Shown: positions 1-64,000 of the stretch, piece by piece
Position numbering within the stretch: position 1 is the stretch's first letter
How the letters are laid out: each line of letters opens with the position of its first letter
Origin: Carnobacterium jeotgali MS3
GTDB taxonomy: Bacteria; Bacillota; Bacilli; Lactobacillales; Carnobacteriaceae
Length of the DNA: 64,000 nucleotides
Direction of reading: 5' to 3'
Assembly: GCF_000745125.1 (NCBI RefSeq)
Contig: NZ_JQNF01000005.1
Location: 1 to 64,000 of the forward strand
The notes under the pieces: generated by a model
What the model saw: only the letters and a program-made list of their open reading frames with translations
Database searches by the model: none
Told to the model about the DNA's origin: nothing
Position numbers and translations under genes: made by a program

Positions 1-690
<690 letters not shown>

Positions 691-780
691 AAATTTTTTA
701 AACGGTGTAAGACGGTTTCAGAACGAAAAACGATTTTTAACTTATCCAGTTTTGAGAGAACAACGTTCTCTTGATTGAAA

Positions 781-901
781 TTGTGTGGTGATGATGGCAA
801 GAAGGTCACACCTGTTCCCATGCCGAACACAGAAGTTAAGCTTCTTAGCGCCGATGGTAGTGAAGGGTTTCCCTTTGTGAGAGTAGGACGTTGCCACGCA
901 A
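781..901 (+). rRNA. 5S ribosomal RNA
   Basis: This is a complete 5S rRNA about 120 nt long. It contains the conserved core CCTGTTCCCATGCCGAACAC and AGAAGTTAAGC. The 5' TTGTGTGG pairs with the 3' CCACGCAA to close helix I. It lies about 90 bp after the 23S gene, as in a standard rrn operon, with a terminator directly behind it. Confidence 0.95.
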
Positions 902-906
902 ATACA

Positions 907-937
907 AAAGACATCATCTTTGGATGGTGTCTTTTTT
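907..937 (+). terminator. rRNA operon terminator
   Basis: A 10-bp stem (AGACATCATC with GATGGTGTCT, including one G-U pair) is followed by a run of T. It ends the rRNA operon directly after 5S, so no tRNA genes follow in this operon. Confidence 0.85.
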
Positions 938-957
938 TGATATATGTTAATTTTAAA

Positions 958-1137
958 GGTCTTCGTTAACTAGTGAGTGTAGAAGCTGCTAAAAAGAGTC
1001 TTATGGAATAGACGGATATTGAACCTAAAGTCTTATGATTTTTTCAGACCTCGTACAATCCTATTGCTCCAGTAGTTATGTTGTGCATCAACTAAATTCA
1101 TCTATCTAGACTAGATAGTACTCAAAAAAATAGAGCC
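958..1137 (+). repeat. ISL3-type MITE, copy 1 (degenerate)
   Basis: This is a diverged non-coding copy of the element seen at 8275-8525 and 18749-18921. It shares GGAATAGACGGAT, CCTAAAGTCTTA, CAATCCTATT, ACTAAATTCATCTATC and the terminal TAGAGCC. The left end reads GGTCTTCGTTAACTAGTG, close to GGCTCTTCGTCAAATAGTG in the other copies. The right end is now part of the lctO terminator stem. No convincing target duplication remains, so this is probably the oldest copy. Confidence 0.6.
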
Positions 1138-1174
1138 TGTTAATGAATAGAAGTTCATTAACAGGCTCTATTTT
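1127..1174 (-). terminator. lctO terminator
   Basis: A 21-bp perfect stem (1127-1147 with 1154-1174) has a 6-nt loop and A/T tracts on both sides, so it can act in both directions. It lies just past the lctO stop codon. The arm nearer the element is formed partly by the right end of MITE copy 1. Confidence 0.85.
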
Positions 1175-1180
1175 AGTTAT

Positions 1181-2353
1181 TTAAGCGTGACGGTTGTCTA
1201 ACAAAACAGTATTTTTAATATCTTCGACTGTTTTTGTACCAGCAAGTTGCATAACAAGTTCAAGTTCATGTTTAAAATGATCAAAAACAGATTTTACACC
1301 TTGTGATCCGCCTAAAGCTAAACCATAAATAGCTGGACGGCCAATAGCTACTAAGTCAGCACCGCTGGCAAGAGCCTTAAAGACATGTTGACCACGACGA
1401 ACACCACTATCGAAGACAATCGGAACTTTTCTATCAACGGCTTCGGCAACTGTTTGCAATGAATCAAATGCAGCAGGGCCACCATCTAATTGGCGGCCAC
1501 CATGGTTAGTTACCCAAATTCCACCAGCACCTGATGCTAATGAGATTAAAGCGTCTTCTGCAGTTTGAACACCTTTAACAAAAACAGGTAAACCAGAGTA
1601 GGAAGCAATAAATTCGACATCTTTAGGACTAAGGGTTTGTTTTGAAGATCCATAAACAGCATCCATTGATTGTCCAACACCAGATTGGTAGGCTTGAACA
1701 ATGGGCATACCTAATGGGAATACAAAACCATTGCGCTTGTCGGCTTCACGATTTCCTCCAACAGTTGCATCGGCCGTTAATACAATTGCTTTTACTCCGT
1801 TGGCTTTTGCTTCATCTAAAATGTCTCTGTTGATTCCATCATCTTTACTCATATAGAACTGGAACCATTGTGGAGCACCAGCACCTGCTTGCGAAATTTC
1901 TTTAAAAGGTTTATTAGCATATGAACTGATAGTCATGATAGAACCAGATTCAGCAACAGCTTTTGCTGTGGCTGGTTCAGCAGCTACGTTAGCAAGTCCA
2001 TGTGAAGCTACAGGAGCCATGATGATTGGTGTAGATAACTCAGCTCCAAAAATAGAAGTGCTTTGATCTGGGTGTTCGATATTTTTTAATACGCGTGGAA
2101 CAATTAATTTGTGATTAAAGGATTCAATATTTTGTTTAATTGTCCATAAGTCTCCAGCTCCACTAGAAATATAGCCATATCCACCTTCTGGAATAACTTT
2201 TTTAGCTTCTAATTCAAGATCGAAAACATTGATTATATTTAAAGGTTTCTCCGCAGTACTTGCTTGATAAGGAATTTTATTAGCTTTAGTTGATTCTTCT
2301 TGTATGTTATCTAAGGAATGAGTTATTTTTACGTCTTTTTCAGTTTCTGTCAT
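1181..2353 (-). CDS. lctO: L-lactate oxidase (FMN-dependent alpha-hydroxy acid oxidase)
   Basis: The product is a 390-residue FMN enzyme that should oxidise L-lactate to pyruvate with O2, giving H2O2. The alpha-hydroxy acid oxidase fold is clear: YISSGAGD near 61, QFYMSK near 165, the catalytic-histidine motif NHGGRQ at 283-288, DSGVRRG at 315 and IGRP near 337. Length and motifs match Aerococcus/Enterococcus lactate oxidase rather than membrane L-lactate dehydrogenase. An N-terminal extension of about 35 residues precedes the conserved core. The start is supported by GGAGGG upstream of ATG. It is transcribed alone. A related 2-hydroxy acid oxidase with another substrate cannot be excluded. 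Confidence 0.88.
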   Translation of the reverse strand: MTETEKDVKITHSLDNIQEESTKANKIPYQASTAEKPLNIINVFDLELEAKKVIPEGGYGYISSGAGDLWTIKQNIESFNHKLIVPRVLKNIEHPDQSTSIFGAELSTPIIMAPVASHGLANVAAEPATAKAVAESGSIMTISSYANKPFKEISQAGAGAPQWFQFYMSKDDGINRDILDEAKANGVKAIVLTADATVGGNREADKRNGFVFPLGMPIVQAYQSGVGQSMDAVYGSSKQTLSPKDVEFIASYSGLPVFVKGVQTAEDALISLASGAGGIWVTNHGGRQLDGGPAAFDSLQTVAEAVDRKVPIVFDSGVRRGQHVFKALASGADLVAIGRPAIYGLALGGSQGVKSVFDHFKHELELVMQLAGTKTVEDIKNTVLLDNRHA

Positions 2354-2518
2354 GGTGTTCCCTCCAAAAAATAATAGTTTATGATAGTTTCTAGTTTACC
2401 ACTCTCATTAAAAATTTCAATTTTAATGAGAGAAATGCAGTAAAAAAGACTTAAGTGTGCTTATTTTTTTAAAATTGACAAAAATTTGTCTATGAAAGAG
2501 CAATAATTGAAAAAAAGG

Positions 2519-2569
2519 TTGACAAACCTAAATAGATTACTTACTATTTATAACCAATGATGCTATAAT
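2519..2569 (+). promoter_or_regulatory. Promoter region of the hxlR-type gene
   Basis: TTGACA (2519-2524) lies 17 bp before TACTAT (2542-2547). A second consensus -10, TATAAT (2564-2569), follows with a weak -35 at 2541. Either could drive the regulator gene. Transcripts from the second would begin just before AGAGGTG, a ribosome-binding site at 2578-2584. Confidence 0.55.
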
Positions 2570-2655
2570 GATAACAAAGAGGTGAAGAAAAAGCTGTCTT
2601 TTGCGAAACTAGGCAAAAGGAAATTTGCCCTAAATTTGAACACACATTTGCTATT

Positions 2656-2931
2656 TTGGGTAAAAAATGGATGGGACTTATCATTGACGTGTTATTAGAA
2701 GGTCCTCAACGCTTTAAAAATATTGCTGCTACTATTCCAAATGTAAGTGATCGCGTACTTGTAGAACGATTAAAAGAACTTGAACAAGAAGGTCTTGTAT
2801 CTCGTACAGTAGATCCAGATGCAGCGATGAGAGTTGCTTACAGCTTAACTGAAAAAGGGCAAGCCTTAAAAGTAGTGATGGATGATGTTCAAAAGTGGGC
2901 CGATGAATGGATATGTGTGTCAGAAGATTAA
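2656..2931 (+). CDS. HxlR-family winged-helix regulator, start codon unclear
   Basis: This is an HxlR/MarR-like winged-helix DNA-binding protein. The segment GKKWMGLIIDVLLEGPQRF and the wing region NVSDRVLVERLKELEQEGLV are typical. Homology clearly continues upstream of the TTG used here: in the same frame the DNA reads KEICPKFEHTFAIL, which contains the CP motif that opens HxlR domains. That frame is open back to 2575 but has no ATG, GTG or TTG upstream of 2656. A strong Shine-Dalgarno (AGAGGTG, 2578-2584) lies at the expected distance. One extra A in the A-run at 2588-2592 would join the domain frame to a GTG at 2582. So this may be a real frameshift, a sequence error, a rare start or a decaying gene. 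The target genes are unknown; lctO is the divergent neighbour. Confidence 0.65.
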   Translation: MGKKWMGLIIDVLLEGPQRFKNIAATIPNVSDRVLVERLKELEQEGLVSRTVDPDAAMRVAYSLTEKGQALKVVMDDVQKWADEWICVSED

Positions 2932-2947
2932 ATTCATTGAAAAGTAC

Positions 2948-2977
2948 TTGACCTTTAAGTCAAGATTACGTTAAACT
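2948..2977 (+). promoter_or_regulatory. Promoter of the pheST T-box transcript
   Basis: TTGACC (2948-2953) and TAAACT (2972-2977) are 18 bp apart and place the transcript start near 2984, just before the T-box leader. The -35 lies within a small inverted repeat (CTTGAC with GTCAAG). Confidence 0.45.
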
Positions 2978-3010
2978 AAATATATATGTAAATTGAATAG
3001 CAATAAATAC

Positions 3011-3265
3011 AATGATGGAAAAAAGTAATTTGAAGAATCTAAATTAGAGAGCAAGTGTCGTAGGCTGAAAACACTTGATTAGAGACCAAATGAACGTTCA
3101 CTTCCTGAGTTGACTTTGGGAATTACACTAAGCTAGTTAAAAGTAATGAATAAAGTTCCGGTCTACGCCGTTATGTAAATGAAGTGTGAATTTAGCGCAA
3201 GTTCAATTCAAACAAGGGTGGTACCGCGAATGTAGCCTCGTCCCTTTTAGGGATGGGGCTTTTTG
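3011..3265 (+). promoter_or_regulatory. T-box leader (tRNA-sensing attenuator) of pheST
   Basis: The leader contains the hallmark T-box sequence AGGGTGGTACCGCG at 3215-3228. It is followed by a terminator stem (CCTCGTCCCT with AGGGATGGGG) and T residues. Upstream are Stem I-like sequences, including AGAGAGCAAGTG. In this class uncharged tRNA binds the leader and favours the antiterminator. Phenylalanine specificity is inferred from the downstream pheST genes; I did not fix the specifier codon with certainty. Confidence 0.9.
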
Positions 3266-3337
3266 TGTGCTTAAAAATAGTCTGAAATAAGGTCTCGGTT
3301 GAGCGTAATTTATAAATTTATTTAAAGGAGAATCAGA

Positions 3338-4384
3338 ATGGATTTAAAAGATAATTTACACCTGTTAAGTAAGGAAGCTGTAGAAAAAATTGAAGCTGCT
3401 TCAGATTTAAAAGAACTAGATCAAGTACGTGTAGCCTACCTAGGGAAAAAAGGTCCAATTACGGAAATTTCAAAAGGAATGAAAACTGTCTCTGCTGAAG
3501 AACGTCCTATCCTCGGTGCACTTGTGAATGAAGTGAGAAATGAAATTACATCACAGTTAGAAGCGAAAAAAGCACGGTTAGAAATGGAAAAAATCAACCG
3601 TGATTTAGAAAATGAAGCGATTGATGTTACGTTACCAGGTAACTCAGTAGCTGTAGGGCAATCACATGTATTAACGCAGATAATGGAAGAGATTGAAGAT
3701 TTGTTTATTGGTATGGGGTATCAAATCATTGAAGGACCCGAAGTTGAAGAAGACAGCTACAACTTTGAACGAATGAATTTGCCTAAAGACCACCCAGCTC
3801 GTGATATGCAAGATACTTTTTATATTACAAATGAAATTCTATTGCGTACACACACTTCACCTGTTCAAGCTCGTACAATGGATAAACATGATTTTACAAA
3901 AGGGCCATTAAAAATGATCAGTCCCGGAAAAGTATATCGTCGTGACAGCGATGATGCGACTCACTCACATCAATTCCATCAAATGGAAGGGTTAGTTGTA
4001 GCGAAAGATATTACAATGGGAGATTTAAAAGGAACGTTAGAAGTTTTTGCTAAGAAATTATTTGGTTCAGAACGTGAAATCCGTTTACGCCCAAGTTATT
4101 TCCCTTTTACTGAACCATCTGTAGAAGTAGATGTTAGCTGTTTTAAATGTAATGGCAAAGGCTGTAATGTGTGTAAACAGACTGGGTGGATTGAGATTTT
4201 GGGAGCCGGAATGGTTCATCCAAATGTGCTTGAAATGTCTGGGATTGATGCAACAGTTTATAGTGGTTATGCGTTTGGCTTAGGACCAGACCGTGTTGCA
4301 ATGTTAAAATACGGGATTGATGATATCCGTCATTTTTATCAAAATGATGTTCGTTTCTTAAATCAATTCAAGGTAAAGGAGTAA
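3338..4384 (+). CDS. pheS: Phenylalanine--tRNA ligase alpha subunit
   Basis: This is the catalytic alpha subunit of the cytosolic alpha2-beta2 phenylalanyl-tRNA synthetase. The 348-residue length is normal for bacteria. It has an N-terminal coiled coil (about 1-90), then the class II catalytic core with [13 protein letters not shown], the motif 2 region [19 protein letters not shown], the substrate-pocket stretch [16 protein letters not shown], and the motif 3 end [25 protein letters not shown] precedes the ATG. It is 4 bp upstream of pheT and both are controlled by the T-box leader. Confidence 0.98.
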
Positions 4385-4388
4385 GAAC

Positions 4389-6806
4389 ATGAATGTATCT
4401 TATCAATGGTTAAAAGAATATTTAGATTTATCAAATGTAACACCGGAAGCGTTGGCAGACAAAATGTCACGTACGGGAATTGAAATTGAAGATGTTGCTA
4501 TTCCGGAAACAGGCTTGAAAAAAATTGTAGTAGGACATGCAGTTGAAGTAGTGAATCATCCAGATTCAGATCATTTGCATATCTGCCAAGTGGATATTGG
4601 CGAAGAAGAATTATCACAAATTGTTTGTGGAGCTCCTAATATTGCTGCTGGACAAAAAATTATCGTTGCATTACCTGGAAGTCGTATCACTGGAAATGCA
4701 AAAATCAAAAAGGGTAAAATGCGTGGGCAAGTATCTAATGGGATGGTTTGCTCTTTAGCTGAATTGGGCTTTTCTGAAAAAGTTGTGCCTAAAAAATACG
4801 CTGATGGTATTTATGTATTGCCAGAACATGCAGTGCCTGGAGAACCAGTATTTCCTTATCTAGCAATGGATGATGCTATTCTTGAATTATCCATCACGCC
4901 TAACCGCGCAGATGCTTTGAGCATGAGAGGAGTTGCTCACGAAGTTGGGGCAATTTACGATCAACAACCTAAATTTCCTTCTTTCGAATTAACAGAAGAT
5001 AAAACTGATTCAGTTGCTAACTATATTAAAGTTGCTGTAGAAAATAGCGAAGATGCTCCAAGCTATAATGTTCGCATTGTTAAAGATGTGAAGGTTGCTG
5101 AAAGTCCGATGTGGTTGCAAACCAAATTGATGAATGCAGGTATTCGTCCTTTAAATAATATTGTAGATATTACTAACTATATCCTATTAGAATATGGACA
5201 ACCATTACATGCCTTTGATTATGATCAATTACAGTCAAAAGAGATCGTGGTTCGTCATGCTAACGATGGAGAGGCATTGGTCACTTTAGATGGAGTAGAA
5301 CGCTCATTAACACCTGAAGATATTGTAATCACAAATGGCGCTATACCTGTAGCTTTAGCAGGAACTATGGGTGGATTGGATTCAGAGATTGAAGATCGTA
5401 CGGTAACGGTAGCAATTGAAGCAGCTGTTTTTGATGCTATTTCAATTCGCAAAACGGCTAAGAAATACAACTTAAGAAGCGAATCTAGCTCTCGTTTTGA
5501 AAAAGGGATCAATCTAGCTACAATTACAACTGCTGGCGATCATGCTGCAGCTTTAATGGCTGAACTAGCTGGTGGAACGGTAGTAGCTGGTGTTGCATCT
5601 CAATCTATTTTAGCTGTTCAAGATAAAGTAGTCACTATTACATTAGAAAAAATCAACCGCTCATTAGGAACGTCCATTACCACTGAAGAAGTAACGGCTA
5701 TTTTTGATCGACTTGGTTTTAAAACTACTGAAAAAGAAGGGCTATTTGAAGTAGCAGTTCCACCACGTCGTTGGGACATTGCAATTGAAGCAGATTTAGT
5801 AGAAGAAGTCGCTCGTATTTTTGGATATGACAATTTACCATCTACCTTACCAATTAGTGCAGCTCAACCTGCAGCTTTGGATGACAAACAGCGTCTTGTA
5901 CGTCACACGCGCCGCTTTTTAGAAGGGGCTGGTTTATCACAGGCTATTAGCTATGTGTTGACTACTCCAGAAAAAGCTGCTCAATATATGATGCGAGAAA
6001 GTGAAGCAACTGAATTAGAAATGCCGATGAGTGAAGACCGCAGCACATTGCGGATGAACTTGTTAAGTGGATTATTAGATGATGCTAGTTACAATAAAGC
6101 GCGTAAAAATAAAGATGTGATGCTTTATGAGATTGGTCGTGTGTTTTATAAAGAAGCAACTCAAATATTGCCAATTGAAGAAGAACATTTTGCTGGAGTA
6201 TTAACAGGGTCTTTAGTAGAAAAAAATTGGAAAGACCAACCTCAAAAAGTAGATTTCTTTGTAATGAAAGGCATTTTAGAAGGACTTTTTGCTGAGTATG
6301 GTTTAATAGAAAAGGTTACATTTGTTTCTGATAACCAACGTGAAGGTATGCATCCTGGACGTACAGCTGCTCTTTATCTAGGGAACAAGGAAATTGGTTT
6401 TGCTGGTCAAATCCATCCTTTAGCAGCAAAAGCGTATGAATTAGATGAAACGTATGCTTTTGAAGTGAATTTACAAGCAATTGTAGAGGCTGATAAAGAA
6501 CCGACTATTTACGAAGCTATTCCAAAATTTCCTGGAATGACAAGAGACATTGCCATGTTGGTTGATGAAACCATTACAAATCAACAATTGGTAGACTTGA
6601 TTTATAAAAAAGGCGGCAAAAACTTAGTGAGTGTACGTCTATTTGATATCTATCAAGGTAAGAACATTGAAGACGGTAAAAAATCAATGGCTTATACGCT
6701 ATCGTACTTAAATCCTACTGCAACAATGGTGGAAGAAGAGGTTTCTAAAGCATTTGATAAAGTAACAAACGCATTAGTTGAAGAATATCAAGTTGTTGTG
6801 CGTTAA
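4389..6806 (+). CDS. pheT: Phenylalanine--tRNA ligase beta subunit
   Basis: This 805-residue beta subunit carries the expected domain order: an EMAP/tRNA-binding fold at about 39-150, the B3/B4 editing domain in the 210-400 range (with [11 protein letters not shown]), a B5 domain near 405-475, a non-catalytic synthetase-like core, and a C-terminal ferredoxin-like anticodon-binding domain ([16 protein letters not shown] onward). It recognises tRNA-Phe and edits mischarged Tyr. It is translated from the same operon as pheS, with a 4-bp gap. Confidence 0.98.
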
Positions 6807-6821
6807 ATTAGCTAAAAAACA

Positions 6822-6853
6822 AAAAGTGTCTTGCTATACGCAAGGCACTTTTG
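6822..6853 (+). terminator. pheST terminator
   Basis: An imperfect stem (AAAAGTGTCTTG with CAAGGCACTTTT) has a 7-nt loop and ends in T residues. It lies 16 bp after the pheT stop. Confidence 0.75.
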
Positions 6854-6933
6854 TTATGCTAACAGATATTAATCTCGTTAAATGAGTTTTTCATTAGAGG
6901 GGATTTATAAAAAGGCTGTCCAGGGGGAACCAT

Positions 6934-8259
6934 ATGGGAAAGAAAGAATTGAAAAAAGAAGTAAGTGGTATTACAGCATTGACCGTTGTTGTTGGAACAG
7001 TTATAGGAGCGGGAATATTTTTTAAACCAACGGCTGTTTATGGAGCCGCTGGAGCTCCAGGGCTAGGATTGCTGGCTTGGTTTGTTGCAGGGATTATAAC
7101 GATTGCAGGTGGATTAACTGTTGCTGAAATTGGGACAATTTATCCTCAAACAGGTGGGATGATGATCTACTTAGAAAAAGTGTATGGCAGATGGCTGGGG
7201 TTTCTAGTTGGCTGGGCTCAAATGGTTATCTATTATCCGGCTAATATAGCTGCATTAGCTATTATTTTTGCTACCCAATTTGTTAATTTATTTGCTTTAT
7301 CAGATTCAACAATCGTACCAACGGCTATTCTAACGTCCATATTTTTAATGGGTGTGAATTTTTTAGGTACAAAATACAGTGGCTGGATTCAGACTCTGGC
7401 GACGATTTTAAAATTGATTCCGTTAGTAGTAATTATTGTAGCTGGATTGCTTTATCCTGGTGGAGGTGTGATACGATTAGTACCTTTTTCAGTAGAAACT
7501 CATCCAGTGCTCACAAGTTTTGGGTCTGCTCTTATCGCTACATTATTTGCCTATGATGGCTGGATTAATGTAGGGACGCTTGCCGGAGAAATGAAAAACC
7601 CTGGTAAGATGCTTCCGAAAGTCATTATCGGTGGATTATCAATTGTTATGGTTGTGTATTTATTGACCAATATTGCGTATTTATTTGTACTGGACAGCAG
7701 TCAGTTGGCAGGAACAGATACACCAGCTGCTTTAGTTGCTTCGCATCTTTTTGAAGGCATTGGTAGTAAGCTAGTTACAATAGGAATACTGGTCTCAGTA
7801 TTCGGGGGAATCAATGGGTATATCATTTCGGGTTTAAGAGTGCCTTATGCTTTAGCAACGCAAAAAATGTTGCCTTTTAGCGATTGGTTTGCTAGGATCA
7901 ACCCAAAAACGAACTTGCCTATCAATGGTGGGTTAGTTATGTTAGGTATTGCAATAGTGATGATTTTAACGGGTCAGTTTAACCAACTTACGGATTTAAT
8001 TGTTTTTGTTATTTGGTTTTTTATTACCTTAACGTTTATTGCAGTGATTATTTTAAGAAAGACCGAGCCGGATATTGAACGACCGTATAGAGTTCCTTTT
8101 TATCCAGTCATTCCATTAATTGCTATAATAGGAGGCTTATATATTATTTTTAATACCTTAATTGTTCAGCCGAAAAATGCCTTTATTGGTATTCTACTCA
8201 CCCTTATTGGGATTCCAATTTACTTTTATTGTAAAAAGAAATATGGATCACCTGAATAA
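6934..8259 (+). CDS. APC-family amino acid permease, SteT-like
   Basis: The product is a 441-residue inner-membrane amino acid transporter of the APC superfamily with about 12 hydrophobic segments. The N-terminal GTVIGAGIFFKP is the unwound TM1 substrate motif. GGLTVAEIG, PQTGG near 70 and ATLFAYDGWINVGTLAGEMKNP are very close to Bacillus subtilis SteT, a serine/threonine exchanger, so exchange of neutral amino acids is likely. The exact substrate is inferred. It stands alone after pheT, with GGGGG upstream of the ATG. Confidence 0.85.
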   Translation: MGKKELKKEVSGITALTVVVGTVIGAGIFFKPTAVYGAAGAPGLGLLAWFVAGIITIAGGLTVAEIGTIYPQTGGMMIYLEKVYGRWLGFLVGWAQMVIYYPANIAALAIIFATQFVNLFALSDSTIVPTAILTSIFLMGVNFLGTKYSGWIQTLATILKLIPLVVIIVAGLLYPGGGVIRLVPFSVETHPVLTSFGSALIATLFAYDGWINVGTLAGEMKNPGKMLPKVIIGGLSIVMVVYLLTNIAYLFVLDSSQLAGTDTPAALVASHLFEGIGSKLVTIGILVSVFGGINGYIISGLRVPYALATQKMLPFSDWFARINPKTNLPINGGLVMLGIAIVMILTGQFNQLTDLIVFVIWFFITLTFIAVIILRKTEPDIERPYRVPFYPVIPLIAIIGGLYIIFNTLIVQPKNAFIGILLTLIGIPIYFYCKKKYGSPE

Positions 8260-8266
8260 GGCTAAA

Positions 8267-8533
8267 CGACTTTAGGCTCTTCGTCAAATAGTATGGCTGC
8301 TTCTAAAAATTCTTTCGGAATAGACGGATTTGCTTGTAAGAGCCCTGGTACCGTCTTAAGCCTAAAGTCTTAAGAACTTTCAAGCCTCAAACATCGCTTA
8401 ATCGCTAAAGCGTTAAAGCGATATAATTCGCATTGAATACTTCACAGGGCTACAAGCAATCCTATTCCTCCAGAAGTGTTAAGCATGAACTAAATTCATC
8501 TATCCACACTAAAAAGTATAGAGCCCGACTTTA
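8267..8533 (+). mobile_element. ISL3-type MITE, copy 2, with 8-bp target duplication
   Basis: This is a 251-bp non-coding element (8275-8525) flanked by a perfect 8-bp direct repeat, CGACTTTA (8267-8274 and 8526-8533). The outer ends GGCTCT and AGAGCC are inverted repeats. Further in, AATAGTATGG on the left answers TTAGTGTGG on the right read in reverse. The ends resemble ISL3-family terminal repeats (GGCTCTTCGTCAAATAG type), and that family makes 8-bp duplications. The inside holds no gene. Arms 8317-8346 and 8445-8468 form an imperfect inverted repeat, so the transcript could fold. Confidence 0.8.
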
Positions 8534-8578
8534 AAAGCCTAAACTAACGGATTTTTTCTTCCGTTAGTTTAGGCTTTT
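8533..8578. terminator. Bidirectional terminator between permease and rnhC
   Basis: An 18-19-bp near-perfect stem (AAAAGCCTAAACTAACGG with its complement) has A/T tracts on both sides. It serves the converging permease and rnhC genes. MITE copy 2 inserted directly next to it. Confidence 0.85.
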
Positions 8579-8587
8579 GTTATTCAA

Positions 8588-9538
8588 TCAACGTACACCG
8601 CTAATTTTTTTGGCTTTTTCTGTATTTGCAAAATGCAACTTAGCGTATTTTCCGAGCAAAGGGATACCACCTTGTTTTAAGAGTTTTGCAGCAACTAAAT
8701 CACTATTACTGCCAGCACCAGAAGGTATTTTAATTCCCGCTTGTGCAGTTAATTCATCTAACCCTTTTAAGAAAGCATAGCGAGCAATGATGGAAGCTGC
8801 TGCAACAGCCAAATGATGCCCTTCCCCTTTTGTTTGAAAATAGACTGTTTCTTTTATTTGTTTGGTTTGATCGCTGATGTGTTTAAAATAAGTTGATGGA
8901 AGTTCAAATTGGTCAATTAAAATGCCGTCTGGTTTCTTTGGCTTAATTTTTTCAAGAACATGTCCCAAAGCTTGGTTATGTAAAACAGCCTTCATTTTTC
9001 CTTGTGTCATCGTTGGTTGTATGGCGTTGTATTTTTCAGGCATTACATTTAGTAAGCTATGAGGCAAGAAAGTAATCAAGTCTTTTGCAACGCGAATAAT
9101 TTCAGAATCTTTCATTTCCTTTGAATCACGCACGCCTAATTCTTTTAATAAAGCAAGTTGTGATTGATCCACATACGCAGCTACTACCGTTAATGGACCA
9201 AAATAACTACCTGTGCCAACTTCGTCACTGCCAATAACTGACCAGTCGCTAAACCCTTTTGGTAGAGGAACATTTAAAGACGTAGACGAAGAATTCTTCT
9301 TTTTAGCAGGGACCAGTGTCGCTTTTTCTTGCCAAATAGCGGCTTCATTTTGAGAAGTTGCACCTTGGAATAAAACTTTTCCAGAGTTATAAGCTGTTAT
9401 ATTGACGCCTCCTTTTTTCGCTGCGAAAAAACTACCAGGAGGAGTAGTTGATTTTAAATTGGTTGTATAATACTGTTTCATATTCGTTAACGTTTCTTTA
9501 GAAACTAGAAGTACTTCATTAGCCATTGTGTCACTCAT
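8588..9538 (-). CDS. rnhC: Ribonuclease HIII
   Basis: This 316-residue type 2 RNase H cleaves the RNA strand of RNA-DNA hybrids. The N-terminal TBP-like substrate-binding domain (about 1-90) marks HIII rather than HII. The catalytic domain opens with VIGSDEVGTGSYFGPL, which supplies acidic active-site residues, and DSKEMKDS and AAASIIARYAFL follow. The ATG used gives MSDTMANE; a second in-frame ATG four codons later is equally possible, and neither has a strong ribosome-binding site. It is divergent from zapA, a common Gram-positive arrangement. Confidence 0.95.
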   Translation of the reverse strand: MSDTMANEVLLVSKETLTNMKQYYTTNLKSTTPPGSFFAAKKGGVNITAYNSGKVLFQGATSQNEAAIWQEKATLVPAKKKNSSSTSLNVPLPKGFSDWSVIGSDEVGTGSYFGPLTVVAAYVDQSQLALLKELGVRDSKEMKDSEIIRVAKDLITFLPHSLLNVMPEKYNAIQPTMTQGKMKAVLHNQALGHVLEKIKPKKPDGILIDQFELPSTYFKHISDQTKQIKETVYFQTKGEGHHLAVAAASIIARYAFLKGLDELTAQAGIKIPSGAGSNSDLVAAKLLKQGGIPLLGKYAKLHFANTEKAKKISGVR

Positions 9539-9682
9539 TTCTTATTATTAATGAACTAACTAATAGTTTACCACATAATTCCAACCATTAAAAAAGGGTT
9601 ATTAAAATGAAATGAAAAAATGTGCAACTATTAGGCGATTCATGGTAAAATAAAGGAAATGTAATTTTTAGGAGGGACTGCC

Positions 9683-9979
9683 ATGTCAAAAGGGAAAATT
9701 CGGTATAAAACTACAATAGCAGGAAGACCCTACACGATTATCGGAGCTAGACCCGAAGAACACATGCGGTCAGTGTCTAAAATGGTAAATGAACAAATGC
9801 AACAGATTGAATCATTATCAAAAGGTTTAGACCCCGAACGTAGAGCAGTTTTAGTAGCAGTCAATGCTGTATCAGATCAAATTGAAATGCAGATAAAATT
9901 AGATACTATCCAAAAACGGGTAGCAGAATTAGAAAAGAAATTAGAGAAAGATCAGGAATTGGACATGAGCGAGGAATAA
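9683..9979 (+). CDS. zapA: Cell division protein ZapA
   Basis: This 98-residue protein promotes FtsZ bundling at the division ring. The N-terminal beta segment with YTIIGARPEEHMRSVSKMVN, followed by a long C-terminal helix predicted to coil (about 60-95), is typical of the Gram-positive ZapA/YshA type. AGGAGG lies just upstream of the ATG. It begins a cluster with cvpA and mutS2, the order seen in Bacillus (yshA-yshB-mutS2). Confidence 0.92.
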   Translation: MSKGKIRYKTTIAGRPYTIIGARPEEHMRSVSKMVNEQMQQIESLSKGLDPERRAVLVAVNAVSDQIEMQIKLDTIQKRVAELEKKLEKDQELDMSEE

Positions 9980-10002
9980 GTTCCTGAATGAAGGTGATCA
10001 GT

Positions 10003-10554
10003 ATGTTAATGACAGTCCTTATAGTAGTTATTTTGGCCATAGGTGCTTATGGTGGAGCTAGAAGAGGTTTGATTCTTCAATTTGTTATGACTGTAGGTTA
10101 TTTTGTTTCTTACTTAATGGCAAGCAAGTATTATCAAGCATTAGGGTCACACTTAGAGTTGATTGTTCCCTATCCATCTGCGTCTGAAAGTAGCCAATTC
10201 GTTTATTATGATCAAGCGCTAGGTCTTAACTTAGATGGTGCTTTTTATAACGGTGTAGCATTTATCATCATTTTATTTGTTGGATGGTTAATCACCCGTT
10301 TCATTGGTGGGTTATTAAACGCTGTGACGTTCATTCCTGTTTTGAAGCAACTCAACACTGTAGGTGGAGCATTACTCAGTTTTATAGTAGCGTATGTTGC
10401 TATTTTTCTAGTGTTATTTTTATTGACTATGGTCCCAATCGATGCGATACAAGAGGCCTTTAGCAAAAGCTGGTTGGCACGTAAAATCGTAGAGGATACA
10501 CCGGTTATCTCAGCCCAATTATATAATTGGTGGATAGAGTCATCGTTAAAGTAA
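10003..10554 (+). CDS. cvpA: CvpA family membrane protein
   Basis: This is a CvpA-family integral membrane protein with four hydrophobic segments. The family is named for colicin V production in E. coli; its role in Firmicutes (YshB) is not well defined. GAYGGARRGLILQ after TM1 is characteristic. I place the start at ATG 10003 because AAGGTGA (9991-9997) sits 5 nt ahead of it; ATG 9988 would add five residues but is badly spaced from GAGG. It lies between zapA and mutS2. Confidence 0.85.
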   Translation: MLMTVLIVVILAIGAYGGARRGLILQFVMTVGYFVSYLMASKYYQALGSHLELIVPYPSASESSQFVYYDQALGLNLDGAFYNGVAFIIILFVGWLITRFIGGLLNAVTFIPVLKQLNTVGGALLSFIVAYVAIFLVLFLLTMVPIDAIQEAFSKSWLARKIVEDTPVISAQLYNWWIESSLK

Positions 10555-10705
10555 GAGGTTAGTTGAATAGTATGGAAAAATCGTTTCTCTTAAATTAGGG
10601 GGACGATTTCTTATTGTAAGTCAAAGAGGCTATTTTTATAAAATAAAGACTATAGAATGAAATTTTAGACAACTAAAAAGTAAAATGAAGTAAGAGGTGA
10701 ACTAC

Positions 10706-13072
10706 ATGAATAAAAAAATCTTTCAAACACTAGAATTTAATAAAATTATACAAGCTATCGCAAATTTGGCTGCTTCGGATTTAGGGAAAGAACAAGTTCT
10801 AATGTTAGCTCCTTCAATTAATAAAGAAGAAGTAGAAGTTTGGCAAGATGAAACAGAAGATGGAACAAAAATTTTGAAATTACGTGGACGTATGCCAATT
10901 CCAAAATTACAAAATGTTCGACCGCATCTAAAACGTTTAGATATCGGAGCTAGTTTAAATGGATTAGAAATTGCACAAATTGGCAAAATTTTACGTACGA
11001 CTTCTGAGATAAATCGTTTTTTTGAAAATTTAAAAGAATCTGGCATAGAAATGAATCGTCTATACGAATTGACAGAAAAATTTATTACAACGCCAGCTTT
11101 GAATCAACTAATCCGTGAAACGGTAGATGAAGACGGTCGTGTGATGAATGATGCAAGCCCGGCTCTAAAAGGAATTCGTACGGGTATTAAACGCGGAGAA
11201 ACGAATGTCCGTGAAAAACTAGATGGAATCGTTCGCGGAAAAAGTGCACAGTATTTAAGTGATACAATTATTACAATCCGTAATGACCGGTATGTTATAC
11301 CCGTGAAACAAGAATATCGTAGTCATTTTGGCGGGGTAGTCCATGATCAAAGTTCGACAGGTCAAACGTTATTTGTAGAGCCACAAAGTGTTGTAGAATT
11401 GAACAACCGTTTACGCCAACTTCAAATTGAAGAACGCCGTGAAATTGATCGCATCTTAGCTGAAATTTCGAATGAAATTGCTCCTTATAGCAAAGACATT
11501 TTAAATAATATGTATTTATTAGGGAAATTAGATTTTATTGGTGCAAAAGCTAGTTATGCTAAAAATATTGACGCTAATCGGCCAATGATTCATGATGAGA
11601 ATGAAGTGAAATTATTAAGTGCCCGTCACCCTTTATTAGATCCAGAAAGTGTTGTAGCAAATGATATTTTAATTGGTGGGGAAAATCAAGCGGTCATTAT
11701 TACCGGACCCAATACCGGTGGGAAAACAATCATCCTAAAAACTTTGGGATTATTGCAATTGATGGGACAATCAGGCTTGCAATTACCGGTTGCTCCAGAT
11801 AGTCAAATGGGCTTATTTACTGAAATATTTGCTGATATAGGTGATGAACAATCGATTGAACAAAGTTTAAGTACGTTTTCTTCGCACATGACAAATATTG
11901 TGTCTATTCTAGACCGAATAGACAATAAGAGTTTGATTATTTTTGATGAGCTAGGAGCAGGAACGGATCCACAAGAAGGTGCGGCTCTTGCTATAGCCAT
12001 TTTAGATAGAGTGGGTGCTGTGGGCAGTTACGTTATGGTAACGTCACATTATCCTGAATTAAAAGCATATGGCTACAACCGTCCACAGACAATCAATGCC
12101 AGCATGGAGTTCGATATAGATACATTAAGTCCAACGTATCGTTTATTGATTGGTGTTCCAGGTCGCAGTAATGCTTTTGAAATTTCTAAGCGATTAGGTT
12201 TGAGTGAAGAGGTCATTGATTCGGCTCGTCAATTGATTGATGGAGAAAGTCAGAATTTAAATGAAATGATATCAGATTTAGAGAATAGACGTAAAATGGC
12301 TGAAACAGAATACCTTGAAGTGCGCCATTATGTAGATGAAGCAGAACAATTGCATGCAGATCTACAAACTGCTGTACAGCAGTTTTATGCGGAACGTGAA
12401 GAACTGCTGAAAAAAGCTCGTGAGAAAGCAAATAGCTTGGTAGAAGAAACAGAAGAAACCGCCAATCAGATTATTAAAGACTTACGAAAGAAACAAATTT
12501 TAGGTCAATACGAAGGTGTAAAAGAACATGAATTGATTGATGCTAAAACGCAACTTTCTGGATTAAGACAAGAAGAGGCTTTGGAAAAAAATAAAGTATT
12601 GAAAAAAGCTAAAGCGAAGCAAGTGATGAAACCTGGTGATGATGTCATTGTTCAATCATTTGGGCAAAAAGGGATCTTAATGGAAAAAGTAGATAAAAAC
12701 CACTGGGTCGTTCAAATGGGTATGTTGAAGATGAAGCTTAAAGAGAGTGATTTAACCCTAACAGCCCCTGAGAAAGAACCAAGTCGCAAAATGATTGCTT
12801 CAGTGCGTTCTGAATCAAATAGTCACGTTTCTCCTCAATTAGATTTAAGAGGTGAACGGTATGAGAATGCTTTAGCGGAATTAGATCGTTATTTAGATGC
12901 AGCACTTTTAGCTAATTATCCGCAAGTTACTATTGTACATGGAAAAGGAACTGGAGCGATTAGACAAGGTGTGACAGAAGCTTTGAAAAAGCATCGTTCT
13001 ATAAAGAGTTTCCAATATGCTCCTCCAAATCAAGGTGGAAATGGTGCAACAATCGTTGAGTTTAAATCTTAA
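10706..13072 (+). CDS. mutS2: Endonuclease MutS2
   Basis: This 788-residue MutS paralogue is implicated in suppressing recombination or rescuing stalled ribosomes, depending on species, and not in mismatch repair. It lacks MutS domain I. The ATPase has Walker A GPNTGGKT (334-341), Walker B with DELGAGTDP, and then a long coiled coil. A C-terminal Smr nuclease domain occupies the last 75 residues (LDLRGERYENALAELDRYLD, HGKGTGAIRQGV). The start is ATG 10706, behind AAGAGGTG; the upstream GTG is part of that ribosome-binding site. Confidence 0.96.
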   Translation: MNKKIFQTLEFNKIIQAIANLAASDLGKEQVLMLAPSINKEEVEVWQDETEDGTKILKLRGRMPIPKLQNVRPHLKRLDIGASLNGLEIAQIGKILRTTSEINRFFENLKESGIEMNRLYELTEKFITTPALNQLIRETVDEDGRVMNDASPALKGIRTGIKRGETNVREKLDGIVRGKSAQYLSDTIITIRNDRYVIPVKQEYRSHFGGVVHDQSSTGQTLFVEPQSVVELNNRLRQLQIEERREIDRILAEISNEIAPYSKDILNNMYLLGKLDFIGAKASYAKNIDANRPMIHDENEVKLLSARHPLLDPESVVANDILIGGENQAVIITGPNTGGKTIILKTLGLLQLMGQSGLQLPVAPDSQMGLFTEIFADIGDEQSIEQSLSTFSSHMTNIVSILDRIDNKSLIIFDELGAGTDPQEGAALAIAILDRVGAVGSYVMVTSHYPELKAYGYNRPQTINASMEFDIDTLSPTYRLLIGVPGRSNAFEISKRLGLSEEVIDSARQLIDGESQNLNEMISDLENRRKMAETEYLEVRHYVDEAEQLHADLQTAVQQFYAEREELLKKAREKANSLVEETEETANQIIKDLRKKQILGQYEGVKEHELIDAKTQLSGLRQEEALEKNKVLKKAKAKQVMKPGDDVIVQSFGQKGILMEKVDKNHWVVQMGMLKMKLKESDLTLTAPEKEPSRKMIASVRSESNSHVSPQLDLRGERYENALAELDRYLDAALLANYPQVTIVHGKGTGAIRQGVTEALKKHRSIKSFQYAPPNQGGNGATIVEFKS

Positions 13073-13170
13073 GCCTTTGGGTAGATTTTAAAAAGGATTT
13101 TTGATATAATAAATTAATCATACAACTTACTATTAATAAGTTGTAAAATTGTCATTTGGGAGGAATAGTA

Positions 13171-13482
13171 ATGGTACAAGCAGTAACTGATGCAAATTTT
13201 GAAACAGAAACTAAAGATGGTTTAACAATTACAGATTTTTGGGCAACTTGGTGCGGACCTTGTCGCATGCAATCACCTGTATTAGAAGAATTAGATGAAG
13301 AAATTGGCGATGAAGTAAAAATCGTGAAGATGGATGTTGATGCTAACCCTGAAGTACCAAGTTCATTTGGCATCATGAGTATTCCTACGTTATTAGTTAA
13401 AAAAGATGGCGAAGTTGTTGAAAAATTAATTGGTTACCACAATAAAGAACAAATCGAAGAAGTTATCGCAAAATATAAATAA
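13171..13482 (+). CDS. trxA: Thioredoxin
   Basis: This is a 103-residue cytoplasmic thioredoxin that reduces protein disulfides and is recycled by thioredoxin reductase. The redox motif WCGPC sits at 27-31 and the cis-proline region SIPTL follows. The start is ATG 13171, with GGGAGG seven bases upstream. It follows mutS2, as in Bacillus and Listeria, with a gap of about 100 bp. Confidence 0.97.
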   Translation: MVQAVTDANFETETKDGLTITDFWATWCGPCRMQSPVLEELDEEIGDEVKIVKMDVDANPEVPSSFGIMSIPTLLVKKDGEVVEKLIGYHNKEQIEEVIAKYK

Positions 13483-13494
13483 GTAAAAAATTAA

Positions 13495-13530
13495 AAAATA
13501 GGATTGGGACAATTGTTCCAATCCTATTTT
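13495..13530. terminator. Bidirectional terminator between trxA and rgg
   Basis: A 13-bp perfect stem (AAAATAGGATTGG and complement) has a 10-nt loop and T-rich flanks in both directions. It separates the converging trxA and rgg genes. Confidence 0.85.
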
Positions 13531-13531
13531 T

Positions 13532-14407
13532 TTAGGAATGATTTAAATAATAAAGGACTTCTTTGTCGAGTTCTTTTTTTAATGGAAAATCTTCAAGTGC
13601 TTCCAATAAGTTAAATCCTTTTTGAATCCATACTTCAGCTTCAGTTTTAGCTAGTTTAGTTAAAATAATGCCTTTTCGTACATATAAGACACCAAGTATA
13701 CGGTATCTTTCCTTTTCTTTACTTAATAGTATTAAAGAATCTGCTTTTTCAAGAGCTTGTTCGTAATTTTTATTTTCCATTAATAAGTAGATTAAATTCA
13801 TCGAATAAGCCATTTTTAAAGCGATAGCCTCATGAAAGTGGCTATAATGTTCTAATTCAACCAACGCACGCTTTGAAATAAAAAGTGAGGTATCAAAATC
13901 AAAGAAAAAAAGAATATTATTCAATAATCGTAATTCTGTTAGGTACCATTTATCTAGTTGAGAAATACGATGCCAAACTTTTTCAGCATAAGGTGCTGCT
14001 TGTGTTAAATCATTGGTTTTCGAAAGTGTGATAAGAGCATCACAAATATAATAGATATCTTGGATAATATTATCTTTGTGATCAGTTAAATAATTCTTTG
14101 TCGTTTCTCTAACATTTATCAAAATATTTATATCCGTATTTACAGCCATAGTTCTAAATTGATAGAGTATAGCATCTTTTCCTTTTAATTGATAGTCGTT
14201 ATGGATATAGTTAAACTCTTCATGAGTCATATCTAAATTATTTAAAATCTGAAAATATTTAGTGATAGTTGGAACAATATTGCCCATTTCAAACTTAGTA
14301 TAAGTCGAGCGTGCCATTGCTTCTTGTGCAACATATTGTTGAGTATAGCTTTTGTTTTCTCTTATTTTTTTAAAATCCACACCAAAATTTTGACGGATAT
14401 GTGACAT
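13532..14407 (-). CDS. rgg: Rgg/GadR/MutR-family regulator
   Basis: This is a 291-residue cytoplasmic regulator of the RRNPP class. The N-terminal HTH (about 8-65) contains IRENKSYTQQYVAQEAMARSTYTKFE, typical of Rgg proteins. The rest is helical and TPR-like, the part that binds a short peptide in this class. The start is ATG 14407 with GAAGAAGG upstream; an upstream in-frame TTG is less likely. It is divergent from a tiny hydrophobic peptide gene at 14507, the layout of streptococcal Rgg-SHP quorum-sensing pairs. Targets beyond that promoter are unknown. Confidence 0.88.
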   Translation of the reverse strand: MSHIRQNFGVDFKKIRENKSYTQQYVAQEAMARSTYTKFEMGNIVPTITKYFQILNNLDMTHEEFNYIHNDYQLKGKDAILYQFRTMAVNTDINILINVRETTKNYLTDHKDNIIQDIYYICDALITLSKTNDLTQAAPYAEKVWHRISQLDKWYLTELRLLNNILFFFDFDTSLFISKRALVELEHYSHFHEAIALKMAYSMNLIYLLMENKNYEQALEKADSLILLSKEKERYRILGVLYVRKGIILTKLAKTEAEVWIQKGFNLLEALEDFPLKKELDKEVLYYLNHS

Positions 14408-14438
14408 TAACAAACCTTCTTCCAATAAAAAAATGTGA

Positions 14439-14482
14439 TTATATGAACATTATATAAGATAGTATAAATCATTTGCTATAAT
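14439..14482 (+). promoter_or_regulatory. Putative Rgg operator and shp promoter
   Basis: TATAAT at 14477-14482 has no recognisable -35. Instead an inverted repeat TTATAT-N7-ATATAA spans 14439-14457, centred about 41 bp before the expected start near 14489. That is the place where an activator would replace a -35 contact. The site lies between the divergent rgg and peptide genes and could serve both. Confidence 0.5.
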
Positions 14483-14506
14483 TAAGTCAAAGATAGGAGG
14501 GATTAC

Positions 14507-14575
14507 ATGAAAAAGGTATTAAAAAAATTAATAGCATTTCTACCTGTAATCTGGTTTATTGGCGGTGGAGGCTAG
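14507..14575 (+). CDS. shp: Short hydrophobic peptide (SHP-like pheromone precursor)
   Basis: This is a 22-codon gene with an excellent ribosome-binding site (ATAGGAGGG, 7 nt before ATG). The peptide starts MKKVLKKL and ends VIWFIGGGG: a basic start, hydrophobic middle and glycine-rich end. Streptococcal SHP precursors share this design (MKK start, 20-25 residues, often ending in GG). They are exported, trimmed, re-imported by the oligopeptide permease and bound by Rgg. Divergence from an rgg gene supports the same role. The mature form is not deducible from the sequence. Confidence 0.72.
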   Translation: MKKVLKKLIAFLPVIWFIGGGG

Positions 14576-14628
14576 AGTTAGATTAAACTAGCAATCTTCA
14601 TTTTGACTTCTAGTCAGTTTAAGAAAAG

Positions 14629-14668
14629 AGTAAGAGTCAGCTGATACATAACTGTCTCTTACTTGTCA
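14629..14668 (+). terminator. Possible weak terminator after shp
   Basis: A stem with AGTAAGAG and CTCTTACT arms (one internal mismatch, extended by CAG/CTG) is followed by a T-rich but interrupted stretch. It could partly end the shp transcript or allow read-through into the next gene. Confidence 0.4.
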
Positions 14669-14714
14669 TTTTAAGAATAATTGTGTTTGCCACTTTGAGA
14701 GTAGGAGGGATTGT

Positions 14715-14981
14715 ATGGAAGCAAATGTAAGAAGAGTAAGAACTAGCTATGCTTATATTCTTGAAGGAAAAAATGTTTGCAATACTTTGCCCGTAGATGA
14801 AGATGACTTGATTGAAAATGCTGATGGAATTCTTGATTGCCCGCTCGATGGTGTGCTAAGAAAGCATAAATTATCTTTAAGTGACTTAAATACGATGAAA
14901 ACGACAAAGTTATTATTTGTAAAAGTAGAGGACAAAAGAACAATTGTCTTAAATACGATTCGCTTGAATGTAAACATATAA
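14715..14981 (+). CDS. Hypothetical protein, 88 aa
   Basis: I do not recognise this protein. It is 88 residues, soluble, and has no signal or membrane segment. The middle contains a run of acidic residues (VDEDDLIENADG). AGGAGGG precedes the ATG, so translation is likely. It is the first gene downstream of the peptide-pheromone gene in the same direction, with only a weak hairpin between them, so it may be part of the Rgg response. That link is inference. Confidence 0.6.
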   Translation: MEANVRRVRTSYAYILEGKNVCNTLPVDEDDLIENADGILDCPLDGVLRKHKLSLSDLNTMKTTKLLFVKVEDKRTIVLNTIRLNVNI

Positions 14982-15008
14982 ATACGGATAATTAAATAAG
15001 TAGGCTTT

Positions 15009-15039
15009 AAAGCGTTGATATAAAAATTGACGCTTTTTT
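15009..15039 (+). terminator. Terminator after the 88-aa gene
   Basis: A 7-bp stem (AAAGCGT with ACGCTTT) has a long A/T-rich loop and is followed by T residues. Confidence 0.55.
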
Positions 15040-15057
15040 ACTGTTTAATAAAATTTA

Positions 15058-15087
15058 TTGGTACACTTATATAAATTAAAGTATTAT
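15058..15087 (+). promoter_or_regulatory. Promoter of the alpha/beta hydrolase gene
   Basis: TTGGTA (15058-15063) and TATTAT (15082-15087) are 18 bp apart and about 35 bp before the hydrolase start. Confidence 0.45.
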
Positions 15088-15121
15088 AACTGCTGATAAA
15101 AACTAACGAGGGTGGGTTTAA

Positions 15122-15844
15122 ATGAGAGCAATGTATATTCGATCTGGGGATGAGTATCTCTACTGCAGAGTCAAAGGAGTTGGGGAACCGTTACTCTTAT
15201 TGCATGGAAATGGCGAAGATTACCAAATATTTGAACAACAAATAATTTACTTCAGCAAAAATTATCAAGTGATTGCATTGGATACAAGAGGACATGGACA
15301 CTCGGATCATGGAAAAAAATTGCTCGCGTTTCAAAGAATTGCCGAAGATATTTTAACGGTCTTACATTACTTCAATTTACCCAAAGTAAGTATTATGGGT
15401 TTCAGTGATGGTGGAAATATAGCATTGTACTTTGCCAGTCATTATCCAGACAAGGTAGCTAAACTTATTGTAATCGGTGCTAATTACAAAGTAGCCGGAT
15501 TAAAAAAAGAATCTTTAGCTGAAGTGAAAAGAGATTATTTTTTACTCGCTATTTTAGGATGTTTTTTTTTAAAAGCCGAAAAAAAGAAGCAAGTAATTGA
15601 CTTAATGTGGCATCAATTAGATTTGAAATCAACTGATTTGACAACTCTTAATACTCCAACATTAGTAGTAGCGGGTGAAAATGATGTTATTGAGGAAAGT
15701 CATACGAGAAAACTACATGAGTTAATTAGCAAGAGTAAGCTAGTTATTGTACCAGCAGCTAGTCACTTTTTGATGGTTGAAAAGTATAAAGAATTCAATC
15801 GTCTTGCTGAGGAATTCTTGAGTGGCGAAGATAAGTTTTATTGA
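15122..15844 (+). CDS. Alpha/beta-fold hydrolase
   Basis: This 240-residue cytoplasmic alpha/beta hydrolase has all three catalytic positions: the nucleophile serine in GFSDGG (about 98-103), the acid in AGENDVI and the histidine in AASHF. LLLHGNGEDYQIF carries the oxyanion-hole HGN region, and DTRGHGHSD is typical. The cap domain (about 125-180) is short and basic. The substrate cannot be told from sequence. It stands alone behind its own promoter. Confidence 0.85.
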   Translation: MRAMYIRSGDEYLYCRVKGVGEPLLLLHGNGEDYQIFEQQIIYFSKNYQVIALDTRGHGHSDHGKKLLAFQRIAEDILTVLHYFNLPKVSIMGFSDGGNIALYFASHYPDKVAKLIVIGANYKVAGLKKESLAEVKRDYFLLAILGCFFLKAEKKKQVIDLMWHQLDLKSTDLTTLNTPTLVVAGENDVIEESHTRKLHELISKSKLVIVPAASHFLMVEKYKEFNRLAEEFLSGEDKFY

Positions 15845-15978
15845 TTTCTTCATACACTTAGTCTAATGAGAACCAGATGTATAAAAATAATAGCGTGAAT
15901 TTCTTGAATAGTTTAGACAGTAATAGTTATAATAATACTGTGAAATTTTAAGTATATTTATTGTTTATTTGTTTTTTT

Positions 15979-16010
15979 ATTCAATCTAGTTTTGATAACT
16001 AGGTTGAATA
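15979..16010. repeat. Inverted repeat upstream of the hemolysin-III gene
   Basis: Arms TATTCAATCTAGTT and AACTAGGTTGAATA pair over 14 positions with one G-T wobble and a 4-nt loop. There is no T-run after it on either strand, so it is not an ordinary terminator. It lies in the 294-bp gap before the gene and may be a regulator site or a leader structure. Confidence 0.5.
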
Positions 16011-16138
16011 GTAATGGAAACTGTGTTATCCTATTGTTAAATAAAAAAACGTTTTATTATGATAAAAGAAAATAACTAACAACGATTTTTTGTAGCAAAA
16101 TAACTCATTTGCTACAGATTTTCAAGGAGGAAATAGTG

Positions 16139-16786
16139 ATGAAAGAAGAAGCAGTCTATACAAAGAAATATCTAGTGACCAACGAGGTTTTAAATGCTAT
16201 TACTCATGGTATAGGAGCAATTTTGAGTATTGTAGGAATGATTTTACTGATTATGAAAGCCGTAAATACCGGAACTACTTTAGAATTAGTTTCTTATTGT
16301 ATATATGGTTTTTCACAATTCTTACTCTACTTAAGTTCAACACTTTACCACAGCTTGATTTTTACGCGAGCAAGAAGAATTTTTAAAATTTTTGATCACT
16401 GTAGTATCTTTTTGTTGATTGCGGGTTCATACACACCAATTACTCTGATTACAATCGGTGGAACAACGGGCTGGACATTATTTGGAGTAGTTTGGGCAAT
16501 TGCAATTTTCGGAATTATTTATAAATGTCTCTGGATTGAAAAATTCAAAAAAATGTCAACATTGTTGTATATTGGTATGGGATGGATTAGTATGTTTGCA
16601 ATCAAACCAATGTATACTGGATTAGGTTTTGAAGGATTCGCTTTATTACTAGCCGGTGGACTATCGTTTACTATTGGAACTATTTTTTATAGTATGCGAA
16701 ATGTTAAGTACATGCATGTTTTATGGCACTTGTTTGTTTTAACAGGTACTGGATTTATCTATTTTTCAATTTTACTTTATGGATAA
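16139..16786 (+). CDS. Hemolysin III family (PAQR-type) membrane protein
   Basis: This is a 215-residue seven-helix membrane protein of the HlyIII/YqfA/PAQR family. NEVLNAITHGIGA before TM1, the SSTLYHS motif after TM2, FDHCSIFLLIAGSYTP and HVLWHLFVLTG hold the conserved Ser/His/Asp residues that probably bind metal. Despite the family name, a hemolytic role is doubtful; related proteins affect membrane lipid balance. The start is ATG 16139, preceded by AAGGAGG. A longer frame from an upstream start lacks support. Confidence 0.88.
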   Translation: MKEEAVYTKKYLVTNEVLNAITHGIGAILSIVGMILLIMKAVNTGTTLELVSYCIYGFSQFLLYLSSTLYHSLIFTRARRIFKIFDHCSIFLLIAGSYTPITLITIGGTTGWTLFGVVWAIAIFGIIYKCLWIEKFKKMSTLLYIGMGWISMFAIKPMYTGLGFEGFALLLAGGLSFTIGTIFYSMRNVKYMHVLWHLFVLTGTGFIYFSILLYG

Positions 16787-16787
16787 T

Positions 16788-16828
16788 AAAAAGGTTTGAA
16801 GAAAGCACTCGCTTTCCTCAGGCCTTTT
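16788..16828 (+). terminator. Terminator after the hemolysin-III gene
   Basis: A long imperfect stem with GAAAGC-ACTC-GCTTTC at its tip and AAAAGG/CCTTTT at its base, directly after the stop codon. Confidence 0.75.
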
Positions 16829-16946
16829 GTTGTTAAGGATTCACTTTAGTAGTAGCTGTTATAACGTGAGAGAGTATGTTTTTTGTTTTTTTGAAAAATA
16901 GTTGTATAATAAGACAATTGGATAAAATTATGGGAGGAGGAACGAA

Positions 16947-18203
16947 ATGAGTATTGGTTACGCTTGTTTAACAGTTGGCGTTCCAGAAACAAGTTTCAAG
17001 ACATGTCGGAAAGCAAATGCAACAGAAGAGAAACTAGAAGAATTGATTCGATTTAACTTACAGTCATTGGAAAATATTATTGATTACAATATAATAAATC
17101 AAATCAAGTTATTCCGTATTAGTTCAGATATCATTCCATTTGGTTCAAGTCCGGTTAACACATTAGTGTGGTGGGAATTGTTTGAGTCACAATTTGAACA
17201 AATGGGACGGAAAATTAAAGCTAGTGGTATGCGAGTGTCAATGCATCCTGGACAGTATACTGTGTTAAATTCACCAGATGAAGAGATTGTAGTAAGAGCC
17301 GTAGAAGATTTAGTTTATCATACACGCTTTTTAGATAGTCTTGGAATAGAATCTGAACATAAAATTGTGTTGCATATTGGTGGTGTTTACAAAGAAAAAG
17401 AACGTGCTATGCAACGTTTTATTGAAAGGTACCAAACATTATCAGATGCAATAAAAAAGAGGCTTGTAATCGAGAATGATGATCGTTCTTATAACGTTTC
17501 TGAAGTACTAGCAATCAGTCAAGCTACAGGTGCACCTGTAATCTATGATAATCTCCATAATGCTATCAATACAAGTGATATTACAAAAGATGATGCCTAT
17601 TGGATTGAGCTAACCCGCAAAACATGGAAGCCTGAAGATGGGAATCAAAAAATTCATTATTCCCAACAAAGTCCAATGAGTCGAGTAGGAGCACATACAA
17701 AAACAATCGCACTGGATCCGTTTATGGATTTTTATCATAACGTTTCAAGAGAAGATTTGGATATCATGTTAGAGGTTAAAGACAAAAACCTTTCTGCTGT
17801 GAAATGTATTATTGCAACGACACAACAGCCTCACATTAATTTAGTAGAGAAAGAATGGAGTCTCTATAAATATAGTGTTTTAGAAAGGTCACCAAAGTTG
17901 TATAACGCTATCCGTCAGTTGTTGAAAGACAAAAATAGTTTTCCAGTGTTAGATTTTTATCGTTTATTGGATCAAGCATTAATAATGGATGTGACAACAG
18001 GTATTGCTGTGAATGCAGCTACTCATGTGTATGGTTATTTTAAATATTCAGCTACGGAAAAAGAAAAAAATACTTTTTTAAAACAATTAGAAAAAGTAGA
18101 AAAAAACAATGGTTCATTAAAAACATTGAAGAAGATATTATTGAATTTAGCGTTAAACTATCATGAACCTTATTTACTTCAGTCGTATTATTTTGTATTG
18201 TGA
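16947..18203 (+). CDS. uvsE: UV damage endonuclease UvsE/UvdE
   Basis: This 418-residue TIM-barrel nuclease nicks DNA 5' of UV photoproducts. The family signatures are plain: IGYACLTVGV at the start, FRISSDIIPFGS, MHPGQYTVLNSP, LHIGGVYKEKERAMQRF, RLVIENDD and PVIYDNLHN, which carry the metal-ligand His, Glu and Asp residues. The C-terminal 120 residues are variable and lysine-rich. GGGAGGAGG precedes the ATG. It stands as a single gene. Confidence 0.93.
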   Translation: MSIGYACLTVGVPETSFKTCRKANATEEKLEELIRFNLQSLENIIDYNIINQIKLFRISSDIIPFGSSPVNTLVWWELFESQFEQMGRKIKASGMRVSMHPGQYTVLNSPDEEIVVRAVEDLVYHTRFLDSLGIESEHKIVLHIGGVYKEKERAMQRFIERYQTLSDAIKKRLVIENDDRSYNVSEVLAISQATGAPVIYDNLHNAINTSDITKDDAYWIELTRKTWKPEDGNQKIHYSQQSPMSRVGAHTKTIALDPFMDFYHNVSREDLDIMLEVKDKNLSAVKCIIATTQQPHINLVEKEWSLYKYSVLERSPKLYNAIRQLLKDKNSFPVLDFYRLLDQALIMDVTTGIAVNAATHVYGYFKYSATEKEKNTFLKQLEKVEKNNGSLKTLKKILLNLALNYHEPYLLQSYYFVL

Positions 18204-18312
18204 AGTGAAAAATATTTAGGAAATGATTGATGATGAGTAAAAAATGCAGTATACTACTTTATTGTATTAAGAAAAAGTTTTATCAGTTCACATAATGAAA
18301 GAGGAAAAAACT

Positions 18313-18474
18313 ATGAATATACAAAAAATTATCGCATTAATTATTTTGCTTTCAGGAATTATTTTACTAATTTATGGATTTGTAGAAGGCAATCAAGCTT
18401 CTTTAATTACTGGCATTGTTCTAATTGTTATTACGATTTTAGATTACAATAAATTGAAAAATAGAAAAAAATAG
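18313..18474 (+). CDS. Small two-helix membrane protein, 53 aa
   Basis: This is a short gene with GAGG upstream of ATG. The 53-residue product has two hydrophobic stretches (about 5-23 and 31-43) separated by GFVEGNQAS and ends in a basic tail (NKLKNRKK). I do not recognise a family; many Firmicutes encode such proteins. Codon use looks native. Its function is unknown. Confidence 0.6.
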   Translation: MNIQKIIALIILLSGIILLIYGFVEGNQASLITGIVLIVITILDYNKLKNRKK

Positions 18475-18569
18475 CTGTGATAGTAGGTTGATTAGTCGTT
18501 AGCTTAAATAGAAAAGCGTTAAAAAAAATAAATAGTGCTTTTAAGAACTAAGTGTGATACACTATTAGA

Positions 18570-18662
18570 TGTAGATGTACGTGGTGTTTCACTTTTTAGA
18601 GGTCAAACGATTGTTTTTTCTTGTGTTTAAATAAGGTATAGGTTCGAATCCTATCTTCTACA
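18570..18662 (+). ncRNA. tRNA-like RNA or tRNA remnant with terminator
   Basis: The ends TGTAGAT and TTCTACA pair over seven positions with one mismatch. The 3' part holds a perfect T-arm, ATAGG-TTCGAAT-CCTAT. The middle has no convincing D-arm or anticodon arm, so this is not a standard tRNA. A possible -10 (TACACT, 18558-18563, preceded by TGTGA) and a terminator right behind suggest a transcribed RNA of about 93 nt. It could be a decayed class II tRNA or an unrelated tRNA mimic. Confidence 0.35.
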
Positions 18663-18667
18663 TTCTC

Positions 18668-18698
18668 AACTACCTTTCAATAAAGGTAGTTTTTTTTT
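18668..18698 (+). terminator. Terminator behind the tRNA-like RNA
   Basis: A 10-bp perfect stem (AACTACCTTT with AAAGGTAGTT) has a 4-nt loop and nine T residues. Confidence 0.8.
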
Positions 18699-18740
18699 GC
18701 ATTTAATGAATCAAAGTATGCGAATGTTCCTAGGATGAAT

Positions 18741-18929
18741 CAAAAAAGGGCTCTTCGTCAAATAGTGTGGCTGCTTCTAAAAATTCTTTCGGAATAGACG
18801 GATTTGCTTGTAAGAGCCCTGGTACAAAGTCTTAAAAACTTTCAAGCCTCAAACACAGCTTAATCGCTAAAGCGTTAAGCATGAACTAAATTCATCTATC
18901 AACATTAAAAAGTATAGAGCCCAAAAATG
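18741..18929 (+). mobile_element. ISL3-type MITE, copy 3 (short form)
   Basis: This is a 173-bp element (18749-18921) sharing long identical stretches with copy 2, including GCTTCTAAAAATTCTTTCGG and GCATGAACTAAATTCATCTA. It lacks about 80 bp of the right interior. The outer ends GGCTCT/AGAGCC are intact. The flanks CAAAAAAG (18741-18748) and CAAAAATG (18922-18929) form an 8-bp target duplication with one mismatch. It has no coding capacity. Confidence 0.75.
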
Positions 18930-18957
18930 AGGTATTAGAATAGCTAGTTAACTAATA

Positions 18958-19007
18958 AACGTAAAAAAACGGATTGAGAGTACGGACTCAATTCGTTTTT
19001 TTACGTT
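18958..19007. terminator. Strong hairpin, bidirectional terminator
   Basis: Arms of 21 nt pair with one mismatch around the ATTGAG/CTCAAT tip, and the stem includes a poly-A/poly-T block. It isolates the ABC exporter genes from upstream transcription. Confidence 0.7.
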
Positions 19008-19117
19008 CCTATTAGAAAAACATAACCACATAGATATGAATAGGTTATTAGTAAAAAGTTTGTTAAAATAAATATCTAATACATAGTAATGGGATGAAAA
19101 AGAATGGAGGAAAAGAG

Positions 19118-20017
19118 ATGTTAGAAATTAAGAATTTGAAAAAAACGTTCGGATCATTGACAGCTGTTGATGATATTAGTTTTATAATACCGGATGGTCA
19201 AATTTTAGGCATGATTGGTCAGAATGGTGCAGGTAAAACGACCACTTTCCGTCTGATTTTAAATTTTTTGACGGCTGATTCTGGAGAAGTTTTATGGAAT
19301 GGTCGTCCTTTACAGAAAACTGATTATGATGTGATTGGTTATCTACCAGAAGAAAGAGGGCTTTATCCGAAAGTTTCAATTGAGGATCAAATTATTTATT
19401 TTGCGCAATTACGCGGGAAATCTAAAAAAGAGATTAAACCTCAAATTGATAAATGGATGGAAAAATTTCAGGTTAAAGGCAAAAAGACTGATAAAATAAA
19501 ATCTTTATCTAAAGGTAATCAGCAAAAAGTCCAGCTAATTGCAACGCTAATCCATCAGCCTAAATTGGTTATTTTGGATGAACCTTTTAGTGGATTAGAT
19601 CCTGTAAATGCCGAGTTGTTGGAAGCTGGTATTAAAGAATTAAAAAAACAAGGCGCTTGTGTTATTTTTTCTAGTCACAATATGAATAATGTTGAAGAAA
19701 TCTGTGATAATTTGATTATGTTAAAAAATGGTAAAATGGTCTTAGATGGGACCGTACGCGAAATTAGAGAACAGTATGGTAGAAAGAAACTCTTTTTAGA
19801 AACTCCTATCTCAATTGATGAATTAAGAATGCTGCCAGGAGTAATAAAAGCTGAAACAACAAAGGAAGGTTTAAAAGTTATTGACTTAGAAAGTCCGGAA
19901 AATGGCAAAGCTATTTTTGAAAAAGTAACACAAAATGGATATATCACTACTTTTAGTCAGCAACCGCCTACTATAGAAGAAATTTTCAAAATGAAAGCCG
20001 GTGAGATTAATGAATAA
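19118..20017 (+). CDS. ABC transporter ATP-binding protein (NatA/YhaQ type)
   Basis: This 299-residue cytoplasmic ATPase powers the membrane protein encoded next. Walker A GQNGAGKTT is at 34-42, the signature is LSKGNQQKV and Walker B is LVILDEPFSGLDP, with the switch histidine in FSSHNMNN. A C-terminal domain of about 80 residues follows, as in NatA/YhaQ-type drug or Na+ exporters. The start is ATG 19118, behind GGAGG; an earlier in-frame ATG would add eight residues. It overlaps the permease gene by 8 bp. Confidence 0.88.
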   Translation: MLEIKNLKKTFGSLTAVDDISFIIPDGQILGMIGQNGAGKTTTFRLILNFLTADSGEVLWNGRPLQKTDYDVIGYLPEERGLYPKVSIEDQIIYFAQLRGKSKKEIKPQIDKWMEKFQVKGKKTDKIKSLSKGNQQKVQLIATLIHQPKLVILDEPFSGLDPVNAELLEAGIKELKKQGACVIFSSHNMNNVEEICDNLIMLKNGKMVLDGTVREIREQYGRKKLFLETPISIDELRMLPGVIKAETTKEGLKVIDLESPENGKAIFEKVTQNGYITTFSQQPPTIEEIFKMKAGEINE

Positions 20018-21269
20018 ATTTTGGGTAATTGTCAGTGATGTTTATAAAAAAAATATTAAATCATTTGGTTTCTTAACAATGGTGTTATCGCCCATTTTGA
20101 TGCTAGCGATAATTGGTGGGATTTTTTACTTCATTAGCCAAAGTGAAAATGAAACGCCTGAAATTGCTGTTTTAACAACTGACCAGGAAGTACAAGCGCT
20201 ATTAGCCACTCAAGAAGATCAGTTTATTATTAACAATAAAATTACAACTAAAGAAGCCGCTGAGGAAGCGATGGAACAAGAAAAATTGGACGGCTATCTT
20301 GAAGTTGAATCTGAAAATCAATTGATCTCTGCTAAGTATGTAGATACACCAGAGAGCGATAATTTAGATTCTGCATTATTAACAAGTTTATTGACAACTC
20401 TTCAATTAAATCGAAAAGCAACGGAGTATGGATTGACACAACAAGAAGCAATGGCATTAATGTCTCCAGCTAGTCTATCAACCGAAACCATTAGTTTTGA
20501 ATCTGGTGCAGCAACAAGTAAAGACAATACTGCTGAAACAATCAAAATGTGGAGTTCTTATGTTGTTGGGATTGCTATCTTTATTTTTATTATCAATTAT
20601 GCAAGTATCATTGGAACAGAAATTGCTTCTGAAAAAGGGACGCGAATCATGGAAGTTATTTTATCAAGTGTTTCTTCAACTGTTCACTTTTTTGGGAAGT
20701 TAGCAGGTATTTTATTGGTTTGTCTGACACAAATTATCATTTATGTTGTAATTGCGTTGGTTGCTTATCCTTTTATAAAAAATATAACGTTTATTCAAGA
20801 GTTGTTCCAAGGAATTGATGTTGGCGCATTATTAAGTAATTTAATTGGTACAACACTGATTTACTTTGTATTAGGGATTATTCTATACGCGGGTTTAGCG
20901 GCTTTCTTTGGTTCGTTAGTAACTAAAATTGAGGATGTTAGCAAGGCTGTCACGCCGTTAATCTTCTTGGCAATGATTGGTTTCTATGGTGGATTATTTG
21001 CCTTTGCTAGTCCTAATCAACTAATTGTAAAAATTGGTTCGCAAATTCCTTTATTTACGCCCTTTATTATGCCATTTAGAATCGCAAGTGAAACAGTAAC
21101 AACTGCTGGAATAGTAATCTCTATCATTGTTATGATTGTTTTCACTATACTGTGTACAATACTATCATTGATGATGTATCGTTCAAATGTGTTAGTTTAC
21201 TCAGATGCAGGAATGATGAAAGCGATAAAAACCTCTTTAAGTATCTTAAGAAATGAACGGAAAAAATAG
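20010..21269 (+). CDS. ABC-2 type permease (NatB/YhaP type)
   Basis: This is a 419-residue membrane partner of the preceding ATPase. TM1 is at about 20-42 and a large extracellular domain (about 45-170) follows. Then a block of five to six helices contains EIASEKGTRIMEVILSSVSS, a typical ABC-2 coupling segment. The layout matches NatB/YhaP, which exports Na+ or toxic compounds; the substrate here is unknown. ATG 20010 lies inside the upstream gene, with GGTGAG ahead of it, so the two are translationally coupled. Confidence 0.86.
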   Translation: MNKFWVIVSDVYKKNIKSFGFLTMVLSPILMLAIIGGIFYFISQSENETPEIAVLTTDQEVQALLATQEDQFIINNKITTKEAAEEAMEQEKLDGYLEVESENQLISAKYVDTPESDNLDSALLTSLLTTLQLNRKATEYGLTQQEAMALMSPASLSTETISFESGAATSKDNTAETIKMWSSYVVGIAIFIFIINYASIIGTEIASEKGTRIMEVILSSVSSTVHFFGKLAGILLVCLTQIIIYVVIALVAYPFIKNITFIQELFQGIDVGALLSNLIGTTLIYFVLGIILYAGLAAFFGSLVTKIEDVSKAVTPLIFLAMIGFYGGLFAFASPNQLIVKIGSQIPLFTPFIMPFRIASETVTTAGIVISIIVMIVFTILCTILSLMMYRSNVLVYSDAGMMKAIKTSLSILRNERKK

Positions 21270-21274
21270 AAAAA

Positions 21275-21305
21275 AAAAAGACTAGGATTATCTTAGTCTT
21301 TTTTT
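21275..21305 (+). terminator. ABC exporter terminator
   Basis: A stem AAAAAGACTA with its T-rich complement, followed by TTTTTTT, immediately after the permease stop. Confidence 0.75.
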
Positions 21306-21377
21306 GTTTCTAAATGTAAATCGTTCATTTCAATGATTCGGATCTAAAAGCTTTTGTTCCACTCTATTTTTTTGTCA

Positions 21378-21989
21378 TTAAAGTTCATGTCTCGAAGATC
21401 TTGTAGGTAAAGCTTCGTCATCTTGCTCAGGAAGTTCATTACTGATAGGGCTGCTTTCTTCGTCTTCATTAACTTTACGATCACTCATAACAAAATGAGT
21501 TAGAGGTTCTTCAATCGATAGGCGGTCTTTTATATCCGATTGTACGATGAAGCTAACGACTTTTGCTTTCTGATTTATTTCAGTTAGTGCCTCAGTATAC
21601 AATCCATCTTGAGTTTGTATTTGTTCGGCTAAAAATCCAGCTTCTAAATTAAAACTAGGTTGCGCATGTTCTAAACGAGCTTGTACAATTTCGCCAGATA
21701 AAGTATAAATTTGTTTGTTGCGTTGCTCTTTATTCAATTCTATTAAGCCAAAACCCGCTTTATCAAAAAAACGACTGATGTCTTGCCTGTTTTGAAGTGG
21801 ATACTGTCTCGCTAATTCTTTGCCAGCCCAATACAAAATTTCATGTGTATCTGTCCCTAGTAAATTAGGTATCAGCACATCTCTAATCAACTCATATCCA
21901 AATAAAGAAGTTGTTTCATTAAAGTTTTCTAAGTCTACTTGTTGCTCATTCTTATTTCTACTCACTAGCTCATTCACCTCTTTTGTCAT
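21378..21989 (-). CDS. YslB family protein (DUF2507)
   Basis: This 203-residue protein matches the YslB/DUF2507 family: the core LFGYELIRDVLIPNLLGTDTHEILYWAGKELARQYPLQ is followed by a short mixed domain. Its biochemical role is unknown; the fold resembles V4R-like ligand-binding domains. It has an unusual acidic tail (about 170-203) rich in Glu, Asp and Ser. The ATG used has little ribosome-binding signal; an in-frame GTG at 21965 sits behind AAAGAGGTGA and may be the real start. It is divergent from murI, its usual neighbour. Confidence 0.8.
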   Translation of the reverse strand: MTKEVNELVSRNKNEQQVDLENFNETTSLFGYELIRDVLIPNLLGTDTHEILYWAGKELARQYPLQNRQDISRFFDKAGFGLIELNKEQRNKQIYTLSGEIVQARLEHAQPSFNLEAGFLAEQIQTQDGLYTEALTEINQKAKVVSFIVQSDIKDRLSIEEPLTHFVMSDRKVNEDEESSPISNELPEQDDEALPTRSSRHEL

Positions 21990-22186
21990 TCACAATTTAT
22001 TATAACGTGATTTGAAACAGAAACCTACCTTTTTACAATAAATTGCCATCCATTCATTTCAAATCAATAGAAATAGAGTTATTTAAACAATTATCTCAGT
22101 TAATTTCCCTAATCCCTTGAATTTAAGTGTGAAAAAAGAGAAAATAAGAAGGGTAGACAAATGAAACTAAATTGAGGTTGTTAAAA

Positions 22187-23005
22187 ATGAAAAAGCAAGC
22201 GATAGGTTTTATAGATTCTGGAGTTGGTGGTTTAACTGTAGTGAAGGAAGCGATGCGTCAATTACCAAATGAATCTATTTATTATGTAGGAGACACAGCA
22301 CGCTGTCCTTATGGTCCAAGACCTGAAGAACAAGTGAGACAGTTTACTTGGGAAATGACCCATTTTTTATTGAATAAGGATATTAAAATGCTCGTAATTG
22401 CTTGTAATACGGCAACTGCAGTGGCTTTAGAAGATTTGAAAAAGAAATTAGCAATACCGATTATTGGCGTTATTTTGCCCGGAAGTCGGGCCGCAATCAA
22501 AGCAACAAAAAATAATCACATTGGGGTTATTGGAACGGAAGGTACCGTAAAAAGCGAAAAATATAAAAAAATGATCCAATCAAAAGATACTTTAGCATCA
22601 GTAAGTAGTTTAGCATGCCCGAAATTTGTTCCTATAGTTGAAAGTAATGAGTACGGTAGTGCAATTGCAAAGAAGATCGTTGCTGAAACTTTGAAACCAT
22701 TTAAGAACAAAAATATTGATACTTTAATTTTAGGCTGTACCCACTATCCTTTGTTGCGCCCGATTATTCAAAATGTGATGGGGGATTCAGTGACATTGAT
22801 TGACTCAGGAGCAGAAACAATCAGTGAAGTAAGTACCATTCTAGATTATTTCAATCTTGCTGAGTTGAGCAAAAATAAAGAAGTTTCAGAACGGAAATTT
22901 TTCACCACTGGATCTACTCATATGTTTAATGATATTGCATCTCAGTGGTTAGGAAATGAATCATTAGATATTGAACATATAAAGCTAGGAACAGATAAAT
23001 TTTAA
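22187..23005 (+). CDS. murI: Glutamate racemase
   Basis: This 272-residue cytosolic enzyme makes D-glutamate for peptidoglycan. Both catalytic cysteine motifs are present ([10 protein letters not shown] and LGCTHYPLL), along with the N-terminal [13 protein letters not shown]. The start is ATG 22187, after TGAGG; an in-frame upstream TTG extension is not conserved in the family. It starts an operon-like run with rph-rdgB and a phosphodiesterase, as in Bacillus and Listeria (racE-rph-ysnA-ysnB). Confidence 0.96.
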
Positions 23006-23046
23006 CTAAGTGTTAAAAGCTAGAATAAAAAAAGTGAGGTTCAAGT

Positions 23047-24408
23047 ATGCGTGCAGATGGTAGAAAAAATGATGAAAATCGATTGGTGACAATAGAAACC
23101 AATTATTTGAAACACCCTGAAGGATCGGTATTGGTTTCTTTTGGTGATACGAAAGTAATTTGTAATGCAACAATAGAAACAAAAGTTCCACGGTTTTTAA
23201 AAGGAATGGGAAGCGGTTGGGTACATGCCGAGTATAGCATGTTGCCTAGAGCAACGAATACGCGAAATATTCGTGAAGCAGCTAAAGGAAAACTAAGTGG
23301 CAGAACAATGGAGATTCAACGCTTAATTGCCCGTTCTTTACGCTCATGTATTGATTTAGAAGCCTTGGGAGAACGTTCGATTACCGTAGACTGTGATGTA
23401 ATCCAAGCAGATGGCGGAACGCGTACTGCAAGTATTACAGGAGCTTTTGTAGCTTTAAAATTAGCTATTCAAACATTATTAGATAGCGGTGAATTAGCTT
23501 TAAGTCCAATAAAGGAAAATGTAGCGGCTATAAGCGTCGGGATTTTAGAGGATGGACAAGCAGTTTTAGATTTGAATTACCTAGAAGACAGTGCAGCTAA
23601 TGTAGATATGAATTTAGTGATGACTTCTGGTGGTCAGTTTGTAGAAATTCAAGGAACCGGTGAAGAAGCGACTTTTTCTTCTGAACAACTAGCGGTGCTA
23701 TTGGAATTTGGAAAAAAAGGCATCAAAGAATTAATACAAGTGCAAGATAATGCTTTTAATCAAGCACTTTCTTTAAAAAAAGATGTAATGAGTTATCCAG
23801 TGATCCCTAAAGATGAGATTTTGATAGCGACAAATAATGCTGGAAAAGCAAAAGAGTTTGAAGCTTTGTTTGCTAAAAAGGGATTTAAAGTAAAAACGTT
23901 GCGTGATTTCCCAGAGATCCCAGAAGTTGAAGAAACGGGAGTAACATTTGAAGAAAATGCGCGTTTAAAAGCAGAAACAATAGCTCGTAGACTTAATATG
24001 TTAGTGTTAGCCGACGATTCAGGTTTAAAAGTTGATGCGCTAGATGGTGCACCAGGTGTCTTTTCTGCTCGCTATGCTGGAGAATTCAAAAGTGATGCCG
24101 CGAATAATGCTAAGTTAATGCATGAACTAACAGGCGTATCTAAAGAAGAGCGTACAGCGCAATTTCATTGTACTCTTGCGTTGGCGTTACCAGGAAAAGA
24201 CAGTTTAGTTGTTGAAGGTGAAGTCGAGGGAATCATATTGACCATACCTAAAGGCGATAATGGTTTTGGCTATGATCCGCTATTTTTTGTTGAAAGCAAA
24301 GGGAAAACAATGGCTGAATTGACTCAAGAGGATAAAAATACGTTGAGTCATCGCGCAGTAGCTTTAGAAAAATTAGATAAAGTATGGGATAAATGGATTA
24401 CGGATTAG
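23047..24408 (+). CDS. rph: Fused ribonuclease PH / XTP-dITP diphosphatase
   Basis: This is a two-enzyme fusion of 453 residues. Residues 1 to about 245 are RNase PH, which trims tRNA 3' ends by phosphorolysis ([36 protein letters not shown]). Residues about 255-453 are the RdgB/HAM1 nucleotidase that removes dITP and XTP ([50 protein letters not shown]). In Bacillus these are separate adjacent genes; the fusion is known in several Lactobacillales. Both sets of active-site motifs look intact. Confidence 0.95.
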
Positions 24409-24436
24409 CCTAGGACTTCATAACGGGGGGGAAAGC

Positions 24437-24955
24437 ATGAGAGTATTAGTTGTAAGCGATAGTCACGGAGATCGGGAAATTTTAGTTGAATTAGTTGAAC
24501 GTTATAAGGATGAAGTGGACCAACTCTTTCATTGCGGCGATTCTGAATTGGAAGCATCAGATTCAATTTGGGATTCAATGATGACCGTTAAAGGTAATAT
24601 GGATTTCACTAATGAGTATGCTTTAACACAAGTCGCGGATGTGCAAAATGAACGCATATTTATAGCTCATGGGCATCGTTTGGATGTTAATTACACTATG
24701 CAAGAATTAGTTTATGCAGCTAAAGAAGTTGATGCGACTTTAGCTTTTTATGGACATACTCACATAGCTAAAATCGAAAAAATAGATAATATAGTGGTAG
24801 TAAATCCAGGCAGCATTTCAGAACCAAGAGGTCGTTATTCAGTTCCAACCTACGCAATTGTGGAGAGCAATGAGCACCAAATTGGGGTTACTTATTATAA
24901 TCGAACACATAGAGCTATTGAGGATTTAAGCGGTCATTTTTCTAAAAATAGATAA
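24437..24955 (+). CDS. YfcE/YsnB-type metallophosphoesterase
   Basis: This 172-residue calcineurin-like phosphoesterase has the metal-binding series DSHGD (8-12), HCGDSE, KGNMD, AHGH and GHTH. The family acts on small phosphodiesters in vitro; the natural substrate is not settled. It follows rph-rdgB by 28 bp, as in the Bacillus racE cluster. Confidence 0.9.
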   Translation: MRVLVVSDSHGDREILVELVERYKDEVDQLFHCGDSELEASDSIWDSMMTVKGNMDFTNEYALTQVADVQNERIFIAHGHRLDVNYTMQELVYAAKEVDATLAFYGHTHIAKIEKIDNIVVVNPGSISEPRGRYSVPTYAIVESNEHQIGVTYYNRTHRAIEDLSGHFSKNR

Positions 24956-25080
24956 ATGAAGTGCTCTTAAAAAGAAGGTATAAATTTTTATTTAGTTCCA
25001 GTTTTTTTGCTATTCTTTTGCCACTTTTTAACGTAAAATAGTACTTGGATTTAGTTATCTCAAGGAAGGAAATGAAGATA

Positions 25081-25560
25081 ATGATAGGGAAAGAAATTGG
25101 AGAAATGTTACTGGAAAACAAAGAGAATTTTTTGATTCCAGCGGATAGAGTTGCGCATGTCCAAATGAACAATCGGTTAAACCATGCGTTATTAGTGCTT
25201 ACAAAAATTGGTTATTCCGTAATTCCAGTGTTAGATCATGATTATAAAATTAAAGGACTCATTTCTATGCCGATGATCGTTGAAGCCATTACAGGATTAG
25301 AAGACATTGACTTTGATAAATTAGGCGAAATATTGGTATCTGACGTGATGACTACTGATTTTGCTGTCATAGATGATCCCTATGATTTGGAAGAAGTTTT
25401 ACATTTATTAGTTGATAATGCATTTATATGTGTGGCAAGTGATGATGGAAGCTTTGTAGGCATCATTACTAGAAGTGAAATTTTAAAAGGCACAAATCGC
25501 ATTGCACATGAGTTTGAAAATAAATATGATGTGACTCGAAAAGCGGAACGTTCGCATTAA
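25081..25560 (+). CDS. cbpB: CBS-pair protein CbpB (c-di-AMP receptor type)
   Basis: This is a protein of about 159 residues made of two CBS repeats with little else, like CbpB/YkuL of Listeria and Bacillus. There CbpB binds c-di-AMP and, when free, stimulates the (p)ppGpp synthetase Rel. The first CBS covers about 10-70 ([20 protein letters not shown]) and the second about 85-150 ([21 protein letters not shown]). I chose ATG 25081 for spacing from AAGGAAGG (25062-25069); ATG 25072 or an upstream TTG would add a few residues. c-di-AMP binding is inferred from the family. Confidence 0.85.
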
Positions 25561-25589
25561 AGAGTTACAAATTAGTCAGGAATGATGAA

Positions 25590-26291
25590 ATGGATGCTAA
25601 CGAAATCATTGAATTTATATCAAAAAGTGAAAAGAAAACACCTGTAAAAGTTTATTTAAAGGGTAACTTAAGCAAATTGAATTTTCCAACTTCAATTCAA
25701 AATTTCACAACGGATGAAGTGGGAACTATCTTTGGTGAATGGAATGTGATCGAACCTTTTTTAGAAGAAAATAAAGAATGGATTGAAGATAAAGTAATTG
25801 AAAATGATCGTCGTAATTCGGCTATACCTTTAGTAGATATGAAGCAATTTAATGCTCGAATTGAACCAGGGGCCTTTATACGCGATCAAGTCGAAATAGG
25901 CGATTCAGCTGTTATCATGATGGGTGCTGTTATCAATATTGGAGCTATTATCGGTGAGGGAACAATGATTGATATGGGTGCTGTATTAGGCGGACGAGCA
26001 ACTGTTGGTAAAAATTGTCATATTGGTGCAGGTACCGTGCTAGCAGGTGTTGTTGAACCAGCTAGTGCTCAACCGGTTATTGTAGAAGATAATGTATTAA
26101 TTGGCGCGAATGCTGTCGTACTAGAAGGTATTCGAATCGGAAAAGGTGCCGTTGTTGCAGCAGGAGCTATTGTCATCCAAGATGTTGCACCTTACACCGT
26201 TGTAGCAGGGACACCAGCTAAAAAAATCAAAGACATTGATGAAAAAACAAAAAGTAAAACAGGACTAATTGAGGCTTTACGCGATTTATAG
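25590..26291 (+). CDS. dapH: Tetrahydrodipicolinate N-acetyltransferase
   Basis: This 233-residue enzyme acetylates tetrahydrodipicolinate in the acetylase branch of lysine/diaminopimelate synthesis. It has an N-terminal DapH domain (about 1-85) and a left-handed beta-helix of hexapeptide repeats (about 90-210; [20 protein letters not shown] and later [13 protein letters not shown]). The product supports both lysine and cell-wall diaminopimelate supply. The deacetylase of the same branch is the next gene, 80 bp on. Confidence 0.95.
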
Positions 26292-26301
26292 AAATAAAAT
26301 T

Positions 26302-26354
26302 AAAAGAGCGTGAAACAGAAAAGAGCAATCCGTTTCTGTTTCAGCGCTTTTTTT
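26302..26354 (+). terminator. Hairpin between dapH and the deacetylase gene
   Basis: Long arms (GCGTGAAACAGAAA with TTTCTGTTTCAGCGC) are followed by seven T residues. It should end at least part of the dapH transcription, which makes expression of the next gene separately tunable. Confidence 0.7.
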
Positions 26355-26371
26355 AGAAGAGGGTAGAGAAG

Positions 26372-27511
26372 ATGACACAAGAAAATCCTTTTATCCAAAT
26401 GCGAAGAGAATTGCATTTGATTCCTGAAATTGGTTTAGAAGAATATAAAACGCACGCTTATTTGTTGGCTAAGATTAAAGAGTTGCCACAAGAAAATTTA
26501 GAAATAAAAACATGGGAAACCGCTATTGTTGTTCGAGTAAAAGGCAGTATAGGTGAAAAAACGATTGGATGGAGAACCGATATAGATGGTTTGCCAGTTA
26601 CAGAAGATACAGGTTTGTCTTTTAAATCTACTCACGAAGGAAGAATGCACGCCTGTGGTCATGATATGCATATGTCCATTGCTTTAGGATTATTGACGTA
26701 TTTTAGTTCTCATCAAACGGTAGATCATTTAGTTTTTATTTTTCAACCTGCTGAAGAGAATGTGAGTGGAGCAAAAATTATTTACGATAGTGGTTTTTTA
26801 GATGACTACATGCCAGATGAAATTTATGCATTACATGTAAAACCTGATTTGCCAGTGGGGACTTTAGGAACCAAAGTTGGAACATTATTTGCTGGGACAT
26901 GTGCAATCGATGTAGAATTTCGCGGTGTAAGCGGACATGCTGCCTATCCACATGAATCTAATGACATGATAGTCGCTGCAAGCCAATTCATCAACCAAAT
27001 TCAAACAATCATCAGCCGAAGTGTTAACCCAATGGAGGGTGCAGTGATTACGCTAGGAACGATGCATGCTGGAACAGCCGGAAATATTATCAGCGGGTAT
27101 GCTAGTCTTTCTGGGACTATCCGCACGTTAACTTCTGAGATGAGTGAGCTAACACAACAAAGAGTAAAAGATATTGTTAAAGGAATTGAGTTGTCTTACA
27201 ACTGTAAAATTTATTTGGATTTAGACCAAGCTGGGTATTACCCTGTCGTCAACAGTGAGGTAGAAACGCTATCTTTTATTGATTATATGACTAAAAAGCA
27301 AGGCGTCAATTACAAAGAAATGGGAACAGAAATGACCGGAGAAGATTTTGGTTATTATTTAGACAAAATTCCTGGAACAATGTTTTGGTTAGGTGTCGAC
27401 AGTCCTTTTGGGTTGCATCATCCTCAAATGACACCACAAGAAGAAGCGATTCCTTTTGCAATTGAACATGTAGGAGATTTCTTAGAAAAGAAAGCCAATA
27501 GACAATTATAA
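26372..27511 (+). CDS. N-acetyldiaminopimelate deacetylase (M20 family)
   Basis: This 379-residue M20-type metal amidohydrolase has the metal-site motifs HACGHDMHMS and PAEENVSGAKI, and ALHVKPDLPVG. Length and sequence match the YkuR type, which removes acetate from N-acetyl-LL-diaminopimelate. Its place directly after dapH supports this over a general amino-acid amidohydrolase. GAAGAGGG precedes the ATG. Confidence 0.9.
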   Translation: MTQENPFIQMRRELHLIPEIGLEEYKTHAYLLAKIKELPQENLEIKTWETAIVVRVKGSIGEKTIGWRTDIDGLPVTEDTGLSFKSTHEGRMHACGHDMHMSIALGLLTYFSSHQTVDHLVFIFQPAEENVSGAKIIYDSGFLDDYMPDEIYALHVKPDLPVGTLGTKVGTLFAGTCAIDVEFRGVSGHAAYPHESNDMIVAASQFINQIQTIISRSVNPMEGAVITLGTMHAGTAGNIISGYASLSGTIRTLTSEMSELTQQRVKDIVKGIELSYNCKIYLDLDQAGYYPVVNSEVETLSFIDYMTKKQGVNYKEMGTEMTGEDFGYYLDKIPGTMFWLGVDSPFGLHHPQMTPQEEAIPFAIEHVGDFLEKKANRQL

Positions 27512-27513
27512 AT

Positions 27514-27560
27514 AAAAAAACTTCTCTTTAAAACCATTTGGTTTTAAAGAGAAGTTTTTT
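27514..27560. terminator. Bidirectional terminator
   Basis: A stem of about 20 bp (AAAAACTTCTCTTTAAAACC and complement) has a 4-nt loop and A/T runs on both sides. It overlaps the last bases of the minus-strand transporter gene. Confidence 0.85.
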
Positions 27561-28707
27561 ATTTAAAGACTAAGTATAGCAAACTGATTAAAAGGAACAG
27601 AGAAGCACTGACAATGACTGTGATACTTGCGCTATAAGTAGCAAGTAAGCCCCCAATAATAGGACCAAGCATAGTTCCAATACCTTGAAAAGATGAAATA
27701 ATACCCCAACTAACATTCTGGTCTTCTTTGGTAATTTTAGTAGCAACATAAGTATTCCAAGCCGGTAAAAAAAGGGTGTATGCAATCGACATGGAGGCGA
27801 CTAAAAGATAGACAGTCAGAATAGACGGATTAAATGTAGTGGAGATCAGCGTAATTCCAAAAAGCATAAATCCTCCAATAAAAAGAGGACGTGGTTTGAA
27901 ATAATCAACTAACCGACCAAGTGGCTGCATAAGAATTACAGCTGTTAAACCAGCGATAAACAATAAACGAGTATAGTGATTATAAGAAAAATGAAGGTCT
28001 TGCAAAACAAAGGTTGGTAAAATTGGAATCAACATTCCAATTGAAATACTCTGCATTAAGGTTCCAGGTAAAATTAGGCGACTTTTTTTTAAAATGGAGA
28101 ATGTCTTTTTTAAGATAGTTGTTCTATTTTGTGTATCAGATTGTTGATCAGGATGACTGCCGGATAAACAAAAACTGATGTAAGCTCCTATTATAAAGAG
28201 CGGCAACAGCCAATAGGAGACAACTAAGTTAATATTCATTAAGTAATTCATGACTATAACGCCACTTGCCATGCCTAGTATCCAGCAAAAGTAAATTAAC
28301 CCCATATTTTTCCCTCTGGAACCTGAACTAGCTTTAGCTAGAAGTAAGATCCAAAGGGGACAAGCACCAAACCCTAATAAAATCGAAGCGAAAACAATAG
28401 CGATAGCATTAAACTGAAATAAAGGAACAATGATAAAAGAAATAAAAATCAATAAAAATGATAAGGAGATGACTTTTTGGATACCAAAGCGATTCATCAA
28501 AAAGCCTATTTGAAAATTTGAAAAAGCTTCACTTATATAATGTAAACTAATAGCTAAACCAACCAAAGCTAGAGTGAATTGAGTTCCTACTGCAGCCTGA
28601 ACGGGTAAATAACTAAGAATAAAGGCAGCACGAACGTACTCAACAAGTATTAAGGAGAGAAGCAAAAATAAAAAATTTCTATCAATTTTTAATCTCTTTA
28701 GAATCAT
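27559..28707 (-). CDS. ltaA: MFS transporter, probable LtaA-type glycolipid flippase
   Basis: This 382-residue protein has 12 predicted membrane segments and the major facilitator fold (RFGIQ after TM2-TM3, PLGRLVDYFKPRPL in the middle loop). It follows a UgtP-like glycosyltransferase gene and overlaps it by 26 bp, the same order as ypfP-ltaA in Staphylococcus aureus. LtaA there flips diglucosyl-diacylglycerol for lipoteichoic acid anchoring. The role is inferred from context; a drug exporter is the alternative. The start is ATG 28707, behind AAGGAG; an earlier in-frame start would add 11 residues. Confidence 0.7.
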   Translation of the reverse strand: MILKRLKIDRNFLFLLLSLILVEYVRAAFILSYLPVQAAVGTQFTLALVGLAISLHYISEAFSNFQIGFLMNRFGIQKVISLSFLLIFISFIIVPLFQFNAIAIVFASILLGFGACPLWILLLAKASSGSRGKNMGLIYFCWILGMASGVIVMNYLMNINLVVSYWLLPLFIIGAYISFCLSGSHPDQQSDTQNRTTILKKTFSILKKSRLILPGTLMQSISIGMLIPILPTFVLQDLHFSYNHYTRLLFIAGLTAVILMQPLGRLVDYFKPRPLFIGGFMLFGITLISTTFNPSILTVYLLVASMSIAYTLFLPAWNTYVATKITKEDQNVSWGIISSFQGIGTMLGPIIGGLLATYSASITVIVSASLFLLISLLYLVFK

Positions 28708-29839
28708 GAAAAGGCTCCTTGTAAAGAGTAGGTTTGTCAATCAGTGTTAAGACTTTATCAACAATAAGTGCAGAGGCATGCGGATGGAAATGATTTTCCA
28801 TTTGTTTTGTTAAACTTTTTGATAAAAGGGGCTGTTTTAGTAAAGTTAAAACAGCTGGAGCAATTTCATCCTCTGATTTTGTGACAATAGCCATTCCTTC
28901 TCTTTCGAAAAAGCGCGCATTATCTTTTTCTTGTCCAGGAACAGCAGGCGTTAGAATTAAAGGAATACGAATTGCCAAAGCTTCTGAAAGAGAAATTCCG
29001 CCAGCTTTCGTAACCATGATATCCGATTGGTTCATTAAACTAGCCATATTTGAAACATACCCAAGGATCGTTATATTGACATCATTTTCATAGTCTTGCA
29101 TAAGTTTATTGAAGAGTAGCTTATTAGAACCGCAAACAACCGTTATATGCAAGTCTTCTTTAGACTTTAACTCGTCAATAATTTGACCCAAATCTTTTAG
29201 CACACCATGTGCGCCAGCCGAAATTAATAATTTTTTTATTTGGTTTTTACTGTTTTTCTCAGGAAGAGAAAGTTTATCATAAGCGTAAAATTCTTCTTTG
29301 ATAGGTATACCAGATATGGTGATTTTATTTTCATTTATTCCAGTAGCGGTTAATTCGTCTTTTAAGCTATTACAAGCGACAAAAAAATAATCGATGCTAT
29401 CTGAAATCCACCGTGTATGCAAACAAAAATCAGTTAACACATTTATAAATGGCGTCTCTGGTTTAGAACGTTGCTTGTAAATAGGCAAAGCCTGCATTGG
29501 AAAAGTATTGATAACTAAATCAAATTCATTTTCTTTCATTAACTGACTGATTCGCATGTAACCATACTTATCGATCATTCGATCAATTCTAAAGTCCGTT
29601 AGCCTATAATCCGATTTGTAATAAAGAAAGCCGTAAATATTTTGTCCTTTAGAAAAACTTTTGATATACAATTTTCTAGTAACATTTGTCAAAATTGGAT
29701 GAGCTTCATAAAATAAATCAGATGTAACGATATCCGTGATGCCGCGTTTATTTAATTCCGCTATTAATGATCGCGTTACTTCTAAGTGGCCGTTTCCGTA
29801 ACTTCCTGTTAAAATTAATATTTTTGGCGCTACTGACAT
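28682..29839 (-). CDS. ugtP: Processive diacylglycerol glucosyltransferase (UgtP-like, GT28)
   Basis: This 385-residue glycosyltransferase of the MGDG-synthase/UgtP group adds glucose from UDP-glucose to diacylglycerol to make the lipoteichoic acid anchor. GSYGNGHLEVTRSL is the N-terminal family motif. ISAGAHGVLKDLGQI begins the C-terminal domain and VTKAGGISLSEALAIRIPLILTP carries the donor-binding loop. It is peripheral to the membrane. A good AAAGGAGG site precedes the ATG. It is coupled to the ltaA-like gene. Confidence 0.82.
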   Translation of the reverse strand: MSVAPKILILTGSYGNGHLEVTRSLIAELNKRGITDIVTSDLFYEAHPILTNVTRKLYIKSFSKGQNIYGFLYYKSDYRLTDFRIDRMIDKYGYMRISQLMKENEFDLVINTFPMQALPIYKQRSKPETPFINVLTDFCLHTRWISDSIDYFFVACNSLKDELTATGINENKITISGIPIKEEFYAYDKLSLPEKNSKNQIKKLLISAGAHGVLKDLGQIIDELKSKEDLHITVVCGSNKLLFNKLMQDYENDVNITILGYVSNMASLMNQSDIMVTKAGGISLSEALAIRIPLILTPAVPGQEKDNARFFEREGMAIVTKSEDEIAPAVLTLLKQPLLSKSLTKQMENHFHPHASALIVDKVLTLIDKPTLYKEPFHDSKEIKN

Positions 29840-29875
29840 TAATAGTTGCCTCCTTTATTTAAGCTGAAAAAATTG

Positions 29876-30778
29876 CTACTGCATAACTTTAAGTGGGTTA
29901 GTGGGTATTTCAATGCCTTCTTTTGCTAACGCAGTGACATAGGCTTGAGAAAAAGCATTTTTTATCTCAAATTCATGTCCATGTAAAGCAAATAGCACAA
30001 TTCGTATCCCATAATAACCATTTCCAAGATCAATCAAACCTAAATTATTAGGAGGTTCAGTAATATCAGGGTATTGAGGAACGAGGGCATCATTAACATT
30101 TGTGATAACCGAATTGACTTTTTCTAAATCAGCATCAGGTAAAAGGCGAATATCGATTTGAGCACGCATATCTTCACGGGATTTATTGCTCACAATCGTA
30201 ATATAACGATTTGGTACAAAGTTAAGCGTTCCGTCAAAACTTTTTATTTTAGTCGTTTTTAAATTCACATCGACAACAACACCTGAAACGGTATCTAACT
30301 CCACGACATCACCAACATCAATTTGCTTTTCAAATAGAAGAAAAAACCCATTTACTATATCGCTGACAAAACCTTGTGCTCCAAGAGACAGCGCTAAACC
30401 AATCACACCAGCCCCAGCAAGTAGTGTACCAACGGGAATACCAATTGCTGAAAGAATCGCATAGAATAAGAAAAAGCCAACAAAGGATTGAAATAAATTT
30501 TTCGACAAATTATATAGTGTATTCAATCGGTTTGTAGAAATATCTTTTTTCTTACGGTAATTTTCAAATGTCCGTTCAATAAAATAATTTCCAATTACTT
30601 TTATAATGTAAAAGAAAATCGTGAAAAATATGATTTGGATGGCACTAGCTGTTACTGTAGCAATAATATTGTGCCAATCAATTGAATTCCAAAATTCCGA
30701 AAAAATATTAGTTTGTTCTGTTAAAGTATCAACGACATCGACTGCAATTGAACTATCTAATTGATTACTGCTGTCCAT
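29876..30778 (-). CDS. Small-conductance mechanosensitive channel (MscS family)
   Basis: This 300-residue MscS-type channel protects against osmotic downshock. It has an amphipathic N-terminus, three membrane helices (about 36-60, 95-115, 115-140), the pore helix GVIGLALSLGAQGFVSDIVNGFFLLFE, and a cytoplasmic beta/alpha domain (about 150-280). Similarity is to the Bacillus YkuT group. AAAGGAG precedes the ATG. Confidence 0.92.
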   Translation of the reverse strand: MDSSNQLDSSIAVDVVDTLTEQTNIFSEFWNSIDWHNIIATVTASAIQIIFFTIFFYIIKVIGNYFIERTFENYRKKKDISTNRLNTLYNLSKNLFQSFVGFFLFYAILSAIGIPVGTLLAGAGVIGLALSLGAQGFVSDIVNGFFLLFEKQIDVGDVVELDTVSGVVVDVNLKTTKIKSFDGTLNFVPNRYITIVSNKSREDMRAQIDIRLLPDADLEKVNSVITNVNDALVPQYPDITEPPNNLGLIDLGNGYYGIRIVLFALHGHEFEIKNAFSQAYVTALAKEGIEIPTNPLKVMQ

Positions 30779-31146
30779 AAACTAAATACTCCTTTAAATA
30801 TATATTTCTATTTAACTGTTCTTTAACATAGTAACAAATATTCAAACAAAATTATAGTCGCAGCTGTATTAAGAAAAACCTAAATTTTTTAACTAAAGTG
30901 CATAAATAAGAATAAATTAGATTTTGCTAAAATAACAGGGTTAATAAAAAAAGAAACTGTGAAAGTATTCGGTTTCATATTATTTGATGTAAAAAAAAAA
31001 TAATGGTATTCTATACGTGTAGAACATATTTTATATTTAGGTTGAAGAATTTGGTGATAAACAAGTAAATAGTTAATTAAGTTTGTTTGGTCAACCGAAT
31101 TTATTTACCTTAAAAATTAGAAAATAGAAGGAAGTGAGGGGTTCAT
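30779..31146. other. Intergenic region between mscS and ytxG-like genes
   Basis: This 368-bp A/T-rich gap has no gene. It holds a near-perfect 16-bp palindrome (TTCTATAC-GTGTAGAA, 31009-31024) and a small GAAAC/GTTTC hairpin near 30952-30975. The promoters of both divergent genes must lie here, but none stands out. Confidence 0.4.
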
Positions 31147-31578
31147 ATGACAGGTGGAGAAATTGCAGCACTGATAGCTGCTATAGCATTTGCGGCATTA
31201 GTTGTGTTTTTAATCATTGTATTAATGAAAGTCTCTAAGGTAATTGGAGAAGTCCAAACAACGGTTAATGAAGCTAATAAAAGTATTAGTGTTTTAACAA
31301 AAGATGCGGATAGTCTTCTGATTGAAGTAGAAGGGTTATTAAATAAATCCAACACGACATTAGATGATGTAAATGGAAAATTAGGTAAAACTGATCCATT
31401 GTTCAGGGCTATTGGCGATCTAGGAGCTACTGTTTCAAGTTTAAATGATTCGACTCGTAACTTAACGACACATGTTGCTGGAGCGACTAAGAGAACAGCT
31501 CAAACAGGTGTAGTAACTAAAGTCGGTAAAACGGCATTAAATATGAATAAAAAACGTAAAAATAAAAAAGAAGTATAA
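31147..31578 (+). CDS. DUF948 / YtxG-like membrane-anchored protein
   Basis: This is a 143-residue protein with one N-terminal membrane helix (about 5-27) and a helical, coiled-coil-prone cytoplasmic part with a basic tail (NKKRKNKKEV). It matches the DUF948 family, whose Bacillus member YtxG is a general stress protein encoded next to ytxH. The function is unknown. GTGAGGGG precedes the ATG. Confidence 0.82.
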   Translation: MTGGEIAALIAAIAFAALVVFLIIVLMKVSKVIGEVQTTVNEANKSISVLTKDADSLLIEVEGLLNKSNTTLDDVNGKLGKTDPLFRAIGDLGATVSSLNDSTRNLTTHVAGATKRTAQTGVVTKVGKTALNMNKKRKNKKEV

Positions 31579-31647
31579 ATTAAACAACCATTAACCATTA
31601 AGAAATTAAAACATTCATAGTGAATTGAGAAAAGGGGAGAACTATAT

Positions 31648-32319
31648 ATGGCAAACAAAGGTGGATTTCTTTTAGGAGCAATCGTAGGAGCTGCAGCAGC
31701 AGGAATTACGGCTCTATTATACGCACCAAAATCTGGTAAAGAATTACGTGAAGAGTTAAATCAACAAACAACTAATGCTAAAGGATCTGCTAAAGAATAC
31801 GCTGATATTGCTAAAGAAAAAGGCAGAGAAATGAAAAATGTTGCTAAAGATGCATCAGAAGACATCAAAATTAGCCTGAAAGAATCAGCTTCTCAAATGA
31901 AAGAGCAGTTGACTCGTGCATCAAAAGATGTAGGTGAAGGTTTAACTGATCTTAAAGAATCAGCAACTGAAGTAGCAAAAGATGCAAAATCAACAGTTAC
32001 AGATGTAGCTCAAGAAGCAAAATCAACAGCTACTGAAACTGTAGAAGAAGTTAAAACGACAGCCAAAGATACATCTGAAGAAGTGAAATCAAAAGCAAAA
32101 GATGGCAAAGAAGAAGTTGACGAAGTTTCTACTAGCCTAAAATATGATGGTACTTCTTTAAAAGAAGAAGTTGAAAGAAACACAATGGACTTTGCTTATG
32201 ATCAAGAACAAGCTAAAGAAGGTCCTGATTACTCAACAGCAAATGTTAACACAGAACAAACTAAAGAGAACGGAAACGCAAACGAACATAAATCTACAAA
32301 TACAAATGCAGGAATTTAA
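31648..32319 (+). CDS. YtxH domain protein with LEA-like repeats
   Basis: This 223-residue protein has the N-terminal YtxH membrane segment (about 6-30, GAIVGAAAAGITALLYAPKSGKELREEL). A long, highly charged helical tail follows with repeated AKDAKST, AQEAKSTATE and AKDTSEEVKSKAKD blocks, like apolipoprotein or LEA-type sequences. Such tails are linked to stress tolerance and surface binding. It is co-directional with the DUF948 gene, 69 bp apart, probably one stress operon. It is longer than the Bacillus YtxH (about 150 residues). Confidence 0.82.
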   Translation: MANKGGFLLGAIVGAAAAGITALLYAPKSGKELREELNQQTTNAKGSAKEYADIAKEKGREMKNVAKDASEDIKISLKESASQMKEQLTRASKDVGEGLTDLKESATEVAKDAKSTVTDVAQEAKSTATETVEEVKTTAKDTSEEVKSKAKDGKEEVDEVSTSLKYDGTSLKEEVERNTMDFAYDQEQAKEGPDYSTANVNTEQTKENGNANEHKSTNTNAGI

Positions 32320-32323
32320 TTTT

Positions 32324-32369
32324 ACAGAAAAAAGCAATGGGCTTCATAGTCCATTGCTTTTTTTTCTGT
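32324..32369. terminator. Bidirectional terminator between ytxH-like and pepQ genes
   Basis: A stem of about 18 bp (ACAGAAAAAAGCAATGG and complement) with T runs on both strands. Confidence 0.85.
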
Positions 32370-32408
32370 AGTTGAATAAACAGATATTAAATTTTTGAAA
32401 TTGTCTAT

Positions 32409-33503
32409 TTAAATTGAAGTGTATACGTTTGGCGTATGAGTGAAAACTTTGCAACCATCCTTCGTGACAACTACACAATCTTCTATACGAACACCAGCGA
32501 CTCCTGGCAAATAGATTCCCGGTTCTATTGAGAAACACATGCCCTCTTGTATAACGAAACCACTATCTTGCATTATAGAAGGGAACTCATGGACTGAACT
32601 TCCTAAACCATGGCCTAAACGATGAGTGAAATAGGGTCCATAACCTGCTTTAGTGATAACGTCACGAGCAAGTCTATCTAATTCACCAGCAGTTATGCCA
32701 GGTTTAACTGCTGACAATGCAGCATGATAAGCTTCTAATACAATAGCATAAATTTCTTTAGCCTGTTTTGAAGGTTCTCCAAAAGCGATAGTGCGAGTAG
32801 CATCACTAGTATATCCATTATAAATAACACCTAAATCAAATAAAACAAACTCATTTGATTGAACCTGTCTTTTACCTGGAGTACCATGTGGGCTGGCTGC
32901 GTTGTCACCAGTTAAGACCATCGTTTCAAAACTCATTTCTTTGATTCCTTCTTTTTTTAAATGGTATTCAATTTCTGCTACAATTTCTTCTTCAGATATG
33001 CCTTCTTTTATTGCATTAAAGCCAATTTCAAAAGCTCTATCAGCCCATTTGCCGGCCTCCATCATTTTATCAATTTCTTCAGGAGTTTTAATCAGCTTCA
33101 TAGACTGTATTTTAGGTGTAATATCTAAAAAAGAACCAGCTGAGAAATAGGATTGAAGTTTTTCAAATCGACCAACCGTTAAAAAATCTTTTTCAATTGC
33201 AATACTGTTAAGATCGCTCTTGCGAGACTTGAGGTGATGAGCAATAAGAGACCAAGGATCTTCATTGTCTAGATAACCATAAACAGCATGCGGCCATTCA
33301 CTTTTTAGAGCATCGCCTTTTTCAAGTTCAGGTGTGAAAAGGAAAGGTTCCTCTGTTGCAAAAACAGCCAAAGCTAAAATACGCTCATGGGGATCACTTT
33401 CATAACCGCTTAAATAAGCAATAGTATTGGGTTCATTAATAAAAGCCATATCTAATTCTTCTTTGACTAACCATTCTTGTAATTTATCAAGTTGTTTGTT
33501 CAC
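32409..33503 (-). CDS. pepQ: Xaa-Pro dipeptidase
   Basis: This 364-residue M24-family metallopeptidase cleaves X-Pro dipeptides. The N-terminal creatinase-like domain is about 1-130. The catalytic pita-bread domain holds VLTGDNAASPHGTPGKR, FDLGVIYNGYTSDATRT, HRLGHGLGSSVHEFP and FSIEPGIYLPGVAGVRIED, which give the five metal ligands. The start is GTG, with AAGGTAGG upstream. It is divergent from ccpA, the arrangement conserved through Lactobacillales. Confidence 0.95.
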   Translation of the reverse strand: MNKQLDKLQEWLVKEELDMAFINEPNTIAYLSGYESDPHERILALAVFATEEPFLFTPELEKGDALKSEWPHAVYGYLDNEDPWSLIAHHLKSRKSDLNSIAIEKDFLTVGRFEKLQSYFSAGSFLDITPKIQSMKLIKTPEEIDKMMEAGKWADRAFEIGFNAIKEGISEEEIVAEIEYHLKKEGIKEMSFETMVLTGDNAASPHGTPGKRQVQSNEFVLFDLGVIYNGYTSDATRTIAFGEPSKQAKEIYAIVLEAYHAALSAVKPGITAGELDRLARDVITKAGYGPYFTHRLGHGLGSSVHEFPSIMQDSGFVIQEGMCFSIEPGIYLPGVAGVRIEDCVVVTKDGCKVFTHTPNVYTSI

Positions 33504-33723
33504 AATAATTGTCCTACCTTTCTAATAATACGTGAACTAATTGTATCACTAATGAAAATGGTTTTCTCAAAGAAAACTAAAAAAGGATATAAAATTTTAA
33601 AATGAAAGAAATTATGAAATTTTCATGAAAACGGAAATGAAACGCTTGCATTGAGAGCGTAAATTTGATAAATTGGTACTATACAAAAAGTAAACGAATC
33701 TAACTACTTGAAGGAGCTTAATT

Positions 33724-34734
33724 ATGGAAAAACAAACCATTACTATTTATGATGTTGCAAGAGAAGCAAATGTTTCTATGGCAACTGTTTCACGTGTTGT
33801 AAACGGCAACCCCAATGTAAAACCAACTACTCGAAAAAAGGTATTAGAAGTTATTGACCGTCTAGACTACCGTCCAAATGCTGTTGCTCGTGGATTGGCT
33901 AGCAAAAAATCAACAACAGTTGGTGTTATTATTCCCGATGTAACAAATTTATATTTTTCATCTTTGGCTAGAGGAATCGATGATATTGCATCAATGTATA
34001 AATACAATATTATTTTAGCTAATTCTGATCAAAATGATTTAAAAGAAATTCAAGTATTAAACACACTTTTAGCAAAACAAGTAGATGGAATTATTTATAT
34101 GGGTCATAAAATTTCAGATGAATTAAGAGCAGAATTTTCTCGCTCAAAAACACCAGTTGTTTTGGCAGGAACAGTTGATCCGGATGAACAAATGGGAAGT
34201 GTCAATATTGATTATGAAGCTGCAACAGAACAAACGATAGCACAATTGATTGCTAATGGACATGAGCGTATTGCATTTGTTTCTGGATCAATTACTCAAG
34301 AACCTATAAATGGTATTTACCGCTTAAAAGGATACAAAACAGCTTTAGAAAATGCAGGTATTGCGTATGATGAAAGCTTGATTGTTGAAACAGATTATAC
34401 ATTTGCAGCTGGAGAAGAAGCTTATACTAAGTTAGCTGAAGCAGGAGCAACTGCCGCATTTGCTGGTGACGATGAAATTGCTGTTGGAATTATGAATGGT
34501 GCTTTAGATCATTCAGTTAAAATACCAGAAGAATTCGAAGTAGTTACTGCAAATAATTCTAAATTATCTGAAATGGTAAGACCAAAATTAAGTACTATTA
34601 CTCAACCATTATATGATATTGGTGCTGTATCTATGCGTTTGTTAACTAAATTGATGAATAAAGAAGACGTAGATGAAAAAACAATTATTTTGCCTCATAA
34701 TATTGCAAATAGAGGAACAACTAAACAAAACTAA
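33724..34734 (+). CDS. ccpA: Catabolite control protein A
   Basis: This 336-residue LacI-family global regulator binds cre sites with HPr-Ser46-P as co-repressor. The HTH is at about 5-25 ([20 protein letters not shown]), followed by the hinge and a periplasmic-binding-like core. GAAGGAG precedes the ATG. The upstream DNA has a split cre-like pair (TGAAAACG and CGCTTGCA around 33625-33650) but no perfect cre, so autoregulation is only possible. It is divergent from pepQ. Confidence 0.96.
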
Positions 34735-34772
34735 AAAAAATAAGGCATTGAAAAATCAATGCCTTATTTTTT
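34735..34772. terminator. Bidirectional terminator between ccpA and pbp1A
   Basis: A stem AATAAGGCATTG with CAATGCCTTATT, A-rich on one side and T-rich on the other, directly after ccpA. Confidence 0.85.
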
Positions 34773-37710
34773 ATTCATTTTTTTTGGCTTCATCAGCCTT
34801 CTTAGCGTCTTCTTCTGCTTTTTTGGCTTCATCAGCCTTCTTAGCGTCTTCTTCTGCTTTTTTGGCTTCTTCTGCTTTTTTGGCTTCGTCAGCTTTTTTG
34901 GCTTCGTCAGCTTTTTTGGCTTCGTCAGCTTTTTTAGCTTCATCAGCTTTTTTGGCCTCATCGGCTTTTTTTACTTCAGCAGTTTTCTTATCTGCTTCTG
35001 TTTTAGCCTTTTGTGCTTCTTGAGCTTTTTTAGTGTCAGCAGATTTAGTAACACTACCCCAATAATCGGTTAACTCTTTATCAGAAGCTGCTAATGCGAA
35101 GTTATAAATGGTCGTTTTCGGTACAAACTTTTTATTAAAAATTTCTGTTTTAGTGCCACCAGAAGCCGTAACTTCTTTTCCATCAGCTAATTTTACTTTT
35201 CCAGGCATCATACCTGTTGCACTGAGAACTTTTGTTTCTACAATACCTTCAGGTTGTTGGAATGTTTGATCAGCGCCTAAAATAGTTGGGTTTGCACTAT
35301 AAATTGCATTCATTAAGCGAGCCCAATGTCGACGATTTCTTAAACTTGGACTTTCAGAACCTGAATTTGACAAATCATTGACAGATGTATTAACGGCATT
35401 ATCATAGCCAATCCAAGAACTTAAAGTTACTTGAGGTGTATAACCAATGAACCAAATATCTTTTTGACCGTCAGACGTACCGGTTTTACCTGCAATATCT
35501 GCTGTGAAATTTAATTGTCCTTCAATGTCTTTAGCTGTACCCGTATCCATTACATCACGTAAAATATCAGTTGTTAAATACGCTGTCTCATCTGTGAAAA
35601 CTTCTACAGCTTCAGCTTTATGCTGATAAATGACATCTGCATCAGCATTCTCGATTTTATCGATAACATAACTCTCTGTATAATTTCCTTTATTTGCTAA
35701 AGTAGAAAAACCATCTGTTTGATCTAAAACAGTGGTACCTTTTGTAATCCCACCAATTGGAAGGGAGTAATAAACACCTTGGTATTCTTCTGTTGTGATG
35801 ACGTCAGAACCAAAACCCATCTTATGCATATAAGATTCTAGTTTATCTGCCATATGGTACGTATCTTTCATCTGTTGATAGATTTTAGTTGTAACAATAT
35901 TACTTGAATTTGATAGACCAGAACGAACATCGGTCCATTTATTTGGAATCACGTTTCCTGAGTTCGTTATTTCGTGAATCCCCAGTTTGCCATTCTCCCA
36001 ACTTGGCACTTTAGCACTGCTTTCAAAAATCATCGAAGCTGGTGTAATAATGCCTTCTTCTAATGCCGGAGCAAAAGCTAGTAAGGGTTTAATAGTTGAG
36101 CCGGGTGAACGAGGAGACTGATAAGCATGGTTAACTTGAGTTAAGCCATAATCTACGCCACCTATAAACGAAATGATTCGACCAGTAGCGTTATCTCTTA
36201 AAATTGCGCCATTTTGGACTGGTTCAACTAATGTTTTTGTTTCCTTAGTTTCTTTATCCTCATAATCCACAACTTTTACTTTTCCAAGATAACTCGTATT
36301 GTTAATAATCGGATTATTATTCTCATCAAAAGAGATACTCGGATTAGCATACTGTGCAACGACATTGTTCATAGCTTCGTATACACCTTTATCAATAGTT
36401 GAATAAACAGTATAACCTTTTGTTCGTAAATCAAGATCCGCTTGATTGTAATAAGAATCTTTTAAGTCTTGGTCATTAGCAATATCCTCAGCTGAATAAC
36501 CATCAGCTGTGTACAGTTGCTCCATTATAATCTGTCTTGCTTGTTGTTCGACAAAGTTATAAACATAATCGGTACTATCTTTAACATCAGTTTCTTGTGG
36601 TAAAAAATCTTGTGTTAAATCATAAGCTAAAGCAGTGTCATACTCTTCTTTTGTAATGTAGTTTTCACGATACATTCTAAACAATACTTCGTCTTTACGG
36701 TTCATCCCAGCAGATAAGTCTTCTTTAAGCGCGCCGGTTTGAGTATAAGGACTATAAACAATTGGATTTTGAGGCAGACCAGCAAGAAAAGCGGCTTGTG
36801 GTAAAGTCAACTCACTGGCTTTACTACCAAATATACCCAAAGAAGCTTCATTCAGTCCAGCAATATTTTGACCTTTATTATTTCTTCCAAAAGGTGAAAC
36901 ATTTAAATAACTTTCTAATATTTCATCTTTTGTAAAAAAATTCTCAATACGGAAAGCTAATAACATTTCGTTTGCTTTTCGCTTAAAGGAAACTTCATTT
37001 GTTAAAATCTGTTGTTTTACTAACTGTTGAGTAAGAGTTGATCCACCAGAAGTTGTACTCGCACCACTAACTTCTTGAACCAATGCCCGGGCTACAGCTT
37101 TTGGAACTACTCCTGAGTGTTTATAAAAGTACTCATCTTCGGTAGCGATAATAGCTTCTTGAACTAAAGGAGACATTTCACTTAATGGGATTTCAGATCG
37201 CTTTAAATCTGTTTTTAAATCACTGATTTTTTCTCCAGTAGCGTAATACATCGATGAAGTTGCCGAAACATTCTCAAGGTCTGTTTTCATTTCTTCATAA
37301 GTTGGAATATCTTCGCCAGAAACAAGATAAGCAAAGTATCCTGCTCCTACTCCACCCGCAAGAGCTCCACCAATTAAACCAATAACAACAAATGCAATAA
37401 TAAGATTTTTGACAACGTTGTAGCTAACGTTAAAGCCAAATAGAAATTTATCTAACCTAGAATTTTCTTCTGCTTTGCTTTGTTCTCTTTCCTGAGAACT
37501 AATTGGTTCATTATCAGTAGTAGATGGAGAAGTTGAGCTGCTTTGAATTGGTTCTTTATGTGAATTGGTTCTTTTAAAATGAATTGATTGATAAAAATGT
37601 GTTTGTTTGAAAGAAATCCATTGCTTTTTCATGAACTGAATCACTTTTTGAAAAAGAATTTTTATCTTCTCTAAAAATGATGATTCATTCGTATTTTGTG
37701 GACTACTCAA
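34771..37710 (-). CDS. pbp1A: Class A penicillin-binding protein 1A with KADEA-repeat tail
   Basis: This 979-residue bifunctional peptidoglycan synthase has a cytoplasmic start (about 1-95), one membrane helix (about 100-130) and a GT51 glycosyltransferase (EDEYFYKHSGV, GGSTLTQQLVKQ). The transpeptidase carries SPGSTIKP (active serine), SNSSN and KTGTSDG. The C-terminal end, about 65 residues, is a Lys/Ala/Glu/Asp repeat (KADEAKKADEAKK and variants) outside the membrane. The start is TTG 37710, behind GAGGTGA. The repeat DNA is prone to length change. Confidence 0.93.
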   Translation of the reverse strand: MSSPQNTNESSFLEKIKILFQKVIQFMKKQWISFKQTHFYQSIHFKRTNSHKEPIQSSSTSPSTTDNEPISSQEREQSKAEENSRLDKFLFGFNVSYNVVKNLIIAFVVIGLIGGALAGGVGAGYFAYLVSGEDIPTYEEMKTDLENVSATSSMYYATGEKISDLKTDLKRSEIPLSEMSPLVQEAIIATEDEYFYKHSGVVPKAVARALVQEVSGASTTSGGSTLTQQLVKQQILTNEVSFKRKANEMLLAFRIENFFTKDEILESYLNVSPFGRNNKGQNIAGLNEASLGIFGSKASELTLPQAAFLAGLPQNPIVYSPYTQTGALKEDLSAGMNRKDEVLFRMYRENYITKEEYDTALAYDLTQDFLPQETDVKDSTDYVYNFVEQQARQIIMEQLYTADGYSAEDIANDQDLKDSYYNQADLDLRTKGYTVYSTIDKGVYEAMNNVVAQYANPSISFDENNNPIINNTSYLGKVKVVDYEDKETKETKTLVEPVQNGAILRDNATGRIISFIGGVDYGLTQVNHAYQSPRSPGSTIKPLLAFAPALEEGIITPASMIFESSAKVPSWENGKLGIHEITNSGNVIPNKWTDVRSGLSNSSNIVTTKIYQQMKDTYHMADKLESYMHKMGFGSDVITTEEYQGVYYSLPIGGITKGTTVLDQTDGFSTLANKGNYTESYVIDKIENADADVIYQHKAEAVEVFTDETAYLTTDILRDVMDTGTAKDIEGQLNFTADIAGKTGTSDGQKDIWFIGYTPQVTLSSWIGYDNAVNTSVNDLSNSGSESPSLRNRRHWARLMNAIYSANPTILGADQTFQQPEGIVETKVLSATGMMPGKVKLADGKEVTASGGTKTEIFNKKFVPKTTIYNFALAASDKELTDYWGSVTKSADTKKAQEAQKAKTEADKKTAEVKKADEAKKADEAKKADEAKKADEAKKADEAKKAEEAKKAEEDAKKADEAKKAEEDAKKADEAKKNE
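34779..34985 (-). repeat. Short tandem repeats encoding the PBP1A tail
   Basis: Repeats of an 18-bp KADEAK unit and a 39-bp unit (AEEDAKKADEAKK type) are nearly identical, for example the blocks starting near 34779 and 34818. They lie inside the pbp1A coding sequence and keep the frame. Confidence 0.8.
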
Positions 37711-37915
37711 ATTTAGTTCACCTCATAAAGTTATATTTGATTACTCTAATTGCTTGAACCATTATAACAAAAAGAGAGTAGAAAGAGCAATTTTTGAAGA
37801 AATATATCAGAAACTTAATCTACTTTATGTATAATTTAAGGCAGGGGGTAGATTGCTATTTTCCTAAAAAGTAAGAATCGGGTGAGTTTTAAATGAATGT
37901 TTTTTAATATAGTTG

Positions 37916-37944
37916 TTGACTTTCCTCATTTGTTTTTTTATACT
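37916..37944 (+). promoter_or_regulatory. Promoter of the trpXYZ leader
   Basis: TTGACT (37916-37921) and TATACT (37939-37944) are exactly 17 bp apart. Transcription should start near 37951, giving a leader of about 335 nt before the binding-protein gene. Confidence 0.7.
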
Positions 37945-37983
37945 TGTAACAACAAATACAAATTGAAAGTGTGAGGGATTATT

Positions 37984-38055
37984 ATGAACAGTCATTTAGT
38001 CAGCCAAACACAATTGAATAATTATTACTTTAGCTATTTTAGAAACTGTTTGTAG
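37984..38055 (+). CDS. Putative leader peptide with Tyr/Phe codons
   Basis: This is a 23-codon reading frame with a good ribosome-binding site (GTGAGGG, 6 nt before ATG). The end of the peptide reads NNYYFSYFRNCL: five aromatic codons within six positions (TAT TAC TTT AGC TAT TTT). It lies in the transcribed leader upstream of a terminator and a TrpXYZ-type importer. Leader peptides of amino-acid attenuators have this form, with ribosome stalling at codons of the sensed amino acid. No Trp codon is present, so tyrosine or phenylalanine would be sensed. Confidence 0.55.
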   Translation: MNSHLVSQTQLNNYYFSYFRNCL

Positions 38056-38248
38056 ACATAATTCATTATGGGTGCAAACAGGAAACAGAAATGTTTGTAT
38101 CTATATGGCTAAAGCAATTTGATTTGCTAAATATTTGCCACATAGAGATTATCTAAGTGGTAGATTATAAAGGATTTCTTGTTTATTTTTACATAAAATA
38201 AACGCCCACTTAGGTAATGCTATCTCTAAGTGGGCGTTTTTGTTTTTT
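38046..38248 (+). promoter_or_regulatory. Attenuator of the trpXYZ operon
   Basis: A strong terminator (AAACGCCCACTTAG, 38200-38213, with its complement at 38226-38239, then T-rich) precedes the operon. CTAAGTGG at 38153-38160 can instead pair with CCACTTAG (38206-38213) as an antiterminator. The same CTAAGTGG can be held by CCACATAGA at 38139-38147. Further up, CTGTTTG (38046-38052, the leader-peptide end) pairs with CAAACAG (38075-38081), whose CAAACA can also pair with TGTTTG at 38092-38097. This looks like a chain of exclusive pairings linking translation to termination. No T-box signature is present. Confidence 0.55.
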
Positions 38249-38285
38249 GTAAAAAAATTAGATTAGAAAATAGGGGGAAATAATA

Positions 38286-39275
38286 ATGATGATAATAAAC
38301 GGGATGAATAAGAAGATAATTTTAGGTGTAGCAACTGTTACAACTGCTTTACTATTGGGTGCTTGTGGAAATACAGATGAAACTGGAAATTCAAAGGAAG
38401 CAAACGTAAACGTGGGCATTCTGCAATACATGGAGCATGATTCACTCTCTAAAGCACGTGAAGGATTTGTCAGTGAATTAGAAGAAGCAGGGTATGTTGA
38501 AGGTGAAAACTTGACGGTTAATTATCAAAATGCTCAAGGCGATCAGGCTAATTTACAAAGTATGAGTGAGAGTTTAGCAGGAGAAAATGAAATCATTTTA
38601 TCTATTGCGACACCAGCAGCACAATCTTTAGCAACAGTTACACAAAAAGACCCTATTTTATTTACTGCAGTAACAGATCCTGTAGATGCCGGTTTGGTTG
38701 CTGATAATGAACAGCCTGGCGGTAATGTAACAGGTACGAGCGATATGGTTCCGATAGAAGAGCAAGTTGCTTTACTTTTATCGTTGGCTAAAGAGGCTAA
38801 AACGATTGGAATCATTTACAATTCTAGTGAACCAAATTCAAAAATCCAAGCAGATCTAGCTCAAAAAGCCATTGAAGCAGAAGGAATAGAAGTGAAGGTA
38901 TTGACCGTAACAACTACCAATGACGTCCAACAAGTGATGACGACTTTGGCTCAAGAAGTTGATGCCGTGTACATTCCAACGGATAATACACTCGCAAGTA
39001 CGATGCCAACAGTTGGCGAAATTGCTTTAGAGTATAAATTGCCTGTTGTTCCTGGTTCAGCTGAAATGGTGGAAGCTGGAGGATTAGCAACTTATGGAAT
39101 TAATTATGAAGAATTGGGACGTCAAACTGCACAAATGGCCCTTCAAATTATTGAAGATGGTGCAGATCCAGCCGAAATGCCAGTTGAAACGTCTAATAAA
39201 TTAGAATTAGTCATTAACGAGGAAATGGCAGAGTTATTAGGCATAGACCCTAAAAGTATCGTGTTGCCTGACTAA
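38286..39275 (+). CDS. trpX: ABC transporter substrate-binding lipoprotein (TrpX family)
   Basis: This is a 329-residue extracellular binding protein anchored as a lipoprotein: the signal helix ends in LLGAC, the lipobox with Cys near 27. The mature part (VGILQYMEHDSLSKAREGF onward) belongs to the ABC_sub_bind/TrpX family. Streptococcal members are annotated as tryptophan importers; the leader peptide here points instead to tyrosine or phenylalanine. AGGGGGA precedes ATG 38286. It is first of three genes encoding a complete importer. Confidence 0.82.
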   Translation: MMIINGMNKKIILGVATVTTALLLGACGNTDETGNSKEANVNVGILQYMEHDSLSKAREGFVSELEEAGYVEGENLTVNYQNAQGDQANLQSMSESLAGENEIILSIATPAAQSLATVTQKDPILFTAVTDPVDAGLVADNEQPGGNVTGTSDMVPIEEQVALLLSLAKEAKTIGIIYNSSEPNSKIQADLAQKAIEAEGIEVKVLTVTTTNDVQQVMTTLAQEVDAVYIPTDNTLASTMPTVGEIALEYKLPVVPGSAEMVEAGGLATYGINYEELGRQTAQMALQIIEDGADPAEMPVETSNKLELVINEEMAELLGIDPKSIVLPD

Positions 39276-39301
39276 ACTGTAAAACATAAAGGAGAATTAA
39301 A

Positions 39302-40201
39302 ATGGATATTATATTATCAAGCATTTCACAAGGATTATTATGGTCAGTTATGGCGATTGGGATTTACCTTACATTTAGAATTTTAGATATTGCAGATCTA
39401 ACCGCTGAAGGAAGTTTCCCTTTAGGTGCTGCTATTTGCTCGGTATCTATTGTCTCTGGAATACCACCTTTACTTGCTAGTTTACTGGCATTGGTCGGGG
39501 GGATGTTAGCTGGAATCGTTTCAGGTCTGTTGCATACAAAACTTAAAATACCAGCTCTTCTTACTGGTATTTTAACCATGACAGCTTTGTATTCAATCAA
39601 CCTAAGAATAATGGGACAAGCAAACGTTACTTTATTGGGGCAAGAGACATTGATGCGAGAGTTGCAGTCGTATGGGTTAGAAAATCGTTTAGCTGTTTTA
39701 GTTGTTGGAGGAATAGCTGTAGGTTTAGTGATTCTAGTTCTTTACCTTTTTTTCAGCACTGAAATAGGTTTAGCGTTACGGTCTACTGGTGATAACGAAG
39801 ACATGAGTGAAGCAAACGGTATTCATACAGATACAATGAAAATCTTAGGATACATGTTGTGTAATGGATTGATTTCTTTATCAGGTGCACTTATTGCGCA
39901 AAATAATGGTTATGCAGATATTAGTATGGGCATTGGAACCATTGTCATTGGATTGGCTTCTGTCATTATCGGTGAAGTGATTTTTCATAATTTATCTTTT
40001 GCGAAACGGTTAATGACAATCGTCATCGGAGCAATTGTTTATCGTTTAATTATTGATTTGGTATTGCAATTAGGTGTAGAACCGCAAGATATCAAATTAT
40101 TCTCAGCCATCATATTAGCTATCGCACTTTCAACTCCGTTAATCAAAAAGAAAACTAAAGGATCTAAAAGAGCGAGTAAGAAAGGAGCTAAATTAATATG
40201 A
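39302..40201 (+). CDS. trpY: ABC transporter permease (TrpY family)
   Basis: This 299-residue membrane protein has about eight to nine helices and is related to LivH/RbsC-type permeases. Features include TFRILDIADLTAEGSFPLGAA near the N-terminus and a basic C-terminal tail (KKKTKGSKRASKKGAK). It is the channel of the importer. It overlaps the ATPase gene by 4 bp (ATGA-type junction). Confidence 0.85.
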   Translation: MDIILSSISQGLLWSVMAIGIYLTFRILDIADLTAEGSFPLGAAICSVSIVSGIPPLLASLLALVGGMLAGIVSGLLHTKLKIPALLTGILTMTALYSINLRIMGQANVTLLGQETLMRELQSYGLENRLAVLVVGGIAVGLVILVLYLFFSTEIGLALRSTGDNEDMSEANGIHTDTMKILGYMLCNGLISLSGALIAQNNGYADISMGIGTIVIGLASVIIGEVIFHNLSFAKRLMTIVIGAIVYRLIIDLVLQLGVEPQDIKLFSAIILAIALSTPLIKKKTKGSKRASKKGAKLI

Positions 40202-41001
40202 CAGCAATCTTAGAATTAAAAAAAATTCATAAAAGTTTTGAAGTGGGAACAGTCAATGAAAACCATGTTTTAAAGGGAATTGATTTGACCATTGAGAAAG
40301 AAGAATTTGTTACGATTATTGGTGGTAACGGTGCTGGAAAGTCTACTCTATTAAATAGTGTAGCTGGGACTTATGCAGTAGACGAAGGTGCAGTCTTTTT
40401 GGATGGGAAAAACGCCACGCATAAGCGAACGAATGATAGAGCAAAAGACATTGGCCGGGTCTTTCAAGACACTAAGATGGGAACAGCCACTCGATTAACT
40501 ATTGAAGAAAATCTAGCGGTTGCCTTTAAGAGAGGGAAAAAAAGAGGTTTATCGTTAGGTGTAAAAGATAAGCAACGTGAAGTTTTTAAAGAACAGTTGA
40601 AGCTACTTGAGTTAGGACTTGAAAGTAGGCTTAAAATGGAAGTGGGATTATTGTCGGGCGGTCAAAGACAAGCTTTGACCTTGCTGATGGCGACGATTGT
40701 TCCACCAAAATTGCTATTGCTAGATGAGCATACAGCAGCTTTGGATCCGAAAACGAGTCAAATGGTGTTAAAGTTAACCGATAAAATTGTTCGAGAAAAA
40801 AAATTGACTGCACTAATGATCACACATAACATGGAAGATGCAATTAAACACGGAACACGGTTAATCATGCTTCACAATGGAAAAATAGTAGTAGATGTTT
40901 CAGGGGAGGAAAAAAATAAATTATCTGTCCCTGACCTTTTAGCATTATTCCAAAAGAATAGTGGAGATACTGTTACGGAAGATGCTTTATTACTAGGTTA
41001 A
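40198..41001 (+). CDS. trpZ: ABC transporter ATP-binding protein (TrpZ family)
   Basis: This is the 267-residue ATPase of the importer. Walker A GGNGAGKST is near 43-51, the signature is LLSGGQRQALTL, Walker B is LLLLDEHTAALDP, and the switch histidine is in ITHNMED. The DEH in place of the more common DEP at Walker B is typical of this subfamily. It ends the operon. Confidence 0.9.
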   Translation: MTAILELKKIHKSFEVGTVNENHVLKGIDLTIEKEEFVTIIGGNGAGKSTLLNSVAGTYAVDEGAVFLDGKNATHKRTNDRAKDIGRVFQDTKMGTATRLTIEENLAVAFKRGKKRGLSLGVKDKQREVFKEQLKLLELGLESRLKMEVGLLSGGQRQALTLLMATIVPPKLLLLDEHTAALDPKTSQMVLKLTDKIVREKKLTALMITHNMEDAIKHGTRLIMLHNGKIVVDVSGEEKNKLSVPDLLALFQKNSGDTVTEDALLLG

Positions 41002-41027
41002 TTGTCGCGAAGCAGGTAATCATTAAA

Positions 41028-41063
41028 TAAAAAAAGACTCTGAAAAAATCAGAGTCTTTTTTT
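41028..41063 (+). terminator. trpXYZ operon terminator
   Basis: A stem AAAAAGACTCTGA with TCAGAGTCTTTTT and a short A-rich loop. Confidence 0.85.
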
Positions 41064-41120
41064 ATTCTTTCAACTTTTATTGGCTAACAGTTATTTGTCA
41101 AAGAATGGATTTGATTTTAA

Positions 41121-42086
41121 TTAAACGGATGCTGGAAGTTTTTCGCCAATGACAGCTAAACGTTCAGCAACTTCTTCTTCACTTAAGCTATTCCGTTTTA
41201 CATACAAGTTTGCTGGTGCTACACGGCATTCATGACAGCATCCACGCAAATATTTATGTTCATTTTCTTCTGAAGATAAAATTTGACGGTTACAAGCAGG
41301 ATTAGCACAGTTTACATAGCGTTCGCAAGGAGTACCATCAAACCAGTCACGACCAACAATTACATGTTCTTTATGGTTAACAGGCACACTAATGCGTTCA
41401 TCAAACACATACATTTGACCATCCCATAAATCACCTTGAACTTCAGGATCTTTCCCGTAAGTAGCGATTCCACCATGTAATTGCCCAACGTCTTTAAAGC
41501 CTTCTTTAACTAACCAACCAGAGAATTTCTCACAACGAATTCCACCAGTACAGTAAGTTACAACTCTTTTATCCATGAATTGTTCTTTATTATCACGGAT
41601 CCATTGAGGAAGTTCTCTAAAGGTTCTGATTTCTGGACGAACGGCTCCTCTAAAGTGACCTAAATCGTATTCATAATCATTACGGGCATCGATGACGATT
41701 GTATTTTCATCAAGAATAGCTTCACGGAATTCCGTAGGGTTTAAGTATTCACCGGTTAATTCATTAGGATCAATATCATCTTCTAAATTTAGAGATACAA
41801 GTTCAGGACGTAAGCGTACAAACATTTTTTTGAAAGGAGCACGTTCTTCTTCATCTACTTTAAAAACTAAATCTGAAAAACGAGGATCGGCATGCATTTC
41901 ATCTATATACTGTTGAGTAATATCATAAGTACCTGCAATAGTACCGTTTATACCTTCTTCTGCAACTAAGATTCTTCCTTTTAAGCCAACTTCTTTACAG
42001 AACGATAAATGCTTTGCAGTATATTCTTCTGGATTTTCGATATGAACATATTTATAGTAAAGTAAAACACGGTAATCTTTAGACAT
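41121..42086 (-). CDS. trhO: tRNA uridine(34) hydroxylase TrhO (rhodanese family)
   Basis: This 321-residue enzyme is needed for 5-hydroxyuridine formation at the tRNA wobble position in bacteria. The N-terminal acylphosphatase-like domain is about 1-95. The central rhodanese domain has the active cysteine in [19 protein letters not shown]-terminal cysteine cluster ([17 protein letters not shown]) resembles a zinc site. It was formerly called YceA/YbfQ. GGAGGA precedes the ATG. Confidence 0.92.
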
Positions 42087-42221
42087 AGTAAATCCTCCTA
42101 ATTTGTTTCATAACATTAGGTAGGTGAACTACCTTAAGTTAATCTATACTAACAATACATTATACACTAATAAAATAATAGAAAGCAAGGTTTCAAAATA
42201 AAAAACAAAGGATGTGCAATT

Positions 42222-42770
42222 TTGGAAAGATGTGCTTGGGCAATAACCACAGAATTGATGAAGACATATCACGATGAAGAATGGGGCAAACCGTTACATG
42301 ATGATCAAGCTTTATTTGAATTGTTGATTCTTGAAACAATGCAAGCTGGATTAAGTTGGGCTACAATTTTAGCTAAAAGAGAGAATTACCGCAAAGCATT
42401 GGATGGATTCGATCCTTATCAAATCGCACATTATGATCAAAAAAAAATAGAAGAATTACTTTCAAACCCAGGAATTATTCGAAATAAATTAAAAGTTGCT
42501 TCGCTCTTGAAAAATGCGACAGCTTTTTTAAATGTGCAACAAGAATATGGAACATTTGATCAGTATATTTGGTCTTTTGTAGAAGGGAAGCCAATTATTC
42601 ATCATTTTGACAGTATGAAACAGGCACCTACTAAAACAGAACTCTCTATAACTATATCGAAAGAAATGAAAAAAAGAGGGTTTACCTTTTTTGGTCCAGT
42701 TACGTGTTACGCTTTTATGGAAGCAGCTGGATTAGTTAATGACCATATTGATCAGTGTTCTTTTAAATAA
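42222..42770 (+). CDS. tag: DNA-3-methyladenine glycosylase I
   Basis: This 182-residue base-excision glycosylase removes 3-methyladenine. The zinc ligands of the family are in place (Cys4, His17, His175, Cys179), with AGLSWATILAKRENYR in the active-site region. The start codon is TTG, supported by AAAGGATG upstream and by Cys4 being at the family position. Confidence 0.95.
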   Translation: MERCAWAITTELMKTYHDEEWGKPLHDDQALFELLILETMQAGLSWATILAKRENYRKALDGFDPYQIAHYDQKKIEELLSNPGIIRNKLKVASLLKNATAFLNVQQEYGTFDQYIWSFVEGKPIIHHFDSMKQAPTKTELSITISKEMKKRGFTFFGPVTCYAFMEAAGLVNDHIDQCSFK

Positions 42771-42911
42771 AAGTATTTCATTTGACACATACTTGTAATG
42801 TAAACGATACGATTTTATCATATGTCTTGTGTTATACTGAAATCCGTTAAGGAATCTTAGAATGTAATTAAGATTTTAATTAGCAGGAATTCTATTTGGA
42901 GGGTAAAACAC

Positions 42912-44309
42912 GTGAATAAAAAACTAGTAACTATTGCAATCTTAGGAACCATGACCTTTAGTTCGCTTATTCTACCAACTGCCGTTAGCGCTGAAACTAC
43001 TACAAATAAACTTACTGAATCTGAACAACAAGTAACCCAAACACAAGCAGCAATTGAAGCAGCTCAACAAAAAGTTGATGCTCTACAAACTCAATCAAGC
43101 GAAACAGAAGCAGAATTAGCAACTATTACTAATTCAATCGATTCAAACAAAGATAAAACTAATTCATTATTAGCAGAAATTGAATCATCTCAAAAAGAAA
43201 AACAAACTTTAGAAAATGAAATTAAATCTCTTGAAGAAAAGATTGAACAACGTAGTAAACAACTTGAAGATCAAGCCCGTACAGTACAAGTCAATGGAGA
43301 TACAAAAAACTACATAGAATTTGTTATTGAAGCTGAATCTATGACAGATGTACTAGGTCGTGTTGACGTAGTTGCTGGTTTAGTAAAAGCAAACAAAGAT
43401 CTTGTTCAAGCACAAGCAGATGATAAAGAATCAGTTGTAGCTAAAAAAGAAAAAGTTGAGCAATCAATCGTACAACAAAATGCTCTTGCAGCTCAACTGG
43501 AAAACGCAAAAGCTGAAATGGAAAAACAATTATTAGAAAAAGAAGTCGTGGTTTCTCAATTAGCTATCGAAACAGCTAGTGTACAAGCAGATAAAGAGAA
43601 ATACATTGCACAAAAAGCTGAAGCTGAAAGTCAAGTAGCTGAATATACTGCTGCTCAAGAAGCAGCAGAGTTAGCTGTATTGGCAAGTTATGAAGCAGCA
43701 GAAACTGAAGAACCAATCGTAGATGAAACTTCTGAAACTGAAGAAGTGGTAGTTGCAGAATCAAGTGAGTCTGCTGAAGAACCTCAAGTAGTAGAAGAAA
43801 GTGAAGTCGTAGCTTCTACTCCAACAGAGACTACTAAGAAAACTGAGAATGCACCTACTACAACAAAAGCGCCAGCAAAAACAGAGACTAAGGCACCAGC
43901 GAAAACACCTGTGGCTCCTAAGCCTACAACTCCAGCACCGTCTACAAGTGGAGGTACATCTTGGTCAAAATTGCAACCACATGCAACTAGTGTGATGGGC
44001 ACACCATATTTATGGGGTGGAACAACAACCAATGGATTTGACTGTTCTGGTTTTACTTCATACGTATTTGCAAAAATTGGAATCTCTTTGCCACGTACAG
44101 CAGCTGCACAATATGCATCTTCTACTAAAGTGTCAAATCCACAACCTGGAGATTTAGTTTTCTTTAGTAGTGGCGGATCAATCACTCATGTAGGAATCTA
44201 CGTTGGAAATGGTCAATTTATTGGATCACAAAGTAGTACAGGCGTTGCTTACACTTCAGTTAGCTCTTCTTATTGGGGACCTAAACTTGTAGGATACGGA
44301 CGTTATTAA
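42912..44309 (+). CDS. Secreted NlpC/P60 peptidoglycan endopeptidase with coiled coil
   Basis: This 465-residue secreted cell-wall hydrolase has a signal peptide ending near AVSA (about residue 27). A long coiled coil (about 30-250) resembles PcsB/CwlO, followed by an acidic Glu/Ser segment and a Thr/Pro/Lys linker (about 300-345). The C-terminal NlpC/P60 domain has the catalytic Cys in NGFDCSGFT and His in [10 protein letters not shown]. It should cut gamma-D-Glu to diamino-acid bonds during growth or division. The start is GTG 42912, behind GGAGGG. Confidence 0.9.
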
Positions 44310-44314
44310 AAAAT

Positions 44315-44347
44315 AAAAAAATCGTTGCCAATCGGTAACGATTTTTT
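44315..44347 (+). terminator. Terminator after the NlpC/P60 gene
   Basis: A stem AAAAAATCGTTGCC with GGTAACGATTTTTT and a 4-nt loop. Confidence 0.85.
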
Positions 44348-44496
44348 TATTTATTTGTTTTGTCAAATTAAGGTAGGTTGTTGTTGTAGTAATTGCTTTT
44401 ATTAGTTTGTTTAAGAAATGTCTTTTTGTGGCAATCAAACAAGTCTTACGCTAAACTAAACCTACAAAAACGTAACATTAGAAAGGTTGATGGGAT

Positions 44497-45408
44497 ATGA
44501 CCAAAGCTGTATTAATCGTAAATCCTTCTTCTGGAGGAGAAAAGGGAAAAGAGTATGCTGCGCTTGCTTTAGATACCATAGAATCAATGTATGATGAAGT
44601 AGTAATTAAAGAAACGACTAAAGGCGGAGATGCTGAAGTATTTGCTAAAGCAGCTGCTAAAGAAAGTGTAGAAGCTGTTTTCGTTATGGGCGGTGATGGA
44701 ACAGTCAACGAATGTATATGTGGACTAGCAGAAGAAGCGTACCGTCCAAAATTAGGTATTATCCCTTTAGGAACAGTCAACGATGTAGGACGCGCCTTAG
44801 GAATTCCTTTGAATCCTGAAGCAGCTATTCGAATGTTACCAGAAGCTGTTACAAAAGAATTAGATATTGGTAAAGTAAATGAAAGTTACTTTATTGATGT
44901 CATTGCAATTGGAAAAATTCCTGAAGCGGTTAAAAATGTAGGGGTTGACCAAAAAACAAGATTAGGATCATTAGCTTACTTTATTGAAGGAGCTAAAGCC
45001 TTTAATGATAGCCAAAGCTACTCTTTTAAATTAACTATAGATGATGAAGTCATTGAACAAGAATCTAGTTTGGTACTGATTGCCTTAACAAATTCTGTGG
45101 GAGGATTTGAAAATATGATTCCACATGCAAAAACAGATGATGGATACTTGCATTTAATTGCATTAAAAGGAAAGACTTTATTGGATAAGGTTAAACTAAT
45201 TCCTAAAGTGATTTCAGGAAATGCAGCTGGTGCAAATGAAACGCTGTATAGAAAGTTTAAATCAGGTAAAATAGCTATTACAGAAGAAAATACGCAGTTA
45301 ATTAGTAATATTGATGGAGATGAAGGATTTGAGTTGCCTCTGACTCTTCAAGTACTGCCTCGTCACATTACTATGTTTATCCCTGACAAAACAACCAATA
45401 ATAACTAA
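44497..45408 (+). CDS. dagK: Diacylglycerol kinase family lipid kinase
   Basis: This 303-residue soluble lipid kinase of the DgkB/YegS type recycles diacylglycerol released by lipoteichoic acid synthesis. NPSSGGEKGKEYA at the start and VMGGDGTVNECICGL (nucleotide-binding GGDGT) are diagnostic; LGIIPLGTVNDVGRALGIP follows. AAAGG lies upstream of the ATG. It is a single gene. Confidence 0.9.
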   Translation: MTKAVLIVNPSSGGEKGKEYAALALDTIESMYDEVVIKETTKGGDAEVFAKAAAKESVEAVFVMGGDGTVNECICGLAEEAYRPKLGIIPLGTVNDVGRALGIPLNPEAAIRMLPEAVTKELDIGKVNESYFIDVIAIGKIPEAVKNVGVDQKTRLGSLAYFIEGAKAFNDSQSYSFKLTIDDEVIEQESSLVLIALTNSVGGFENMIPHAKTDDGYLHLIALKGKTLLDKVKLIPKVISGNAAGANETLYRKFKSGKIAITEENTQLISNIDGDEGFELPLTLQVLPRHITMFIPDKTTNNN

Positions 45409-45452
45409 AAAGAGCCTCTAAACAGATAAAATGGACTGTTTAGAGGTACTTT
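45408..45452. terminator. Bidirectional terminator between dagK and the M3 peptidase
   Basis: An 11-bp perfect stem (CCTCTAAACAG with CTGTTTAGAGG) plus flanking A/T pairs. Confidence 0.8.
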
Positions 45453-45457
45453 TATTG

Positions 45458-47269
45458 TTATTTCACGTATTCTTCTGTTAATTCCATAAAAGTATCAACA
45501 TCATTTTTCATAATTGCAATACCAGCTTCCCAGAAATCTGGTTTGGTTAAGTCGACATTTAAATGTTTCATCGCTAAATCTTCTGTAGACATAGCTGCTG
45601 TATCTCTTAGTAACGCAATGTATTTATCTTCGAAACTAGCACCTTCTTCTAACGAACGAGCATAGATCCCTAAACTAAATAAATAACCAAAAGTGTACGG
45701 GAAATTATAGAAAGGAACGTCGGCAATAAAAAAGTGAAGTTTGCTAGCCCAAAAATGAGGGTGGTACTCGCTTAGTGAGTCTTGATACGCTTCTTTTTGA
45801 GCTTCTTCCATCAATTCTCCAAGACGTTCATCTGTCACGATACCATTTTGACGTTCAGCATAAAACCTTGATTCAAATAAGAAACGCGCATGAATATTTA
45901 AAAACATTGCTAAGGCATTTTGCATTTTAGTGTCCAATAAAGTGATTTTTTCTTCCTTTGAAGTAGCTTCTTTAACCGTTGCGTCGGCAACAATCATTTC
46001 AGCAAATGTGCTGGCTGTTTCAGCAACATTCATGGCGTACTGTTGGTTTAGAATTGGCAAATCAGTCATCACGTGGCTATGAAAAGCATGGCCTAATTCA
46101 TGAGCTAATGTGGATACTTCACTTGGCGATTCTGCATAAGTCATAAAAATCCTTGATTCTTTACTTTCTGGCAATTCTGAACAGTACCCACCAGGTCTTT
46201 TCCCGCTTCGATCTTCTGCTTCAATCCAACTATGATCAAAAGCATGTTGAGCAAAGTCGGCCATGTTCCCACTAAATTTACGGAAATTATCTACAATGAA
46301 GTCAGCCCCATCGTCATATGGATAAACTTTAGCTTGTGCACTTCCAAGAATCACAGGTGCTTCTGTATCTTGCCAAGATAATTTATCTTTTCCAAGCAAC
46401 TGAGCTTTACGATTTAAATAATCAACGAAAGGTTGTTTGTGATCACTAACAGCTTTCCACATAGTATCTAAGGTTTCTTGTTTCATCCGATTGTATTCTA
46501 AAGGACGTTTTAAGAAATCTTTCACACCGTGAGCTTTATAGTCTGCTAAACGAAAACCAGCTAAATGATTTAAGGTGTCGCTAAACAAAGGTGCCATACT
46601 GCCCCAAGTTTCTTCCCATTTATTAAATAATTGTTCGCGAACTTTTGCATCTGGGTCGGTATTCATTTTATTATAAGCTTGACCAGCAGACAACAGTTGG
46701 ATTTGACCTTCATTGTCTTCAAATGGAATCTCAATAGTCGCTACCAATGAATCGTAATGATCGCTCCACCCTTGGAATCCATCGATAGATAAAGCATTAA
46801 TCAAAGCTTCTTCTGTTTCACTCAACAATTCCTTACCTTGTATACGTGTTTCAGTTAGACTAAATTTGATTTCTTTAAAATCAGGTAGTTCAACCAGATC
46901 ATTCCAACTATCATCAGGCATTGCAACCATTTTTTTAGTTAGAATCGTTTGAATAGTACTAAATGCACTGCTCAATTCAAAGACTTGTCCAAAAATAGTT
47001 CCTGCTTGTTTATCGGACACATCCGCAGATTGAACAGCTTCGATAAAGGTGAACACTTGAGACAATCCTTTTGTTAGTTTTTCTTGAACAAGCAAAATAG
47101 CTGATAGCTCTTTAAAAGCGGGACTGTCTTTTTCAGTATCCCACTTGGTGATAAGAGAAGATAGTTCATCTAGCTGTTCACGAATAAGGACTAATTTTTC
47201 TTTTAATTGAGGTGATTTACTACCGCCTGGGAAAATAGATTCAAGATCCCATGTCATACTGTATTTCAT
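45458..47269 (-). CDS. M3 family oligoendopeptidase
   Basis: This 603-residue zinc peptidase of the oligoendopeptidase F group has HELGHAFHSH (HExxH zinc motif) near residue 388, followed by the conserved downstream glutamate region NVAETASTFAEM. The N-terminal helical domain closes the channel over short peptides. It is probably cytosolic and acts in peptide recycling. Sequence is closer to the PepF clade 3 proteins than to classic PepF. GGGAG precedes the ATG. Confidence 0.9.
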   Translation of the reverse strand: MKYSMTWDLESIFPGGSKSPQLKEKLVLIREQLDELSSLITKWDTEKDSPAFKELSAILLVQEKLTKGLSQVFTFIEAVQSADVSDKQAGTIFGQVFELSSAFSTIQTILTKKMVAMPDDSWNDLVELPDFKEIKFSLTETRIQGKELLSETEEALINALSIDGFQGWSDHYDSLVATIEIPFEDNEGQIQLLSAGQAYNKMNTDPDAKVREQLFNKWEETWGSMAPLFSDTLNHLAGFRLADYKAHGVKDFLKRPLEYNRMKQETLDTMWKAVSDHKQPFVDYLNRKAQLLGKDKLSWQDTEAPVILGSAQAKVYPYDDGADFIVDNFRKFSGNMADFAQHAFDHSWIEAEDRSGKRPGGYCSELPESKESRIFMTYAESPSEVSTLAHELGHAFHSHVMTDLPILNQQYAMNVAETASTFAEMIVADATVKEATSKEEKITLLDTKMQNALAMFLNIHARFLFESRFYAERQNGIVTDERLGELMEEAQKEAYQDSLSEYHPHFWASKLHFFIADVPFYNFPYTFGYLFSLGIYARSLEEGASFEDKYIALLRDTAAMSTEDLAMKHLNVDLTKPDFWEAGIAIMKNDVDTFMELTEEYVK

Positions 47270-47447
47270 AGCGTAACTCCCTTTCTGATTCGAATAAATC
47301 TATTATACTCTAGTTTCTTGTAGTTTCAAAAGCAGTAGTTAAACAAAGCAAAAAAACATTGACTAACTTTAGTCCGAAAATAACTATCAAAAGTCGATCA
47401 CTATACTGTAAAATAGAAATTGTTAGCTTAAAGAAGAAGTGAAATGA

Positions 47448-48014
47448 ATGTCAATAAAAAATCGTGAAAGAAGGAAGATGCTGATGCGTTCAACTACAAA
47501 AGACAATTTTTTTATCGCGCTAGCTCTTGTTATAATGGTGGTATTATTTTACAGTTCTTCTCAGCCTTATGGAGAACAATCATTGACAGGTGTGTTAGAT
47601 AAAATTTTAGCTAAGGAACCACTGAAAGATCTTTTAGGTCTAATACAATTTAATTATGCAGGCAGTGAAGTGAGTATTGCTGCGCAAGGGTATAGTGCAT
47701 TCATTGAATTTTTTATTCGGAAATTAGCTCATTTTGGAACTTATTTTTTATTAGGTTTGTGCTGGTTTTTAGGATTGAAAAATAAAATGACAAGCATCTG
47801 GTTGTCTGCGTTCGTTTCATGGCTGTTAGCGTCTGGCTATGCCGCTTTTGATGAGTTCCATCAAAGTATCACACCGGATCGGACTCCTTTGATGGAAGAT
47901 GTTATTCTGGACGCTACAGGAGCATTGACTAGTATTCTGCTTGCAGTAGTATTTTTCGTGTTCATTTATAAAAAGAAAAAAAAGAAGCCATCATTTAAAA
48001 AGATAAAACGGTAG
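47448..48014 (+). CDS. VanZ family membrane protein
   Basis: This is a 188-residue protein with a basic start (KNRERRKMLMR) and about four membrane helices. RKLAHFGTYFLLG and the later DEFHQSITPDRTPLMEDVILDATGA are the VanZ-like signature. VanZ gives low teicoplanin resistance in enterococci; the role of chromosomal relatives is unknown. The tail is very lysine-rich. The start (ATG 47448) is only moderately supported. Confidence 0.85.
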   Translation: MSIKNRERRKMLMRSTTKDNFFIALALVIMVVLFYSSSQPYGEQSLTGVLDKILAKEPLKDLLGLIQFNYAGSEVSIAAQGYSAFIEFFIRKLAHFGTYFLLGLCWFLGLKNKMTSIWLSAFVSWLLASGYAAFDEFHQSITPDRTPLMEDVILDATGALTSILLAVVFFVFIYKKKKKKPSFKKIKR

Positions 48015-48116
48015 ATAAATTGGCGCACAGTTGCTCTATAGCTAGTTTTTTGATAAAATAAGTAGGGCTATTTAATCTAGCTTAATACACTTATACTATG
48101 AAATGGGGAGTTTGGA

Positions 48117-48842
48117 GTGTCAGGACATTCAAAATGGAGCAATATCCAAGGCCGTAAAAATGCACAAGATGCAAAACGCGGAAAAGTATTCCAAAAAATA
48201 TCAAGAGAAATCTACATGGCTGTGAAAAGTGGTGGACCTGATCCGAGCATAAATCCTTCATTACGTATGGTGATGGACAAAGCTAAATCAAATAATATGC
48301 CAAATGATAATGTTGAACGTGCTATAAAAAAAGGTAGTGCAACTGGTGAAAATGAAAATTATGATGAAGTAATCTATGAAGGTTATGGTCCAAAAGGCAC
48401 AGCTGTTTTGGTACACACATTGACGGATAACTTAAACCGTACGGGAACCAATGTCCGTGTAGCTTTTAATAAAAATGGTGGGTCATTAGGTGAAAAAGGT
48501 TCTGTTAGTTACATGTTCGATCGTAAAGGGTACATTGCAATTGAACGTGAAGGTTTAGACATAGACGAAGACACAATGTTGATGAGCGTTTTAGAAGCTG
48601 GCGGAGATGAAATGGAAACGTCAGATGAAGTATTTGAAATTTATACAGACCCTTCTGATTTGCCAGACGTGCGTGACGCTTTGGAAAAAGAAGGCTATAA
48701 ATTAGCACAAGCTGAAGTAACGATGATTCCACAAACAACCGTTGAATTACCAGAAGATAAAAAAGCTTTATTTAACCAAATGATTGATAAACTTGAAGAA
48801 GATGATGACGTGTCAGAAGTCTTCCACAATGCTGAATTATAA
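48117..48842 (+). CDS. yebC: YebC/TACO1 family protein
   Basis: This 241-residue protein begins [22 protein letters not shown], the hallmark of the family. Members have been described as transcription regulators and, more recently, as helpers of ribosomes on polyproline stretches. The start codon is GTG with GGGGAG upstream. It is followed by comGA, a common neighbour in Firmicutes. Confidence 0.95.
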
Positions 48843-48848
48843 GCGTTG

Positions 48849-48905
48849 AACAAAAAAATCTTTGCCTTTCTAGTAACACTAGAAAGGCAAAGATTTTTTT
48901 TGTTC
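48849..48905 (+). terminator. yebC terminator
   Basis: A stem of about 22 bp (ATCTTTGCCTTTCTAG and complement, plus A/T pairs) with T runs in both directions. Confidence 0.9.
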
Positions 48906-48993
48906 TGAAATAAGTAAAAAGAATAACGAAATACCTCAACGATTGCACATATTTAAATTAACAAGACAATAATACTGGGAAAGGAGGCGAGTA

Positions 48994-49578
48994 ATGGAAA
49001 TTGAAGAGTTTACACAATATGTAATTGTTAAAGCTCAAGAAACCGGAACAAGTGATATTCACATTTTACCTGAAGATACTCAATACCGATTCTACTTTCG
49101 GATTGGCGGAAAAATGAGTTTTTGGAATGCTGTGACCGAAGATGAAGGGAAACGATTTATCTCCTATTTTAAATATTTAGCAAACATGGACGTAGGGGAG
49201 AGAAGAAAACCACAAAGTGGAGCAGCACAACTGATAGTTGAAGAAAAGACGGTAGCGTTGCGTTTTTCTACAATCACAAATTTTCGTTCTCAAGAGTCGA
49301 TGGTTATCAGAATTTTAAATCAATCCATGCATGTATCTTTAGCAAAAACAACTTATTTTAAACGAGAAGTCAAATTAATCGAGCAATTGGCACAATTTAA
49401 TAGTGGTTTACTTATTTTTTCAGGACCAGTTGGATCAGGCAAAACAACAACGATGTATCAGCTTGTTCGTGAAAGTTACCTGACAAGCAAGCAACAAGTT
49501 ATAACGGTCGAAGATCCCGTAGAAATTGAAGAACCCCTTTTTTTACAAACGCAAGTAAATGAGGTAGCTTGTAATTAA
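48994..49578 (+). pseudogene. comGA: comGA, 5' part, interrupted by prophage
   Basis: This is the first 190 codons of the competence pilus assembly ATPase ComGA, followed by four foreign codons (VACN) and a stop. The N-terminal domain is intact, as are Walker A SGPVGSGKTT (about 143-152) and the Asp-box start VEDPVE (172-177). Walker B, the His box and the C-terminal domain are missing. In intact relatives the text after FLQTQVNE continues into the ATPase core. AAAGGAGG precedes the ATG. The rest of the gene should lie beyond the right end of the prophage. Confidence 0.9.
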
Positions 49579-49600
49579 CACATACGAAAATTGATTAAAC
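49555..49600. other. Phage attachment site, left junction (attL)
   Basis: The comGA reading frame stops matching its family after codon NE (ends 49563), and the recombinase gene stops at 49595. The crossover therefore lies close to 49561-49570. Serine integrases share only a few bases of core, so the exact site needs the other junction. Confidence 0.7.
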
Positions 49601-51025
49601 GAAAGACCATTGTATTGTTATATCATCACCAGTTATTGTAATTTTATTTATTAAGTTATGAATAATTTTTCTTTTTTGAACCAATTCAAGATTATCAAAT
49701 GATTCATCAACAGAAGTGATTAATCTTTTAGCTTCAGATATAGCTAATTTCGGTTCTTCTTCAAGGTTGTCTATTTCATCTAGGATTGTTTTTCTGTCGC
49801 TATTAAGTGTTTCTAAACGTTTTGAAACAGCTTCAAACGGCATTTTATCATTTTGCAAAAGGTCCAATAGTTTTGATATCTGTTTATCTAATTTACTCAA
49901 TTGAGATGCTAAAATAGATTTTTGTGAAGTTTTGTTTTGATGTGTAACCATATTATCTAGTGAATCTAAATTAAGAGAAAGAACTTTTATTTCATTAAGA
50001 ATTTTTGCATCCAGTTTTTTTACAGGGTAGTTTCTATTTTTACAAGTAGGATCTTTAACCATGTGTGCTGGATGGCCACAGCGTGAGTAGCAAGTATAAT
50101 AATGTCTTGGCTCTCTTTTATCTTTATAAACATATAATTGACTACGCCCGAAGTATCTAGCTCCACAGTGACCACAATACAACAAGCCTGTTAGCAAACT
50201 TTTAGCGGTAAATGGTCTGGATTTGCCAGCATGTCTTTTGCCCCATGAACGTTCCAATAGCTTTGATTGGACTTCATCAAATAATTCTTTTGAAACAATT
50301 GGCTCATGCAGCCCATCATAAGTATCTTCTTTAAAATCTATTTTACCTACATATAATTTTTGAGATAAACTTCTCCGGATAGAACTATCGCTAGTCCAAG
50401 CTCCATGTTTTGTTTTGTATTTTTCATTCATTAATCTTTTTAACTCTCTAAGTGAAGTACCTTTTGCGTATTCCTCATAAAGGTATCTAATTTGCATAGC
50501 TTCATAAGGATCTATGACCAGCAAGCCGTCTTCATAGTCGTAGCCTATTGGCGCTGGACCACCTCCATGATAAAGCCCAGCTTTAGCCCTTGCTTCATGC
50601 CCCATGGCCATACGCTCTTTTATCCATTCTCTTTCAAGCTGAGAGAAGGCAGACATTACACCAATCATCATACGTCCAATAGGAGTAGACGAATCTAAGT
50701 TTTCTGTAATATCCACAAAATCTATATTATTTTTCATGAACACATCTTCTATTAAGAATAATGTATTTTTTTGAGAACGTGATAGTCTATCTAATTTATA
50801 TACAACAACTCTATTTACTTCTTTACGGTCTATATCCGTCAACATCTTTTGAAGGGCAGGACGATTCATATTTGATCCGCTTAATCCTGCATCTGTATAC
50901 ACCTTGATGTTTTTCCATCCTTTTGCATCACAATAAGCTTTCATGCGCTCAGTTTGTTCACCGACAGAATAACCTTCCTTTGCTTGTTCTTCAGTGCTTA
51001 CGCGTACGTAAATAGCTGTTACCAT
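49595..51025 (-). CDS. int: Phage integrase, large serine recombinase
   Basis: This 476-residue serine integrase inserts and excises the prophage. The N-terminal catalytic domain has YVRVS with nucleophile Ser10, followed by DAGLSGSNMNRPALQ and YKLDRLSRSQ. The recombinase domain is at about 160-270. A zinc ribbon (LYCGHCGARYFG, YYTCYSRCG) follows, then a coiled coil (about 350-440). Type and length resemble the integrases of Listeria A118 and lactococcal TP901-1. It is transcribed toward comGA and ends at the att junction. GGAGG precedes the ATG. Confidence 0.95.
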   Translation of the reverse strand: MVTAIYVRVSTEEQAKEGYSVGEQTERMKAYCDAKGWKNIKVYTDAGLSGSNMNRPALQKMLTDIDRKEVNRVVVYKLDRLSRSQKNTLFLIEDVFMKNNIDFVDITENLDSSTPIGRMMIGVMSAFSQLEREWIKERMAMGHEARAKAGLYHGGGPAPIGYDYEDGLLVIDPYEAMQIRYLYEEYAKGTSLRELKRLMNEKYKTKHGAWTSDSSIRRSLSQKLYVGKIDFKEDTYDGLHEPIVSKELFDEVQSKLLERSWGKRHAGKSRPFTAKSLLTGLLYCGHCGARYFGRSQLYVYKDKREPRHYYTCYSRCGHPAHMVKDPTCKNRNYPVKKLDAKILNEIKVLSLNLDSLDNMVTHQNKTSQKSILASQLSKLDKQISKLLDLLQNDKMPFEAVSKRLETLNSDRKTILDEIDNLEEEPKLAISEAKRLITSVDESFDNLELVQKRKIIHNLINKITITGDDITIQWSFV

Positions 51026-51108
51026 ATGTTTTTCCTCCTATTTTTGTGTTAGAATAGGATACAGCAAATAGCACCACACGACAGCGTGGATATTTGTCTA
51101 TATCAGGC

Positions 51109-51148
51109 GAGCATACCCCAACTTTGGCGAGGGAGGGTATGTTCTTTT
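51109..51148. terminator. Hairpin between int and the DUF4429-like gene
   Basis: GAGCATACCC and GGGTATGTTC pair over 10 positions (two G-T pairs) with a T-run on the plus strand. It lies in the 124-bp gap upstream of int. Confidence 0.55.
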
Positions 51149-51149
51149 T

Positions 51150-51836
51150 TTATTCAAAATACATTGTTAATTTTCCTAATTCACGAGCTTTTTTTTCATC
51201 GCATTCAATAATTAATTGAACGGGCTTATTTGTTCCTCTATCAACTAGATGGATTGTTGCTTTTGATGCATCACGTCTTTTACCACCAATTGCTGCACCA
51301 GCTAATACGCCGATTCCACCAGTTAACACACCACCGATTACCGCACCGGCCACAGCTTTTCCGCCAGAACGATATTTTTGTTCGCCCCAATCGAATCCAG
51401 TGAATTTATATTGACGAACGTTTGCAGAAACGATACCAGGTTCTAATTCTACTAGCGTAATGTTATCTTTTTTAGATCCTAGCTGTTCTTTGCCACTAAC
51501 TAGTTTAACGGCCACACGAGTTTTCTTGAAGCTTTCTGGCTTATCTGTAAAGATTGCTTCAATTCCAGACTCTTCTATCAACGATTCAACATCTTTTAGT
51601 TGTCCTTTTGTATACATAAATCCGTGTTTATCAATAGCGGCATTTGGCGAATTTTTACCGTCTTTACTAAAGTAAACTGTACCGTTTTTAGATAAAGAAG
51701 CAGGAGTTATGTATGCTGTTTGAATTTCGTTAATATTTATTTCGATTTTTTTACCAATTGCTCCTTTTAAAGAAAGAATATCTCCATCTAATTCTACTGT
51801 TTTCTTACCAATCGTGCCAAATTTGAAAATAGCCAA
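51150..51836 (-). CDS. DUF4429-like protein with glycine-zipper segment
   Basis: This is a 228-residue protein of unknown function. The N-terminal part (about 1-150) looks like two PH-like beta domains of the DUF4429/SHOCT-associated type (LSLKGAIGKKIEI; GTVYFSKDGK). A glycine-rich hydrophobic segment (AVAGAVIGGVLTGGIGVLAG) resembles a glycine zipper that inserts in membranes. The start is TTG with GGAGG upstream. It sits in the lysogeny module, so it may be expressed in the lysogen and alter the host. Confidence 0.65.
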   Translation of the reverse strand: MAIFKFGTIGKKTVELDGDILSLKGAIGKKIEININEIQTAYITPASLSKNGTVYFSKDGKNSPNAAIDKHGFMYTKGQLKDVESLIEESGIEAIFTDKPESFKKTRVAVKLVSGKEQLGSKKDNITLVELEPGIVSANVRQYKFTGFDWGEQKYRSGGKAVAGAVIGGVLTGGIGVLAGAAIGGKRRDASKATIHLVDRGTNKPVQLIIECDEKKARELGKLTMYFE

Positions 51837-51933
51837 TTTGATTCCTCCAATGTTTAAGTAATTTTAATCAATAAAAAATTATTAGCCTTTATTGATAATT
51901 AAATTATATCCGAAATACTTAATAACACTAGAT

Positions 51934-52278
51934 TTATTTTAATCTGCATTCCCATCCAATACCTAAATTATAGTTTTCTATTACATCCGAATAATTAAAA
52001 TGACCTTCTGATTCATCTATTAAACTCTTCATCATAAAAGATGTAGCTTCATTTTCCATCTTAAATCTAAATGTTGGTTTATTATATAAAGCTGATAAAT
52101 CTTTATGGTTTAATGCATGGCCCAATTCATGAAGGATAACTTCTTTTTGTTTTTCTTCATTCAAACTTTGATTAATAAAAATGATTTTCAAAGAGGGATC
52201 ATAATACCCGTTGTTATCAAGACTTATTAATATCATTTCAACTTCATTTCTTTTAAGTAAATCAAGAACGCTGTCCAT
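51934..52278 (-). CDS. ImmA/IrrE-type metallopeptidase
   Basis: This 114-residue zinc peptidase has HELGHALNH, the active site of ImmA/IrrE proteins. In ICEBs1 and related phages ImmA cleaves the immunity repressor to start induction. It directly follows the repressor gene; the GTG upstream overlaps the repressor stop, but ATG 52278, behind GAGGGATA, fits better. It is short for the family. Cleavage of the upstream repressor is inferred from context. Confidence 0.82.
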   Translation of the reverse strand: MDSVLDLLKRNEVEMILISLDNNGYYDPSLKIIFINQSLNEEKQKEVILHELGHALNHKDLSALYNKPTFRFKMENEATSFMMKSLIDESEGHFNYSDVIENYNLGIGWECRLK

Positions 52279-52289
52279 ATACTTATCCC

Positions 52290-52631
52290 TCACTTATTAC
52301 TGAATCTTCCTTCAAGGTATGCACGAATTGCTTCTCTATCATTTTTAGTCATAGGTTTACCATCAAAACTCATCATGCCATCTAATATTTCATCTAAATC
52401 AGTAGATGAAATTGTTTTTTCCGGTCTTGGTTTATCGGTAAGCCCTAATAAATAATCTGTTGAAACGTCGAAGAATTTAGCTATTTTTGTTAATGGATCA
52501 GTAGTTGGTTTAGCTTTATCCCATTTACTAATTGTTCCATTAGATATATCTAGTTTTCTTTCTAGTTCTGCAATGGTAGATACCTTATTACTTTGACTAA
52601 CTAAATTTTTTATAATTTCTTTAGAATTCAT
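52290..52631 (-). CDS. CI-like lysogeny repressor
   Basis: This 113-residue protein has an N-terminal XRE-type HTH (about 15-65: STIAELERKLDISNGTISKWDKAKP, TDYLLG). A short C-terminal tail lacks a LexA-like peptidase domain, so it must be removed another way, probably by the ImmA-like neighbour. It should bind the TAGAT-N4-ATCTA operators upstream. AAGGAG precedes the ATG. Confidence 0.85.
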   Translation of the reverse strand: MNSKEIIKNLVSQSNKVSTIAELERKLDISNGTISKWDKAKPTTDPLTKIAKFFDVSTDYLLGLTDKPRPEKTISSTDLDEILDGMMSFDGKPMTKNDREAIRAYLEGRFSNK

Positions 52632-52653
52632 TATACAATTCTCCTTAAAATAA

Positions 52654-52667
52654 TAGATATAAATCTA
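52654..52667. promoter_or_regulatory. Phage operator O1
   Basis: TAGAT-ATAA-ATCTA, a perfect 5-bp inverted repeat with 4-bp spacer, lies between the repressor start and O2. Bound repressor here could control its own gene. Confidence 0.65.
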
Positions 52668-52676
52668 ATTTAATTG

Positions 52677-52705
52677 TTGACAAATAGATTTGAATCTATT
52701 AAGAT
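52677..52705 (+). promoter_or_regulatory. Phage rightward promoter with operator O2
   Basis: TTGACA (52677-52682) and TAAGAT (52700-52705) are 17 bp apart. The operator TAGAT-TTGA-ATCTA (52685-52698) fills the spacer, so repressor binding would block RNA polymerase. It points at the Cro-like gene, 163 nt beyond the expected start near 52712. Confidence 0.7.
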
Positions 52706-52748
52706 AAGGATGTGCTTGAGGGAGCGCTCTTAAATTAATAGATTTTCG

Positions 52749-52786
52749 CCTATCGTTTATAGGACAAGTCCCGTAAACGATAAGGG
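52749..52786. repeat. Hairpin inside the phage switch
   Basis: Arms TATCGTTTA and TAAACGATA enclose a second small hairpin (GGAC-AA-GTCC). It lies in the stretch that both face-to-face promoters would transcribe, so both RNAs would carry it. No T-run follows. Confidence 0.6.
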
Positions 52787-52803
52787 CTATTTGCTATACC
52801 TAA

Positions 52804-52832
52804 ATAATAGATTACAATCTAATGTTTGTCAA
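52804..52832 (-). promoter_or_regulatory. Phage leftward promoter with operator O3
   Basis: On the minus strand TTGACA (52827-52832) and TATTAT (52804-52809) are 17 bp apart, with the operator TAGAT-TACA-ATCTA (52808-52821) in the spacer. It points at the repressor gene. Weaker operator-like sites occur at 52739-52752 and 52840-52853. Confidence 0.65.
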
Positions 52833-52874
52833 TAGTAAATAGACGGAAATCTTAGATAGAAAGGAGGTTGTATT

Positions 52875-53084
52875 GTGGGGATTTATGACAATGTCAAAAA
52901 AATGGCAGATGAAAGAGGTGTTTCTATTTACCGGATTGAGCGAGATACAGGTATTTCTAATGGAGCAGTAGCCAGATGGAATGAAGCTGTTCCATCGAGT
53001 ACGAATTTAATGAAAGTAGCTAAATACTTTGGAGTTACCGTTGAAAGCTTACTAGAATCAGAAAAAAAGGAGAATGCAAAATGA
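52875..53084 (+). CDS. Cro-like HTH protein
   Basis: This is a 69-residue XRE-type DNA-binding protein, almost entirely one HTH domain (GVSIYRIERDTGISNGAVARWNEA, FGVTVESLLE). Its recognition helix resembles that of the CI-like protein (both contain ISNG), so both may bind the same operators. GTG start with AAAGGAGG upstream. It overlaps the antirepressor by 4 bp. Confidence 0.85.
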   Translation: MGIYDNVKKMADERGVSIYRIERDTGISNGAVARWNEAVPSSTNLMKVAKYFGVTVESLLESEKKENAK

Positions 53085-53785
53085 GCAACTTGCAAATTTT
53101 TAATTTTGATAGTCAAAATGTTAGAACTCAAATTATCAATAATGATCCTTGGTTTGTTGCAATCGATGTATGTAATATTTTGGATATTAAAAATCCGAGT
53201 GATGCAATCAAAAGATTAGATGACGATGAACGGTCTAGATTGAATCTAGGTCGTCAAGGAGAAGCTAATATTGTGAATGAGTTTGGTTTATACAGTTTAG
53301 TCTTATCAAGCCGTAAACCAGAAGCAAAATCTTTTAAACGGTGGATAACACATGAAGTGATTCCTTCTATTAGAGAAACTGGCAGTTACCAAACACCAAT
53401 GAGTCAAGAAGATATCATGATTGCTACTTTAGAAAATCAAAAAGAAATCAAACGCAGATTGGCGGATGTTTCTGATGATGTAGAAAGTCTAAAAAATGAA
53501 GTGGATTTAAGTAGACTTCAAAAATCTAAACTATCTAAGCTAGTTAGAGCAAATTCAATGGCTGCTGTAGGAGGTAAAAAATCCGCTGCTTATTCAGAAC
53601 TATACAGAGTAGCTATTTCAGAACATTGGAGAGAAATTAAAAACTATTTTGAAGTCTCAAGCTACGAAGAAATTCCAAAGCTAAAATTTGAGGAAGCTAT
53701 GGAAATAGCAGGAATGTGGAAACCATCTTTAGAGTTAGCTATGAATATCAAACGTTTAAACACTCCAATCAAAACGGAGGTTTAG
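53081..53785 (+). CDS. BRO-family phage antirepressor
   Basis: This is a 234-residue protein with an N-terminal Bro-N domain (about 3-105: VRTQIINNDPWFVAIDVCNILDI, SFKRWITHEVIPSIRETGSY). A coiled region follows, then a C-terminal domain (about 150-230). Such proteins oppose the lysogeny repressor in many phages. It is the second gene of the early operon. Confidence 0.88.
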   Translation: MSNLQIFNFDSQNVRTQIINNDPWFVAIDVCNILDIKNPSDAIKRLDDDERSRLNLGRQGEANIVNEFGLYSLVLSSRKPEAKSFKRWITHEVIPSIRETGSYQTPMSQEDIMIATLENQKEIKRRLADVSDDVESLKNEVDLSRLQKSKLSKLVRANSMAAVGGKKSAAYSELYRVAISEHWREIKNYFEVSSYEEIPKLKFEEAMEIAGMWKPSLELAMNIKRLNTPIKTEV

Positions 53786-53788
53786 GTT

Positions 53789-53920
53789 ATGAGTAAGTCA
53801 AAAGATGATTGCAGAATTATAAATGTAGATATGAAAGGGAATATCATCAAGGACCTGTCAAAAGTTAAAGTTCCTGAACAAATCCGTAGAAATATTTTTA
53901 ACATACTAAATAGCAAATGA
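53789..53920 (+). CDS. Small phage protein, 43 aa
   Basis: This short gene has ACGGAGG upstream of ATG. The product begins MSKSKDDCRIINVDMKGN and is basic toward the end, without membrane segments. I do not recognise a family. It lies tightly between two early genes, so it is likely translated. Confidence 0.6.
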   Translation: MSKSKDDCRIINVDMKGNIIKDLSKVKVPEQIRRNIFNILNSK

Positions 53921-53938
53921 AAATGGAGGTCAATAATA

Positions 53939-54544
53939 ATGAAGAAAAATAAATTAATGGGTCATTTCAAAAAAGTAATTAGCAATATGGATTCAAGGCC
54001 AGTACTCCAATGTGTTAACTACAATGAAAACGGTGCTATTTATGCCACTGACAGCCATGTAGCAATTAAAATTTCAGATTTCCATAACAATGAAGGTAGC
54101 TTTAATTTCAATTTACTGACTATGGAAATAAATGATCTCACTTATCCAGACGTAGGAAGAAATTTTGAAATGACTGATATCAAAGCAGAAATAAATGTTG
54201 ATATTGATTTGCTGACGAAAGCATTGAAACCCTTCCTTATTAGTACGCTTTATACAAATTGTGTTGATTTAACTATTAAAGAAAATATTTTAGAAATTAA
54301 ATCAAAAACATTAGGTGGGTTTAAAATCGAAGTTCCGCTACATGATTGTGAAGGAGAAATTGAACTTTCTTGTCAACCACAGTACTTGATAAATGGTTTG
54401 CAATTCATTAAAGATGCTAAAGCAAGTAAGAAAGACATGAACAACGGACTAGCTTTGATTCAATTCAATAACCCTGTTAGACCATTCAAATTAAATCTAG
54501 ATGATGAATTTGAATATTTAGTTACGCCAGTCAGAACATCTTGA
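53939..54544 (+). CDS. Sliding-clamp-like phage protein (DnaN-like)
   Basis: This 201-residue protein looks like a shortened DNA polymerase III beta clamp. GAIYATDSHVAIKISDFH resembles the loop that follows the first strands of a clamp domain, and the C-terminus (EFEYLVTPVRTS) resembles the DnaN end (ILPVRTY type). It would hold about two clamp-like domains rather than three. It could form a phage clamp or bind host replication proteins. The assignment rests on motif likeness only. It begins behind ATGGAGG. Confidence 0.55.
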   Translation: MKKNKLMGHFKKVISNMDSRPVLQCVNYNENGAIYATDSHVAIKISDFHNNEGSFNFNLLTMEINDLTYPDVGRNFEMTDIKAEINVDIDLLTKALKPFLISTLYTNCVDLTIKENILEIKSKTLGGFKIEVPLHDCEGEIELSCQPQYLINGLQFIKDAKASKKDMNNGLALIQFNNPVRPFKLNLDDEFEYLVTPVRTS

Positions 54545-54555
54545 GGAGGGATAGC

Positions 54556-54729
54556 ATGAGTATAACGACAATTAAAAAGTTAATCATTTCATCTACAGTC
54601 GTTCAAAGTTTTAAAAATAAAACATTTCGAGTATTCGATGAAGATGGTTTTACAAAAGAAGCTTCAATACTTGCTGCATTCGTAATCATATTGATTGCTG
54701 GAATAGCAGGCGGAATAGAAATGGGGTAA
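54556..54729 (+). CDS. Small phage membrane protein, 57 aa
   Basis: This is a 57-residue protein with one C-terminal membrane helix (about 38-55, ILAAFVIILIAGIAGGIEMG). The start is ATG 54556, behind GAGGAGGG; the frame extends upstream through a TTG that is part of the ribosome-binding site. Its role is unknown. Confidence 0.6.
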   Translation: MSITTIKKLIISSTVVQSFKNKTFRVFDEDGFTKEASILAAFVIILIAGIAGGIEMG

Positions 54730-54733
54730 TCGG

Positions 54734-54940
54734 ATGACGTGGAGCGCAGTTGGAGAAAACAGCAAAATGATTTACTTTACTGCTGATAATCCGGAATTAG
54801 TTCATCAAATGTTAATTGAAAAATATCCATCTTTTAAAGTGAATAAACTTGAACGCTATGAGAGCAGACAATCGCAAGTTGCTCAAGTATTACCAGAACC
54901 AATCAGAATAAAAAAAGACCAACAAGGACAGCCATCCTAG
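54734..54940 (+). CDS. Hypothetical phage protein, 68 aa
   Basis: This is a 68-residue soluble protein, unrecognised. The first 45 residues look like a small alpha/beta fold (MIYFTADNPELVHQMLIEKYP) and the tail is rich in Gln, Pro and Lys. It is tightly spaced after the previous gene. Confidence 0.55.
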   Translation: MTWSAVGENSKMIYFTADNPELVHQMLIEKYPSFKVNKLERYESRQSQVAQVLPEPIRIKKDQQGQPS

Positions 54941-54998
54941 TTGATCGGTTAGAAAATATCATTTACAAAAGTATAGCACAAAATAGGAGGAACGCATA

Positions 54999-55775
54999 AT
55001 GACTGAAGAAATAAGTTTTAACGAAAAATTACTTGAAATACAAGCAAAACTAAAAGCACCTAAAGGTCAATTTAATAAGTTCGGTAAATACAATTATCGT
55101 TCTCAAGAAGACATATTGGAAGCAGTTAAACCTTTAAATAAAGAATATGGGTTGTTCTTAAGATTATCTGATGAACCTGTTTTAGTGGGAGATTGGCATT
55201 ATATCCAAGCAAAAGCGATTTTAGAGGATGCTAAGAGTGGCGAATATGTCGAAGTAGATTCTTATGCTAGAGAACCTCTAAATAAAAAAGGTATGGATGA
55301 AAGCCAAATAACGGGCACTGCATCATCTTATGCACGTAAATACGCTCTTAACGGTTTGTATTTGATTGATGACACAAAGGATGCAGATACAAATGAACAT
55401 CACGATAATCAACAAAATATGAATAATCAGAATAATAGTCAGCCAAATCCACAACAACAGAATTTTGATGACCGTTCTGCACCTCAAGAACCGCAGCAAA
55501 CATCTTATAAACCAGAACCAAATATCAATGATGCAATTTTGACTTATGTAAAACAATTAAAAGATTTAGGTATAAACGTTCAACAACTTTACGTTGAAAT
55601 AGCTCAAAAAGAGGGCGCTAACGACATTAAAGAAGTAGACCGTGCAAGAACATTGGGACATATGAAAGCATACCTTATGAGTGTTGAAAGCCAGCAACAA
55701 CCGCAACAAAACTATGAACAAGGCAGCATGATGCAGGGAAGAACAACACAGCCAGTGAATTGGGGGAATAAATAA
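54999..55775 (+). CDS. erf: ERF family ssDNA-annealing recombinase
   Basis: This is a 258-residue single-strand annealing protein. The ERF core is clear: KFGKYNYRSQEDILEAVKPL, then ITGTASSYARKYALNGLYLIDDTKDAD. A Gln/Asn-rich linker (about 130-175) leads to a C-terminal helical tail. It serves phage recombination and replication repair. It overlaps the DUF1351 gene by one base; AGGAGG precedes the ATG. Confidence 0.92.
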   Translation: MTEEISFNEKLLEIQAKLKAPKGQFNKFGKYNYRSQEDILEAVKPLNKEYGLFLRLSDEPVLVGDWHYIQAKAILEDAKSGEYVEVDSYAREPLNKKGMDESQITGTASSYARKYALNGLYLIDDTKDADTNEHHDNQQNMNNQNNSQPNPQQQNFDDRSAPQEPQQTSYKPEPNINDAILTYVKQLKDLGINVQQLYVEIAQKEGANDIKEVDRARTLGHMKAYLMSVESQQQPQQNYEQGSMMQGRTTQPVNWGNK

Positions 55776-56734
55776 TGAGTAATGAATTGGAAACTATCAG
55801 AGAAAGTAGTTTAGGAACGATGTACGAACCGGCTACTTTAGAAGTAAATCGTTATGGAGAAATGAAAGAAATCGTACAAAGTTTTGCAGATAAATACACT
55901 AATTTAGCTTTCACGCGTGATGATAAAAAAGGTGCTGAAGAAGTACGCAGCAAGTTGTTAGAGATCCGTGAAAAATTTGAATCAGAACGTAAAACCATTA
56001 AGAAAGCATATAACGAACCGCTGAATGAGTACGAAGCTAAAATCAAAGAATTAAATGATTTAATTGATGTTCCTTTAAATCAAATTAGAGACGGTCTAAA
56101 AGAGATAGAAAATGCTGAACGTGCTGAAAGAAGCGAAGCATTGGATAAAGTCCTCGAAGAAAAATACGAAGGCTTAGACATCGAAATAACAGCAATGAGC
56201 ACATGGACTAATGCTGGAATGTGGACCAGTAAATTAAATCCAACCAAAAAATTAAATGAAGAAATTGATAAAACAATCCAAGATGCAGTAAAAGAAAAAG
56301 AATACAAAGAAGCGCAAATTAAAATTCTTATTGAATTCTGTAAAGCGCAAGAAATTGAAGCAGCTGGATGGGTTAGCCAATTAGAACATCGTAACGCGGT
56401 AGAAGTTATTGATCTAATCAATTTAGAGAAAGAACGTAAAAATAAGCTAGCTGCTGAACAGGATCAGAAACGAATTGAGCATGAAGCCTTTCTTACAAAA
56501 CAGCAAAATGAGCTATCTCTTATGGAACAAGCAGAAGTGTCAGAAACACCGTTTGATGAACCATTAAACAACATGCAAAACGAACAAGTATTAATCAACG
56601 TTATTCGAGTGAAGGGTACACAAAATCAATTAAATGACTTGAATGAGTTCCTAATAAATAGTGGCATTGAAGTTGAATTTGTAGCGGATGAAACAAACAC
56701 TATCCCTTACGCAATTGATGATTTGCCATATTAA
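55775..56734 (+). CDS. DUF1351 family phage protein
   Basis: This 319-residue helical protein is of the DUF1351 family, commonly found beside ERF/RecT genes in phages of Firmicutes. It has long charged helices (EVRSKLLEIREKFESERKTIKKAYNEPLNEY). The biochemical role is unknown; the context suggests a partner in recombination. It is translationally coupled to erf. Confidence 0.85.
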   Translation: MSNELETIRESSLGTMYEPATLEVNRYGEMKEIVQSFADKYTNLAFTRDDKKGAEEVRSKLLEIREKFESERKTIKKAYNEPLNEYEAKIKELNDLIDVPLNQIRDGLKEIENAERAERSEALDKVLEEKYEGLDIEITAMSTWTNAGMWTSKLNPTKKLNEEIDKTIQDAVKEKEYKEAQIKILIEFCKAQEIEAAGWVSQLEHRNAVEVIDLINLEKERKNKLAAEQDQKRIEHEAFLTKQQNELSLMEQAEVSETPFDEPLNNMQNEQVLINVIRVKGTQNQLNDLNEFLINSGIEVEFVADETNTIPYAIDDLPY

Positions 56735-56745
56735 GGCGTGATGAA

Positions 56746-57408
56746 ATGGAATATGAAGGAAAACTGCTAAGAGTACAAGGTGATGAGATAACTTTCAAAT
56801 TAGATCGTGAGTTTGACGTCGCTGAAGCACAACGTTTAACTACTAAAGGAGTTCCAAGAGCAGTTATTTATCCAATTGATGAACGTGCAATGACAAAGGC
56901 TCAGAACGGTATGATCCACGGATTATTCACTGACTTTTCAAATCACACAGGGTGGCCACCTGATTTCGCGAAAGAATTATTTAAAACGATGTTTGCTGGT
57001 CACAAAAATATTGAATCTTTTAGCATGGAACACTATGGCATCAGCCAAGTTTTTGCAGGTGAGTTTATCGAATATATTTTAGATTTTTATTTTAAAGAAT
57101 CGATACCGTTTAAATACGAAAAATTCCATTTGGGTAGTGATATTACAAGGATTCTATTTCTTTATCTTAAACATCGTGCTTGCTTTGTATGTGGTGAGCA
57201 TCATGCAGATGTGGCCCACTACGAAGCGGTAGGAGCTGGAAGGAACAGAAAGAAGATTGATCACTCACAACATCGGTTTATGGCATTGTGTCGTAAACAT
57301 CATAATGAGCAGCATACGATTGGCATTGAAACATTTATGAAAAAACATATATTAGTGCCTATTAAATTAACGCCAGAACAAATAAAAGAATTCAAGATAG
57401 GAGTGTAA
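56746..57408 (+). CDS. Putative HNH nuclease of phage replication module
   Basis: This 220-residue protein has a C-terminal HNH-like nuclease region: CFVCGEHHADVAHYEAVGAG, then HRFMALCRKHHNEQH, giving paired Cys/His metal sites. The N-terminal part (about 1-60) is a small beta domain and the middle is helical. Similar proteins (putative HNHc nuclease) occur in the replication modules of many Firmicute phages. It may process recombination or replication intermediates. Confidence 0.85.
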   Translation: MEYEGKLLRVQGDEITFKLDREFDVAEAQRLTTKGVPRAVIYPIDERAMTKAQNGMIHGLFTDFSNHTGWPPDFAKELFKTMFAGHKNIESFSMEHYGISQVFAGEFIEYILDFYFKESIPFKYEKFHLGSDITRILFLYLKHRACFVCGEHHADVAHYEAVGAGRNRKKIDHSQHRFMALCRKHHNEQHTIGIETFMKKHILVPIKLTPEQIKEFKIGV

Positions 57409-57411
57409 TCG

Positions 57412-58188
57412 TTGGCTGATAATAAGAAGTATTACTATATAAAACTGAAAGAAAACTTCTTTGAAACAGAAGAAATGATTGTTCTTGAAAGTATGCCTGA
57501 TGGGTATAAATATTCAAACATTCTATTGAAAATGTATTTAAAAAGTTTGAAGCATGATGGGAAAGTAATGTTAAATGAACGCATTCCATACAACTCAGAT
57601 ATGTTAGCAAGTGTAACCAGGCATAGTGTTGGTGACGTTGAAAAAGCGATCAAAATGTTTAGGGAATTAGGATTGATTGAAACATTTGACAATGGAACGA
57701 TATTTATTTCTGATATTCAGCAGTTTATAGGCCGTTCAAGTACAGAAGCTGAAAGAAAAAAAGAGTACAGGGAACGAATTAAAACAGAATCGTTATTAAT
57801 AAGTGGACAAATGTCCGGACAAACGTCGGACGTTAGTACACCAGAGATAGAGTTAGAGAAAGAGATAGAGTTAGAGATAGATATAGAGAAAGATAATACA
57901 TCGAAACAAGATTCGATGGACACTCTCTTTTCTGAAATTTGGAAACTTTATCCTAAAAAAACAATGCGCAAAGAGGCATTAGCAGCATTTAAGAAATCAG
58001 TTAAAAAAGGAACGTCTATTGATGCCATTAAAAAAGGTGTAGAAACTTACGTCAATCATCTTGAAGCAAATAAATCTTGGTTAAAACCAATGGATGGCGG
58101 TAGATGGTTCCAAAAAGAACGGTGGAACGATGAATACGATACTCCTAAGAAGGAGATAAACCCTTATGAAGAAGAACTTGGATTCTAG
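57412..58188 (+). CDS. Phage replisome organizer / DnaD-like initiator
   Basis: This 258-residue protein starts with the phage replisome-organizer winged helix (KKYYYIKLKENFFETEEMIVLESMPDGYKYSNILLKMYLKSL). A Glu/Ile repeat linker (about 145-165) separates a C-terminal region. It would bind the phage origin and recruit the loader encoded next. The start is TTG with ATAGGAG upstream. The origin may lie within its gene, as in related phages, but I see no clear iterons here. Confidence 0.88.
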   Translation: MADNKKYYYIKLKENFFETEEMIVLESMPDGYKYSNILLKMYLKSLKHDGKVMLNERIPYNSDMLASVTRHSVGDVEKAIKMFRELGLIETFDNGTIFISDIQQFIGRSSTEAERKKEYRERIKTESLLISGQMSGQTSDVSTPEIELEKEIELEIDIEKDNTSKQDSMDTLFSEIWKLYPKKTMRKEALAAFKKSVKKGTSIDAIKKGVETYVNHLEANKSWLKPMDGGRWFQKERWNDEYDTPKKEINPYEEELGF

Positions 58189-59074
58189 AACTGCTGACTT
58201 ACTAAAAGATGTTGAACAGAAGAAACGGGATGAACATGCGAGAAAAGAAATGATGGATGTCAAACCGCTTGAATTTCCTTTGTTAGATGAATTGGTAGAA
58301 ACAGGCTTGATTTGCGAAAAGCATGGATGTCAATTGGTCACGTTTAAAGGTTTAAAGCCCTTTTGTAAGCAATGTGCAAAAGAACAGATAGAAGCGGATA
58401 ACGAAAAATTAGCACAAGATGCGGCAGCTAAATACCACAAGCGGACCACTTACGACTGGTTAAGAAAACAATCCATCTTTAGTGATGAATCAATAAAGTA
58501 TGCAACATTTGCTTCTTACATTGAGGATGAAAAAGAAACGATTGAGAATAAGAAGCTTGCTAGGCATATAGCTGGTGAATACCTAAAAGGAGCAAGTTAT
58601 AACACTGTATTCTACGGATCGGTTGGAACAGGTAAAAGTCATTTATCGATGGCTATGCTGCAAGCAGTAAATGAACACAGCGATTCATTTAAAAGATGCT
58701 TATTCGTATCAACAGACGAATTGATGCGCCGTATTAAAGATAGCTTTAGCAATAAGCAATCTCCTTATACAGAACAAGCAATGGTTGAAAGATTGATTAA
58801 AGCTGACTTGTTGGTATTAGATGACCTGGGAGCAGAAACGGGAGCAGCTAGCACTGAAAATGGAGCAACGGATTATACAGTACGCACATTGAATGCAATC
58901 GTGAATGGTCGCATGAACAAACCAACGATATTTACGACTAATTTATCTAGTACGCAGCTTACTAAAATGTATGATAAGCGATTAATGAGTCGAATGTTCA
59001 GAGGTAGCAAAGGCCATGTCATCATATTTGAAAATACAAGGGATAAACGGACGGATATTGATTACGGGTTCTAG
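58166..59074 (+). CDS. DnaC-like helicase loader ATPase
   Basis: This is a 302-residue AAA+ protein of the DnaC/IstB group. Near residue 50 a four-cysteine site (CEKHGCQ, FCKQCAKE) looks like a zinc ribbon. Walker A is GSVGTGKSH (about 151-159) and Walker B is LLVLDDLGAE. The sensor region TIFTTNLSSTQL and arginine finger RLMSRMFRG follow. It loads the replicative helicase at the phage origin. It overlaps the organizer gene by 23 bp. Confidence 0.92.
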   Translation: MKKNLDSRTADLLKDVEQKKRDEHARKEMMDVKPLEFPLLDELVETGLICEKHGCQLVTFKGLKPFCKQCAKEQIEADNEKLAQDAAAKYHKRTTYDWLRKQSIFSDESIKYATFASYIEDEKETIENKKLARHIAGEYLKGASYNTVFYGSVGTGKSHLSMAMLQAVNEHSDSFKRCLFVSTDELMRRIKDSFSNKQSPYTEQAMVERLIKADLLVLDDLGAETGAASTENGATDYTVRTLNAIVNGRMNKPTIFTTNLSSTQLTKMYDKRLMSRMFRGSKGHVIIFENTRDKRTDIDYGF

Positions 59075-59084
59075 GAGGATACAA

Positions 59085-59261
59085 ATGAAATTGATGTCAA
59101 ACGGCAAACACGTTGAGAATATCGCGATTGAATACAACGCTGGCACATCAGTTAGCGTACTAGTCAAGTTGACGAGTGAAGTAGAAAACGCGTATGAATT
59201 TGAACAAGAAGAACTAGATAAAATCATAAGTCTAACAAGATTTAAAGTACTGGAGGATTAG
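59085..59261 (+). CDS. Hypothetical phage protein, 58 aa
   Basis: This is a 58-residue soluble protein with a short beta-rich start (VENIAIEYNAGTSVSVLVKL) and an acidic helix. I do not recognise it. ATG 59085 is preceded by TAGGAGGA. Confidence 0.6.
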   Translation: MKLMSNGKHVENIAIEYNAGTSVSVLVKLTSEVENAYEFEQEELDKIISLTRFKVLED

Positions 59262-59264
59262 ACA

Positions 59265-59441
59265 ATGAGCAAATGCAACCATCCAGAATGTATTGATGGA
59301 GTGATGCATGAATCATTAGGGTTCGGCATTACATCTATCTACAAATGTCCTTATTGTGCAACTGATAAGAAAAAAAGCAATTGGAGCAAGTCAGAAACAG
59401 CGGTTAAATTAAAATCATTTATTGATAAAAGGGGAGAATAA
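59265..59441 (+). CDS. Small phage zinc-ribbon-like protein, 58 aa
   Basis: This 58-residue gene lies between the previous gene and ssb, with TGGAGG upstream. CNHPEC near the start and CPYC in the middle could form a four-ligand zinc site. The tail is basic. Function unknown. Confidence 0.6.
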   Translation: MSKCNHPECIDGVMHESLGFGITSIYKCPYCATDKKKSNWSKSETAVKLKSFIDKRGE

Positions 59442-59442
59442 C

Positions 59443-59916
59443 ATGAACAGTGTAAATTTAATCGGTCGGTTAACAAAGGATCCTGAGATGTCTTATTCGC
59501 AAGCTGGTATGGCTATTACTACAGCAACCATTGCAGTTAACAGAGCATTCAAAAGTCAAGATGGTGTAGAAGCTGATTTCATCCGTATTAAAGCATTCAA
59601 AAAAACTGCGGAATTGATTGCTAACATCAAAAAAGGTGAACGATTAGGAGTAAGCGGATCGTGGCAAACAGGTAGCTATGATAATACAAAAGGCGAACGA
59701 GTATATACGAATGACTGTATCGTAAACCAATTAACGTTTATTGAAACTAAAGGTTCTGGAAATAGCAATGGTGGGCAGTACCAACATAATAACAATCAAA
59801 ATCAAAATCAAGGTTACCAAAATCAACAGAATAATAATCAAAGTCAAGGCGGATACCAACAACAAAGGTATGGTGGGCAACCAATTAATATCCAAGATGA
59901 TGACCTTCCATTCTAA
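59443..59916 (+). CDS. ssb: Single-stranded DNA-binding protein
   Basis: This is a 157-residue phage SSB. The OB fold covers about 1-105 (MNSVNLIGRLTKDPEM, FIRIKAFKKTAELIANIKKGERLGVSG). A Gly/Asn/Gln-rich linker follows, then the acidic protein-binding tip DDDLPF. It protects single strands and recruits recombination proteins. ATG 59443 has GGGGAG upstream; the longer frame is not supported. Confidence 0.96.
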   Translation: MNSVNLIGRLTKDPEMSYSQAGMAITTATIAVNRAFKSQDGVEADFIRIKAFKKTAELIANIKKGERLGVSGSWQTGSYDNTKGERVYTNDCIVNQLTFIETKGSGNSNGGQYQHNNNQNQNQGYQNQQNNNQSQGGYQQQRYGGQPINIQDDDLPF

Positions 59917-59934
59917 AAAAAGGAGTGATTGCTT

Positions 59935-60180
59935 ATGTTGATAGAAAGAGGACCGCTGCCTAGAAGAGGAGTTCTGTTAAGCGATTGGTTTAATCAGCAA
60001 CAAACTGTTGATGATAAGTTGATGGAATTAGAACAAATCAAACGTGAGTTGGATCGTGATTACAGCTTAGAGAATGCTGCAAGATTTCATGAACTATTTG
60101 ATGAGTTGCAGCAAGATGTTTTGGATCTGACTTACAAATCAAATTATCGATTTGAATTAAGAGTGGAGGCAGAAGGATGA
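59935..60180 (+). CDS. Hypothetical phage protein, 81 aa
   Basis: This 81-residue protein is mostly helical and charged (KLMELEQIKRELDRDYSLENAARFHELFDELQQDV). Unrecognised. ATG 59935 is behind AAAGGAG. It overlaps the next gene by 4 bp. Confidence 0.6.
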   Translation: MLIERGPLPRRGVLLSDWFNQQQTVDDKLMELEQIKRELDRDYSLENAARFHELFDELQQDVLDLTYKSNYRFELRVEAEG

Positions 60181-60410
60181 AGAAAGAAACCGTATCGATG
60201 ATACTAGGCTACTTATTATTTGTAGCCTTAGTCCTATCATTCGCTTATATGCTGATTGAAAACACACGTCTAACAGTTGTTAACCACCGTCTTGAATCAG
60301 AGGTGGATGATGTGAAAAATGAGCTTGTAGATAGCCAAAATCAAGCATGGGGATACAAGTGGCAGTTGCATCAGATTAATAGAGATAATGGATGGAGTGG
60401 GGATGAATGA
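60177..60410 (+). CDS. Small phage membrane protein with coiled coil, 77 aa
   Basis: This 77-residue protein has an N-terminal membrane helix (about 6-24, MILGYLLFVALVLSFAYML). A helical coiled stretch (about 25-60) then faces one side of the membrane. Unrecognised. It is overlapped by four bases at both ends (ATGA junctions), so it sits in a tight operon. Confidence 0.6.
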   Translation: MKKETVSMILGYLLFVALVLSFAYMLIENTRLTVVNHRLESEVDDVKNELVDSQNQAWGYKWQLHQINRDNGWSGDE

Positions 60411-60877
60411 AAACTATACTAGATGCATGCTGCGGTAGCAAAATGTTCTGGTTTGATAATAACAACCAAAATGTTTTGTTTATGGATAATCGTAGTCATT
60501 TCGAGCAATTAGAAAGTGGGCATGTAATAAATGTTAATCCAGATGTAGTAGCTGATTTCAGAAATATGCCTTTTGAAGATGATTCGTTCCACTTAGTTGT
60601 ATTCGATCCACCACATTTATTAAGAGCTGGTCCCAAATCGTGGCTTATTAAGAAGTACGGAAAATTAAATCCAGAAACTTGGCAAGAAGATATTGGTAAA
60701 GGATTTAAAGAATGTATGAGAGTTTTAAAATCAAATGGCACATTGATATTTAAATGGAATGAGGACCAAATCAGTTTGAAAGATATTCTGGCCACTACTG
60801 AATTTAAGCCTTTGTTTGGAAATAAAAGAAGTAAAACACATTGGTTAGTATTTATGAAAAATGAATCGGAGGGTTAG
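60407..60877 (+). CDS. SAM-dependent methyltransferase, small phage type
   Basis: This 156-residue class I methyltransferase opens with a SAM-binding-like motif (LDACCGSKMFWF), followed by VVFDPPH at about 64-70, which resembles the DPPY motif of DNA adenine or cytosine-N4 enzymes. It then ends in a typical short core without a clear target-recognition domain. Its substrate is unknown; a phage DNA base is plausible. It is next to a cytosine-C5 methyltransferase gene. Confidence 0.72.
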   Translation: MKTILDACCGSKMFWFDNNNQNVLFMDNRSHFEQLESGHVINVNPDVVADFRNMPFEDDSFHLVVFDPPHLLRAGPKSWLIKKYGKLNPETWQEDIGKGFKECMRVLKSNGTLIFKWNEDQISLKDILATTEFKPLFGNKRSKTHWLVFMKNESEG

Positions 60878-60886
60878 TTAACAATC

Positions 60887-61849
60887 ATGATAAAAATACT
60901 TGAACTATTTGGAGGGATTGGTGCTCCCAGAAAAGCTCTCACTAATTTAGGAGTGAAGCATAAATCCATTGACTACGTTGAATGGAACGAAAAAGCAGTT
61001 AGAACCTATAACGCTATGTTCGATAATCGTTATAAACCCGAGTCTGTAGTCGGATGGGATTTGAAACCCGATATTCTTGTTCATGGTTCTCCATGCCAAG
61101 ACTTCAGCATAGCCGGTAAACAATATGGCGGTAACGTAGAAGATGGAACTCGATCAAGTTTGATGTTTGAAACAATTAAAATTATAGATAACTTAGGAAC
61201 TTTAAAGCCCAGAGTTGTCATCTGGGAAAATGTGAAAAATACTTTATCTAAGAAAATGAGAGAGGCTTTTAACCACTATCTAACTGATATGGAAAGTCTT
61301 GGCTATACAAACTCTTTCAAAGTATTAGATGCTAGGGATTTTGGCATACCGCAATCGAGAGAAAGACTGTTTACAGTATCGCTATTAGATGGTGAGTGGT
61401 TTAATTTTGAATTATTGGAAAAGAAAACAATGCGTGATGTTAAAGATTTTTTAGAAAAAGATGTTGATGACAAATACACAATCACACAACCTAGTATGAT
61501 CAGTAAATTGCCGGGTAAATCAGTACCAGGCACTTATGGCGGAAGAATGCTCACAGAAATAAAAAGCCACTCATTAACTATTACTACTAAGCAAATGAGA
61601 TGCCCGAACAGCGGAGTGATAAGAGTTAATGATGACGAATTTAGATATTTAACAGAAAGAGAATGTTGGCGGTTGATGGGATTTGATGATACAGATTTTG
61701 AAAGAGCATTAAAGGAACATCCTAGCCAAAAAAACAAACTTAACGGAACTCTTTATCATCAATCAGGAAATAGCATAGTGGTAGATGTACTAGAAGCTAT
61801 ATTTAAATCTATCATTGAATATCATTTGAACATCAAGGGGGAACGGTAA
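60887..61849 (+). CDS. DNA cytosine-C5 methyltransferase, solitary
   Basis: This is a 320-residue Dcm-type enzyme. Motif I is KILELFGGIGAPRKAL, motif IV SPCQDFSIAGKQ contains the catalytic cysteine, motif VI is VVIWENVKNT, and motif VIII is GIPQSRERLF. A target region (about 165-255) precedes motif IX/X (ERECWRLMGF, HQSGNSIVVDVL). No restriction endonuclease is next to it, so it probably protects phage DNA from host restriction. Confidence 0.93.
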   Translation: MIKILELFGGIGAPRKALTNLGVKHKSIDYVEWNEKAVRTYNAMFDNRYKPESVVGWDLKPDILVHGSPCQDFSIAGKQYGGNVEDGTRSSLMFETIKIIDNLGTLKPRVVIWENVKNTLSKKMREAFNHYLTDMESLGYTNSFKVLDARDFGIPQSRERLFTVSLLDGEWFNFELLEKKTMRDVKDFLEKDVDDKYTITQPSMISKLPGKSVPGTYGGRMLTEIKSHSLTITTKQMRCPNSGVIRVNDDEFRYLTERECWRLMGFDDTDFERALKEHPSQKNKLNGTLYHQSGNSIVVDVLEAIFKSIIEYHLNIKGER

Positions 61850-62254
61850 TTGAAATATACAGACAAAGAACTAGAAACATTTTTATTCAACTTTAAATAC
61901 TTAAAAATTGAAACGTCTGAAGAAGGAGTGATGACTCCTTTTAAGTTACAAGATACAAACACTGGTGGAGGAAGTAGCGGATTCGTATCTAATCCTACCG
62001 AATCAGTAGTGATCCATTTAGTGGATGATGAAGCATTAGCAAATAAAATATGTTTGTCAATTGAGAAAACCTATGCCAGCATGACATTAGATAAAAGAAG
62101 AGTTATGGAAGTCTATTATTTCTATAGGGAATACGGAGCAAAAGAAATTGAAATTGCAGAAGAATTAAAAACGAGTCGTAGCAACTTATGGCGTTGGAGT
62201 AAAGAAATACTTAAAGCATTTAGACAAGAGTTAGATAAATCAATGGAAAAGTAA
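61850..62254 (+). CDS. ArpU/RinA-like late transcription regulator
   Basis: This 134-residue protein has a C-terminal sigma-like HTH (REYGAKEIEIAEELKTSRSNLWRWSKEILKAF). Position and size match ArpU/RinA-type activators, which switch on packaging and structural genes in staphylococcal and enterococcal phages. It is the last gene before the terminase region. TTG start with GGGGGA upstream. The regulatory role is inferred. Confidence 0.78.
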   Translation: MKYTDKELETFLFNFKYLKIETSEEGVMTPFKLQDTNTGGGSSGFVSNPTESVVIHLVDDEALANKICLSIEKTYASMTLDKRRVMEVYYFYREYGAKEIEIAEELKTSRSNLWRWSKEILKAFRQELDKSMEK

Positions 62255-62260
62255 AAATTC

Positions 62261-62295
62261 GCAACACTTTGCAACGTATTGCAACACATTGAAAC
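62261..62295. repeat. GCAAC iterons, 10-bp period
   Basis: GCAAC occurs at 62261, 62271 and 62281, exactly one helical turn apart, followed by GAAAC at 62291. It lies directly after the late regulator gene and before the late-side genes. Confidence 0.7.
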
Positions 62296-62348
62296 TAGTT
62301 AAATGATAAAATGGTAATGTGGAATACTGAACGAAACATCTCCTTTAA

Positions 62349-62388
62349 GAAAACTCTTACATTAATTTGTGGGAGTTTTTGGTATAAT
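62349..62388 (+). promoter_or_regulatory. Terminator and promoter before the 97-aa gene
   Basis: AACTC with GGGAGTT (62352-62380) plus a T-run is a weak terminator. TATAAT at 62383-62388, preceded by TGG, follows directly with no good -35, as expected if an activator drives it. Confidence 0.45.
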
Positions 62389-62419
62389 TAATGTTATTGA
62401 AAAAGGAGGTGAAAAATAG

Positions 62420-62713
62420 ATGAATCACGATTTAGGTATGATGGTGGAGTTGAAATACAGAAACTTAGTTGGAGCACACGGAAGAAGCGAGTTCTTTAAG
62501 TTAGACGCAGACTTCCTTAATGATCCTGTAGAAGTTTTTAATGTAGGTATGGCAATTCTTTATATTTTACAGTATAAAGAACCCTCTAAAGCTCTTGAGA
62601 TATCCCAGTTTTTAGATGGAAAAAGTGGTGATATGAACAGCACTGAAGTTAACGATCCAAATGCAAGACAATTGATAGAATCATTTGTAGAAGAATTAGA
62701 ACAGTTATTCTAA
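62420..62713 (+). CDS. Hypothetical phage protein, 97 aa
   Basis: This 97-residue protein, mostly helical, is soluble and unrecognised. AAAAGGAGGTG precedes the ATG. It is the first gene after the GCAAC iterons and promoter. Confidence 0.6.
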   Translation: MNHDLGMMVELKYRNLVGAHGRSEFFKLDADFLNDPVEVFNVGMAILYILQYKEPSKALEISQFLDGKSGDMNSTEVNDPNARQLIESFVEELEQLF

Positions 62714-62754
62714 TTTGAGAGACCTCTTAACGTGATAACAAAGGAAGTGAAATA

Positions 62755-63309
62755 ATGACATTATCAATACATGAAAGACAAGTATTAATAAATCAACATA
62801 AAATATTGGAAAAACTATCAGATGACAAGGATGATAAAAAATATCATCAAACAATGCAAGAGGTTTATCATAGCGGGTTTGAATATGAGTATTTTGAATA
62901 TGGGCCATCTGAAGATGTATTGTCTAAAGATGATTGCAAATTTGTTTATGAAGTAATTAATATGTACGATGACTTGTACTATGGGTGGAACAGTAACGAG
63001 GATATTAAAAACAGTATAGAAGAGTATAAAGTAATGTTTTCAGGGTTTGATTTGAATGATTCTCGCGAACATAAATTCTTTTCTTATGCTAAATTCTTAA
63101 TTGAAGATTTAGGTAGATTTCATGAAACTAACGATTTACTTAAAAAAGGTAGGATTCGAGAAATCAACAGCCATGGTGCAGGACCAGGCGAAGATGGATA
63201 TAAATTGATGCTTCAAAAATTCAAGGTTCACAATGATGTAAGAATGAAAAGACCAGACTTTAAATTTACTGGTGAAGAGATCCAAGATATTGTGAATCCA
63301 TACGAATAA
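62755..63309 (+). CDS. YfbU family protein
   Basis: This 184-residue protein of the YfbU family has LSIHERQVLINQHKILEKL at the start and a helical body. Members occur on phages and chromosomes; the E. coli one is linked to cell death phenotypes, but the biochemical role is unknown. It stands between the late regulator and terminase genes, a common place for accessory (moron-like) genes. Confidence 0.82.
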   Translation: MTLSIHERQVLINQHKILEKLSDDKDDKKYHQTMQEVYHSGFEYEYFEYGPSEDVLSKDDCKFVYEVINMYDDLYYGWNSNEDIKNSIEEYKVMFSGFDLNDSREHKFFSYAKFLIEDLGRFHETNDLLKKGRIREINSHGAGPGEDGYKLMLQKFKVHNDVRMKRPDFKFTGEEIQDIVNPYE

Positions 63310-63312
63310 CAT

Positions 63313-63339
63313 AAAGACCTCAATTGAGGTCTTTTTTTT
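63313..63339 (+). terminator. Terminator after the YfbU gene
   Basis: A self-complementary stem AAGACCTCAATTGAGGTCTT followed by seven T residues. Confidence 0.85.
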
Positions 63340-63374
63340 ACATAAAACTAAATAGAGGTGGTGGTGGACATGTC

Positions 63375-64000
63375 ATGAATTGGGAAGCAATACGAATAGA
63401 GTTTGAAGAAACAGATATAACGATGAAGGCACTTGCTGAGAAGCATGACATTAAGCCAGCCACTTTAAGAAGTAGAAAGAATCGTGAGAAGTGGGAGAAA
63501 CGCAACGCATCAAAAAAGGTTGCAACAAAACGCGCAACGCAACATAAGAATGTTGCAACGAAAAAAGCGATTGATGCATTAGATGACAGTAAAGAATTAA
63601 ATGAGCAACAAAAGTTATTTTGCTTATACTTTACTCAAAACCATAACGCTACTAAAAGTTATCAAATGGCCTATGACGTGGAATATAGAACAGCACATGC
63701 TAATAGCTATAGACTGATGGCAAAAGATGGCGTTAGGGCTGAAATCAAACGTATCAAAGCAGCGCGCAATACCGACTGGCTTATTGATGATGCTGATATT
63801 ATAAATGAATGGATGAAGCAGGCTTTTTCTGATATAACCGATTACGTTGAATTCAAGAAGGTGTTTGTTGATTACGTTTCAGATGACGAAGGAATGCCAC
63901 AACTTGATGATCATGGCGAGATGATGCCGATATATCGAAACGAGTTACATTTTAAGAACTCTAAAGAGATAGACGGAACATTAGTCCAAGAAGTTAAGAA
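63375..64000 (+). CDS. terS: Terminase small subunit (partial at window edge)
   Basis: This is the first 208 codons of a phage packaging small subunit, still open at the window end. The N-terminal HTH-like part (MKALAEKHDIKPATLRSRKN) binds DNA, and the core LNEQQKLFCLYFTQNHNATKSYQMAY is typical of the Terminase_2/XtmA family. GAGGTGGTGG precedes the ATG. Five GCAAC motifs lie within its gene (63502-63559). The large subunit should follow to the right. Confidence 0.88.
   Translation, partial: MNWEAIRIEFEETDITMKALAEKHDIKPATLRSRKNREKWEKRNASKKVATKRATQHKNVATKKAIDALDDSKELNEQQKLFCLYFTQNHNATKSYQMAYDVEYRTAHANSYRLMAKDGVRAEIKRIKAARNTDWLIDDADIINEWMKQAFSDITDYVEFKKVFVDYVSDDEGMPQLDDHGEMMPIYRNELHFKNSKEIDGTLVQEVK

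Follow-up and report, generated by a model that had tools for sequence, protein, structure and literature searches.

The window analysed here (the whole stretch of 64,000 nucleotides from Carnobacterium jeotgali MS3) contains a gene for an Rgg-type regulator, adjoined by a small ORF that is absent from the annotation and whose translation is short, basic and hydrophobic. Pairs of Rgg regulators and SHP pheromones have been described as concentrated in streptococci (PMC13361665), and the question raised by this locus is whether a regulator and its own peptide are encoded here, in a host of another group. Our analysis indicates that the two genes are a real, conserved and probably functional peptide–receptor pair; the probability that this pair is autoinducing and employs a pheromone with a tryptophan core is, in our estimate, about 80%. 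The small ORF most likely encodes a secreted signal by which the regulator is switched on; this would be a bacterial peptide signal of a kind that has been little explored, from a host that is not a streptococcus.

Organisation of the locus

The following features were distinguished (positions within the window):
13532–14407, minus strand: rgg, Rgg-family regulator of 291 aa, with an N-terminal HTH and an all-helical C-terminal domain
14432–14451, strand not applicable: predicted Rgg operator, AATGTNNNTATANNNACATT = AATGTgatTATAtgaACATT, dyad AATGT-N3-TATA-N3-ACATT, invariant in 9/9 orthologous gaps
14461–14490, minus strand: predicted rgg promoter, TTGACT - 18 - TATACT, a weak site matching the consensus at only 10/12 positions
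14474–14482, plus strand: extended -10 of the peptide gene, TGCTATAAT, without an evident -35 (read from the sequence)
14495–14500, plus strand: ribosome-binding site AGGAGG of the peptide gene; GGAGGGAT is kept in 9/9 loci
14507–14575, plus strand: peptide gene, MKKVLKKLIAFLPVIWFIGGGG, 22 codons, ATG start and TAG stop, predicted pheromone precursor
14630–14662, plus strand: stem-loop in the spacer that separates q88 from the peptide gene, GTAAGAG/CTCTTAC core
14715–14981, plus strand: q88, 88-aa protein of a family without a name, NADGxxDCP signature, possible co-transcribed target
15009–15036, plus strand: terminator-like stem-loop after q88 (consensus scan)

The assignment of the regulator to the Rgg family, made in the first-pass annotation, was borne out by two kinds of comparison. 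Its product scored above the Pfam cut-offs for Rgg_C (40.5 bits, cut-off 27) and HTH_3 (27.3 bits, cut-off 23), and below the cut-off for TIGR01716 (34.1 bits, cut-off 36.9). The AlphaFold model, built from nine orthologues (mean pLDDT 72, with residues 1-72 of low confidence), was compared by Foldseek with known structures, and the five best matches were the Rgg/RRNPP receptors Rgg2, Rgg144 (twice), PlcR and lmo0325 (E ≤ 3.4e-4, TM 0.51–0.61). The gene starts with the ATG at 14407 (minus strand), and an in-frame TTG lies further upstream, at 14425.

The same annotation had placed opposite rgg a 22-codon gene with a strong ribosome-binding site, and its ATG, AGGAGG and TAG are all present. The shared gap between the two ATG codons (14407 on the minus strand and 14507) comprises positions 14408–14506 and is, as had been claimed, 99 bp long. 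A TATAAT without a -35 had also been noted there; it belongs to the extended -10 listed above. In the aligned loci this region reads TTTGCTATAAT in six loci of genus g1 and TTTG[CG]TATACT in three of genus g3. The predicted promoter of rgg has to be considered weak, since promoter-like sites are no more common in this region than in shuffled sequences (9 in comparison with a mean of 10.1 in the consensus scan).

ORFs of this kind are rare in the window, where only two ATG-started frames of 15–40 aa are directly preceded by GGAGG or AGGAG (at 14507 and 39094). This rarity, together with the recovery of the peptide in 9 of 18 genomes of the family (E ≤ 2.6e-5), argues that the ORF is more than a product of chance. 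The peptide itself produced no match in Pfam or NCBIfam up to E 1.

Conservation of the peptide and its regulator

An orthologue of the regulator, 56–84% identical, is encoded in nine of the 18 family genomes, and a profile search recovered the peptide in exactly these nine; the two genes occur apart in none of the 18. All six genomes of g1 and three of the five of g3 are involved. Since six of the nine loci come from a single genus, they cannot be counted as nine independent cases. The next peptide-like matches had E values of 0.25 or worse. Across the nine loci (and hence in every orthologue-bearing genome of the Carnobacteriaceae set, the comparison which the first-pass annotation had proposed as a check) the peptide gene is divergent from rgg, at a distance of 98–133 nt from the aligned rgg start. 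The outcome which that annotation had named as refuting its reading, orthologous loci with rgg but no conserved small frame, was thus not observed. In two other g3 genomes (G014 and G016) the rgg orthologue, the peptide and q88 are all absent, and trxA is directly followed by a hydrolase gene.

Beyond the family, the peptide profile detected in 395 genomes of the order only the nine and one partial, unrelated match, and when 398 genomes sampled from the class were searched, its sole match was that of the window. The partial match (G394, E 0.004) was rejected as a tenth peptide genome: it falls within a frame of 63 residues that is unrelated, and the stretch examined contains no Rgg.

The orthologous precursors are 22–26 aa long and have a basic N-terminus. 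Ten residues (M1, K2, K6, L8, L12, P13, W16, F17, G19 and G20) are invariant in all nine. For the six g1 species the pN/pS ratio of the ORF was 0.27 in frame, compared with 0.82 and 2.36 when the two alternative frames were read, and the last 11 codons gave pN 0.038 and pS 0.365; judged from these substitution patterns, the C-terminus of the peptide is under purifying selection. The four terminal glycines, singled out earlier as a notable feature, are present in the peptide of the window. However, they are not essential, because one orthologue (G007) ends in GG.

The nine regulators formed one clade (support 100/99) in a tree of 44 Rggs, from which frames shorter than 250 aa and repeats of identical last 250 residues had been left out. 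That a non-streptococcal Rgg is paired here with its own, divergently encoded peptide is an interpretation strongly supported by the 9/9 co-occurrence, by the purifying selection and by an invariant dyad within the gap.

A conserved dyad in the shared gap

This dyad, AATGT-N3-TATA-N3-ACATT, occurs exactly once in every one of the nine genomes, and no exact copy was found in six other genomes searched. We place its centre at about -48 relative to the predicted start site of the peptide gene. A different element, the inverted repeat TTATAT-N7-ATATAA centred near -41, had first been put forward. The repeat does exist (14439–14457) but is not conserved: one or both of its arms are changed in five of the nine aligned loci, including all three of g3. 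It was thus rejected as the operator, and the proposed position near -41 gives way to that near -48.

Further targets of the operator were likewise rejected at the one-mismatch sites inspected. The genome of the window contains three sites with one mismatch, two of which are inside long ORFs, while the third has no ORF of ≥100 aa around it. A one-mismatch site common to G003 and G004 lies within a GTPase-like ORF.

Comparison with known Rgg systems

The locus resembles the streptococcal Rgg/SHP systems of groups I and II in having an Rgg receptor, a divergent gene of about 20–30 codons and a precursor with a basic N-terminus, a hydrophobic body and a glycine-rich end. According to PMC13361665, SHPs of these groups are encoded divergently and carry Asp (group I) or Glu (group II) at the mature N-terminus, as exemplified by SHP2 (DILIIVGG) and SHP1509 (ETIIIIGGG). 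In contrast, the peptide of the window has neither residue at its presumed mature start, contains a Trp-Phe core, and comes from a locus with q88 as a neighbour in a non-streptococcal host. Asp and Glu are missing from all six g1 peptides, and in g3 the only such residue is D at precursor position 4, in two of the three. As the groups are defined in that source, the window peptide is therefore not a group I or II SHP. The likeness to SHP precursors, which the first-pass annotation had recognised, extends to the divergent layout (9/9 loci) and not to the acidic residue. The peptide nevertheless probably works in the manner of a group I/II SHP.

The other classes distinguished in the same source do not fit either. 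The shp gene of group III is described as convergent and overlapping the end of rgg, whereas the gene found here is divergent and separated by 99 bp from the rgg start; LCPs are described as leaderless (about 8–10 aa), whereas the present precursors have 22–26 aa and a basic N-terminus. The nearest precedent we found for an SHP-like peptide with Trp and without an acidic residue is RtgS (PMC7018657). As presented there and in PMC13361665, the RtgR/RtgS system of Streptococcus pneumoniae employs the peptide AIIFPWGWPI, with a Trp-Gly-Trp motif. The divergent, SHP-like precursor is shared with our locus; the peptide sequence with its Trp-Gly-Trp is different, and the target given for RtgR is a peptide transporter locus. 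RopB/LCP pairs have been reported from Carnobacteriaceae too, and an activator of the RopB type is said to act at defective promoters (PMC10518010). Their peptides, as described, are also encoded divergently from the regulator gene; unlike the precursor of the window with its basic N-terminal part, they are mostly of 8–10 aa and have no leader.

In the survey of PMC10075063 the SHP partners of Rgg were consistently not recognised by SignalP as Sec-exported, and RRNPP pairs were counted in two gene clusters of Carnobacteriaceae; PMC9765709, by its method, reports no propeptide genes next to Rgg. The present pair may already be among those listed with PMC10518010 or PMC10075063. Our search of the literature (mostly non-subscription) for Rgg of Carnobacterium or Carnobacteriaceae and for the core strings gave, among the papers listed, none on this system.

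Proposed mechanism

The arrangement of the locus suggests the following model. A promoter dependent on an activator (an extended -10 without a -35) would drive expression of the 22-residue precursor, which, once translated, would leave the cell and be processed to a C-terminal fragment of approximately PVIWFIGGGG. This mature peptide would be re-imported and bind the repeat domain of Rgg, and the complex would in turn bind the AATGT-N3-TATA-N3-ACATT operator and activate the peptide gene (rather than relieve its repression), generating positive feedback. The complex would probably activate q88 along with the peptide gene. As the operator is located just downstream of the predicted rgg start (defined by the weak promoter mentioned above), bound Rgg may also limit the expression of rgg.

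Genes of EcsB (PptB-like), TIGR00054 (RseP, Eep-like) and SBP_bac_5 oligopeptide-binding proteins scored above cut-off in all five genomes searched of the nine. These are common genes and hence carry little weight for the complete quorum-sensing circuit that the first-pass annotation had inferred; their presence permits the export and import route of SHPs and is no proof of it.

Sister Rgg lineages and precursors with a Trp core

The most interesting part of the picture lies outside the region to which attention was first drawn: one Trp core is found in different precursor formats beside sister Rgg lineages. The Rgg profile matched 50 of 395 genomes of the order at E ≤ 1e-50. Upstream DNA was collected for 87 Rgg matches after repeats of identical first 300 bases had been left out, and a second tree, of 73 rows, was built without matches below 125 bits and frames shorter than 240 aa. 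Both trees have long branches, and midpoint rooting served for drawing only.

In the 44-Rgg tree the clade of nine stands beside that of the q88-adjacent Rggs. These nearest relatives form a clade of 15 rows, each of them beside a q88 gene (L217 included), and their gaps contain no conserved peptide candidate, only scattered small ORFs (13 loci; 8 named loci). The same was found at six paralogue loci of g1, where no tiny ORF is shared. In the 73-row tree the clade to which the Rgg of the window belongs (24 rows, 95/91) is accompanied by a clade with longer precursors (34 rows, 99/95), and the 58-row group uniting these sister clades has a support of 94/81, which is under the starred level. Of the 34 rows, 19 were labelled as having a precursor (3 of these with a different ending) and 15 have none. 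Taken together with the absence of a candidate in the 15-row q88-adjacent clade, this suggests that Rggs of such kind may work without a peptide, which counts against the model.

The longer precursors (39–56 aa) are signal-peptide-like, as judged by eye, and represent several lineages. (i) In g33 (family f4) they have 53–56 aa and end, for example, in YSTNMIWFIG, YSPYIIWFIG or YSPNIIWLIG, at nine of the ten loci of the subclade. At the tenth (L192) the precursor is present with an altered end and has lost the Trp; a second Rgg paralogue of g33 (10 rows) has no ORF with a W-core. (ii) In g58, also of family f4, precursors of 42–47 aa ending in GDVWLIGGE, GDIWLIGGW and similar sequences are found at 5/5 loci. 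(iii) In family f6, precursors of 39 and 42 residues with TTG starts end in PTAIWLIGT and TTGIWLIGTGPT, at two of the five loci of the group; L010, L011 and L013, also of f6, have no W-core precursor. Wherever the sister clade has a W-core precursor (16 loci), the stretch examined shows no q88.

An ORF with the strict motif W[FL][IM]G and a ribosome-binding site was detected at 26 of the 73 tree loci, namely the nine, the 16 just described for the sister clade, and one of family f7 (L016). Although this motif was written post hoc, with the peptide sequences already known, the opposite strand gave 0/73 and 50 dinucleotide shuffles a mean of 0.22/73. Three loci labelled as signal-peptide-like (L199, L201 and L202) have a different ending and stand outside the strict motif.

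Based on these sequences, there may be a broader family of pheromones outside the streptococci, in which the 22-residue precursor is one format among others. In a more specific version of this idea, to which we give an even chance, a single core, W[FL][IVM]G, serves one Rgg clade of non-streptococci in at least two formats (22–26 residues, SHP-like, and 39–56 residues, signal-peptide-like); the receptor and the core would have been kept, the precursor and probably the export route exchanged, and the system of the window lineage placed before an older, trxA-linked q88. By eye, these sister precursors resemble those of RRNPP pairs with Sec-exported propeptides, but the receptor here is an Rgg.

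A conserved pair in Carnobacteriaceae, with relatives of similar core elsewhere in the order, would extend signalling of the Rgg/SHP type to other lactic acid bacteria, for which we found little in print. It would also offer a case for studying how the precursor and export route of a pheromone can be replaced while the receptor is kept, and it would yield short synthetic peptides suited to testing.

Several minor observations concern other Rggs. More distant members are adjoined by looser Trp-containing candidates, some of 11–13 aa without a leader. In f7, at five loci of one genus (L016, L210, L213, L214 and L215), very short, leaderless-looking divergent ORFs stand beside Rggs (MTALIFWILGG and ML[TN]FLTSVNWLF). 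In f6, divergent frames near Rggs (L199, L200, L201, L202 and L205), several of them of about 60 aa, end in GV[WFYL][FL]PG[GD][LI]EDE-[LV]P, possibly a related but different C-terminal code. A plasmid search revealed no copy of one g33 precursor, and 25 records with Rggs of 24–31% identity.

The q88 gene and alternative explanations

The peptide gene is followed by q88 in all nine loci, 139–195 nt beyond the end of the ORF. The terminator-like stem-loop comes after q88, so the two genes may form one unit (the region contains two terminator-like sites, compared with a mean of 0.8 in shuffles). The stem at 14630–14662, defined by alignment of six g1 spacers, has 12 pairs, and for three of them at least one sequence has both partners changed; the consensus scan did not pick it as a terminator. 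Of 198 genomes of the order, 31 encode a homologue of q88. Among 41 named q88 loci (from Pisciglobus, Desemzia, Atopococcus, Alkalibacterium, Marinilactibacillus and Lacticigenium), 19 adjoin trxA and show no Rgg in the stretch examined, 8 adjoin an Rgg gene and the remaining 14 adjoin neither. The proposed pair would give this family, so far without a name, a regulatory context. Comparison of 36 members with Pfam and NCBIfam gave best E values of only 0.016 and 0.029, and PDB/Foldseek searches no match at E ≤ 0.001; the ubiquitin matches contained no stretch that passed alone, and no assignment of a function to q88 was convincing.

These data bear on an alternative in which the small ORF encodes a cis-acting leader (an attenuator or arrest peptide) controlling q88, with rgg as an incidental neighbour. 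The constant position of the ORF upstream of q88, the stem-loop conserved between them in g1, and the C-terminus as the most conserved part of the peptide would all suit such a role. Nevertheless, the peptide tracks rgg and not q88, which is often present without it, as at the 19 trxA-linked loci lacking an Rgg; a peptide profile run over 161 loci yielded nothing beyond the nine except weak partial frames (best E 6e-4 for L056 and 0.005 for L042), and the 16 W-core loci of the sister clade have no q88 nearby. We consider a leader function improbable.

The short, basic and hydrophobic sequence, tightly paired with a regulator, might also be that of a membrane-active or toxin-like peptide under Rgg control, with no signalling role. 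This seems very improbable to us: the layout of the locus fits known pheromone loci, and the part that is conserved, the C-terminal core, is found again beside sister Rggs, where it terminates precursors that are much longer and have other N-termini. That the ORF arose by chance and was retained through overlap with regulatory DNA or RNA is hardly credible. Parts of the gap are strongly conserved, as such an origin would require, but the pattern of codon changes fits the frame of the ORF and neither of the other two, and g1 and g3 keep the end of the protein although their DNA differs. We therefore retain the autoinducing peptide–receptor pair as the preferred explanation.

Within that explanation, the place of q88 as an indispensable target is disfavoured, because in G001 it is interrupted while rgg and the peptide gene are intact. 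At this locus (L033, 1712-3041) q88 is broken at about residue 61 by an insert of approximately 1 kb with a long transposase-like frame, which we take to be IS30-like.

Observations on further q88 loci

A paralogue of q88 stands beside a second rgg in six of six g1 genomes (L045–L050, that is G005, G004, G002, G003, G001 and G000, respectively). In all of them an ATT follows AAGTAGGG, and an in-frame stop lies just upstream of that ATT. Five of the six have no ATG, GTG or TTG between the stop and the conserved part, and L049 has one ATG four codons on. The sequence therefore suggests a conserved AUU start codon for this paralogue. In the trxA–q88 stretch of a further genome (L102, G009), AAGGTGG precedes a three-codon ORF, ATG CCA AAG TAA.
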